Below the pieces are notes generated by a model. That model made no database searches. It was not told where the DNA came from and saw only the letters and a program-made list of their open reading frames with translations. DNA of 32,005 bases from a virus: positions 1 through 32,005 of IMG/VR virus record IMGVR_UViG_3300017786_002854. One strand, written 5' to 3'. Shown piece after piece: positions 1-32,005 of the stretch. The stretch's first letter is position 1, and every line of letters begins with the position of its first letter. Made by a program: the position numbers and the translations under genes.

Positions 1-1
1 A

Positions 2-1780
2 TCAGACGGAATTGGTGTATGGTGTACTAACTTAGGAAGAACAGAACTTGTTAGTGTGTTCTCATACTACGGACACATTGGTTACTTAGCAGAGAACGGT
101 GGTAAGATTCGTGCTACTAACGGTAACTCATCATACGGTGCATTTGGTACTGTTGCTGAAGGTATTGATAGTACAGAAACACCATTAGGCGGTAACGTTG
201 ATAACTTCGCACTTGAAGCTATTGTTTCAAACGTACTTACAAACGGCGACGATATTCTTACACTAGAATATTTAAACGCTGGTGTTAACTACACACCGGG
301 CGCAACAACTATAACAGCAATTGGTGAAGGTTATGGCGCAGCAATTAACGCAGTCCAAACAGTTAACGGAGGTGTACATGAAGTACGATTAACTGAAACT
401 GTAGAAAGTCCATCAAACTTTGGTGGTGCGGGATATCTTGATGCACAGAACGTTGCACAGTCAGGTAATACTACACAAATAGTAATATCAAATACTGATA
501 CTAGAGTTAACGCTGCATATGTTGGAATGGCAATATACCTTACAGCAGGCGTAGGTGCAGGACAATATGGTTATATTGATACATATAATTCAGGTACAAA
601 GACTGCTACAATTAAAAAGTGTAGCGACGATACAGCAGGTTGGGATCACGTAATTGGAACTGCAATTGAAGCAACACTTAACGAAACAACAACGTATTCA
701 ATTGAACCTAGATTATCATTTACTGCTCCACCAAGTGGATTATATGCAGATACAACAGCAGGTCGTGCAGTTATAGCAGATGGAAAAATAGCTAGAATTA
801 CACTTTGGAACCCAGGTTCGGGCTATTCAAGTGCTCCAACAATGACAGTTACAGATCCAAATAATACTACTGACGTTCCGTTTACTGTTAGAATTGGCAA
901 CGGTGTACTAACACAGCCTACTTGGACAGATAGAGGAACAGGAATGGCAACAGCTAGTGCTACAGTCGATGGCGACGGTTATGCTGATATGTTCCAACCT
1001 GGAAGTTTAGTTAACGTAAGTGACATTGCTACAATGCCACAAGCAGGTGCTAACATAACATTTGCAAGTATACCAAACAAATACTTTAAACTTGTAACAA
1101 TTAGAAATGTATTTGGTTCAGGACCATATACAGCACAGTTCCAAGTAAGTCCAGATATTTCGATATCAGATGCTCCTGCAGATAACGTTGCGTTTGAAAC
1201 ACGCATTAGATATTCGCAAGTACGTCTAACAGGACACGACTTCTTAGACATTGGCACAGGTAACTTTGCTGATACTAACTATCCGAACACTCCAGTTAAT
1301 GCAGTTGATCCAACAAAAGAAACAGTTGTTGGCGGCGGCGGACGAGTGTTCTACACAACCACAGACCAAGATGGTAACTTTAGAGTTGGCGGATTGTTTA
1401 ACGTTGAACAGTCAACAGGTGTAGCAACACTTAATGCTGATGCGTTTAACATTACAGGTCTAAATGAGTTGCAACTAGGCGCAGTTAGCTTAGGTGGAAC
1501 AGGAGCAGTAATTACTGAATTTAGTACAGACGGTACATTTACTGCTAACAGTGATAATATTGTTCCGACACAAAAAGCAATTAAAACTTATATTGCTTCA
1601 CAAATTGGTGGCGGTGCTGGCGAACTAAACGTCAACAGTGTAACAGCTGGTGTTGTTAAAGTGTCAGGACAAGAAATTACTACAACAAATGAAAGTCAGA
1701 TAAATATACTTAATAAGGTTAATTTTACTGGCGGAATAACTGGCTCACCAGTTGCAATAAATTACTTTTTATCATCATAA
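2..1780 (+). CDS. large fibre/appendage-type virion structural protein, C-terminal part
   Basis: The reading frame is open from base 2, so this is the C-terminal ~592 codons of a longer gene cut by the window edge. The GTG at 56 is internal and not a start. The protein is rich in Thr, Gly, Asn and Val, as expected for a beta-rich fibre. It has GxGY-type repeats (AGVNYTPG, PGSGYSSAP) like those in the 2143-aa protein at 11911. The C-terminal half (RYSQVRLTGHDFLDIG, GGRVFYTTTDQDGNFRVG, VPTQKAIKTYI) is a conserved block I recognise from uncharacterised virion proteins of marine T4-like phages. The exact role (fibre, whisker or baseplate appendage) is not known. A structural role is well supported by composition and by neighbouring structural genes. 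Confidence 0.75.
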   Translation, partial: SDGIGVWCTNLGRTELVSVFSYYGHIGYLAENGGKIRATNGNSSYGAFGTVAEGIDSTETPLGGNVDNFALEAIVSNVLTNGDDILTLEYLNAGVNYTPGATTITAIGEGYGAAINAVQTVNGGVHEVRLTETVESPSNFGGAGYLDAQNVAQSGNTTQIVISNTDTRVNAAYVGMAIYLTAGVGAGQYGYIDTYNSGTKTATIKKCSDDTAGWDHVIGTAIEATLNETTTYSIEPRLSFTAPPSGLYADTTAGRAVIADGKIARITLWNPGSGYSSAPTMTVTDPNNTTDVPFTVRIGNGVLTQPTWTDRGTGMATASATVDGDGYADMFQPGSLVNVSDIATMPQAGANITFASIPNKYFKLVTIRNVFGSGPYTAQFQVSPDISISDAPADNVAFETRIRYSQVRLTGHDFLDIGTGNFADTNYPNTPVNAVDPTKETVVGGGGRVFYTTTDQDGNFRVGGLFNVEQSTGVATLNADAFNITGLNELQLGAVSLGGTGAVITEFSTDGTFTANSDNIVPTQKAIKTYIASQIGGGAGELNVNSVTAGVVKVSGQEITTTNESQINILNKVNFTGGITGSPVAINYFLSS

Positions 1781-1795
1781 TGGAGAATATATAAA

Positions 1796-2113
1796 ATGGC
1801 CACAGGAAGATTAGCTGCAAGTGATATAAGCGGCGCTACATTAACAACAGTATATGAATGTCCAGCAGACACATATACCGTTGCATCAATATCAATCTGT
1901 AACAGAGGATCAGAAACATCAAACATTAGCCTAGCTATTGCCGATGGTGCTACACCTGTTAACGGAGAATACATAGAATTTGAAACAGGGTTGTTGTCAA
2001 AAAATATTTTGGAACGTACTGGCATTGTACTTGCTGCTACACAAAAAATAGTTATTTTATCGTCACAAGCTTCAGTGAGTGCTGTAGTTGTTGGCATAGA
2101 AACAGCAGCTTAA
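1796..2113 (+). CDS. small virion structural protein (105 aa)
   Basis: The 105-aa product begins MATGRLAASDISG and contains VYECPADTYTVASISICNRG and an ILERTGIVL segment near residue 75. It is beta-rich with few charges and looks like a single small beta-sandwich. This kind of protein is common in marine phage tail-fibre loci, where it is usually annotated only as a structural protein; that comparison is from memory. It starts 15 bp after the upstream fibre gene, behind a GGAG-containing ribosome site (TGGAGAATATATAAAATG), and ends 27 bp before the adhesin gene, so it belongs to the same transcript. Exact function unknown. Confidence 0.65.
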   Translation: MATGRLAASDISGATLTTVYECPADTYTVASISICNRGSETSNISLAIADGATPVNGEYIEFETGLLSKNILERTGIVLAATQKIVILSSQASVSAVVVGIETAA

Positions 2114-2140
2114 TAAAACGAGAGGAATAAGGAACACACT

Positions 2141-3661
2141 ATGGGACGATTTATAGGATTATCAAAAAATAGAGGAAGTGGTCTAGCTATTGAGGATCCA
2201 GACTTTTTAAACTCTGGATTAATACTAACCAGTAACGGAACTGGTTTTGTATTAGCTGGCGGTGCGTCATTAGATCGCGACCCACTTCCTGATTTCATTA
2301 ACGCAAACGAATCATTAAACGAGTCACTTCAAGTTACTGGTGCGTTTGGAGATTCAACATATACATTTGCTTGGAAAGATGGCTCGCAGTACGGTTTAAG
2401 TTTATCATCTAGTGGTACACTAAGCGGCAGTGCAGGCAGTATGCCAGCAGCAACAACACTAAGCATTACAGTTACAGATACAAAATACAATAGGGCATAC
2501 GATGTTGATTTAGAATTTATTGTATCAACAGGTAACACATATCCAAAAATTACAGAAGGTAATAACACTATTACAATATCAGGTGGCGAAACTCACCAGT
2601 TTAGTTATAGTGGTTCACCAGTTGAATGGTCAATTGTTACACGAGGTAACTTGCCAGGCAACGTAACATTATCAAACAGCGGTTTAATGACATTCCCAGG
2701 TAAATCTGGTGATAACACTAATACAAATTACAACTTTACATTAGGTGTACGTAGTAGTGATATGCCAGCAAGCAGCTTTAGAACAGTTTCGTTTAGTAAA
2801 AACTTTTACTTTGAATCAGTTACAGGACAACAACAATATCAAGGTGTTTATGGCCAAGCAGGCGGAACATGTTCGTATAATTGGGTTGCACCTACTGGTG
2901 TAACACAAGTACACGTTATGGCAATGGGCGCAGGCGGCGGTGGTCGTTATTCATGGGCAAGTTGTGGTGGACACGGCGGCGGCATGGTATGGGCAAATAA
3001 TATCCCAGTATCACCGGGTAGTTCATATTGTATCCAAGTTGGACGTGGCGGTTGCTGGAGTGGTTCAACAGGTGGTTGTTCATGCTGGCCAGGAATGAAC
3101 GCATGTGGCGGCTGTTGTGGTTGTTACGGTGGTTGTTTTGGTTTCCCAGGAAGTGTTAACGGCGGCGCAGGAAGCTGTTGTGGAGGCTATGGAATGATAG
3201 CATATAACAACACTGCTGGTGGCGGTGGTGGCGGAGCAGGTTACTGTTCACAAGCACCTGCAAACTCAAGCACATCAAGTCGCAAAGGTTGCGGTGGTGG
3301 AGGTGGCTCAGGCACATCACACCATAGTTCAACATACGGAACAGCTGGTGGCGGCGGAACTGGATCATGCGGAATGTGCTGTTATACATCAAGCCCAACT
3401 AGTTGTGGATGTTGTGGTAACGCAGGTTATTCACACCAAACTGGATCAGGCGGCAATGGCGGCTCAGGCGGAACATGTGGTAATCCAGGTGAACCATGGT
3501 CAAACGGACGTGGACACGGTTATAGCTGTGGTGGAACATTCGGCGGCGGTGGCGGCGGTGGCGGAACGTCACATGGCGGCGGCTGGGGCGGACCAGGTGT
3601 TGTAAGAATCATTTGGGGCAACCAGAGATGCTGGCCTTGCTGTAATACACATAACTTATAA
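2141..3661 (+). CDS. Gly/Cys-rich tail adhesin or fibre tip protein (506 aa)
   Basis: There are two clearly different halves. Residues 1-240 are Cys-free, Ser/Thr/Asn-rich and read as Ig-like beta domains (for example SITVTDTKYNRAYDVDLEFIV). From about residue 243 the protein is a glycine-rich domain with roughly 26 cysteines and 9 tryptophans: CGGCCGCYGGC, CGMCCY, CGCCG, CWPCC, plus runs of 5 to 8 Gly. It enters through VAPTGVTQVHVMAMGAGGGG and closes with GGPGVVRIIWG, the usual frame of phage glycine-rich tail domains. Such domains form polyglycine-II-like sandwiches in T-even adhesins (established for gp38-type adhesins). A receptor-binding tip is inferred. The Cys density is extraordinary for a protein assembled in a reducing cytoplasm. 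A tail-chaperone-like gene follows. Confidence 0.7.
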   Translation: MGRFIGLSKNRGSGLAIEDPDFLNSGLILTSNGTGFVLAGGASLDRDPLPDFINANESLNESLQVTGAFGDSTYTFAWKDGSQYGLSLSSSGTLSGSAGSMPAATTLSITVTDTKYNRAYDVDLEFIVSTGNTYPKITEGNNTITISGGETHQFSYSGSPVEWSIVTRGNLPGNVTLSNSGLMTFPGKSGDNTNTNYNFTLGVRSSDMPASSFRTVSFSKNFYFESVTGQQQYQGVYGQAGGTCSYNWVAPTGVTQVHVMAMGAGGGGRYSWASCGGHGGGMVWANNIPVSPGSSYCIQVGRGGCWSGSTGGCSCWPGMNACGGCCGCYGGCFGFPGSVNGGAGSCCGGYGMIAYNNTAGGGGGGAGYCSQAPANSSTSSRKGCGGGGGSGTSHHSSTYGTAGGGGTGSCGMCCYTSSPTSCGCCGNAGYSHQTGSGGNGGSGGTCGNPGEPWSNGRGHGYSCGGTFGGGGGGGGTSHGGGWGGPGVVRIIWGNQRCWPCCNTHNL

Positions 3662-3691
3662 TATTAATATATTAGAAACAAGGAAAAATAA

Positions 3692-4255
3692 ATGTTTGAA
3701 AACGACGCAGAATTACATACACGCATATTTTATGTTCAAGTAGATTCTAATGGTGACGTAACTGACCCAGGTTATATAGATCCTCAAAACATATGGCATA
3801 TTATGAATAAGTCATGGGATTTTACACATGCAGAAATAACTGCAAAGGGTTATGAGCCAGTTTTAGAATCAAACGCAGTATTTACTAACGGTGAATCAGT
3901 TATTGAAACTACATTTGGCGACATTGTTAGAAATGATGACGGCTTTTTAGTACAAGAATATGACCATGCTGAAATTAGTGAATGGGAAAAAAGACAAAGA
4001 TTTGTAGAACGTACACGTATTAACTTACTATTCCAAAGTGATTGGACACAAGTTGCAGATTCACCATTATCAGATGCTGAAAAAGCAGCTTGGGCTACAT
4101 ATAGACAGGCTCTTAGAGATTTACCAGGTACTTTAGACTATAGTACAATTAGTCAATCAGAAGATGTTAATTGGCCATTTCCTCCGGGAGTGGAAGTACC
4201 AGTAGTAGCAAAAGAAGACGAAGACGGACACGTTCCAGTAGATCAGCCATTATAA
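3692..4255 (+). CDS. tail fibre assembly chaperone-like protein (187 aa)
   Basis: The central segment RTRINLLFQSDWTQVADSP, followed by LSDAEKAAWATYRQALRDLP and a late WPFPP, matches the pattern of the phage tail-assembly-chaperone family (Pfam Phage_tail_APC, PF16778, assigned by memory of the motif). Members often sit directly after the fibre or adhesin gene they help, as here (30 bp after the Gly/Cys-rich adhesin). The N-terminal ~110 residues (FYVQVDSNGDVTDPGYID) may bind the fibre. The tail is acidic (KEDEDGHVPVDQPL). An AAGGA-type ribosome site precedes the ATG. It is the last gene before the cargo operon and its sigma70 promoter. It could instead be a minor structural subunit. Confidence 0.65.
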   Translation: MFENDAELHTRIFYVQVDSNGDVTDPGYIDPQNIWHIMNKSWDFTHAEITAKGYEPVLESNAVFTNGESVIETTFGDIVRNDDGFLVQEYDHAEISEWEKRQRFVERTRINLLFQSDWTQVADSPLSDAEKAAWATYRQALRDLPGTLDYSTISQSEDVNWPFPPGVEVPVVAKEDEDGHVPVDQPL

Positions 4256-4268
4256 AGCAAAAAGCCAG

Positions 4269-4296
4269 TTGACAAAGTCTCCTTTGATGTTATAAT
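4269..4296 (+). promoter_or_regulatory. consensus sigma70-type promoter of the halogenase operon
   Basis: TTGACA (4269-4274) and TATAAT (4291-4296) are both perfect matches, with a 16-bp spacer. Transcription would start near 4303, leaving a leader of about 20 nt with a strong AAGGAG ribosome site (4311-4316) before the ATG at 4322. It lies in the only sizeable gap between the fibre genes and the enzyme genes. Confidence 0.85.
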
Positions 4297-4321
4297 TAAA
4301 TATAGTATCGAAGGAGATAAT

Positions 4322-5911
4322 ATGGCTTTTAAATCAATACTCGTCGTCGGAGGCGGGTCAGCAGGCTGGATGGCAGCATCAACACTTGTAAAAAAGTTTC
4401 CAAATACTAAAATTACTCTTGTAGAAAGTAGCGACATACCAACTGTTGGTGTAGGCGAAAGTACATTAGGTTTTATACGTAATTGGACCACGTATCTTGG
4501 ATTAGATGACAAAGATTTTCTTAAACATACTAATGGTAGTTACAAACTAAGTATCAAATTTACAGACTTTTATGACAAAGATTCCGGCGGATTTCATTAT
4601 CCGTTTGGTAGTGCTTACGAGTCTAGTGGGTTTAATGTTAACGACTGGGCTCTTAAAAAAATATTTAAACCTGACACTCCGGCTAGTGATTTTGCAGATA
4701 ACTTTTGGCCACAGATGGCTCTAGTAAATGAAAATAAAATATCATTAAATGAAGACGGCAAACTAGATAATTATAGATTTGATTACGATACTGCATTTCA
4801 TTTTGATGCTAGTTTATTTGGTCAATACCTTAAAGATCATTACTGTAAGCCACGAGGAGTAAATCATGTAATTGGAACTGTTGATAATATTCTAACTAAT
4901 GATGATGGTATTGAAAAAATTATATTAGAAGACGGTCAAGAACTTAGTGCAGAATTATATGTTGATTGTACAGGATTTAAAAGTTTATTACTAGGCGAAG
5001 CACTTCAAGAACCGTTTAAATCATACAATGATATATTGCCAAACAGAAAAGCATGGGCAGTACAATTACCATATACTGATAAAGAAAAAGAACTTGAAAC
5101 ATATACAAACTGTACAGCATTAGGAAATGGCTGGGTCTGGAATATTCCGTTATGGTCAAGAATAGGTACAGGATATGTTTATTCAGACGAATTTACAACA
5201 GACGAAGAAGCACTACAAGAATTTAAAGATCATCTTAATTCAGACAAAATGAAAGTTTATAATCCTAATAGAGTTACTGATGAATTAAACTTTAGACATA
5301 TTAATTTTAGAACAGGTATACACGAACGCACATGGGTTAAAAATGTACTAGCAATTGGATTATCAGCAGCATTTATTGAACCTTTAGAAAGCAATGGTTT
5401 GTTTAGTGTACATGAATTTATGCTAGAATTTTGTAGTCAAGTAGACAGGCCCAAAGTTACACAATGGGATCGTGATGTATATAACGCAAGTATTAGAAAA
5501 ATATATAATAACTTTGCTGAGTTTGTTGCATTACATTATGCGCTATCAATAAGAGATGATACTGCTTATTGGAGAGCAAATAGAGATAGAGTGTATGATA
5601 ACGACTTAAGACATACTATCAGCGGCTTTAATGATTTATATCTTAGAAAAACTGACGGTAACGCACACTACGGCAACGGTGGCATTAATTGTATTGCAAA
5701 TGGAATGAACTACAATGTGTATAGCGAAATTGATGCAATGCGAGAAGCATTAGGTAAGCAAATAAATCTTCAATATAAACTAAATGAGTTTCTATACGAA
5801 AGGCGTGAAAAAATGAATCAATGGAACAGTGCTGTTAAGAACCAACTTAGCTTACACGACTGGCTATATCAGAATATATATAGTGATGGAGAGTCAAAAG
5901 ATGCAAAATAA
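4322..5911 (+). CDS. flavin-dependent tryptophan halogenase-like protein
   Basis: The 529-aa product has the full architecture of the PrnA/RebH family, which chlorinates or brominates tryptophan (free or peptide-bound) using FADH2, O2 and halide. Visible motifs: FAD-binding GGGSAGWMAA (residues 10-19); NGSYKLSIKF, whose Lys75 aligns with the catalytic Lys79 of PrnA; WVWNIP (271-276), the WxWxIP signature that separates halogenases from monooxygenases; and EPLES, with Glu356 in the place of the catalytic glutamate. Length is normal (~510-540 aa). No flavin reductase gene is visible, so reduced flavin would come from the host. First gene of the cargo operon, overlapping the next gene by 11 bp. 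Substrate unknown; the neighbouring oxygenases and the Trp-rich adhesin make a virion-protein substrate conceivable but unproven. Confidence 0.9.
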   Translation: MAFKSILVVGGGSAGWMAASTLVKKFPNTKITLVESSDIPTVGVGESTLGFIRNWTTYLGLDDKDFLKHTNGSYKLSIKFTDFYDKDSGGFHYPFGSAYESSGFNVNDWALKKIFKPDTPASDFADNFWPQMALVNENKISLNEDGKLDNYRFDYDTAFHFDASLFGQYLKDHYCKPRGVNHVIGTVDNILTNDDGIEKIILEDGQELSAELYVDCTGFKSLLLGEALQEPFKSYNDILPNRKAWAVQLPYTDKEKELETYTNCTALGNGWVWNIPLWSRIGTGYVYSDEFTTDEEALQEFKDHLNSDKMKVYNPNRVTDELNFRHINFRTGIHERTWVKNVLAIGLSAAFIEPLESNGLFSVHEFMLEFCSQVDRPKVTQWDRDVYNASIRKIYNNFAEFVALHYALSIRDDTAYWRANRDRVYDNDLRHTISGFNDLYLRKTDGNAHYGNGGINCIANGMNYNVYSEIDAMREALGKQINLQYKLNEFLYERREKMNQWNSAVKNQLSLHDWLYQNIYSDGESKDAK

Positions 5912-6587
5912 CGAATTGACTGCAAGAAATAAGCAGCTTCCTAATATTGGTGTATTGGAAGCAAAGTTACCTTATGAATTATTTGAAGGGCTATCAAATG
6001 AGATAGAAAGACTAACTACAGAAGGCGGTGCCTTAAAATATAACCATAATTTAGTTGGACATATAGAAGAAGAATATTCTTTAAACCATGTAAAAGATCA
6101 TCTAGAAGAATTTTTAATAGCTATGGCAAGTACATGGCAAGAAGCTAATCCAGGACTAATTGATGCATACGAAGAAGCAGTAAAATTAAAAGATTGGTCG
6201 TTATACTTAGACTCAATGTGGTATAATAAACAAAAAAAGTATGAATTTAATCCATTACATTTTCATTCTGGCGCACTAAGTTTTGTTATTTGGATTAAAA
6301 TACCGTATGAATTAGAAGATGAAATTAATTATTTCCCACCTGTGTGCGGAGTAGAAGATGATGTAGAAGGAAATACATATACATCGAAATTTTGTTTCTA
6401 TTATACTAATTCAATGGGGAGAATAACACCAGCTATGGTTCCTGTGGATAAAACTTATGAAGGAACTATAGTAATGTTCCCATCAGAAATGCTCCATGCA
6501 GTTTATCCATTTTACACATCAGATGATTATAGAATAAGTGTATCAGGCAACCTTAGAATATGTCCGCCAAAGAAAGGTAACAAATAA
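5901..6587 (+). CDS. 2OG-Fe(II) oxygenase-like protein, HxH type (228 aa)
   Basis: I start the gene at the ATG at 5901. A GGAG lies 9 nt upstream and the 11-bp overlap with the halogenase stop is a typical coupling arrangement. The longer frame from 5829 reads through halogenase coding sequence. The protein has the double-stranded beta-helix signature of the family called putative 2OG-Fe(II) oxygenase (TIGR02466-like): NPLHFHSGALSFVIWI with H120/H122 as likely metal ligands, then FPSEMLHAVYPF with H199, and R211 in YRISVSGNL as the likely 2-oxoglutarate ligand. The next gene has the same order of motifs, so the two are probably divergent paralogues. Hydroxylation is the likely reaction; substrate unknown. 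HxH in place of the commoner HxD is typical of this subgroup. Confidence 0.72.
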   Translation: MQNNELTARNKQLPNIGVLEAKLPYELFEGLSNEIERLTTEGGALKYNHNLVGHIEEEYSLNHVKDHLEEFLIAMASTWQEANPGLIDAYEEAVKLKDWSLYLDSMWYNKQKKYEFNPLHFHSGALSFVIWIKIPYELEDEINYFPPVCGVEDDVEGNTYTSKFCFYYTNSMGRITPAMVPVDKTYEGTIVMFPSEMLHAVYPFYTSDDYRISVSGNLRICPPKKGNK

Positions 6588-7232
6588 ATGGAACAGTCAC
6601 TACCAAAAGCAATGACTAATACTATGTTGCTATTTTCAACACCGGTTTATTTGTTTAATGATTATATTGGAGCCGATATACATAATACTCATAGCGAACA
6701 ACAAGAGGTAGTTAAAAATCAAGAAGGTAATTTTTCATCTAAAGAAACTAACATTTTAGAATTAGAATCTTATAAAGTAATTAAAGATAGAATCTTACAA
6801 GGTCTAGACGAATATATCAACGATGTGATGCGTATAGATACAGACAAGCATGAATTTTATATTACACAGTCGTGGTTAAATATTAATCCGCCGGGTACTA
6901 GTCATCATAGACACAATCATTCTAATTCAGTTATTAGTGGAGTATATTATATTGACACTACAGAAGACAACAGTATAACATTTTCTTCGCAAAATCAAAC
7001 TAATGTTACAAGTTTGCCTATGTTAAAAATAGATGTTAAAGAGTATAATATAACTAATTCAAATAGCTGGAATATTCCAGTACCAACAAACAGCATTATA
7101 TATTTTCCTTCATCAACACTGCATGAAGTTAGCCCAAATGAATCAAACCAAAACAGAATAAGTTTGGCATTTAATGTATTTGTCAAAGGCAACTTTGGTA
7201 ATGAAGCAAATCTAAATCAATTACAGTTATGA
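6588..7232 (+). CDS. 2OG-Fe(II) oxygenase-like protein, TIGR02466-type (214 aa)
   Basis: SWLNINPPGTSHHRHNHSN, VISGVYYID and FPSSTLHEVSPNESNQNRIS match the pattern of the TIGR02466 putative 2OG-Fe(II) oxygenase family, common in marine T4-like phages. Likely metal ligands are in the H106-H111 cluster (probably H109/H111) together with H179; R190 is the probable 2-oxoglutarate anchor. The start codon follows the previous stop directly (TAAATG), so translation is coupled. Length is normal for the family. It follows a paralogue-like gene and precedes the glycosyltransferase, which fits hydroxylation of a residue or metabolite before or alongside glycosylation (inference). Substrate unknown. Confidence 0.8.
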   Translation: MEQSLPKAMTNTMLLFSTPVYLFNDYIGADIHNTHSEQQEVVKNQEGNFSSKETNILELESYKVIKDRILQGLDEYINDVMRIDTDKHEFYITQSWLNINPPGTSHHRHNHSNSVISGVYYIDTTEDNSITFSSQNQTNVTSLPMLKIDVKEYNITNSNSWNIPVPTNSIIYFPSSTLHEVSPNESNQNRISLAFNVFVKGNFGNEANLNQLQL

Positions 7233-7240
7233 GAGACTAA

Positions 7241-8188
7241 ATGACAAAAACTAAAAGAAGTACAGCATTTTACATAAACGGCGGCATCGGAAGAGTTATA
7301 TGTGCAATACCTGCATTAGAAAAGTATAGCAAACTTAATCCAGATGACGACTTTATAATATTTTCAGAATTTCAGTATGAGGCATTTTCAGGACATCCTA
7401 TATTACATAGTAGATCTTATCCAACAAATTCACCGCATTTATTTAGAGACAAATTAAAAGATAGAAATGTTGTTATACCAGAACCATATGCTGTGTGGGA
7501 ATACTATAATCAAAAATGTAGTATTGCACAAGCATTTGATATTATAATTAATGGAAAACTTGACAAAGATCTAGGGAAACCAACTATTAATTTAAGTATA
7601 GATGAATTAGTTACAGCACGTAGTATGATAGAAGATATGCGTAGCCAACGTGGAACACCATTGTTTATTTTTCAGCCGTTTGGTAGAGGAATTACAATGC
7701 AAGCAATACAAAGCCCAGCTGGACCAATTGATACATCAGGTAAATCATTTACTATTGAAGGTGCAGCAAAATTAATAAAATTAATTGAGCATAAGTATTC
7801 TATATTAATGATGAACGAATTTAATGTAGAATTTAAAAACTTTGGTGTTAAAAATGATGTGTTCTTTGTTGAAGATGTTAACTTACGAAAGTGGTTTGGA
7901 CTACTGCATGAATGTGATGCATTTATTGGGTGCGACTCAATAGGACAACACATTGCAAATATATACGATAAACCAACTTACTTAGCACTAGGATCTACTT
8001 ATCCTGAAAATGTAACATATCCGGATAACAAAAACTTTACAATATTTGATTTTAATAAAGACAACAGAGTATATAGTCCGATACGTATAACAGTTGATGA
8101 ATATCCAGACAGACAAAATGAACAAGCAATGACTTTAACAGATGAACAAATAGAAGAAATTGCAAACAAAATATTAAACGATATATAA
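7241..8188 (+). CDS. GT-B glycosyltransferase, GT9/heptosyltransferase-like
   Basis: The 315-aa product begins with a glycine-rich loop, NGGIGRVICAIPALEKY (residues 13-29), equivalent to the GxGDxLxxxPal entry of ADP-heptose:LPS heptosyltransferases. Around residue 231 it has CDAFIGCDSIGQHIAN, matching the C-terminal family motif (A)DxxIGnDSGpxHlA. Family members transfer heptose from ADP-heptose onto LPS core or protein. It is shorter than E. coli WaaC/WaaF (~320-350 aa) and the acceptor side may be trimmed. The context is striking: the same phage encodes ADP-heptose synthesis on the other strand, and the next gene is a carbamoyltransferase. Donor specificity is inferred, not shown. It could act on another sugar nucleotide. 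Confidence 0.7.
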   Translation: MTKTKRSTAFYINGGIGRVICAIPALEKYSKLNPDDDFIIFSEFQYEAFSGHPILHSRSYPTNSPHLFRDKLKDRNVVIPEPYAVWEYYNQKCSIAQAFDIIINGKLDKDLGKPTINLSIDELVTARSMIEDMRSQRGTPLFIFQPFGRGITMQAIQSPAGPIDTSGKSFTIEGAAKLIKLIEHKYSILMMNEFNVEFKNFGVKNDVFFVEDVNLRKWFGLLHECDAFIGCDSIGQHIANIYDKPTYLALGSTYPENVTYPDNKNFTIFDFNKDNRVYSPIRITVDEYPDRQNEQAMTLTDEQIEEIANKILNDI

Positions 8189-8206
8189 TCGAGGAACTAA
8201 AAAATT

Positions 8207-10030
8207 ATGAGTAAACAAGATTTTTGGGTATTAGGTATTTCTAGAGGACATAACGCAGGTGCGTGTCTACTTAAAAATGGCAAAATTATATTTGCTATTG
8301 AAGAAGAAAGACTAAGTCGTAAAAAATATGATGGCGGTCCTTTTGCTGCTATGGTAAAGGTATTAGACTATACTGATAGAATTGATTATATGTTTATATC
8401 ACACACTCAAGATTTAGAAGGTGGACCAAGAGTTGACTTTACCGGAGATGATGTATATACAGGACTAGCACGTAAATTAGGATTAATAGACCCGCAAGGC
8501 GAATTGCCAAAACATCCACAAGTAATTGACCTAAGTCATCAACATCATAAAATACACGCAGCATGTGCATTTTATCGTTCAGGGTTTGATGATGCTGTAG
8601 CAGTTGTTGTTGATGGATCAGGATCTGTAATGGAAGCAGACTTTTGTTTTGATCCAAAATATAATGAATCAGACGTTATTAGATCTGGAATGTGGGAAGT
8701 CGAATCGTACATTGATTGCAAATACCCAAGTACATTTAATCACTTGTACAAGCACTCTGGAACAAAAGATGCAATACTAACGACCATAGATCTAACTCGA
8801 GATGCTGAAGATATATTTGGAGAAAAGGGTAATACATTTCATAGCGTACTATCTAGAAATGCAGGCATTACTAAAACATACGAAGCAGTTACAAAATATT
8901 GCGGATTTCAAGAAATTGAAGCTGGCAAAACTATGGGATTATTTCCATATGGTAAACCTAACGATAACATACCAAAACTATTTACAAAAGTTGGTAATTA
9001 TGAATTATCAGATCCAAATGTTATTGTTCCGTTTTACCCAAGAGGTGCCTTAGTAAATGCGCAGTTGTATGACGAACTAAACACTAAGTTAGGTGCTAAA
9101 GGTGATGTTACAACAGAGCAGAATCGTAGAGATCTTGCTTATGCTGTACAAACTGAAACACAAGATCAAGTGTTAAATCTTATTCTTAAAGCAGTAGAAG
9201 TAAGCGGCAATAAAAATGTAGTGTTGTCCGGCGGCTATGCATTAAACTGTGTTGCAAATTATTACTACCTTACTAAATTAAAAGAGCTTGGAATTAATTT
9301 ATATGTTGAACCAGTATCAAATGATGGCGGCACAGCAATGGGTGTAGCACTACTAGGATTTCATACAATAACACAAAGTAGTGAAAAGTTAAATGATCGT
9401 GAAATATATTTAGGATTTTCATATGATTACAGTGACAACGATATTAATAAAATAGCTGAAAAATACGGAGCAGTTGTACAAGATGCAGATGATAATACAG
9501 CAATTGAATTAATGACTAGTAAAAATATTGTTGCATGTTTCCAAGGTAGATCAGAAGCAGGACCACGTGCATTAGGTAATAGAAGTTTAATGTTTGATCC
9601 AACATTTGAAGATGGAAAAGACTTTGTTAATCAAATTAAAAATAGAGAATATTTTAGACCATTTGCTGGAAGCATACTAGCTGAAGATGTACATGAATGG
9701 TTTGATTTACGCGGTATGGAAGATAGTCCGCATATGATGTATGCAGTTTCTTGTCAGCCTGGCATTGCTGAAAAGATTCCTAGTATTATTCATGTTGACG
9801 GATCATGTAGAATACAAACAGTAACCGAAGAAGATAATCCTTTATATTATAGAATTATTAAAAACTTCAAAGAAAAAACAGGAGTTCCAATTATTTTTAA
9901 TACAAGTTTTAATCTAGGCGGCGAGCCATTAGTTGAAACTCTTGATGATGCATTACGTACACTAGCACAAAGTAAAATTGAATACTTATACTTGCCTGAG
10001 TACAATAAATTATTGACTGTGCGTAACTAA
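8207..10030 (+). CDS. O-carbamoyltransferase, NodU/CmcH/TobZ family
   Basis: The 607-aa product shows the complete two-domain family layout. N-terminal part: GISRGHNAGACLLKNGKI and AIEEERLSRKKYDGG, then a His-rich motif HQHHKIHAACAFY (about residues 112-124) and VVVDGSGS near 135-142, an ASKHA-like ATP/carbamoyl site. C-terminal part: QGRSEAGPRALGNRSL (from about residue 446), REYFRPFAGSIL and FNTSFNLGGEP. Family members (NodU, CmcH, TobZ) move a carbamoyl group from carbamoyl phosphate, via carbamoyl-AMP, to sugar or antibiotic hydroxyls. Length is near normal, and no motif is missing. Its place directly after a heptosyltransferase-like gene suggests a sugar acceptor. Carbamoylated L,D-heptose is established in Pseudomonas aeruginosa LPS core. 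The stop overlaps the next start by 1 bp (TAATG). Confidence 0.9.
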   Translation: MSKQDFWVLGISRGHNAGACLLKNGKIIFAIEEERLSRKKYDGGPFAAMVKVLDYTDRIDYMFISHTQDLEGGPRVDFTGDDVYTGLARKLGLIDPQGELPKHPQVIDLSHQHHKIHAACAFYRSGFDDAVAVVVDGSGSVMEADFCFDPKYNESDVIRSGMWEVESYIDCKYPSTFNHLYKHSGTKDAILTTIDLTRDAEDIFGEKGNTFHSVLSRNAGITKTYEAVTKYCGFQEIEAGKTMGLFPYGKPNDNIPKLFTKVGNYELSDPNVIVPFYPRGALVNAQLYDELNTKLGAKGDVTTEQNRRDLAYAVQTETQDQVLNLILKAVEVSGNKNVVLSGGYALNCVANYYYLTKLKELGINLYVEPVSNDGGTAMGVALLGFHTITQSSEKLNDREIYLGFSYDYSDNDINKIAEKYGAVVQDADDNTAIELMTSKNIVACFQGRSEAGPRALGNRSLMFDPTFEDGKDFVNQIKNREYFRPFAGSILAEDVHEWFDLRGMEDSPHMMYAVSCQPGIAEKIPSIIHVDGSCRIQTVTEEDNPLYYRIIKNFKEKTGVPIIFNTSFNLGGEPLVETLDDALRTLAQSKIEYLYLPEYNKLLTVRN

Positions 10031-10536
10031 TGAAAACATTTGACAAATTTTTACCCGAGTGGTTACATAAAAAAGTTGTAGATCAACTATTAAGTCCGCA
10101 ACTTGATTGGCACTTTCCTAGTTTCGGAGGCCTAGCTACAAATATAGAAAAAAGTAGCTTTGCAAAGCAACCGTTTAATTTAGCAACCAATACATTTGAT
10201 TTTAATGGAACAGATTCATTAATGTATGCACTCGATTGCTGGTTAGATGAAAATCAAAACATCTTCCAATTAGATCATCTACATAGGTGTATGATTAACT
10301 TTTATACACCTGGTCAAAATACAGGTTGGCATCAAGATATGGTTGAACCTGGATATTATAGTCTATTATATTATGTAAACGATGCAGATGGCGGAACTAA
10401 ATTTGATGATACTGAATTTGTGCATAAAGAAAATTCTGCTTTAATGTTTGATTGCAGACTAAATCATAGTCCTATATCTAGCACAGTTCCTAGACGCATT
10501 AGTGTTAATTGGATCATGAAAGGCAAACTACTATAA
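10030..10536 (+). CDS. 2OG-Fe(II) oxygenase, HxD type (168 aa)
   Basis: This is a compact prolyl-4-hydroxylase-like/2OG-FeII_Oxy fold: NTGWHQDMVEPGYYSLLYYVND with H101 and D103, then NHSPISSTVPRRISVNW with H146 as third ligand and R155/R156 as candidates for 2-oxoglutarate binding. It differs from the two HxH-type proteins upstream and so is a separate lineage. It is translationally coupled to the carbamoyltransferase (1-bp overlap, TAATG) and is the last gene of the halogenase operon. A late-promoter motif for the next structural gene begins only 3 bp after its stop. Such small oxygenases are frequent in marine T4-like phages and their substrates are largely unknown. Protein or metabolite hydroxylation is inferred. 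Confidence 0.82.
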   Translation: MKTFDKFLPEWLHKKVVDQLLSPQLDWHFPSFGGLATNIEKSSFAKQPFNLATNTFDFNGTDSLMYALDCWLDENQNIFQLDHLHRCMINFYTPGQNTGWHQDMVEPGYYSLLYYVNDADGGTKFDDTEFVHKENSALMFDCRLNHSPISSTVPRRISVNWIMKGKLL

Positions 10537-10538
10537 TT

Positions 10539-10546
10539 GATAAATA
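10539..10546 (+). promoter_or_regulatory. T4-type late promoter motif GATAAATA
   Basis: GATAAATA differs at one base from the T4 late promoter box TATAAATA. It sits 3 bp after the oxygenase stop and 25 bp before the next ATG, where it would restart transcription for structural genes. One of a recurring set in this window. Confidence 0.65.
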
Positions 10547-10571
10547 TTATATCAGTTAGGGATAAAATATA

Positions 10572-10985
10572 ATGGATATTGGCGCATATATAAAAGCAGG
10601 CTTACAAAATACTTTGTTATTTAAAAATAATTTAGGTACATCACATAACGGACCCTGGAAACAAGTATACGTAGATACATTGCTTGATAGATGGCATATG
10701 GGATCATTTTCGTCAGCTGAATATACAATATCTGCAGACCTTGACTCTAATAATAAAGAGATAATTAAAGTTTTAGTAACTGCTACTAGAGACAAAGCTA
10801 GTGTGGTCGTATATGCTAGAAATAATACATTAAGAGATTTACTTACAGTAAGTGCTGTAGTAAATGATAGTCATGTTGATATCATCCTAAATCCAGCTAC
10901 TACATCACCAGCTGATGCAAATCTTGGTGTAAAAGTAATTTATACAGCACAGTACTTCCACAATCAAAACCCGCTAACTCCTTAA
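10572..10985 (+). CDS. virion structural / fibre-associated protein (137 aa)
   Basis: The product reads MDIGAYIKAGLQNTLLFKNN, then WKQVYVDTLLDRWHMGSFSSAEYTISADL, with VLVTATRDKASVVVYARNN further on. It is a small beta-rich protein. I recognise the LLDRWHxGxFxSAEYTI block as recurrent in fibre loci of marine T4-like phages, where it is annotated as hypothetical or structural. It follows a late-promoter motif and a weak TAGGGA ribosome site, and precedes another late-promoter motif with a fibre gene, so it is likely a late virion component. No enzymatic motif is visible. Exact role unknown. Confidence 0.6.
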   Translation: MDIGAYIKAGLQNTLLFKNNLGTSHNGPWKQVYVDTLLDRWHMGSFSSAEYTISADLDSNNKEIIKVLVTATRDKASVVVYARNNTLRDLLTVSAVVNDSHVDIILNPATTSPADANLGVKVIYTAQYFHNQNPLTP

Positions 10986-10996
10986 TAGTATTATCT

Positions 10997-11004
10997 GATA
11001 AATA
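10997..11004 (+). promoter_or_regulatory. T4-type late promoter motif GATAAATA
   Basis: GATAAATA lies 18 bp before the start of the 294-aa fibre gene, with a TAGGAG ribosome site (11011-11016) between motif and ATG. It is the same octamer as at 10539 and on both arms of the gp13/gp14 palindrome. Confidence 0.7.
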
Positions 11005-11022
11005 TACTTGTAGGAGTAACGT

Positions 11023-11907
11023 ATGCCAACAATTGTAAATAACGCATTTAAGTCAGAATATGGATTCGATAGCCCGTCCTTTACAGTAGACGAGCTTGGA
11101 AACATTACCGCTAGATCAATTACATTAGAAGTAGTTAGTGACGACGATGCATTTGTTACCGACTTTGCAGTAACTGAAAGCGGCGGAAACTTTAGAATAG
11201 ACGGTGGTGGAGCAAATAACCCACCAATAACACTTTATAGAAATGGTACTAAGACATTTGACTTAGAGCTTAGTACAATTACTATGAATATTTTTAGTGC
11301 TGTAGGAGCAAATCCAGTTGCTTATACAAACGGGTTAAGACACTCAGATGGCACAACACTTGCTGACTCACAGGGCAAAAGCGATGGAACTTTATATGTT
11401 TCTATTCCGTCAAATGCACCTGATGTATTATATTATGGTAACGCAGATGGTACTGTGTATGGAACAATCACAGTTGAAAATCCAACAGGATTATTTGGTT
11501 CAGCAGCTATTACATCAACTACAGCAGCAACTAGTACAACAACAGGCGCACTTACTGTAGCCGGCGGCGTAGGCATTGCCGAAGACTTATATGTAGGCGG
11601 GCAATTAAATGTGTCCGGCATTGGTATAGCTAAGTTAGATTCTACAACAAACTTAGATATTAACGCAGCAAACAAAATAATTTTACAAATAGCAGACACA
11701 AAACTTGGTGAATTAAATTCTTCAGGTCTTGCAGTTACTATAAATAACAGTACAATAGACAATACAGTCATAGGTAATACAACGCCAGCAGCAGCGGCGT
11801 TTTCAGCGGCTACAATAGCAACTGCACCTACAGTAGGCTCTAGTGTTACTAATAAAGATTACGTCGATAGTCAGGCACTATCACTAGCAATAGCATTTGG
11901 ATTATAA
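11023..11907 (+). CDS. tail fibre-like structural protein (294 aa)
   Basis: It opens with MPTIVNNAFKSEYGFDSPSF. Around residues 165-195 it has the low-complexity motif ITSTTAATSTTTGALTVAGG followed by VGIAEDLYVGGQLNVSG, a repeat type widespread in fibre proteins of marine T4-like phages and some giant viruses. The C-terminus, VTNKDYVDSQALSLAIAFGL, resembles the VTNKxYVD end common in such fibres. Composition is rich in Thr, Ala, Asn and Gly with no cysteine run, unlike the adhesin at 2141. It starts behind a late-promoter motif and is followed after 3 bp by the 2143-aa gene, so the two are co-transcribed and perhaps co-assembled. Fibre role inferred. Confidence 0.7.
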   Translation: MPTIVNNAFKSEYGFDSPSFTVDELGNITARSITLEVVSDDDAFVTDFAVTESGGNFRIDGGGANNPPITLYRNGTKTFDLELSTITMNIFSAVGANPVAYTNGLRHSDGTTLADSQGKSDGTLYVSIPSNAPDVLYYGNADGTVYGTITVENPTGLFGSAAITSTTAATSTTTGALTVAGGVGIAEDLYVGGQLNVSGIGIAKLDSTTNLDINAANKIILQIADTKLGELNSSGLAVTINNSTIDNTVIGNTTPAAAAFSAATIATAPTVGSSVTNKDYVDSQALSLAIAFGL

Positions 11908-11910
11908 AAC

Positions 11911-14900
11911 ATGGCAAAAACACAGATAAAAAATTATGTATTTAAACCGGGCATTGGAGCAAACGATAATCGTTATCCAAACGCTTACGCTTTGTTAAGT
12001 GCAAACAAAGAATTTATACAAAAAGAATCAACTGCATGGATTGCTGCACAGGTAGCAGCAAACGTATCGGGCTTTGTAGGTTATACATACAACGAAGCAA
12101 AATGTCAAAGAGATGTTGGTTATATTATTGATGCTTACTTAACTGATTTAAGATACGGCGGTAATGAAACTGTAATAAACAACATTAAATACTATTGGGA
12201 TCAAGATGTTGCACAAGTTGACGGTGATCGACAGCCTGAAATACAAACTCATACGTGGATTGGCAACTTAATTAAAGACAATATTTTCCCACAGGTAGCA
12301 TATTCAGCAGTAAACACAGAAGTAACTCAGGATCTTTCAGGAACAGCATCTGAGCCATTGCAGCAATTTACTCCAACAAACGGAACATATAAACCAGATA
12401 CAGGAGTGATGTCACTAACTATTGGTACACATACATTATCTGTTGGTGACGAAATCTTTATTGCTCCGGGAGCAGTTACATTTACATGTGCATTGGACGG
12501 TAACGCAACACTGCATCCTTATCCAAGAGCTTCAGGTGTTCCTAATGCTACTGGCAAAGACGGTTTTTATTATGCGCCACTTGAAATTACAGCAGTAACT
12601 TCAACTACGATTACTGTTAATGTTGGTGTATCATCTGATACTTCATTACATACATTTAATACTGCTACAGCAAACGGCGTAACAGCTGGTCCAAATGCAA
12701 AAATTAATACTTTAGCATTTAATACTGTAGATACAATAACAAACGGATTAGGCGGATTACCTAAAAAGATATATCTCGGTGTAGGCAATGTTAAAATACA
12801 AGGCAAATGGCAGTCAAATGAATTGCTATTAATTACAAACACAATTACAAACGAAATTATTTACAACTTTGGTAGTGCCACACAAGGCGGCGTTGTATCA
12901 ATACAGGATTACGGAATTGATACCGACTTTTTAAAATTCTTAGAAACTACAGACGGTGTTACAACTGTTAAATTAAATTATTCTACTACTGGTCATTCAG
13001 CAACAGACGATTTACAAATTTTTGTAGAAGAAAGAGAAGTTAGAACACGACCATTTGATTTTGGTACAGATGCTATTGAAAGAGGTAGAACTGCTGAACC
13101 AAAATCAATGCTTGACGCTGACTTTGAATATGGTCTACAGCCTACTAAGTGGAGTGCTATTGGAACATTGCGCGGATACCCAAGTGTATACGAAATACCA
13201 GGTACTGATACTGAAGTTACTTTAGTTGTAACTGATGCATCCACAGGCTCAGAAGGTGTTGGTCAATCATTAATTACAGTAACTACGCAAGGCCCACATG
13301 GGTTTGTAGCAGGCGATCCTATAACTATTAAAGCGTTAGAGAATTCAATCACTGGTGCTGCAAGAGCTGAAGGTAGCTTTATTATTAACGCAACGCCGAC
13401 TACTTCTACATTTAACTTTTATGCAAAAGCAAAAGTAGGTACAGCAAATGGTGAAATATTAACTACTACATATACACAATTAAGAAAAGCAGGCTTTTAT
13501 ACAGGTGCTAACGTTGGTACAGCTAACTTTACTATTCAAAGTAATGGTAGTAACGGAGTAATGAACGCACAATTAAATATTCCAACAGGTGCAACTATAA
13601 TTCCATTTGATGGCCCTGCTCCAGAAGTTGGTTCACCATTAACTAATGGTAATATTCCTGTAGGTTCACAGGTAACTGGTATTATTGATACTAGCGGCGG
13701 CGGCGGAACATATATAACTCCAGCAATAACTGAAACTGTAAACCCAGGCGAGAATAGAGTATATCTTGATGATGTAACTGGTGTATTAGCTAACTTATCA
13801 GCTGATAAAGGTAATGGAGATGCTATAAACATTTCCACTGTTGGAGCAAACTATATTGATTTTGATGGAAACTTTTCAAGTACATTAGTACCTAATAAAA
13901 AGACATATACAGGTGTTGCAGCAAGTAATGTAAACCCAACAGGTACTAGTGCAACATTTGATATTACACTTGACCAAAACGCTGAAAGATCTTATACAGT
14001 TACAGTTAATACAGCAGGTACAGGATATGCCAACGGTGACAGAATAACAATTGATGGTTTAAATGCAGGCGGTACAACTGGTACTAATAACATAATAATA
14101 ACAATTACAGCCGTAACAGCTGGTGGTGGAGTTTCTACATTTTCACATACAGGTGTACATTGGGATGGATCATTATCTATAACAGATACAACTGCTACAC
14201 CGCAAGGCGGAACAGGTACTGGAGCATTACTTGATGTAAACTGGACAGCAGGCAACTTTAGTAGTGTAGCAATAGCAAGTTCAGCAACTGATAGTGGCTA
14301 TGCAGTAGGTGACGTAATTAAAGTACTAGGTTCGGCATTAGGCGGTATCGACGAAACAAACGACTTATCTGTAAGTGTTGTAGCTGTAGGCGGCACTGGC
14401 GACATTACTTCATTAACATATGCAGGTGCTTCACCAAGTGTAATTAACAATTATGGTAATGTTAGTCAAATAGGCTATGTTCAATTACCAATTACTAATA
14501 TTACACAGGCTAGTCCTGCTGTAATTACTGTTGCAGATACATCGCAATTAACAAATGGACAATTTGTTACAATTAGTGATGTAGTTGGAATGACTGAAAT
14601 AAACGCTCAAGGCGTTTATGTTAATGTAATAAACAGTACAACATTTTCAATATTTACAGACCCAACACTATCAACAAATTATGATTCATCTGCACACTCT
14701 TCTTATACAAGTGGCGGTAATGCAACTAGAGCAGGTGGTCCTAATGCTACATATTCAGGTAGCACAGGTGAATTTGCATCATTAACAATTACTAACGGTA
14801 ATGGCTTTTATGCAGTTAGTGTAGACAATGGTGGACAAAACTATTTGCCTACAGAAACGTTTACTGTTACAGGTGACAAACTAGGTGGCACATCGCCAGC

Positions 14901-17900
14901 AAATGACGCAACTGTCACATTTGATAATGTTAGCGGAACAGGTGAAATTACAGTTGCTAGTATAACAGGTACTGGTTCAACAGACGGCGAAGCCTTAGCA
15001 GTAAGTGGTTCAAATAGACAAGGTTTAGGAGCTACTTTTGATGTTTCTATTGTATCTAATAACTATGTTGTAGCTCTTAATAATGCTGGTACACTTTATA
15101 ACGCTAACCAAGAATTAAAAATATTAGGTACATTCTTAGGCGGAGCAACGCCGGCAAACGATTTAACTATTACAATTAGTGCAGTTGATGCACTAACAAC
15201 AGGTGTAATTACAACTATTAACTCTGCAGGTACAACAGCTACACCGGGCGGCACATTTACTGATGTAGCAGGCCTTAACAATGTTCCGGTTGGATCAAGT
15301 GCAACATTTACTGTTGCTAAAAACTTTGCAGTATACGATACTGTAAGTGCAGCAAATGCTGGTACAGGATACGCAATTGGTGATAGATTAACAGTAGCTG
15401 GTAACTTAGTAGATGGAGCAACGCCGTCAAACGATATTGATGTAACAGTTTCAACAGTCGGTGCAGGCGGAGAAATTGAAACTGTCACACATACTGGTAC
15501 AGGTGCACCAGGTTCTAACTTAGATCTAATATCAACTATTTTGATGTCGCAAGCATCGACTGCACCAATAGCAATTACTGAAGCAATTTCATACTCTGCA
15601 CTTGCTACTTTAGAAATCACATTTGCTAACGCACACGGATTTGTTCCAGGTGATTCGTTTATTACTACTGTTACTTCAGATGACGGTTCTAATAACCATG
15701 CACTTGCAAGTGGATCATTCTTTGCAACAGATATACCAGATATTAACAAATTAAGATATACAGCAAGAGCACCAGGCGCAATTGATGCTAGTACTGAAAT
15801 TATATCAGGAATTGTTTATCCAAGACCTGACTCATTCTTTATACACAGACCATACGACGGAGGTGTACAACTAGGTACTGGTGGACCACAACACGGCGCA
15901 CAGGCAATACGTCAAAGTAAAAAGTATATTAGATATCAATCAGGTAAAGGCATTATGTATACAACTGGTGCGTTATTTGCACCAAGTTATGATCTTGCAA
16001 ATGTAACTGCTGATGGTGTTGAAGTTGGCTCTACTATTACAGTTACTACAGATGATAACGATCACGGAGTACAAGTTGGCGGCATTGTTAGATTGTTAGG
16101 AGTACAAACTCCAGGATATAACAGTGGAACACAAACGGCTGTTCCACCAAACTTTGATTATGAAGTTATTGACGTTATTGACGAAAGATCATTCCAAGTA
16201 AGATCACAGCGTAGATTAGGTTCTACAACAGCAGTACTAGGATTTGGCGCACAAATGAGTGTTGTTTCTTGGCACGGTGCTACAGTACGCTCAGGTATCT
16301 TTGATGATCAAAACGGAATTTATTGGGAATATGACGGAACAAATGTTCAAGTATGTCAACGTACATCAACTAAGCAAATTTCAGGCACTATTACAATGCA
16401 ACCTAACAATAACGAAGTTATTGGTGTAGGAACAAGATTTAGAGAACAACTTAAAGCAGGCGACCGTGTTGTTATTAAAGGTATGACACACGTTATTACT
16501 AATGTAATTAGTGAAACTGAATTATCAGTTTCTCCTGACTGGAGAGGCGTTGGTACAATTAGTGGCGCAAAAATGAATTTAGTTGTTGATAAAAAAGCAA
16601 AACAAAAAGACTTTAACCTAGATACACTTGACGGCAACGGACCAAGTGGTTACGATATTGATATTGCTAAAATGCAAATGATTGGTATTCAGTACAGTTG
16701 GTATGGTGCTGGTTTTATTGACTTCATGTTACGTGGATCAGATGGTAACTTTGTATTCTGTCACAGAATGCGTAACTCAAACGTAAACACAGAAGCGTTT
16801 ATGCGCTCAGGTAACTTGCCAGTACGTTACGAAGTTACTAACGAAGGACCTCCAGGTAAATTAGCATCAGCAATGACTATAGATCAAAATACTATAGTAT
16901 TAGAAGACGCATCGTTCTTCCCAGACTGGGGAACAGTGTATATTGATAACGAAGTTATGTCGTTTGATGCTAGATCAGGAAACACACTAACAGGTGTTGT
17001 TAGAGCAGCTTCATTAACAAACTTCCAAGCTGGCGCAGATCGAATATATAATGGCGGTGTAGCAGCTACACACGCCGCAGCAACAGGTGTTGTGTTAATT
17101 AGTAATACAGTTACGCCACTTATATCACACTGGGGTTCAGCGTTTATTACAGACGGTGGCTTTGATGAAGATCGCGGTTATATCTTTAGTTACGCTGAAA
17201 CAGGCATCACAGTTAGTACAACTAGACAGACAGCATTTATGCTTAGACTAGCACCTAGTGTTTCAAACGCTATTGTTGGAGACTTAGGTGAAAGAGAACT
17301 ACTAAACAGAGCGCAGTTACTACTACAAGGACTTGAGATTACTTCGGATGGTATTGATCCAGATAACTCAAACGCTCCAATTACAGGCGGCGTGATTGTT
17401 GAGGGTGTTCTTAACCCTCAAAACTATCCACTTAACCCTGGAGATGTTAACTGGGCCGGACTAAGTGGTGTTGCTCAAGGTGGACAGCCAAGTTTTGCAC
17501 AGATTGCATCAGGTGGTGGTATTAGTTGGAATAGTGGTGACACTGCTACGTATACAACTGCTGCTGTTATGCCTAAAGCAACTACAACAGCAACATTAAT
17601 GCCATGGTGGAACTTTAGAACAAACAGAAACTATGGATACTTTACACAGGCTTCGTGGGAACTAGCAAACTTAGAAGTTGGTGATTTAATTAGTGACGGT
17701 GCTGGCGGCGGAGATTATTTTCCTGGAGGAACAGCCATTCAAAGTATCTTTGATCAAACACAATATGGAAGATATCTAGTATACTTTACACAAAGACCAA
17801 ATGCAAATTCGGGTAATGGTGTAAACCAAACATTTGAAAAAGGTGGTAATTCTAGTAACGGTTCATTTGCATACTTTACTGAAAGTGTATGGAACGCAAC

Positions 17901-18342
17901 AGGTGCTAAAGCAGGTACACCGTTAAGTGATGCAGGCGGTAATCCGACTAACCAAAGTGATGTTAGTTTCCCTGCAAACGTTGCTGTATCAAGTGTAGAA
18001 GGCCCGCACTTATTTGGTAGCGGCGGCAGTCAAATTTCGTATTATAAAGTGAACTTTAACAGTTCATATACTGGTACAGTTAGCCCAGGTGATGTGTTTA
18101 ACTTTGAATTTAGTCAACCACCATATGCACAGCCGGGTGAGACAGTGTTCTCATTCATTGCTGTACCGGGCGAACGTTCAACACTATCATTAGCTGAGTT
18201 GAAAGAACTTACAAACACTCCACTAGGTGGTAGAGGAACATTCCCAAATGGTCCAGACGTGTTAGCTATTAACATTTATAAAGTGAGTGGCGATCAGCTA
18301 AAATCAAACATACTACTTAAATGGGGTGAAGCGCAGGCTTAA
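11911..18342 (+). CDS. giant fibre/appendage structural protein (2143 aa)
   Basis: Largest gene in the window. The N-terminus carries KNYVFKPGIGANDNRYPNAY and then YNEAKCQRDVGYIIDAYLTD with LRYGGN, blocks I recognise in large uncharacterised virion proteins of marine T4-like phages. Residues ~430-1150 are Thr/Gly/Asn-rich beta repeats, five of which share a GxGYxxGDxhxhxG...GGxxPxNDhxVTh pattern (see repeat entry). Residues ~1300-1800 hold a non-repetitive globular part (SFFIHRPYDGGVQLG, GAQAIRQSKKYIRYQSGKG, IGIQYSWYGAGFIDFMLRG). The C-terminus contains TLSLAELKELTNTPLGGRG. No enzymatic motif was seen. A long side fibre, whisker or baseplate-to-fibre component is inferred. Its stop overlaps the convergent gmhB stop by 4 bp. 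Confidence 0.75.
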   Translation: MAKTQIKNYVFKPGIGANDNRYPNAYALLSANKEFIQKESTAWIAAQVAANVSGFVGYTYNEAKCQRDVGYIIDAYLTDLRYGGNETVINNIKYYWDQDVAQVDGDRQPEIQTHTWIGNLIKDNIFPQVAYSAVNTEVTQDLSGTASEPLQQFTPTNGTYKPDTGVMSLTIGTHTLSVGDEIFIAPGAVTFTCALDGNATLHPYPRASGVPNATGKDGFYYAPLEITAVTSTTITVNVGVSSDTSLHTFNTATANGVTAGPNAKINTLAFNTVDTITNGLGGLPKKIYLGVGNVKIQGKWQSNELLLITNTITNEIIYNFGSATQGGVVSIQDYGIDTDFLKFLETTDGVTTVKLNYSTTGHSATDDLQIFVEEREVRTRPFDFGTDAIERGRTAEPKSMLDADFEYGLQPTKWSAIGTLRGYPSVYEIPGTDTEVTLVVTDASTGSEGVGQSLITVTTQGPHGFVAGDPITIKALENSITGAARAEGSFIINATPTTSTFNFYAKAKVGTANGEILTTTYTQLRKAGFYTGANVGTANFTIQSNGSNGVMNAQLNIPTGATIIPFDGPAPEVGSPLTNGNIPVGSQVTGIIDTSGGGGTYITPAITETVNPGENRVYLDDVTGVLANLSADKGNGDAINISTVGANYIDFDGNFSSTLVPNKKTYTGVAASNVNPTGTSATFDITLDQNAERSYTVTVNTAGTGYANGDRITIDGLNAGGTTGTNNIIITITAVTAGGGVSTFSHTGVHWDGSLSITDTTATPQGGTGTGALLDVNWTAGNFSSVAIASSATDSGYAVGDVIKVLGSALGGIDETNDLSVSVVAVGGTGDITSLTYAGASPSVINNYGNVSQIGYVQLPITNITQASPAVITVADTSQLTNGQFVTISDVVGMTEINAQGVYVNVINSTTFSIFTDPTLSTNYDSSAHSSYTSGGNATRAGGPNATYSGSTGEFASLTITNGNGFYAVSVDNGGQNYLPTETFTVTGDKLGGTSPANDATVTFDNVSGTGEITVASITGTGSTDGEALAVSGSNRQGLGATFDVSIVSNNYVVALNNAGTLYNANQELKILGTFLGGATPANDLTITISAVDALTTGVITTINSAGTTATPGGTFTDVAGLNNVPVGSSATFTVAKNFAVYDTVSAANAGTGYAIGDRLTVAGNLVDGATPSNDIDVTVSTVGAGGEIETVTHTGTGAPGSNLDLISTILMSQASTAPIAITEAISYSALATLEITFANAHGFVPGDSFITTVTSDDGSNNHALASGSFFATDIPDINKLRYTARAPGAIDASTEIISGIVYPRPDSFFIHRPYDGGVQLGTGGPQHGAQAIRQSKKYIRYQSGKGIMYTTGALFAPSYDLANVTADGVEVGSTITVTTDDNDHGVQVGGIVRLLGVQTPGYNSGTQTAVPPNFDYEVIDVIDERSFQVRSQRRLGSTTAVLGFGAQMSVVSWHGATVRSGIFDDQNGIYWEYDGTNVQVCQRTSTKQISGTITMQPNNNEVIGVGTRFREQLKAGDRVVIKGMTHVITNVISETELSVSPDWRGVGTISGAKMNLVVDKKAKQKDFNLDTLDGNGPSGYDIDIAKMQMIGIQYSWYGAGFIDFMLRGSDGNFVFCHRMRNSNVNTEAFMRSGNLPVRYEVTNEGPPGKLASAMTIDQNTIVLEDASFFPDWGTVYIDNEVMSFDARSGNTLTGVVRAASLTNFQAGADRIYNGGVAATHAAATGVVLISNTVTPLISHWGSAFITDGGFDEDRGYIFSYAETGITVSTTRQTAFMLRLAPSVSNAIVGDLGERELLNRAQLLLQGLEITSDGIDPDNSNAPITGGVIVEGVLNPQNYPLNPGDVNWAGLSGVAQGGQPSFAQIASGGGISWNSGDTATYTTAAVMPKATTTATLMPWWNFRTNRNYGYFTQASWELANLEVGDLISDGAGGGDYFPGGTAIQSIFDQTQYGRYLVYFTQRPNANSGNGVNQTFEKGGNSSNGSFAYFTESVWNATGAKAGTPLSDAGGNPTNQSDVSFPANVAVSSVEGPHLFGSGGSQISYYKVNFNSSYTGTVSPGDVFNFEFSQPPYAQPGETVFSFIAVPGERSTLSLAELKELTNTPLGGRGTFPNGPDVLAINIYKVSGDQLKSNILLKWGEAQA
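14002..15473 (+). repeat. five degenerate protein-level repeats in the 2143-aa protein
   Basis: Five copies of a ~40-residue unit lie near 14002-14118, 14272-14390, 14811-14950, 15067-15190 and 15334-15473. Examples: AGTGYANGDRITIDGLNAGG, DSGYAVGDVIKVLGSALGG, GQNYLPTETFTVTGDKLGG, GTLYNANQELKILGTFLGG and AGTGYAIGDRLTVAGNLVDG. Each is followed by a [T/S]xxNDxxhTh strand. DNA similarity is patchy, so the duplications are old; copies 4 and 5 keep the best DNA match (GGAGCAACGCCG in both). They probably form stacked beta modules along a fibre. Confidence 0.75.
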
Positions 18343-18989
18343 AGCGTTTCCATGTAATTTGCAAAAGAATTAAGATCATCAAATACGATGGTCTTTTTCT
18401 TTATGTCACGGTAAGAAAACTTGTTTAACTCTTTTTCAGTTTGCTTGCCATATCCTGTACGAACTAACACAGGTTTTGCACCTAATTTAAATGCAGCTTT
18501 TAGATCGCTCATTTTATCGCCTACATAGTATCCTGTTTTAAACTTAACGTGCGGGTGTTCTTTTTCACATCGTTTAAACATTCCAAGATTTGGCTTTGCC
18601 CATTCGTCATTTTTTCTGCTGCTCATACTATAATATATTGCATCAATACTAGGACATCCCGCTTCTCCTAATAAATTAAACATATGGTTATGTACATTGT
18701 CAACATCATACTGTGTAAACAATCCTTTTTCAATTCCGCCTTGATTAGTAATTATAGCTATTTTATGTCCGAGTATACGTAATTTAGCAATTGCACTTAA
18801 ACTATTTTCAATAGGCTGAAAGTCTTCTGGACGATATGTATAAGTGCCTCTATCAACATTAATAACACCATCACGATCAAGACCTATTACACACTTAGGT
18901 GCAATATAGCCTTCTTTCATGTTTACTTCTTTAGGTGTTATTTTTTGAGGCTGTGCTTTAGGTTGTCCCCATTGATAAACACTAGCCAT
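18339..18989 (-). CDS. gmhB: D-glycero-beta-D-manno-heptose-1,7-bisphosphate 7-phosphatase-like HAD enzyme
   Basis: I choose the ATG at 18989 (MASVYQWGQP), which overlaps the cupin stop by 8 bp; the longer frame to 19046 runs through cupin coding sequence. Product 216 aa. HAD motifs: GLDRDGVINVDRG (nucleophile D38, acid D40), TNQGGIEKG, KPNLGM and VGDKMSDLKAA. The order and spacing match GmhB, which removes the 7-phosphate (1-phosphate in other variants) from heptose bisphosphate. The segment that carries the zinc-binding Cys/His cluster in E. coli GmhB is replaced by YYSMSSRKNDEWAKPN without cysteines, so this copy probably lacks the metal loop. There is an N-terminal extension of ~30 residues. 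Last gene of the cassette. A histidinol-phosphatase-like specificity is possible, but hldE and hldD make GmhB likelier. Confidence 0.82.
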   Translation of the reverse strand: MASVYQWGQPKAQPQKITPKEVNMKEGYIAPKCVIGLDRDGVINVDRGTYTYRPEDFQPIENSLSAIAKLRILGHKIAIITNQGGIEKGLFTQYDVDNVHNHMFNLLGEAGCPSIDAIYYSMSSRKNDEWAKPNLGMFKRCEKEHPHVKFKTGYYVGDKMSDLKAAFKLGAKPVLVRTGYGKQTEKELNKFSYRDIKKKTIVFDDLNSFANYMETL

Positions 18990-19380
18990 CTGTAGGTGCA
19001 GTTCGTTGCGTGTCACCAGGTGCAACACGATAATTATCTTCAACACTGTCTGGTGTTGATACTTCAGTAATACTTGAGTCTGCTTTCATGCAAATTAATC
19101 TATGTGGTTGCAATGGAGGATTGTGCCAAACATCGCCTTCATTTAATTCTTGTTCATGAAGTCCTGCTGTTGCAGTGTCAATCCATTGTACTTTAAATTT
19201 GCCACTATTTACAAACCAAGTTTCATCTTTTTCTTTGTGAAAGTGCATTGAAAACATTGCCCCTTCTTTTTCAAAGAACATAATTTTACCACAATATTTT
19301 TCATTAGTAGCCCAAATTAATTCGTATCCCCATCCTTTAGGCACAACACCACTTAGTCTAGTTGGTTCGTTATTTTCCAT
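18982..19380 (-). CDS. cupin-fold sugar-isomerase/epimerase-like protein (132 aa)
   Basis: A single cupin domain: motif 1 FSMHFHKEKDETWFVNSGKF (HxH, then Glu, then Gly) and motif 2 GDVWHNPPLQPHRL with the second His. The opening GWGYELIWATNEKYCGKIM resembles the small mannose-6-phosphate-isomerase-like cupins found in sugar-nucleotide clusters. It overlaps hldD by 11 bp and gmhB by 8 bp and so is an integral part of the heptose cassette. Possible roles are isomerisation or epimerisation of a heptose or hexose intermediate, or metal-dependent sugar binding. The sequence does not decide among them. It cannot be called GmhA, which is a SIS-domain protein, but it could in principle substitute for a missing isomerase step (inference). 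Confidence 0.72.
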   Translation of the reverse strand: MENNEPTRLSGVVPKGWGYELIWATNEKYCGKIMFFEKEGAMFSMHFHKEKDETWFVNSGKFKVQWIDTATAGLHEQELNEGDVWHNPPLQPHRLICMKADSSITEVSTPDSVEDNYRVAPGDTQRTAPTDG

Positions 19381-20188
19381 TAATATAATCCTCTATGTTT
19401 GTCCATTGCATGTCAACTACACTATTTAAATTAGTTAAGTCAGCACAAGTATATTCCTGGTATTGTGACTTTATGTTATCTGGCATCGGTATGTAATGTA
19501 TACCGGCAGTATGCTTTTTAGCAATAGTCTGTGCTACATTTTCAAAACTTGTAGGATTACTAGTACCTACATTAAATACACCTGATTGATCTACGTCGAA
19601 CATTTTTTCATGTAGTTTACATATATCATCTATACAAACAAAGTCTCTAAGATATTTGTCACTGCCTTCAAATAGTGTAATTAGTCCATCTTCTTTAGCT
19701 TGCTTTGTAAACTTAGAATACGGACTTGCTTGATCACCTTTGTGTTCTTCACCTTCGCCGTATACATTAAAATATCTAAATCCTTGTATTTTAATTTCAA
19801 ATTCATTTATATATTGATTTAGAAATCTGTCAAACAAATACTTTGACCATGCATAAGGAGACTGAGGTAATAATGGTCCATTTTCTGTAAAATGTGTAGT
19901 TGGTCCGTAAACACTTGCACTTGATGCGTATTGTAAATTAGTGCCAAAGTTTTCGCATACTTGCGCTAGTCTTACACTAAACTCAAAATTCTGTTCTAGT
20001 ATTTGATTTACATCTGTGTATGTAGTTGAACTAATTGCACCTAAGTGTATACACCAATCGTATCCTTCAGTATGCGGAAGCACACCTGGTTCCCATTCCC
20101 AACCTTCTACTTCGTGTCCTTGTTGTTGCAAATAGCTTGCAACATTTTTACCAATAAATCCTTGGTTTCCTGTAACTAATATTTTCAT
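19370..20188 (-). CDS. hldD: ADP-L-glycero-D-manno-heptose 6-epimerase-like SDR protein
   Basis: The 272-aa product is an extended short-chain dehydrogenase: NAD(P) loop VTGNQGFIGKN at the N-terminus, SSASVYG, and the catalytic YAWSK (Y112, K116). The C-terminal half carries signatures specific for HldD rather than general sugar epimerases: FRYFNVYGEGEEHKGDQASP, LFEGSDKYLRDFVCIDD, and IPMPDNIKSQYQEYTCADL with TNL, closely paralleling the E. coli protein (HKGSMAS, LFEGSENFKRDFVY, IPFPDKLKGRYQAFTQADL). It is ~40 aa shorter than E. coli HldD (310 aa), mainly in the N-terminal half. It converts ADP-D-glycero-D-manno-heptose to the L-glycero form, the last step of the pathway. The start overlaps the hldE stop (ATGA). 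Confidence 0.88.
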   Translation of the reverse strand: MKILVTGNQGFIGKNVASYLQQQGHEVEGWEWEPGVLPHTEGYDWCIHLGAISSTTYTDVNQILEQNFEFSVRLAQVCENFGTNLQYASSASVYGPTTHFTENGPLLPQSPYAWSKYLFDRFLNQYINEFEIKIQGFRYFNVYGEGEEHKGDQASPYSKFTKQAKEDGLITLFEGSDKYLRDFVCIDDICKLHEKMFDVDQSGVFNVGTSNPTSFENVAQTIAKKHTAGIHYIPMPDNIKSQYQEYTCADLTNLNSVVDMQWTNIEDYINGK

Positions 20189-21324
20189 TTACTTTTCTCT
20201 ATAATCTGTGTTGTTGAATAACCGTCTACAGTAGGTACAATATACACTTCTGCTAAATCGTGTCCTACAACAGTTTCAACAATATAATCTCCGCCTTTAA
20301 CAATTAAATCAGGCTGTATATGTTTAATTAACTCATAAGGAGTATCTTGTTCAAAAACGTGAACTTCATCTACCCACGGTAACATTTCTAATTGTTTTAC
20401 ACGTTTGCCTAAATCATTGATAGGTCTATTTTCGCCTTTTAATCTCTGTACACTTGCATCTGAATTAACAGCAACAATAAGTTTATTACCAAGTGATTTC
20501 GCCGTTGCTAATAGCTCAAAATGACCCGTGTGTAGTATATCAAAGACTCCGTTAGTAAATACTACACGTTCTTCAATATCGTTTATAGTAAGCGTATATG
20601 TACCTGAATGCTTAACACTTTCAGTAGAACCTATAACTGCTAATTTTAAACATTTTTTGTATTCATAGCCTTTTGTAAGACCATAAACAAATGCTGCTAA
20701 GAAACAATCACCTGCACCAGTAACATCTGACACTTCTAAATTATCAACAGGTATTTCATATTTCACACCATCGATAGTTGCAATAACTTCTTCACCGGCA
20801 TTAGTTGTAATAATATTGCCTTGCCAGTCATCAAACCCTAAGTCGTGAAACTCGTTGTAATTAGGTTTTACTAACCAGGCATTTTCGTAGAACCAAGCAT
20901 TTTCTTTTGGATCAACAATTACTTTACAACCGTACTTGTTAATGTGTGCAATGATATCTTTTGCTTCGTCTAATACGCCTTTGTTGTAATCACTTAACAC
21001 AACATAATCATATTGAGAAAAATCAGTTTCTTGTACTTGTTTTAGTACAGCCATTCCGCTTGCTGAAGCATCATCATCAATACGTGTAACATAATGTCCG
21101 TCACAAATTACTCTAGTCTTAACACTAACTTGACCTTGTGTTTCAAACATATCAACATCAACGCCTAAACTTTTTAAGTTTTCGTATACAAGACCTGCGC
21201 CGCCTCTTGTTTCTTTTTCATCAATATAAGTTATTACCGGCACTGGTGCTTCAGGACTAATGCGACTACTAGTCCCATATATGTATTTGTCGATAATTAC
21301 GTCACCAAGAACTAATACTTTCAT
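20185..21324 (-). CDS. hldE: bifunctional heptose-7-phosphate kinase / heptose-1-phosphate adenylyltransferase
   Basis: The 379-aa product fuses both HldE (RfaE) domains. Kinase part (1 to ~250, PfkB/ribokinase type): LGDVIIDKYIYG, RISPEAPVPV, GGAG, VDPK, KPNYNE and TGAGD (G203-D206, catalytic Asp). Adenylyltransferase part (~253-379): TNGVFDILHTGH (HxGH, H265-H268), VAVNSDASVQRLKGENRP, VKGGDY and the C-terminal GYSTTQII. All core residues are kept. The kinase domain is ~70 aa shorter than in E. coli HldE (477 aa in total), so it is a compact version. It phosphorylates heptose-7-P at C1 and later adds AMP. The ATG lies only 7 nt after a consensus -10 box with no Shine-Dalgarno, so the mRNA from its own promoter would be nearly leaderless. 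Confidence 0.92.
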   Translation of the reverse strand: MKVLVLGDVIIDKYIYGTSSRISPEAPVPVITYIDEKETRGGAGLVYENLKSLGVDVDMFETQGQVSVKTRVICDGHYVTRIDDDASASGMAVLKQVQETDFSQYDYVVLSDYNKGVLDEAKDIIAHINKYGCKVIVDPKENAWFYENAWLVKPNYNEFHDLGFDDWQGNIITTNAGEEVIATIDGVKYEIPVDNLEVSDVTGAGDCFLAAFVYGLTKGYEYKKCLKLAVIGSTESVKHSGTYTLTINDIEERVVFTNGVFDILHTGHFELLATAKSLGNKLIVAVNSDASVQRLKGENRPINDLGKRVKQLEMLPWVDEVHVFEQDTPYELIKHIQPDLIVKGGDYIVETVVGHDLAEVYIVPTVDGYSTTQIIEKSK

Positions 21325-21330
21325 ATTGTT

Positions 21331-21359
21331 ATTATACCTTATTTTTGACTAATTGTCAA
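21331..21359 (-). promoter_or_regulatory. consensus sigma70-type promoter of the heptose cassette
   Basis: On the minus strand, TTGACA (21359-21354) and TATAAT (21336-21331) are perfect and separated by 17 bp. The -35 box is formed by the last codons of the Nudix gene (Leu-Asp-Asn). The -10 ends 6 bp before the hldE ATG, so transcription would begin at or next to the start codon. Confidence 0.85.
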
Positions 21360-21789
21360 GTAAATTGATTGTTTTAAATACAGTATCTAACTTAGCTAAA
21401 TTAACTTTACTTTGTAATGTATTGCGAAGTCCGTGATGTAACGGTTTTGGCCATTTAGTAAACGAACACCAAGCATATCCGTCGTGTTCAGTATTTAAGG
21501 TAGGAATAAATTCATCATTAATAACACACAAATAAGTATGGAAATAAAATTTGCTGTCAGGTGAAATAAAACTCTCTAAAGGTAATGTCTTTGTAATATC
21601 AGGCAAGAAACCAATTTCTTCTTCAATTTCTCTTTTAAGTCCTTCAAATGGAGTTTCTGCTCCTTCGTTGGTGCCGCCAACAAGTCCCCACATATTACCA
21701 CGTTTACCGTTTGCTCTATGTAAGAATAAAAATCTATTTGTTTTTAGTGTGTAAAATAATGCACCACTACATGTAATACGATTGCTCAT
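21349..21789 (-). CDS. Nudix hydrolase (146 aa)
   Basis: A perfect Nudix box, Gx5Ex7REUxEExGU, is present at residues ~39-61 (GGTNEGAETPFEGLKREI then EEEIGF), preceded by RANGKRGNMWGLVGG. Length and layout fit small Nudix enzymes that hydrolyse nucleoside-diphosphate-linked compounds. It lies between gp15 and hldE on the same strand, 8 bp after the gp15 stop, and its 3' end carries the hldE promoter. Candidate substrates are ADP- or GDP-sugars (a control valve on the heptose cassette) or damaged nucleotides. The sequence alone does not choose. No Shine-Dalgarno precedes the ATG; it likely depends on coupling to gp15. Confidence 0.88.
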   Translation of the reverse strand: MSNRITCSGALFYTLKTNRFLFLHRANGKRGNMWGLVGGTNEGAETPFEGLKREIEEEIGFLPDITKTLPLESFISPDSKFYFHTYLCVINDEFIPTLNTEHDGYAWCSFTKWPKPLHHGLRNTLQSKVNLAKLDTVFKTINLLDN

Positions 21790-21797
21790 ACATATAG

Positions 21798-23210
21798 TTA
21801 GCCAGCAAGTTCAATTCTCCAGGTACCAACTGGATAATCACCATCAATACTTAATAACCATTCGTCGTTACTAAACCTATATTGTATACTTGTATTTAGA
21901 TTAGTAGTATATGTTATTTCAGTAGCAGCACTTGCATCAAATACAGTATTCCACCTTGAACCGTCCCATTCAATAATATCATTAGCACTAGCAACTGTTG
22001 CTGATTGATCTGCATTTTGCCAAGCTACTGGCGATTCAGTAGCGTCTGCATTGCCTACATTATCTAGTAGCAATAATCTTACACCAGACGTTTTAATATC
22101 AGTAGGATTATAGCTAGTAGGATCTATAATATAATCAATACTTGTACGTCCTGAAATTACAGTGTCACTTGGAAAACTGTCAGCGTCCCAGTTAATTAAT
22201 ATTTTAGTATCATCAAACGGGCTTAAAGTAAAGGTACCTGTTACAGTTTTATCATTGTCTTGGCTAGTAAAGTATATGCGACTTACATCGGCAGCATATA
22301 TTCCAGGTAATGCTTCAAAGATTTCTCTCCAATTTTTATTACCAACCATTCCATTAGAAAATAGTTGCGCACTATCTTGACTTACATATGCACCATATGT
22401 ATTATAGTTAACATTTGCCATTTCGTTTGCAGCACTACTTTGTGCTTTTCTACCAAATTCATTCTGTGTAATACCTGCTTTTGGACTATCGTCATATGCA
22501 TTTAATATTGGCGCACTAACTCCAGATTCAATATCACCTAATGATTCGTCAAACATACTTGTAATAATATTTGTAATAACACCCATCTTACGTACTTTAG
22601 TAGGTGGACTAATATAGATAGGAACACTAAAACTTAATGTAGCAATATCTATCTCGCTATCAACACCAACTGGTACACTACGATTTGTCCATGTTACATT
22701 TTCTAAATTAACAACTGTGATACTAGTCCAGTCAACAAAATTATCTGTAGTTTGCATTTCTAAACTAGGATTAAACAATACTAATATTTGTTCTAATATT
22801 TGTAATTTTTGATCAGTGTTAGTAGTCCATATGTCTGCATTGATACGCATCATGTAAGGAGTTGGTATTAGTCTTTCGACAGTATAGTTTTTACCTTGTG
22901 TGTTTAGGTACTCGTTATTTTCTTCGTCATATTCACGTTCGCGTATATTCACTTTACGTGTATATGTTGCATCTGTTAGTCTATCCTTATCTAATTCAAG
23001 ACCAGTCAAATAAACAGCAATACGAGGCGCACTAGGTATCTTATTTTCACTATTCTCTCGAATAATATTTGCCACTTGGCGTGTTAGATCGCCATATGTT
23101 ACTGGAACATCTTTTTGCACACCTTTACCGTCTTGTACAGGAAAGTTTGCAAGTATGCGCATCATCTGCGTCATATATCTTCTTATTTGTCCGTCATAAA
23201 AATGTTGCAT
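21798..23210 (-). CDS. gp15: tail sheath stabiliser / tail completion protein gp15
   Basis: The first ~230 residues match the T4-type gp15 of marine phages as I remember it: MQHFYDGQIRRYMTQMMRIL, VTYGDLTRQVANII, SAPRIAVYLTGLELDK, RLIPTPYMMRINADIWTTN, LQILEQILVLFNPSLEMQ and TDNFVDWTSI, then SFSVPIYISPPTKVRKMG. gp15 forms the ring that closes the tail top and joins it to the neck. At 470 aa it is much longer than T4 gp15 (272 aa). The extra C-terminal ~200 residues contain IIEWDGSRWNTVFDAS, a short motif also seen in gp14. The ATG overlaps the gp14 stop by 1 bp (TAATG). Carried on the minus strand, unlike gp13 and gp18. Confidence 0.85.
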   Translation of the reverse strand: MQHFYDGQIRRYMTQMMRILANFPVQDGKGVQKDVPVTYGDLTRQVANIIRENSENKIPSAPRIAVYLTGLELDKDRLTDATYTRKVNIREREYDEENNEYLNTQGKNYTVERLIPTPYMMRINADIWTTNTDQKLQILEQILVLFNPSLEMQTTDNFVDWTSITVVNLENVTWTNRSVPVGVDSEIDIATLSFSVPIYISPPTKVRKMGVITNIITSMFDESLGDIESGVSAPILNAYDDSPKAGITQNEFGRKAQSSAANEMANVNYNTYGAYVSQDSAQLFSNGMVGNKNWREIFEALPGIYAADVSRIYFTSQDNDKTVTGTFTLSPFDDTKILINWDADSFPSDTVISGRTSIDYIIDPTSYNPTDIKTSGVRLLLLDNVGNADATESPVAWQNADQSATVASANDIIEWDGSRWNTVFDASAATEITYTTNLNTSIQYRFSNDEWLLSIDGDYPVGTWRIELAG

Positions 23211-24373
23211 TATGTATTATCCGCCTTTGGACGTAATGCCTTTGATAGGCTTTGTCTTTCTTGAACAGTTTCGCCGGCAATTGTTGACTGATTTGTGTTA
23301 TTAATAAAGCTGGCTTTTTGTGTGCGTCTTTCAAGGGTATTACTTAATGACATTCTAATATCATCTTGTACTTTGACCCAACGTGCGCCGTCATAACGGA
23401 ACATTCTATTTGGTAAAAAGTCTGTACGTAAAAAGTAGTCACCGTCTACATTAGTAGATGGAAATTGTATACCAAATCCAAATGGCGCACCATTTGGTGC
23501 AGCATCACCTGAGCCAACTAGATAACCAGTATAGCCCTCACGCTCTGGTCTATTAGCAACTTCATCTGCACTAATGTTAAGATTACTTGCTTCGATATCA
23601 GTATCATCTGCTGTTTGCAATGCTATACTGCCGTCATCATTTGTACTTACTGTATAATAATGACTAATATCATATCCGCTTTTAGGGGCATCTGCTTCTG
23701 CTTGAGCAACTACAGCATCTGATATTTGCATTTCTTTTTCATAGGTTGAAAGCAAATCACGCAATGTGTTATCGCTACCTTCTTCTGCAGGCAAATCAAG
23801 TATTTCAGCATATTCCTGTCCGTCGTATATTTGCTTTAATTTTAAACGATATAAATGCGGATACCATGTTTGTGAAAAACCTTCTGCTGCACGATTAACA
23901 TCTTCTACAACATAAAAGCGTTTGAGTGCAACACTATAATCGTTAAGAGCATATTCATCCTTCAAATGCGGCAATTCAACAACATCGCCTGCCATGATTT
24001 TTCTACCTAAGGTCTTAACTGAACTATTCAAATGTATTGTTAACATTAGTGTGTCATTACTTAGGAATAGTCCAAATTGTGACAAATCAAAGTCAATATC
24101 TTGTACATTATAAATGCCACGCATACTATAAACATCAGCATCGTATTTTCTGTCTCTATTTTCTAAAAATAGTAGATCTTGTATATTAGTTTCTTTTACA
24201 GCATCATACGTAGGCTGATCAGCAGTACCTTCACCAACCGCGGGGTTTTCTGCACCAAGAAACTTGTGAATATTAATATCTGTACCGCCGATAGTAAACA
24301 TTTCTAAGATTTGATTGTCTAAGAAATGGTAATCGTTTCCGCGTTCCGGTTTATATAAGCTAAGACGTGGGAT
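23210..24373 (-). CDS. gp14: neck protein gp14, probable AUC start codon
   Basis: The first canonical ATG in this frame is at 24301, but the frame is coding for 24 further codons upstream: PRLSLYKPERGNDYHFLDN, then QILE before the Met of MFTIGGTDINIHKFLG. These join without a break to a gp14-type N-terminus (LYKPxxxNDYxxLDxxIxEM, from memory of marine T4-like gp14). No ATG, GTG or TTG is in frame there. An AGGAG (24385-24381) lies 7 nt before an ATC codon at 24373, which I take as the start. Product then 387 aa (T4 gp14: 256 aa). The C-terminal part has FLPNRMFRYDGARWVKVQDD. gp14 builds the neck/head-tail connector with gp13. The start could instead be an ATG-to-ATC change by mutation or sequencing error. 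Confidence 0.78.
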   Translation of the reverse strand: MPRLSLYKPERGNDYHFLDNQILEMFTIGGTDINIHKFLGAENPAVGEGTADQPTYDAVKETNIQDLLFLENRDRKYDADVYSMRGIYNVQDIDFDLSQFGLFLSNDTLMLTIHLNSSVKTLGRKIMAGDVVELPHLKDEYALNDYSVALKRFYVVEDVNRAAEGFSQTWYPHLYRLKLKQIYDGQEYAEILDLPAEEGSDNTLRDLLSTYEKEMQISDAVVAQAEADAPKSGYDISHYYTVSTNDDGSIALQTADDTDIEASNLNISADEVANRPEREGYTGYLVGSGDAAPNGAPFGFGIQFPSTNVDGDYFLRTDFLPNRMFRYDGARWVKVQDDIRMSLSNTLERRTQKASFINNTNQSTIAGETVQERQSLSKALRPKADNT

Positions 24374-24380
24374 AACTGTT

Positions 24381-24385
24381 CTCCT
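24381..24385 (-). promoter_or_regulatory. ribosome binding site that decides the gp14 start
   Basis: AGGAG on the minus strand, 7 nt before an ATC codon at 24373. Spacing equals that of gp18 (AGGAG, 7 nt, ATG). The downstream ATG at 24301 has no such site. Confidence 0.75.
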
Positions 24386-24397
24386 ATTCGTTATACA

Positions 24398-24405
24398 TAT
24401 TTATC
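24398..24405 (-). promoter_or_regulatory. late promoter motif for gp14-gp15 (left arm of palindrome)
   Basis: GATAAATA on the minus strand. With the plus-strand copy at 24411 it forms a perfect inverted repeat, 10-bp arms ACGATAAATA around a single T at 24408. The expected start point is ~6 nt downstream, giving a leader of ~20 nt that contains the AGGAG at 24385-24381. Confidence 0.7.
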
Positions 24406-24410
24406 GTTAC

Positions 24411-24418
24411 GATAAATA
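24411..24418 (+). promoter_or_regulatory. late promoter motif for gp13 (right arm of palindrome)
   Basis: GATAAATA, 17 bp before the gp13 ATG at 24436, with TGGAGA (24423-24428) as ribosome site. Together with the minus-strand arm it forms one compact bidirectional late control element. Confidence 0.7.
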
Positions 24419-24435
24419 CTAATGGAGACTTTCAT

Positions 24436-25191
24436 ATGACACTAGCGACACAAAAACAAGAAGTATACGATTATGTTAACACATTCCTTGGTGGAGGCAT
24501 GATTGATGTTGAACTTGATCCTATACACTATCAAACAGCATTAACTAAAGCACTTACACGTTTTAGACAGCGTAGTGATAATAGTGTTGAAGAATCATAC
24601 ATGTTCTTAACTACAGTAATAGATCAAAACGAATATACTTTGCCAAATGAAGTTATTGAAGTTCGTAAGTTATACCGTAGATCAATAGGATCACGCACAG
24701 GTGGCGGAGATGGCGGTAGTATGTTTGAACCATTTAATATGGCATACACTAATACATATTTGCTTTCAGGCTCAAAATTAGGTGGATTAGCAACATATGA
24801 TATGTTCGCACAACACCAAGAGTTAGTAGGTCGTATGTTTGGTTCTTTTATTGAATTTAAATGGAACTCCCCAACTAAGAAACTTACATTATTACAACGT
24901 CCAAGAGCAGAAGAAGAGATATTACTTTATTGTTATAACTATCGTCCAGATAGCGAATTGCTTAGTGATTACCTAGCTGTACAATGGATTAAAGATTATA
25001 CACTTGCTGGTTGTAAATATATGCTAGGCGAAGCAAGAAGTAAGTTTGCTACTATAGCTGGCCCACAAGGCGGATCGACACTAAACGGTGATGCTCTTAA
25101 AGCAGAAGCACAAGCTGATATGGAAAAACTCGATGCTGAAGTATCAATGGCAGTTGCTGGCGGTGCTGGCTACGGCTTTACAATAGGTTAA
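24436..25191 (+). CDS. gp13: neck protein gp13
   Basis: The 251-aa product matches T4 gp13 in layout. An N-terminal helical block with a conserved IDVEL (T4 INVEL) is followed by HYQTALTKALTRFRQRSDNS, then YTLPNEVIEVRKLYRRSIGS, and the C-terminus WIKDYTLAGCKYMLGEARSK, GGSTLNGDALKAEAQADMEK, GYGFTIG corresponds to T4 [43 protein letters not shown]. T4 gp13 is 309 aa. With gp14 it forms the neck and helps join head and tail. In T4 gp13 and gp14 are adjacent on one strand; here they diverge from a shared palindromic promoter. Confident assignment. Confidence 0.88.
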   Translation: MTLATQKQEVYDYVNTFLGGGMIDVELDPIHYQTALTKALTRFRQRSDNSVEESYMFLTTVIDQNEYTLPNEVIEVRKLYRRSIGSRTGGGDGGSMFEPFNMAYTNTYLLSGSKLGGLATYDMFAQHQELVGRMFGSFIEFKWNSPTKKLTLLQRPRAEEEILLYCYNYRPDSELLSDYLAVQWIKDYTLAGCKYMLGEARSKFATIAGPQGGSTLNGDALKAEAQADMEKLDAEVSMAVAGGAGYGFTIG

Positions 25192-25200
25192 AAAAAATAC

Positions 25201-25229
25201 TTGACATAACTGTAAAACTCGTATATAAT
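25201..25229 (+). promoter_or_regulatory. consensus sigma70-type promoter of the nucleotide kinase gene
   Basis: TTGACA (25201-25206), 17-bp spacer, TATAAT (25224-25229), all matching consensus. It lies 9 bp after the gp13 stop. Start point expected near 25236, leader ~30 nt with a GCGGAG ribosome site before the ATG at 25267. Confidence 0.88.
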
Positions 25230-25266
25230 AAGAAATAAGTTGTCTTATTAATCATGCGGAGTTAAA

Positions 25267-25773
25267 ATGTTACCTAAATTATTAGTTATTGGCCATGGCC
25301 GGCACGGTAAAGATACTGTTTGCGAAATACTAGAAAAAAATTACAACTATAGTTTTGAAAGCAGCAGCCGGTTTTGTTCAAAACTGTTTATATATAATGA
25401 TCTAAAAGAAAAGTATGGTTATGCTGACGAAGAAGAATGTTATGCTGACAGGCATGCACACCGAAAAGAATGGTATGATGCTATCTGTGATTATAATGAA
25501 AAAGATGCAGCAACACTAGGTAGAGAAATATTTAAAGAACATGACATATATTGCGGCTTAAGAAACAAGCGTGAATTTTTTGCAATGAAAAATACTGGTG
25601 TATTTGATTATGCCATCTGGGTTGATCGCAGTGAGCATTTACCTCCAGAAAACAAAGACTCAATGAGTTTAGAACAATGGATGGCTGATTATACTATTGA
25701 TAATAATCGTGATCTAAATGGTCTAATGTTTAACACTTATCAACTTATGGAACATTTAAAAGTCAGGAGTTAA
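25267..25773 (+). CDS. P-loop deoxynucleoside monophosphate kinase-like protein (168 aa)
   Basis: The N-terminus carries a Walker A loop, VIGHGRHGKDTVCEILE (G9 to T17), of the GKDT type found in phage dNMP kinases such as T4 gp1. Later blocks YADEEECYADRHAHRKEWYD, IYCGLRNKREFFAMKNTGVF and DYAIWVDRSEHLPPE complete a kinase-like fold, where the CGLRNxxE segment is probably the substrate or lid region. It is shorter than T4 gp1 (241 aa). Function inferred: nucleotide phosphorylation for phage DNA synthesis. It is a metabolic gene inside the late module and has its own consensus sigma70 promoter. Its 3' end overlaps the convergent HNH gene by 18 bp. The exact nucleotide substrate cannot be read. 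Confidence 0.78.
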   Translation: MLPKLLVIGHGRHGKDTVCEILEKNYNYSFESSSRFCSKLFIYNDLKEKYGYADEEECYADRHAHRKEWYDAICDYNEKDAATLGREIFKEHDIYCGLRNKREFFAMKNTGVFDYAIWVDRSEHLPPENKDSMSLEQWMADYTIDNNRDLNGLMFNTYQLMEHLKVRS

Positions 25774-26091
25774 ATCTCCTTGCCTCCATTGCACTCCTTC
25801 TTTCTGTACAATGCGTTGACAGTTAGCACAAATAGTTTTTAAATTATTAGGCCTGCAATTATTTAAATCTCCGTCTATATGAAATACATTAAACTGTTCT
25901 GTATGCTTTGATTTAAATCCACATTTTTCACAATTATTTTTCTTTTCATATCCACGTAGTTTCCATTTAGGTATACCATGACCTTCGCCGTGGCGCAAAC
26001 AAATTTCGCATAGCTTACGATAGTATACTTTGCCTTGTTTTTTGTAGTTTATAGCAGCAGGTCTATGCCCGCATTTGCATAAAGGTCTCAT
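25756..26091 (-). CDS. HNH-type endonuclease-like protein (111 aa)
   Basis: Small zinc-finger-like protein: N-terminal CKCGHRPA and CEICLRHGEGHG, central CEKCGFKSKHTEQFNVFHID, then GDLNNCRPNNLKTICANCQ. The FxxHIDGDxxNCRPxNLxxxCxxCQ part is the HNH signature (HID as first His pair region, N in NN, final NLKTICANC). Such genes are frequent free-standing inserts between conserved genes of T4-like phages. Here it lies between the kinase and gp18, on the opposite strand to both. It may be a homing-type endonuclease or a nickase, but nothing in the flanks shows an intron. A partial late-promoter match (CTAAATA) lies 5 nt before the ATG. Confidence 0.78.
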   Translation of the reverse strand: MRPLCKCGHRPAAINYKKQGKVYYRKLCEICLRHGEGHGIPKWKLRGYEKKNNCEKCGFKSKHTEQFNVFHIDGDLNNCRPNNLKTICANCQRIVQKEGVQWRQGDLTPDF

Positions 26092-26096
26092 ACATA

Positions 26097-26103
26097 TATT
26101 TAG
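26097..26103 (-). promoter_or_regulatory. possible late promoter motif CTAAATA before the HNH gene
   Basis: Minus-strand CTAAATA ends 5 nt before the ATG at 26091, so a transcript from it would be leaderless. An alternative reading is readthrough, with AGGTGAG 12 nt upstream as a distant ribosome site. Confidence 0.4.
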
Positions 26104-26159
26104 CTCACCTTTTATATCCCTTTTTCGGTACTATAACTTAGGTGAAATTTCAGTAAACT

Positions 26160-26167
26160 ACTAAATA
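26160..26167 (+). promoter_or_regulatory. late promoter motif ACTAAATA for gp18
   Basis: ACTAAATA followed by CTGTAC, 36 bp before the sheath ATG, with a strong AGGAG (26192-26196). The gp19 motif is also followed by ACTGTA (ATAAATACTGTA at 29575), which supports a shared promoter form. Confidence 0.6.
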
Positions 26168-26203
26168 CTGTACAGAACACTAACATCCAACAGGAGAAAT
26201 AAC

Positions 26204-29200
26204 ATGGCATTAGTATCACCAGGCGTAGAAGTCAATGTAATTGACGAATCGTTCTACACCCCAGCTGCCGCTGGAACGGTACCTATGATCTTTGTTGCTA
26301 CTGCTAGTAATAAAACTAAAAGCAGTGGAACAGGAACAGCAGCAGGTACGATAAAAGCAAATGCAGGAAAACCTTATTTGATCACTTCTCAGCGTGAGCT
26401 TGGTGAAACATTTGGCGATCCTCTGTTTTATAGCGATAATAACGGCAACATGATCCACGGTGGAGAGCTTAACGAGTACGGCCTACAAGCTGCTTACTCT
26501 GCATTAGGCGTTTCAAATCGTGTGTATGTTGTAAGAGCTGATTTAGACTCAGCAGAATTAACAGCAAGTGCATCAGCACCAGGCGGAGAGCCAGCAAATG
26601 GCGCTTACTGGTTTGACACTTCAACTAGCAACTACGGTATCCTACAATGGAACGGCTTAGCAGTTACACAAACAGGTGGACAAACTTTCTCAGCAAAGGC
26701 TCCAACAGTACTTACAGTAACAACTGATTTAGTATCAGGACAAGGCTCAGCACCAAAAGCATCAATTGGCCAATTAGGCGATTATGCAGTAGATGCTAAC
26801 GACACAATGAACAGAGTATACTACAAAACTCCAGGTTACGGTACAGCAGCTCAAAGAACTGCAAACGTAGGTACTTGGGTAGAATTAGGTAGTGATGCTT
26901 GGAAAGCAAGTTGGGCAGCGGTACGCGGCACAGCAACTAATCCAACATTAACTCAAAGTGATTCAATTAGTATTAACGGCTCAAATGTTGTATTAGCAAG
27001 TGGCACAGGTATTGCTGATTTAGTTACAATTATTAATGCAGCAGGCGTTGCAGGTGTAACAGCAGCATTAGTTGATGGTTCAATTGAATTATTTGCAAAC
27101 TCATTAAGTGAATCAAACGGTTCAGTAGCAGATGGCAAAATTACATTAGCAGCAGGAACAGGTGACTTGTTAACAGACTTAGGTCTAACAGCAGGAACAT
27201 CTAGTTCACCAAGATTAGAAGCAGCACCGCACACAGCAGTACCTGCATTTAAATCAGGCGATACAACACCAGCACCAAGTGGTAGTGTTTGGATTAAAAC
27301 AACTACTCCAAATGGTGGAGCAAAATTAAGTGTTAAACAGTACAGCACAGCGACACAGCTATGGTCAACTGTAACAACACCAATTTATACTACAGCACAA
27401 AGTGCAATTTACGGTCTTGATAAATCAGGCGGTGGCGCAAACTTACTAGCTGGAGCATTATATGCAAAAGTTAACGTAGATGAGCTAGGTAACCCAATTG
27501 GTAATTACAAAGTTCATTCAAGAGTAGCAGCAGGCGCAACTAGCATTTCTGGCACAGTAATTGGAACAAGTGGAGTTACAGCAGCAACTTACACATTTAC
27601 AATTAGTGAATCAAGAGCTAATACAGCAGCAATGACTGCTCCTACAACAGTAAGTGTAACAACATTAGGCGCAAGTGGCGATGCTGATTTATTAGCAGCA
27701 GCAATTAATGCTAAAGGTCTAGTAAATGTTGTAGCATTAGTAGATGGAACAAATAAAGTTGTAATTCAGCATAAACTAGGTGGAGAAATTAAATTAGTTG
27801 ACACAGATAGTGGTTTATCAGGATTTGGTTTTGCAGCAGCAACAACAGCTAACTTATATGTTGGTCCAAATGCAACTGGTTTAGTAGCTTCAAACTGGAA
27901 GCCACTAACTTACACAGCATCAGGCAATGTTCCATTAAGTTTAGCAGCAGATGGTCAACTATGGTACAACAGTGTTGTTGACGAAGTAGACATCCTAGTA
28001 CATAATGGCGATGCATTTGTTGGTCTTAACTATGTAGGCGGAACTGGTTTATCAGCTGATTCAAGTCCATACAGTGGAACAGACGCAGATGGACCACAAG
28101 TTGCAGCAACAGAGCCAACTGTACAATCAGATGGTACTGCACTAGTAGAAGGTGATATTTGGGTAAGCACAGCAGATGTTGAAAATTATCCAGCAGTTTA
28201 TAGATACAATGCTACACTTAGCAAGTGGATCTTACTTGATAAATCAGATCAAACAACTGAAAACGGCATACTATTTGCAGATGCACGTCAAGGTGACACA
28301 GGCGGAACAGCAGACGATGCACCAAGTGCATCTATTGCAGAATTGCTTGTAAGTGACTTTGTAGACGTAGATGCTCCAGATCCATCACTATATCCAAAAG
28401 GTATGTTGTTATGGAACTTACGTAAGAGCGGATTTAACGTTAAGCGTTTTGAGCGTAGCTATGTAGACTTAACTGCTAAAAACGTTCGCCAAGGCGGAGT
28501 TGATGCAGGAGCGTCAATGGCAGCTTACTATCCACACAGATGGGTAACAGACTCAGGTAACCAAGCAGATGGTTCAGGTAGCTTTGGACGTCATGCACAG
28601 CGTAAGAGTGTTGTACAAGCGTTACAAGCAACTGTTAATAGCAATCAAGAAATACGTGACGAAGAAAGTCGTCAGTTTAACTTGTTAGCTACTCCAGGGT
28701 ATCCAGAGCTAATTGGTGAAATGATCACACTAAACTATGACAGACGCTTAACAGCATTTGTTGTTGGTGATACACCATTCCGTTTAACACCAGATGCAAC
28801 TTCATTAAATGAATGGGCAACTAACGTTAAACTAGCATTAGAAGATAATGACAATGGTGCAGTTAGTTACGATGAGTACATGGCTATGTATTACGGTTCA
28901 GGCTTTACAAGTGATAATGCAGGAAACAATATTGTTGTTCCAGCAAGTCATATGGCACTACGCACTATCATACTAAACGACCAAGTTGCGTTCCCCTGGT
29001 TTGCTCCAGCAGGTACAAGACGTGGTGGTGTAAGCAACGCTACAAGTTCAGGCTATATTAATAGCGAAGGCGAATTTGTAAGTGTAGCATTAAACACTGG
29101 ACAGCGTGATACACTTTATTCAAATGCAATTAACCCGATCACATTTATTAGTGGTGCAGGACTTGTTGTATTTGGTCAAAAGACTCGTGCAAGAAACGCA

Positions 29201-29530
29201 AGTGCATTGGATAGAGTTAACGTAGCACGTTTAACTGTTTACTTACGTGGACAGCTAGAGCTACTAGCGAAACCATACTTGTTTGAGCCAAATGACAAGA
29301 TCACAAGAGATCAAGTTAAAGCAGCAGCAGATGCATTGTTACTAGAATTAGTAGCGTTACGTGCATTGTATGATTTCTTAGTAGTGTGTGATGAATCAAA
29401 CAACACACCAGCTAGAATTGATAGAAACGAGCTATACTTAGATATAGCAATTGAACCAGTTAAAGCAATTGAATTTATTTACATTCCATTGCGTATTAAA
29501 AACACAGGCGAAATTGCAGCACTAGGTTAA
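26204..29530 (+). CDS. gp18: contractile tail sheath protein gp18
   Basis: Start MALVSPGVEVNVIDESFY and the early sheath block (RELGETFGDPLFY, LNEYGLQAAYSALGVSNRVY) fit T4-like gp18. The C-terminal sheath core starts near residue 729 (KGMLLWNLRKSGFNVKRFER) and includes LLATPGYPELIGEM, AFPWFAPAGTRRGG, NPITFISGAGLVVFGQKT, NVARLTVYLRGQLELLAKPY, LFEPN and NELYLDIAIEPVKAIEFIYI. At 1108 aa it is far longer than T4 gp18 (659 aa). The extra residues (~145-720) form an insertion with two similar domains (LVTIINAAGVAGVTAALVDG and LAAAINAKGLVNVVALVDG) and several Trp-containing beta hairpins (GAYWFDTSTSNYGILQWNG, GQLWYNSVVDEVD, GDIWVSTADVENYP). The insertion is probably displayed on the outer tail surface. 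Preceded by a late motif and followed by an 11-bp hairpin. Confidence 0.9.
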   Translation: MALVSPGVEVNVIDESFYTPAAAGTVPMIFVATASNKTKSSGTGTAAGTIKANAGKPYLITSQRELGETFGDPLFYSDNNGNMIHGGELNEYGLQAAYSALGVSNRVYVVRADLDSAELTASASAPGGEPANGAYWFDTSTSNYGILQWNGLAVTQTGGQTFSAKAPTVLTVTTDLVSGQGSAPKASIGQLGDYAVDANDTMNRVYYKTPGYGTAAQRTANVGTWVELGSDAWKASWAAVRGTATNPTLTQSDSISINGSNVVLASGTGIADLVTIINAAGVAGVTAALVDGSIELFANSLSESNGSVADGKITLAAGTGDLLTDLGLTAGTSSSPRLEAAPHTAVPAFKSGDTTPAPSGSVWIKTTTPNGGAKLSVKQYSTATQLWSTVTTPIYTTAQSAIYGLDKSGGGANLLAGALYAKVNVDELGNPIGNYKVHSRVAAGATSISGTVIGTSGVTAATYTFTISESRANTAAMTAPTTVSVTTLGASGDADLLAAAINAKGLVNVVALVDGTNKVVIQHKLGGEIKLVDTDSGLSGFGFAAATTANLYVGPNATGLVASNWKPLTYTASGNVPLSLAADGQLWYNSVVDEVDILVHNGDAFVGLNYVGGTGLSADSSPYSGTDADGPQVAATEPTVQSDGTALVEGDIWVSTADVENYPAVYRYNATLSKWILLDKSDQTTENGILFADARQGDTGGTADDAPSASIAELLVSDFVDVDAPDPSLYPKGMLLWNLRKSGFNVKRFERSYVDLTAKNVRQGGVDAGASMAAYYPHRWVTDSGNQADGSGSFGRHAQRKSVVQALQATVNSNQEIRDEESRQFNLLATPGYPELIGEMITLNYDRRLTAFVVGDTPFRLTPDATSLNEWATNVKLALEDNDNGAVSYDEYMAMYYGSGFTSDNAGNNIVVPASHMALRTIILNDQVAFPWFAPAGTRRGGVSNATSSGYINSEGEFVSVALNTGQRDTLYSNAINPITFISGAGLVVFGQKTRARNASALDRVNVARLTVYLRGQLELLAKPYLFEPNDKITRDQVKAAADALLLELVALRALYDFLVVCDESNNTPARIDRNELYLDIAIEPVKAIEFIYIPLRIKNTGEIAALG

Positions 29531-29541
29531 TATGCGCACAT

Positions 29542-29569
29542 AATGAACGGAGGTAATACTCCGTTCATT
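29542..29569 (+). terminator. strong hairpin between gp18 and gp19
   Basis: A perfect 11-bp inverted repeat, AATGAACGGAG (29542-29552) and CTCCGTTCATT (29559-29569), with a 6-nt loop GTAATA. No T-run follows, so it may be a weak or attenuating terminator, or an RNA-stability/processing hairpin protecting the 3' end of the sheath message. A late-promoter motif follows 4 bp later. Confidence 0.65.
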
Positions 29570-29573
29570 GAGG

Positions 29574-29581
29574 CATAAATA
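29574..29581 (+). promoter_or_regulatory. late promoter motif CATAAATA for gp19
   Basis: CATAAATA, directly after the gp18 hairpin and 17 bp before the gp19 ATG, with AGGAG (29588-29592) between. The hairpin and new promoter allow separate control of sheath and tube. Confidence 0.7.
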
Positions 29582-29598
29582 CTGTATAGGAGAACATA

Positions 29599-30243
29599 AT
29601 GCCAATCACAACTTTACAAAATATTAGTGTACCTACTGAAGGCGCTGGAAGTAACTCATCATTATTGATGCCTAAACTACAGTATCGTTTTAGAGTATTA
29701 CTAGACAATTTTGGTACTACTGGAGGACCAGATGGTACAAGAGAAATTTCAAGACAAGTAGTAGACGTAAGTCGTCCAAACGTTAGTTTTGAACAAATGA
29801 CTATTGACGCTTATAACTCAAGAACATATCTTGCAGGTAAGCACACATGGGAACCAATTACGCTAACACTACGCGAAGATGCAAACAACAACGTACAAAA
29901 AGTTGTTGGACAGCAGCTACAAAGACAGTTCGACTTCTTTGAGCAATCTAGTGCAGTGTCAAGTGGAACATACAAATTCCAAACTAGAATTGAAGTTCTA
30001 GACGGTGGTAACGGTGCTAATGGAGCAGCAGTAATTGATCGCTTCCAATTAGTAGGTTGCTACATTGAATCAGCTAACTACAATACGTTAGCATATGCAA
30101 CAAACGAAGCAGTAACAACATCATTAACTATACGTTATGATAATGCTATACAGTTTGGTGCAGATGAATCATTCGAAGGTATTGGCGAAGCAACTGCAAG
30201 AGCAGTAGCAGCGGCAACAGGTGGAACAACTGTTACTGGCTAA
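29599..30243 (+). CDS. gp19: tail tube protein gp19
   Basis: The 214-aa product has the tube-protein layout: LMPKLQYRFRVLLDNFG, then REISRQVVDVSRPNVSFEQM, YLAGKHTWEPITLTLRED, VIDRFQLVGCYIESANYN and AVTTSLTIRYDNAIQF. These correspond to the beta-sheet core of T4 gp19 (163 aa). The extra length is a longer N-terminus and a Gly/Ala/Thr-rich tail (EGIGEATARAVAAATGGTTV). It polymerises inside the sheath to form the DNA channel. It lies immediately downstream of gp18, as in T4 and its relatives, and is followed by a terminator hairpin. Confidence 0.9.
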   Translation: MPITTLQNISVPTEGAGSNSSLLMPKLQYRFRVLLDNFGTTGGPDGTREISRQVVDVSRPNVSFEQMTIDAYNSRTYLAGKHTWEPITLTLREDANNNVQKVVGQQLQRQFDFFEQSSAVSSGTYKFQTRIEVLDGGNGANGAAVIDRFQLVGCYIESANYNTLAYATNEAVTTSLTIRYDNAIQFGADESFEGIGEATARAVAAATGGTTVTG

Positions 30244-30270
30244 TACGCTTAGTTATAGGTTGGTGTTTTA

Positions 30271-30313
30271 AAAGAAAAACGAAGGTTGTTAGCGCGGTCT
30301 TCGTTTTTTCTTT
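30271..30313 (+). terminator. rho-independent-type terminator after gp19
   Basis: AAAGAAAAACGAAG (30271-30284) pairs with CTTCGTTTTTTCTTT (30299-30313, one extra T), loop of 14 nt. The descending arm supplies a T6 run and the ascending arm a run of A, so it could also work on the opposite strand. Ends the gp18-gp19 block before the next late-promoter motif. Confidence 0.8.
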
Positions 30314-30335
30314 ATATGCACGGATAATTCACAAG

Positions 30336-30343
30336 GATAAATA
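30336..30343 (+). promoter_or_regulatory. late promoter motif GATAAATA overlapping the start region of the next gene
   Basis: GATAAATA ends 5 nt before the ATG at 30349. If it is used as in T4, the transcript starts at or near the A of ATG. The alternative ribosome site AAGGA (30333-30337) is 11 nt away and would be outside such a transcript. Confidence 0.6.
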
Positions 30344-30348
30344 TTAGT

Positions 30349-31575
30349 ATGAGTTTAAAAGATGCATTCCTATTCAATTTACAGTCAGAAACACATTTAC
30401 GTGATGCTCGTCATGCGAACCAAATCTATACACAAAGTAATTTTGCGTTTGCTCCTAAATCTAAATACATGTATCATGTTAGGTTCGAGCCTAATGATGA
30501 AGTTGGCAATAGCGCAACATCAAATGTATTCCAATTTCAAAAAGAACTAGGTGTACTTGTTAAAAGTGCAGACTTGCCTAGTTTTAGAGCAAGTGTAGAA
30601 AACAAGCAACAATACAATCGTAAAAAGAATGTACAAACTAGAGTAGATTATCAAGATTGCAGAATTACTTTTCATGATGATAACACTGGTGTAACTAGAG
30701 CATTATTAGAAGAATATTACAGATATTACTTTGTTGATGCTAATAAGAATACCACAGGTGCAGAGGCAGCATATGGCCCTCGTGACAAATATTTTGCTAG
30801 AGTACCTTCATATGGTTTAGACAATCGTAAGAAAAATCCATTCTTTAAATACATTACAATTTACCAATTGGCACGTAGAGAATGGGTAGCATACACATTA
30901 GTTAATCCATTACTAAGTGCCTGGGACCACGGTGGTGTTGATGCCAGCGATGGCGGATTTAACGAGAATACAATAACTGTTGCATACGAAAGTGTGCAGT
31001 ATACTAGTGGAAATGTTGGTAATGATACTCCAGCAGGCTTTGCAGATGCATCAGTCGGTTATGATGTAGAACCAAGTCCATTAGGTTATCTAGATAATGC
31101 TATGATTCCAAACGGTGGTGAAAAAGGTTTATTACCTGCATTAATAGGATTAGGTACAAGTGCATTATTGAATAAAGCATTTGGTAATAGTAATAGTCCA
31201 AGTAAAAATATTTTAAAACAAGTTGGCACAGGACTTATTGGCGGACTAGTAACTAATGTATTATCAAAAAATAACTTGTCTGTACCAGATAGTCAGAATA
31301 GAGTAGAAACTACAACTTCAACATCAAACAATAGTAGAATACTTAGTTCTACACAGATTGTACAAAGCCTTGCAAATCCTAGTGTTGCAAGTCAAGTTAT
31401 GCCAGCTTTAGTTAATAGTGGAGCATTAAACAATGTAAGTATTAATGCTTACAATAGTGCTAATGCATCACAAAAATCTGCATACAATAAACAAGTAACA
31501 GATAGTATTGCTGGAGGCAACCAAAAATTAGCACAAGTTGCATCTAATGCAATTAATAATATAGGCGGAACTTAA
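30349..31575 (+). CDS. tube-associated baseplate protein, gp48/gp54-like
   Basis: 408 aa. Residues ~30-240 read like a tail-tube-type domain: SKYMYHVRFEPND, LGVLVKSADLPSFRASVEN, QYNRKKNVQTRVDYQDCRIT, FHDDNTGVTRALLEEYYRYY, and ITVAYESVQYTSGNV. This is the kind of sequence marine T4-like phages use for the baseplate tube cap/initiator proteins (gp48, gp54), which have tube-like folds and nucleate the tube. Residues ~260-408 are low complexity, rich in Asn, Ser and Ala (LIGLGTSALLNKAFGNSNSP, GLIGGLVTNVLSKNN, a run of Thr/Ser near 310), probably flexible. I cannot decide between gp48 and gp54. It follows gp19 after a terminator and late promoter. Confidence 0.6.
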   Translation: MSLKDAFLFNLQSETHLRDARHANQIYTQSNFAFAPKSKYMYHVRFEPNDEVGNSATSNVFQFQKELGVLVKSADLPSFRASVENKQQYNRKKNVQTRVDYQDCRITFHDDNTGVTRALLEEYYRYYFVDANKNTTGAEAAYGPRDKYFARVPSYGLDNRKKNPFFKYITIYQLARREWVAYTLVNPLLSAWDHGGVDASDGGFNENTITVAYESVQYTSGNVGNDTPAGFADASVGYDVEPSPLGYLDNAMIPNGGEKGLLPALIGLGTSALLNKAFGNSNSPSKNILKQVGTGLIGGLVTNVLSKNNLSVPDSQNRVETTTSTSNNSRILSSTQIVQSLANPSVASQVMPALVNSGALNNVSINAYNSANASQKSAYNKQVTDSIAGGNQKLAQVASNAINNIGGT

Positions 31576-31576
31576 T

Positions 31577-31918
31577 ATGTCAACTACAGAATTAACACCA
31601 GAGTTTTTTAATAATTTTTATGATATAGAGATTAGCTATAACGCAAGTGAAGTTGATGCAGTTATTGGTTATTTCTTAAAAAGAGGATTTGGCAAAGTAT
31701 CTGCTATTAATACAGCAAGTGTATTATTACAGCAAGCCAAAATAGACGAATTAAATGTGCAGCAACTTTTAGATACATTAAAAGGTGTAACAGATGTGCA
31801 ACTAAGTTTAATTGTCGCTCAAATACTTAATTTTAACAGATCTAAAACTAGCGTATTAGGGTTTCGTGAAGACATATCTAACTCACAACTATTTGATCAA
31901 AGAAACGTTGTAATATGA
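31577..31918 (+). CDS. conserved small protein of the gp4 neighbourhood (113 aa)
   Basis: Product: MSTTELTPEFFNNFYDIEIS, then VDAVIGYFLKRGFGKVSAIN, LQQAKIDELNVQQLLDTLKG, LSLIVAQILNFNRSKTSVLG. Mostly helical, acidic and soluble, with no catalytic motif. I recall similar small proteins annotated as hypothetical in tail/head-completion regions of marine T4-like phages. It starts 1 bp after the previous stop (TAATATG) and ends 1 bp before the gp4-like ATG, so it is tightly coupled to both. A structural or assembly (chaperone-type) role is inferred from context only. Confidence 0.6.
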   Translation: MSTTELTPEFFNNFYDIEISYNASEVDAVIGYFLKRGFGKVSAINTASVLLQQAKIDELNVQQLLDTLKGVTDVQLSLIVAQILNFNRSKTSVLGFREDISNSQLFDQRNVVI

Positions 31919-31919
31919 T

Positions 31920-32005
31920 ATGGGTCGTTTTGCGCAAGGTAAATTCAATCTAAAAAATCCACAAAAATATATAGGAAACAAAACACCTACATATCGCAGC
32001 GGATG
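31920..32005 (+). CDS. gp4: head completion protein gp4-like, N-terminal fragment
   Basis: Only 28 codons lie in the window: MGRFAQGKFNLKNPQKYIGN followed by KTPTYRSG. The pattern G-K/R-x-x-x-KNPxKYxGxxxxxYRSxWE is the start of T4-type gp4 (head completion; a nuclease-like fold) as I remember it from marine T4-like phages. In T4 this protein acts after DNA packaging to allow tail attachment. The ATG follows the previous stop by 1 bp. Too short for residues of the active site to be seen; the gene runs off the window end. Confidence 0.75.
   Translation, partial: MGRFAQGKFNLKNPQKYIGNKTPTYRSG

Follow-up and report, generated by a model that had tools for sequence, protein, structure and literature searches.

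What purpose halogenases, carbamoyltransferases and genes for heptose synthesis serve in marine phages is a question raised in compact form by a 32,005-nucleotide virus record from IMG/VR (IMGVR_UViG_3300017786_002854; hereafter the window), in which such genes lie downstream of a tail-fibre adhesin packed with cysteine, glycine and tryptophan. Tail sheath and tube genes further along the window indicate a contractile-tailed phage. Here we examine how the composition of this adhesin relates to the enzymes encoded beside it, and whether the two are associated in other phages.

A cysteine-packed fibre tip beside a cassette of enzymes

The features of the window that bear on this question are as follows.

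56-1780, plus strand: tail fibre protein, the upstream partner, its frame open to the window edge (phrog_9851, E 3.5e-60)
1796-2113, plus strand: small conserved fibre protein (MATGRLA...) between fibre and adhesin (phrog_11338, E 2.3e-8)
2141-3661, plus strand: Cys/Gly/Trp-rich tail-fibre adhesin, 506 aa (phrog_4474, E 1.2e-17, and homologues)
2825-3658, plus strand: distal Gly-rich domain of the adhesin, residues 229-506, 26 Cys (tip alignment, AF2, VIA)
3692-4255, plus strand: tail-fibre assembly chaperone (PF16778 Phage_tail_APC, E 1.1e-15)
4322-5911, plus strand: flavin-dependent tryptophan-halogenase family protein (PF04820, E 2.9e-104; phrog_2928, E 4e-143)
5829-6587, plus strand: 2OG-Fe(II) oxygenase (PF13759, E 3e-10; phrog_81)
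6588-7232, plus strand: 2OG-Fe(II) oxygenase (PF13759, E 4.6e-20)
7241-8188, plus strand: GT9-fold (ADP-heptose heptosyltransferase-like) protein, phrog_8954 (AF2, Foldseek, VIA, motif)
8207-10030, plus strand: NodU/TobZ-type carbamoyltransferase (PF02543, E 3.6e-25; PF16861, E 2.3e-58; phrog_1601, Nol-like carbamoyltransferase)
10030-10536, plus strand: 2OG-Fe(II) oxygenase-like protein (PF13640, E 7.6e-5, below cut-off)
18339-19046, minus strand: GmhB-like heptose-1,7-bisphosphate phosphatase of the HAD type (NF006506, E 1.7e-38, below cut-off)
18982-19380, minus strand: small cupin (PF07883; phrog_7851, E 3e-37)
19370-20188, minus strand: ADP-glyceromanno-heptose 6-epimerase-like (HldD-like) protein (TIGR02197, E 4e-67, below cut-off; PF01370)
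20185-21324, minus strand: HldE-like heptose-7-P kinase / heptose-1-P adenylyltransferase (NF008454, E 1.8e-84, and TIGR02199, E 2e-47, both below curated cut-offs; PF00294 and PF01467)

A small ORF like that at 1796-2113 occupies the same place in L234-L237 and in the isolates P-SSM2 and S-CAM1. The first oxygenase ORF (5829-6587) is listed with a GTG start, at which it overlaps the halogenase gene; its true start probably lies further downstream. The halogenase has the expected motifs, GxGxxG as GGGSAG at residue 10 and WxWxIP as WVWNIP at residue 271, and belongs to the same family (PF04820) as VirX1 of cyanophage Syn10, which in vitro accepts a range of aromatic compounds for halogenation (PMC8407142). 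The window halogenase also matches the profiles of QhpG and LodB, more weakly and below cut-off, at E 1e-12 to 1e-10. These two proteins modify Trp within peptides for quinone cofactors of the Cys-Trp type.

Composition and conservation of the tip. The adhesin falls into two parts. Its N-terminal module, which starts MGRFIGLSK, contains no Cys and 2 Trp in residues 1-242, whereas the 264 residues from 243 to 506 contain 26 Cys, 9 Trp and 85 Gly. By homology the tip domain begins at about position 2825, slightly before the Cys-rich stretch. An earlier note on this DNA had described a polyglycine-rich adhesin domain with about 26 Cys and 9 Trp from residue ~243 and no Cys before it; the ORF count agrees exactly, the glycine content bears out the polyglycine character, and each of the motifs that the note had picked out (CGGCCGCYGGC, CGMCCY, CGCCG and CWPCC) is present. 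The tip contains CxC, CC and CxxC clusters, and the other proteins of the window have 0-9 Cys each.

As a control set we assembled 120 loci by a motif scan for the common tip GxG[AV]VRIIW. The 103 control tips that were read out hold 0-6 Cys per ~264 residues, with the single exception of L136, which has 16. Since homologous Gly-rich domains from 100 other viral loci are this poor in Cys, the density in the window is not a product of chance. Ordinary marine low-Cys tips (e.g. L227, L144, L184) share the frame WxAPxGV...GGxGAVRIIW with the window tip (A2 profile) but differ from it in Cys content. Relative to 90 low-Cys homologues, Cys is enriched 9.8-fold, His 7.9-fold, Met 3.8-fold and Trp 2.5-fold, and Asp is depleted 5-fold.

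Homologues of the adhesin in IMG/VR are 67-96% identical over the whole protein and 70-95% identical over the tip domain. An alignment of the window with three diverged homologues shows 21 of the 26 Cys columns and 8 of the 9 Trp columns to be invariant, compared with 68 of 153 non-Cys, non-Gly residues (Fisher p = 6e-4, phylogeny ignored). A second group, collected by profile and motif, carries the window's tip type on other fibre backbones (L019, L042, L052, L082, L087, L089, L095 and L136). In a joint alignment of 17 tips, Cys 275, 305, 326 and 328 are present in 17/17, and Cys 315, 332, 384, 425 and 463 in 16/17. Free variation of Cys among homologues, which the earlier note had named as a counter-indication, is therefore not the pattern found; most positions are conserved. 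A tblastn search of 50,697 phage records with the whole adhesin and with the tip domain returned nothing useful and no isolate whose tip is of the window's type; masking of low-complexity sequence, which takes out the Gly-rich part, is probably one cause. A pattern scan for the tip in bacterial genomes found none. As a separate observation, the protein at L042:18272-20596 (minus strand) has a second Cys-rich stretch, CCQCLSCGCGFCMCFQCIC, right before its Gly-rich tip, and CSVCANTTVACC forms a part deeper in the fibre.

A probable distal fibre tip of the Pam3 type

Sequence profile searches of solved structures with the tip alignment gave no match, so that a comparison of folds was needed. The window ORF has no match to Gly_rich_2 (PF21722) at E 0.1. 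The AF2 model of the tip, built from a 17-row alignment, has a pLDDT of 54 overall, with the first ~100 residues best and the rest poor. With this low-confidence model, the top structure in VIA-align was the Pam3 fibre 7ypx (Z 13.8, rmsd 3.2, 169 residues, 28% identity), followed by the Bxb1 tail-tip protein 9d93 (Z 10.9) and the glycine-rich domains (GRD) of ALK/LTK (Z 7-8). The published account of the Pam3 fibre gives it a TNF-like domain and, at the distal end, a glycine-rich lattice as the proposed receptor-binding part, and describes a chaperone that is a trimer (PMC9608196). From this ranking and this description, the domain is most likely a beta-sandwich with polyglycine loops that forms the distal tip of a fibre, in line with its earlier designation as an adhesin. 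Structure prediction, which had been proposed as a check, thus yields a Pam3-type fold but, at pLDDT 54, no usable Cys geometry.

The likeness to Pam3 gp24 (7ypx) extends to the gene order, since gp24/gp25 and the window both have the fibre chaperone encoded next door. The two systems differ in that the text of the Pam3 paper does not contain the term cysteine, and the passages of it drawn on here describe no modification cassette (PMC9608196), whereas the window has both a Cys-rich tip and a cassette.

Cysteine-rich tips are coupled to the GT9-fold and carbamoyltransferase genes

The earlier note had proposed comparing the Cys content of Gly-rich domains in phages with and without the halogenase gene, and this comparison was strongly positive. 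A PF04820 halogenase is present in 19/22 records with a Cys-rich tip and in 0/48 records of low-Cys homologues (Fisher p 2e-14; phylogeny is ignored, the loci are related, many of them near-duplicates). The 19/22 comprises 18/21 Cys-rich records together with L136, and the 3 misses are all contigs of at most 26 kb. Most records of the second tip group have several PF04820 matches each. L233 (G010), L234 (G011) and L108 (G002) each have 3-5 halogenase-family genes around one Cys-rich adhesin on one contig, some of them divergent and of a ~400-aa or ~490-aa type.

The halogenase is nevertheless not the general partner of Cys-richness. Loci fetched by the halogenase only are mostly without the rest of the cassette and without a Cys-rich tip, and we rejected that explanation. 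The wider partner is the GT9-fold protein together with the carbamoyltransferase. We kept 80 of 473 loci from a fetch by the GT9-fold gene (7241-8188). In nearly all of these the carbamoyltransferase adjoins, and the halogenase is seldom present. With a threshold of at least 9 Cys per 100 residues, Cys-rich proteins were found in 71/80 of these loci and in 57/59 of those with at least 8.5 kb of upstream sequence. The other two of the 59 are truncated downstream. L277 and L311, two GT9 loci that lack a Cys-rich protein, are probably no true exceptions, because both end before the site at which their sibling L312 has its Cys-rich protein. In the other search direction, starting from the carbamoyltransferase and with a threshold of at least 8, a Cys-hyper-rich Gly-rich protein was found in 64/80 loci and in 53/53 of those that are untruncated. 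Many loci with the GT9-fold and carbamoyltransferase genes but no halogenase still have Cys-hyper-rich tip-like proteins. Conversely, any cassette gene at all occurs in 5/120 control loci (L115, L132, L136, L209 and L216), and a Cys-rich protein is present in 5/5. Cys-rich tips are thus coupled to the cassette in both search directions.

Coupling extends to small proteins and to other folds. GT9 loci typically have 1-3 Cys-rich proteins of 240-400 aa, whose densest stretch reaches ~11-21 Cys per 100 residues. The small Cys-rich proteins share a common frame (WTVPxG...ELWGGGG...GAGGLV); 3/3 tested match phrog_4205, 2/3 tested match Gly_rich_2 (PF21722) at ~E 1e-4, just under cut-off, and their alignment matches the profile of the window tip in hhalign with E 1.3e-5 over 78 columns. 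Among their invariant nucleophilic side chains almost all are Cys, and none is Ser. Tandem families of phrog_4205 proteins adjoin the GT9-fold and carbamoyltransferase genes on many phage contigs, among them L242, L248, L293, L312 (14419-17384), L360 and L378. L312 and L314 each combine a Gly tip with 0 Cys near the GT9-fold gene with three Cys-rich proteins. Cys-richness is thus a property of the individual protein, and base composition as its cause is rejected by this co-occurrence.

Enrichment in Cys is also seen near cassette genes on other backbones: in a 774-aa fibre in L042, in RCC1-like repeat proteins interrupted by a Cys-dense insert (L029:13288-14643 and L032:16035-16820, the latter on the minus strand), which lie near halogenase, GT9-fold and heptose genes, in a YadA-like repeat in L216, and in a further fold, without assignment, in L024, L025 and L073. 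A number of other Cys-rich matches were judged unrelated by eye: L117 (ferredoxin-like), L140, L166/L181/L185/L203 (which look like antisense frames), and L040 and L064/L065/L079/L080 (zinc-ribbon or HNH-like).

A GT9-fold transferase with an altered active site

The AF2 model of the GT9-fold protein (41 sequences) has a pLDDT of 86.7. Foldseek ranks WaaF, a GT9 protein, TibC and WaaC highest, and VIA gives Z 19-23 against WaaF/WaaC/TibC/GT9, with the next fold at 12. Recognition of this relationship required fold comparison, as a sequence search of solved structures with the alignment gave chance matches only; the Pfam GT9 profile PF01075 scored 12.9 bits on the window protein (E 0.068) against a cut-off of 22. 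In hhalign, the GGxGR motif of the window protein, found in every complete N-terminus inspected, falls on SSMGD of E. coli WaaC, such that the catalytic Asp (WaaC Asp13, TibC Asp110) corresponds to Arg18, which is invariant in 41/41 aligned sequences. Because the catalytic Asp is replaced by Arg, the acceptor chemistry may differ; the substitution could equally signify a changed or lost activity.

A close parallel is TibC/AAH (BAHT; adhesins TibA and AIDA-I). The window enzyme has the same GT9-type fold, the window has genes for synthesis of the ADP-heptose that TibC/AAH use as donor, and its proposed substrate is likewise an adhesin. TibC places heptose on serine residues of adhesins, with Asp-110 as the catalytic base (PMC4358343), whereas the window enzyme has Arg at the equivalent position. 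The substrates of TibC/AAH are beta-helical autotransporters; the window has none, and instead has a phage Cys-rich tip and an added carbamoyltransferase.

As to the sugar donor, the HldE-, HldD- and GmhB-like genes at 18339-21324 point to ADP-heptose in the window phage, by profile matches that all lie below curated cut-offs. By a search for close homologues only, HldE-like genes lie within 10 kb in 13/80 GT9-ascertained loci, and the donor may therefore be another sugar in many phages. The small cupin encoded among these genes belongs to a family (phrog_7851) that is a companion in 24/80 GT9-ascertained loci and is labelled 'cysteine dioxygenase' in isolates; a WbuC-type cupin is another weak match.

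What the enzymes may act on

The coupling is tight across backbones and folds, and it is read most simply as action of the enzymes on the Cys-rich tips. The occurrence of the cassette beside Cys-packed tips in many phages suggests that the host-touching part of the virus is chemically decorated. From this neighbourhood evidence, we place at roughly 0.6 the probability that a decorated, receptor-facing tip is the substrate of the adjoining GT9-fold and carbamoyltransferase modification system. Modification by the enzymes of the following operon had been among the earlier suggestions; the coupling supports it, with the emphasis shifted from the halogenase to this broader pair.

We infer substrate, sugar, acceptor residue and binding role according to the following scheme. 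The tip would fold in the reducing host cytoplasm, probably with the chaperone from the adjoining gene, while the phage ADP-heptose synthesis genes would feed the GT9-fold enzyme. This enzyme would add a sugar, probably heptose, to tip residues, plausibly Cys (S-linked), and the carbamoyltransferase would cap the sugar on the tip. In the window lineage, the halogenase and the 2OG-Fe(II) oxygenases would be accessory, acting on Trp or on other side chains. Binding to the host surface would then be through the decorated tip. Linkage to Cys is a tentative part of this scheme, which we judge less likely than not. Three points suggest it: Cys, not Ser, covaries with the cassette, small tips have no invariant Ser, and the general base that the enzyme has lost would be less needed by a thiol acceptor; bacterial glycosyltransferases that S-glycosylate Cys are known from glycocins (PMC6405829). 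The full combination of phage S-glycosylation, in which an Arg-variant GT9-fold enzyme places heptose on Cys thiols, followed by a carbamoyl cap and lineage-wise halogenase or 2OG marks, is a possibility that we view with considerable doubt.

It is unlikely, in our estimate, that the cassette instead alters the surface of the host (LPS heptose or core), for instance to keep other phages out, with the Cys being structural and unrelated. The published assignment of heptose genes in large cyanophages as LPS genes (PMC3037559) and the inclusion of the LPS heptosyltransferases WaaC and WaaF in the GT9 fold are consistent with such a role, and the tip gene could adjoin the cassette since both concern the host surface. 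This would leave unexplained why tip Cys density follows the cassette (0/48 vs 19/22; 57/59; 53/53), why only some tips are Cys-rich in phages with both tip types, and why unrelated folds turn Cys-rich beside the same genes.

The remaining alternatives account for the Cys but not for the enzymes. A disulfide-locked tip, as the earlier note had envisaged, in which oxidation of the Cys in oxic water once the cell has lysed would staple the polyglycine loops, fits an extracellular tip that is rich in loops and has 26 Cys, most of them invariant. As a full explanation it is disfavoured, and we consider it quite improbable, given the odd Cys counts in homologous tips (25, 27, 23, 21 and 13) and in 59/106 non-redundant small Cys-rich proteins, the gain and loss of single Cys positions, and the coupling to enzymes that it does not address; some disulfides could form beside modified Cys. 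The enrichment of Cys, His and Met, the depletion of Asp and the CxC, CC and CxxC clusters would suit a candidate metal-binding tip, with Zn, Cu or Fe lending stability or mimicking a metal or siderophore ligand of the host receptor. We regard this as very doubtful, as it leaves unexplained why a glycosyltransferase-fold protein and a carbamoyltransferase are coupled to the tip, and the pLDDT 54 model yields no metal-site geometry.

The same arrangement in cultured cyanophages

If the tip is the substrate of the cassette enzymes, host recognition in many aquatic phages would depend on post-translational chemistry, which goes unseen when receptor-binding proteins are predicted from sequence. 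The near-invariable partnership with a Cys-hyper-rich tail-tip-like protein makes this testable on the cultured phages S-CAM1, P-SSM2 and S-SSM7. Each of these phages encodes, between its tail fibre and its GT9-fold gene, 2-3 hypothetical proteins that contain 25-36 Cys, and the GT9-fold gene is followed by the carbamoyltransferase and ADP-heptose genes. The Cys-rich proteins have the locus tags SXBG_00224-226 in S-CAM1, SSSM7_114-116 in S-SSM7 and PSSM2_304/306 in P-SSM2, and tblastn searches with the Cys-rich proteins of S-CAM1 and P-SSM2 gave matches only in phages carrying the GT9-fold gene.

The cyanophage 'LPS' clusters (P-SSM2, S-SSM7; T4-GC 302-308) thus contain GT9-fold, Nol-like carbamoyltransferase and heptose genes as in the window, and they lie directly 3' of Cys-rich hypothetical proteins. 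Sullivan et al. (2010), who described the heptose genes as LPS genes, left open whether they are functional or 'stuffer DNA'; the published reading is LPS biosynthesis, and cysteine is absent from the main text (PMC3037559). If the S-glycosylation reading is true, these 'LPS genes' would be adhesin-modifying genes, and the surface with which the phage binds its receptor would be chemically decorated. The single-cell viruses AG-345-O18 and AG-345-P14 have Cys-rich proteins of their own. In AG-345-O18, a 758-aa protein with 73 Cys (L323:5021-7297) is encoded near GT9-fold and heptose genes.
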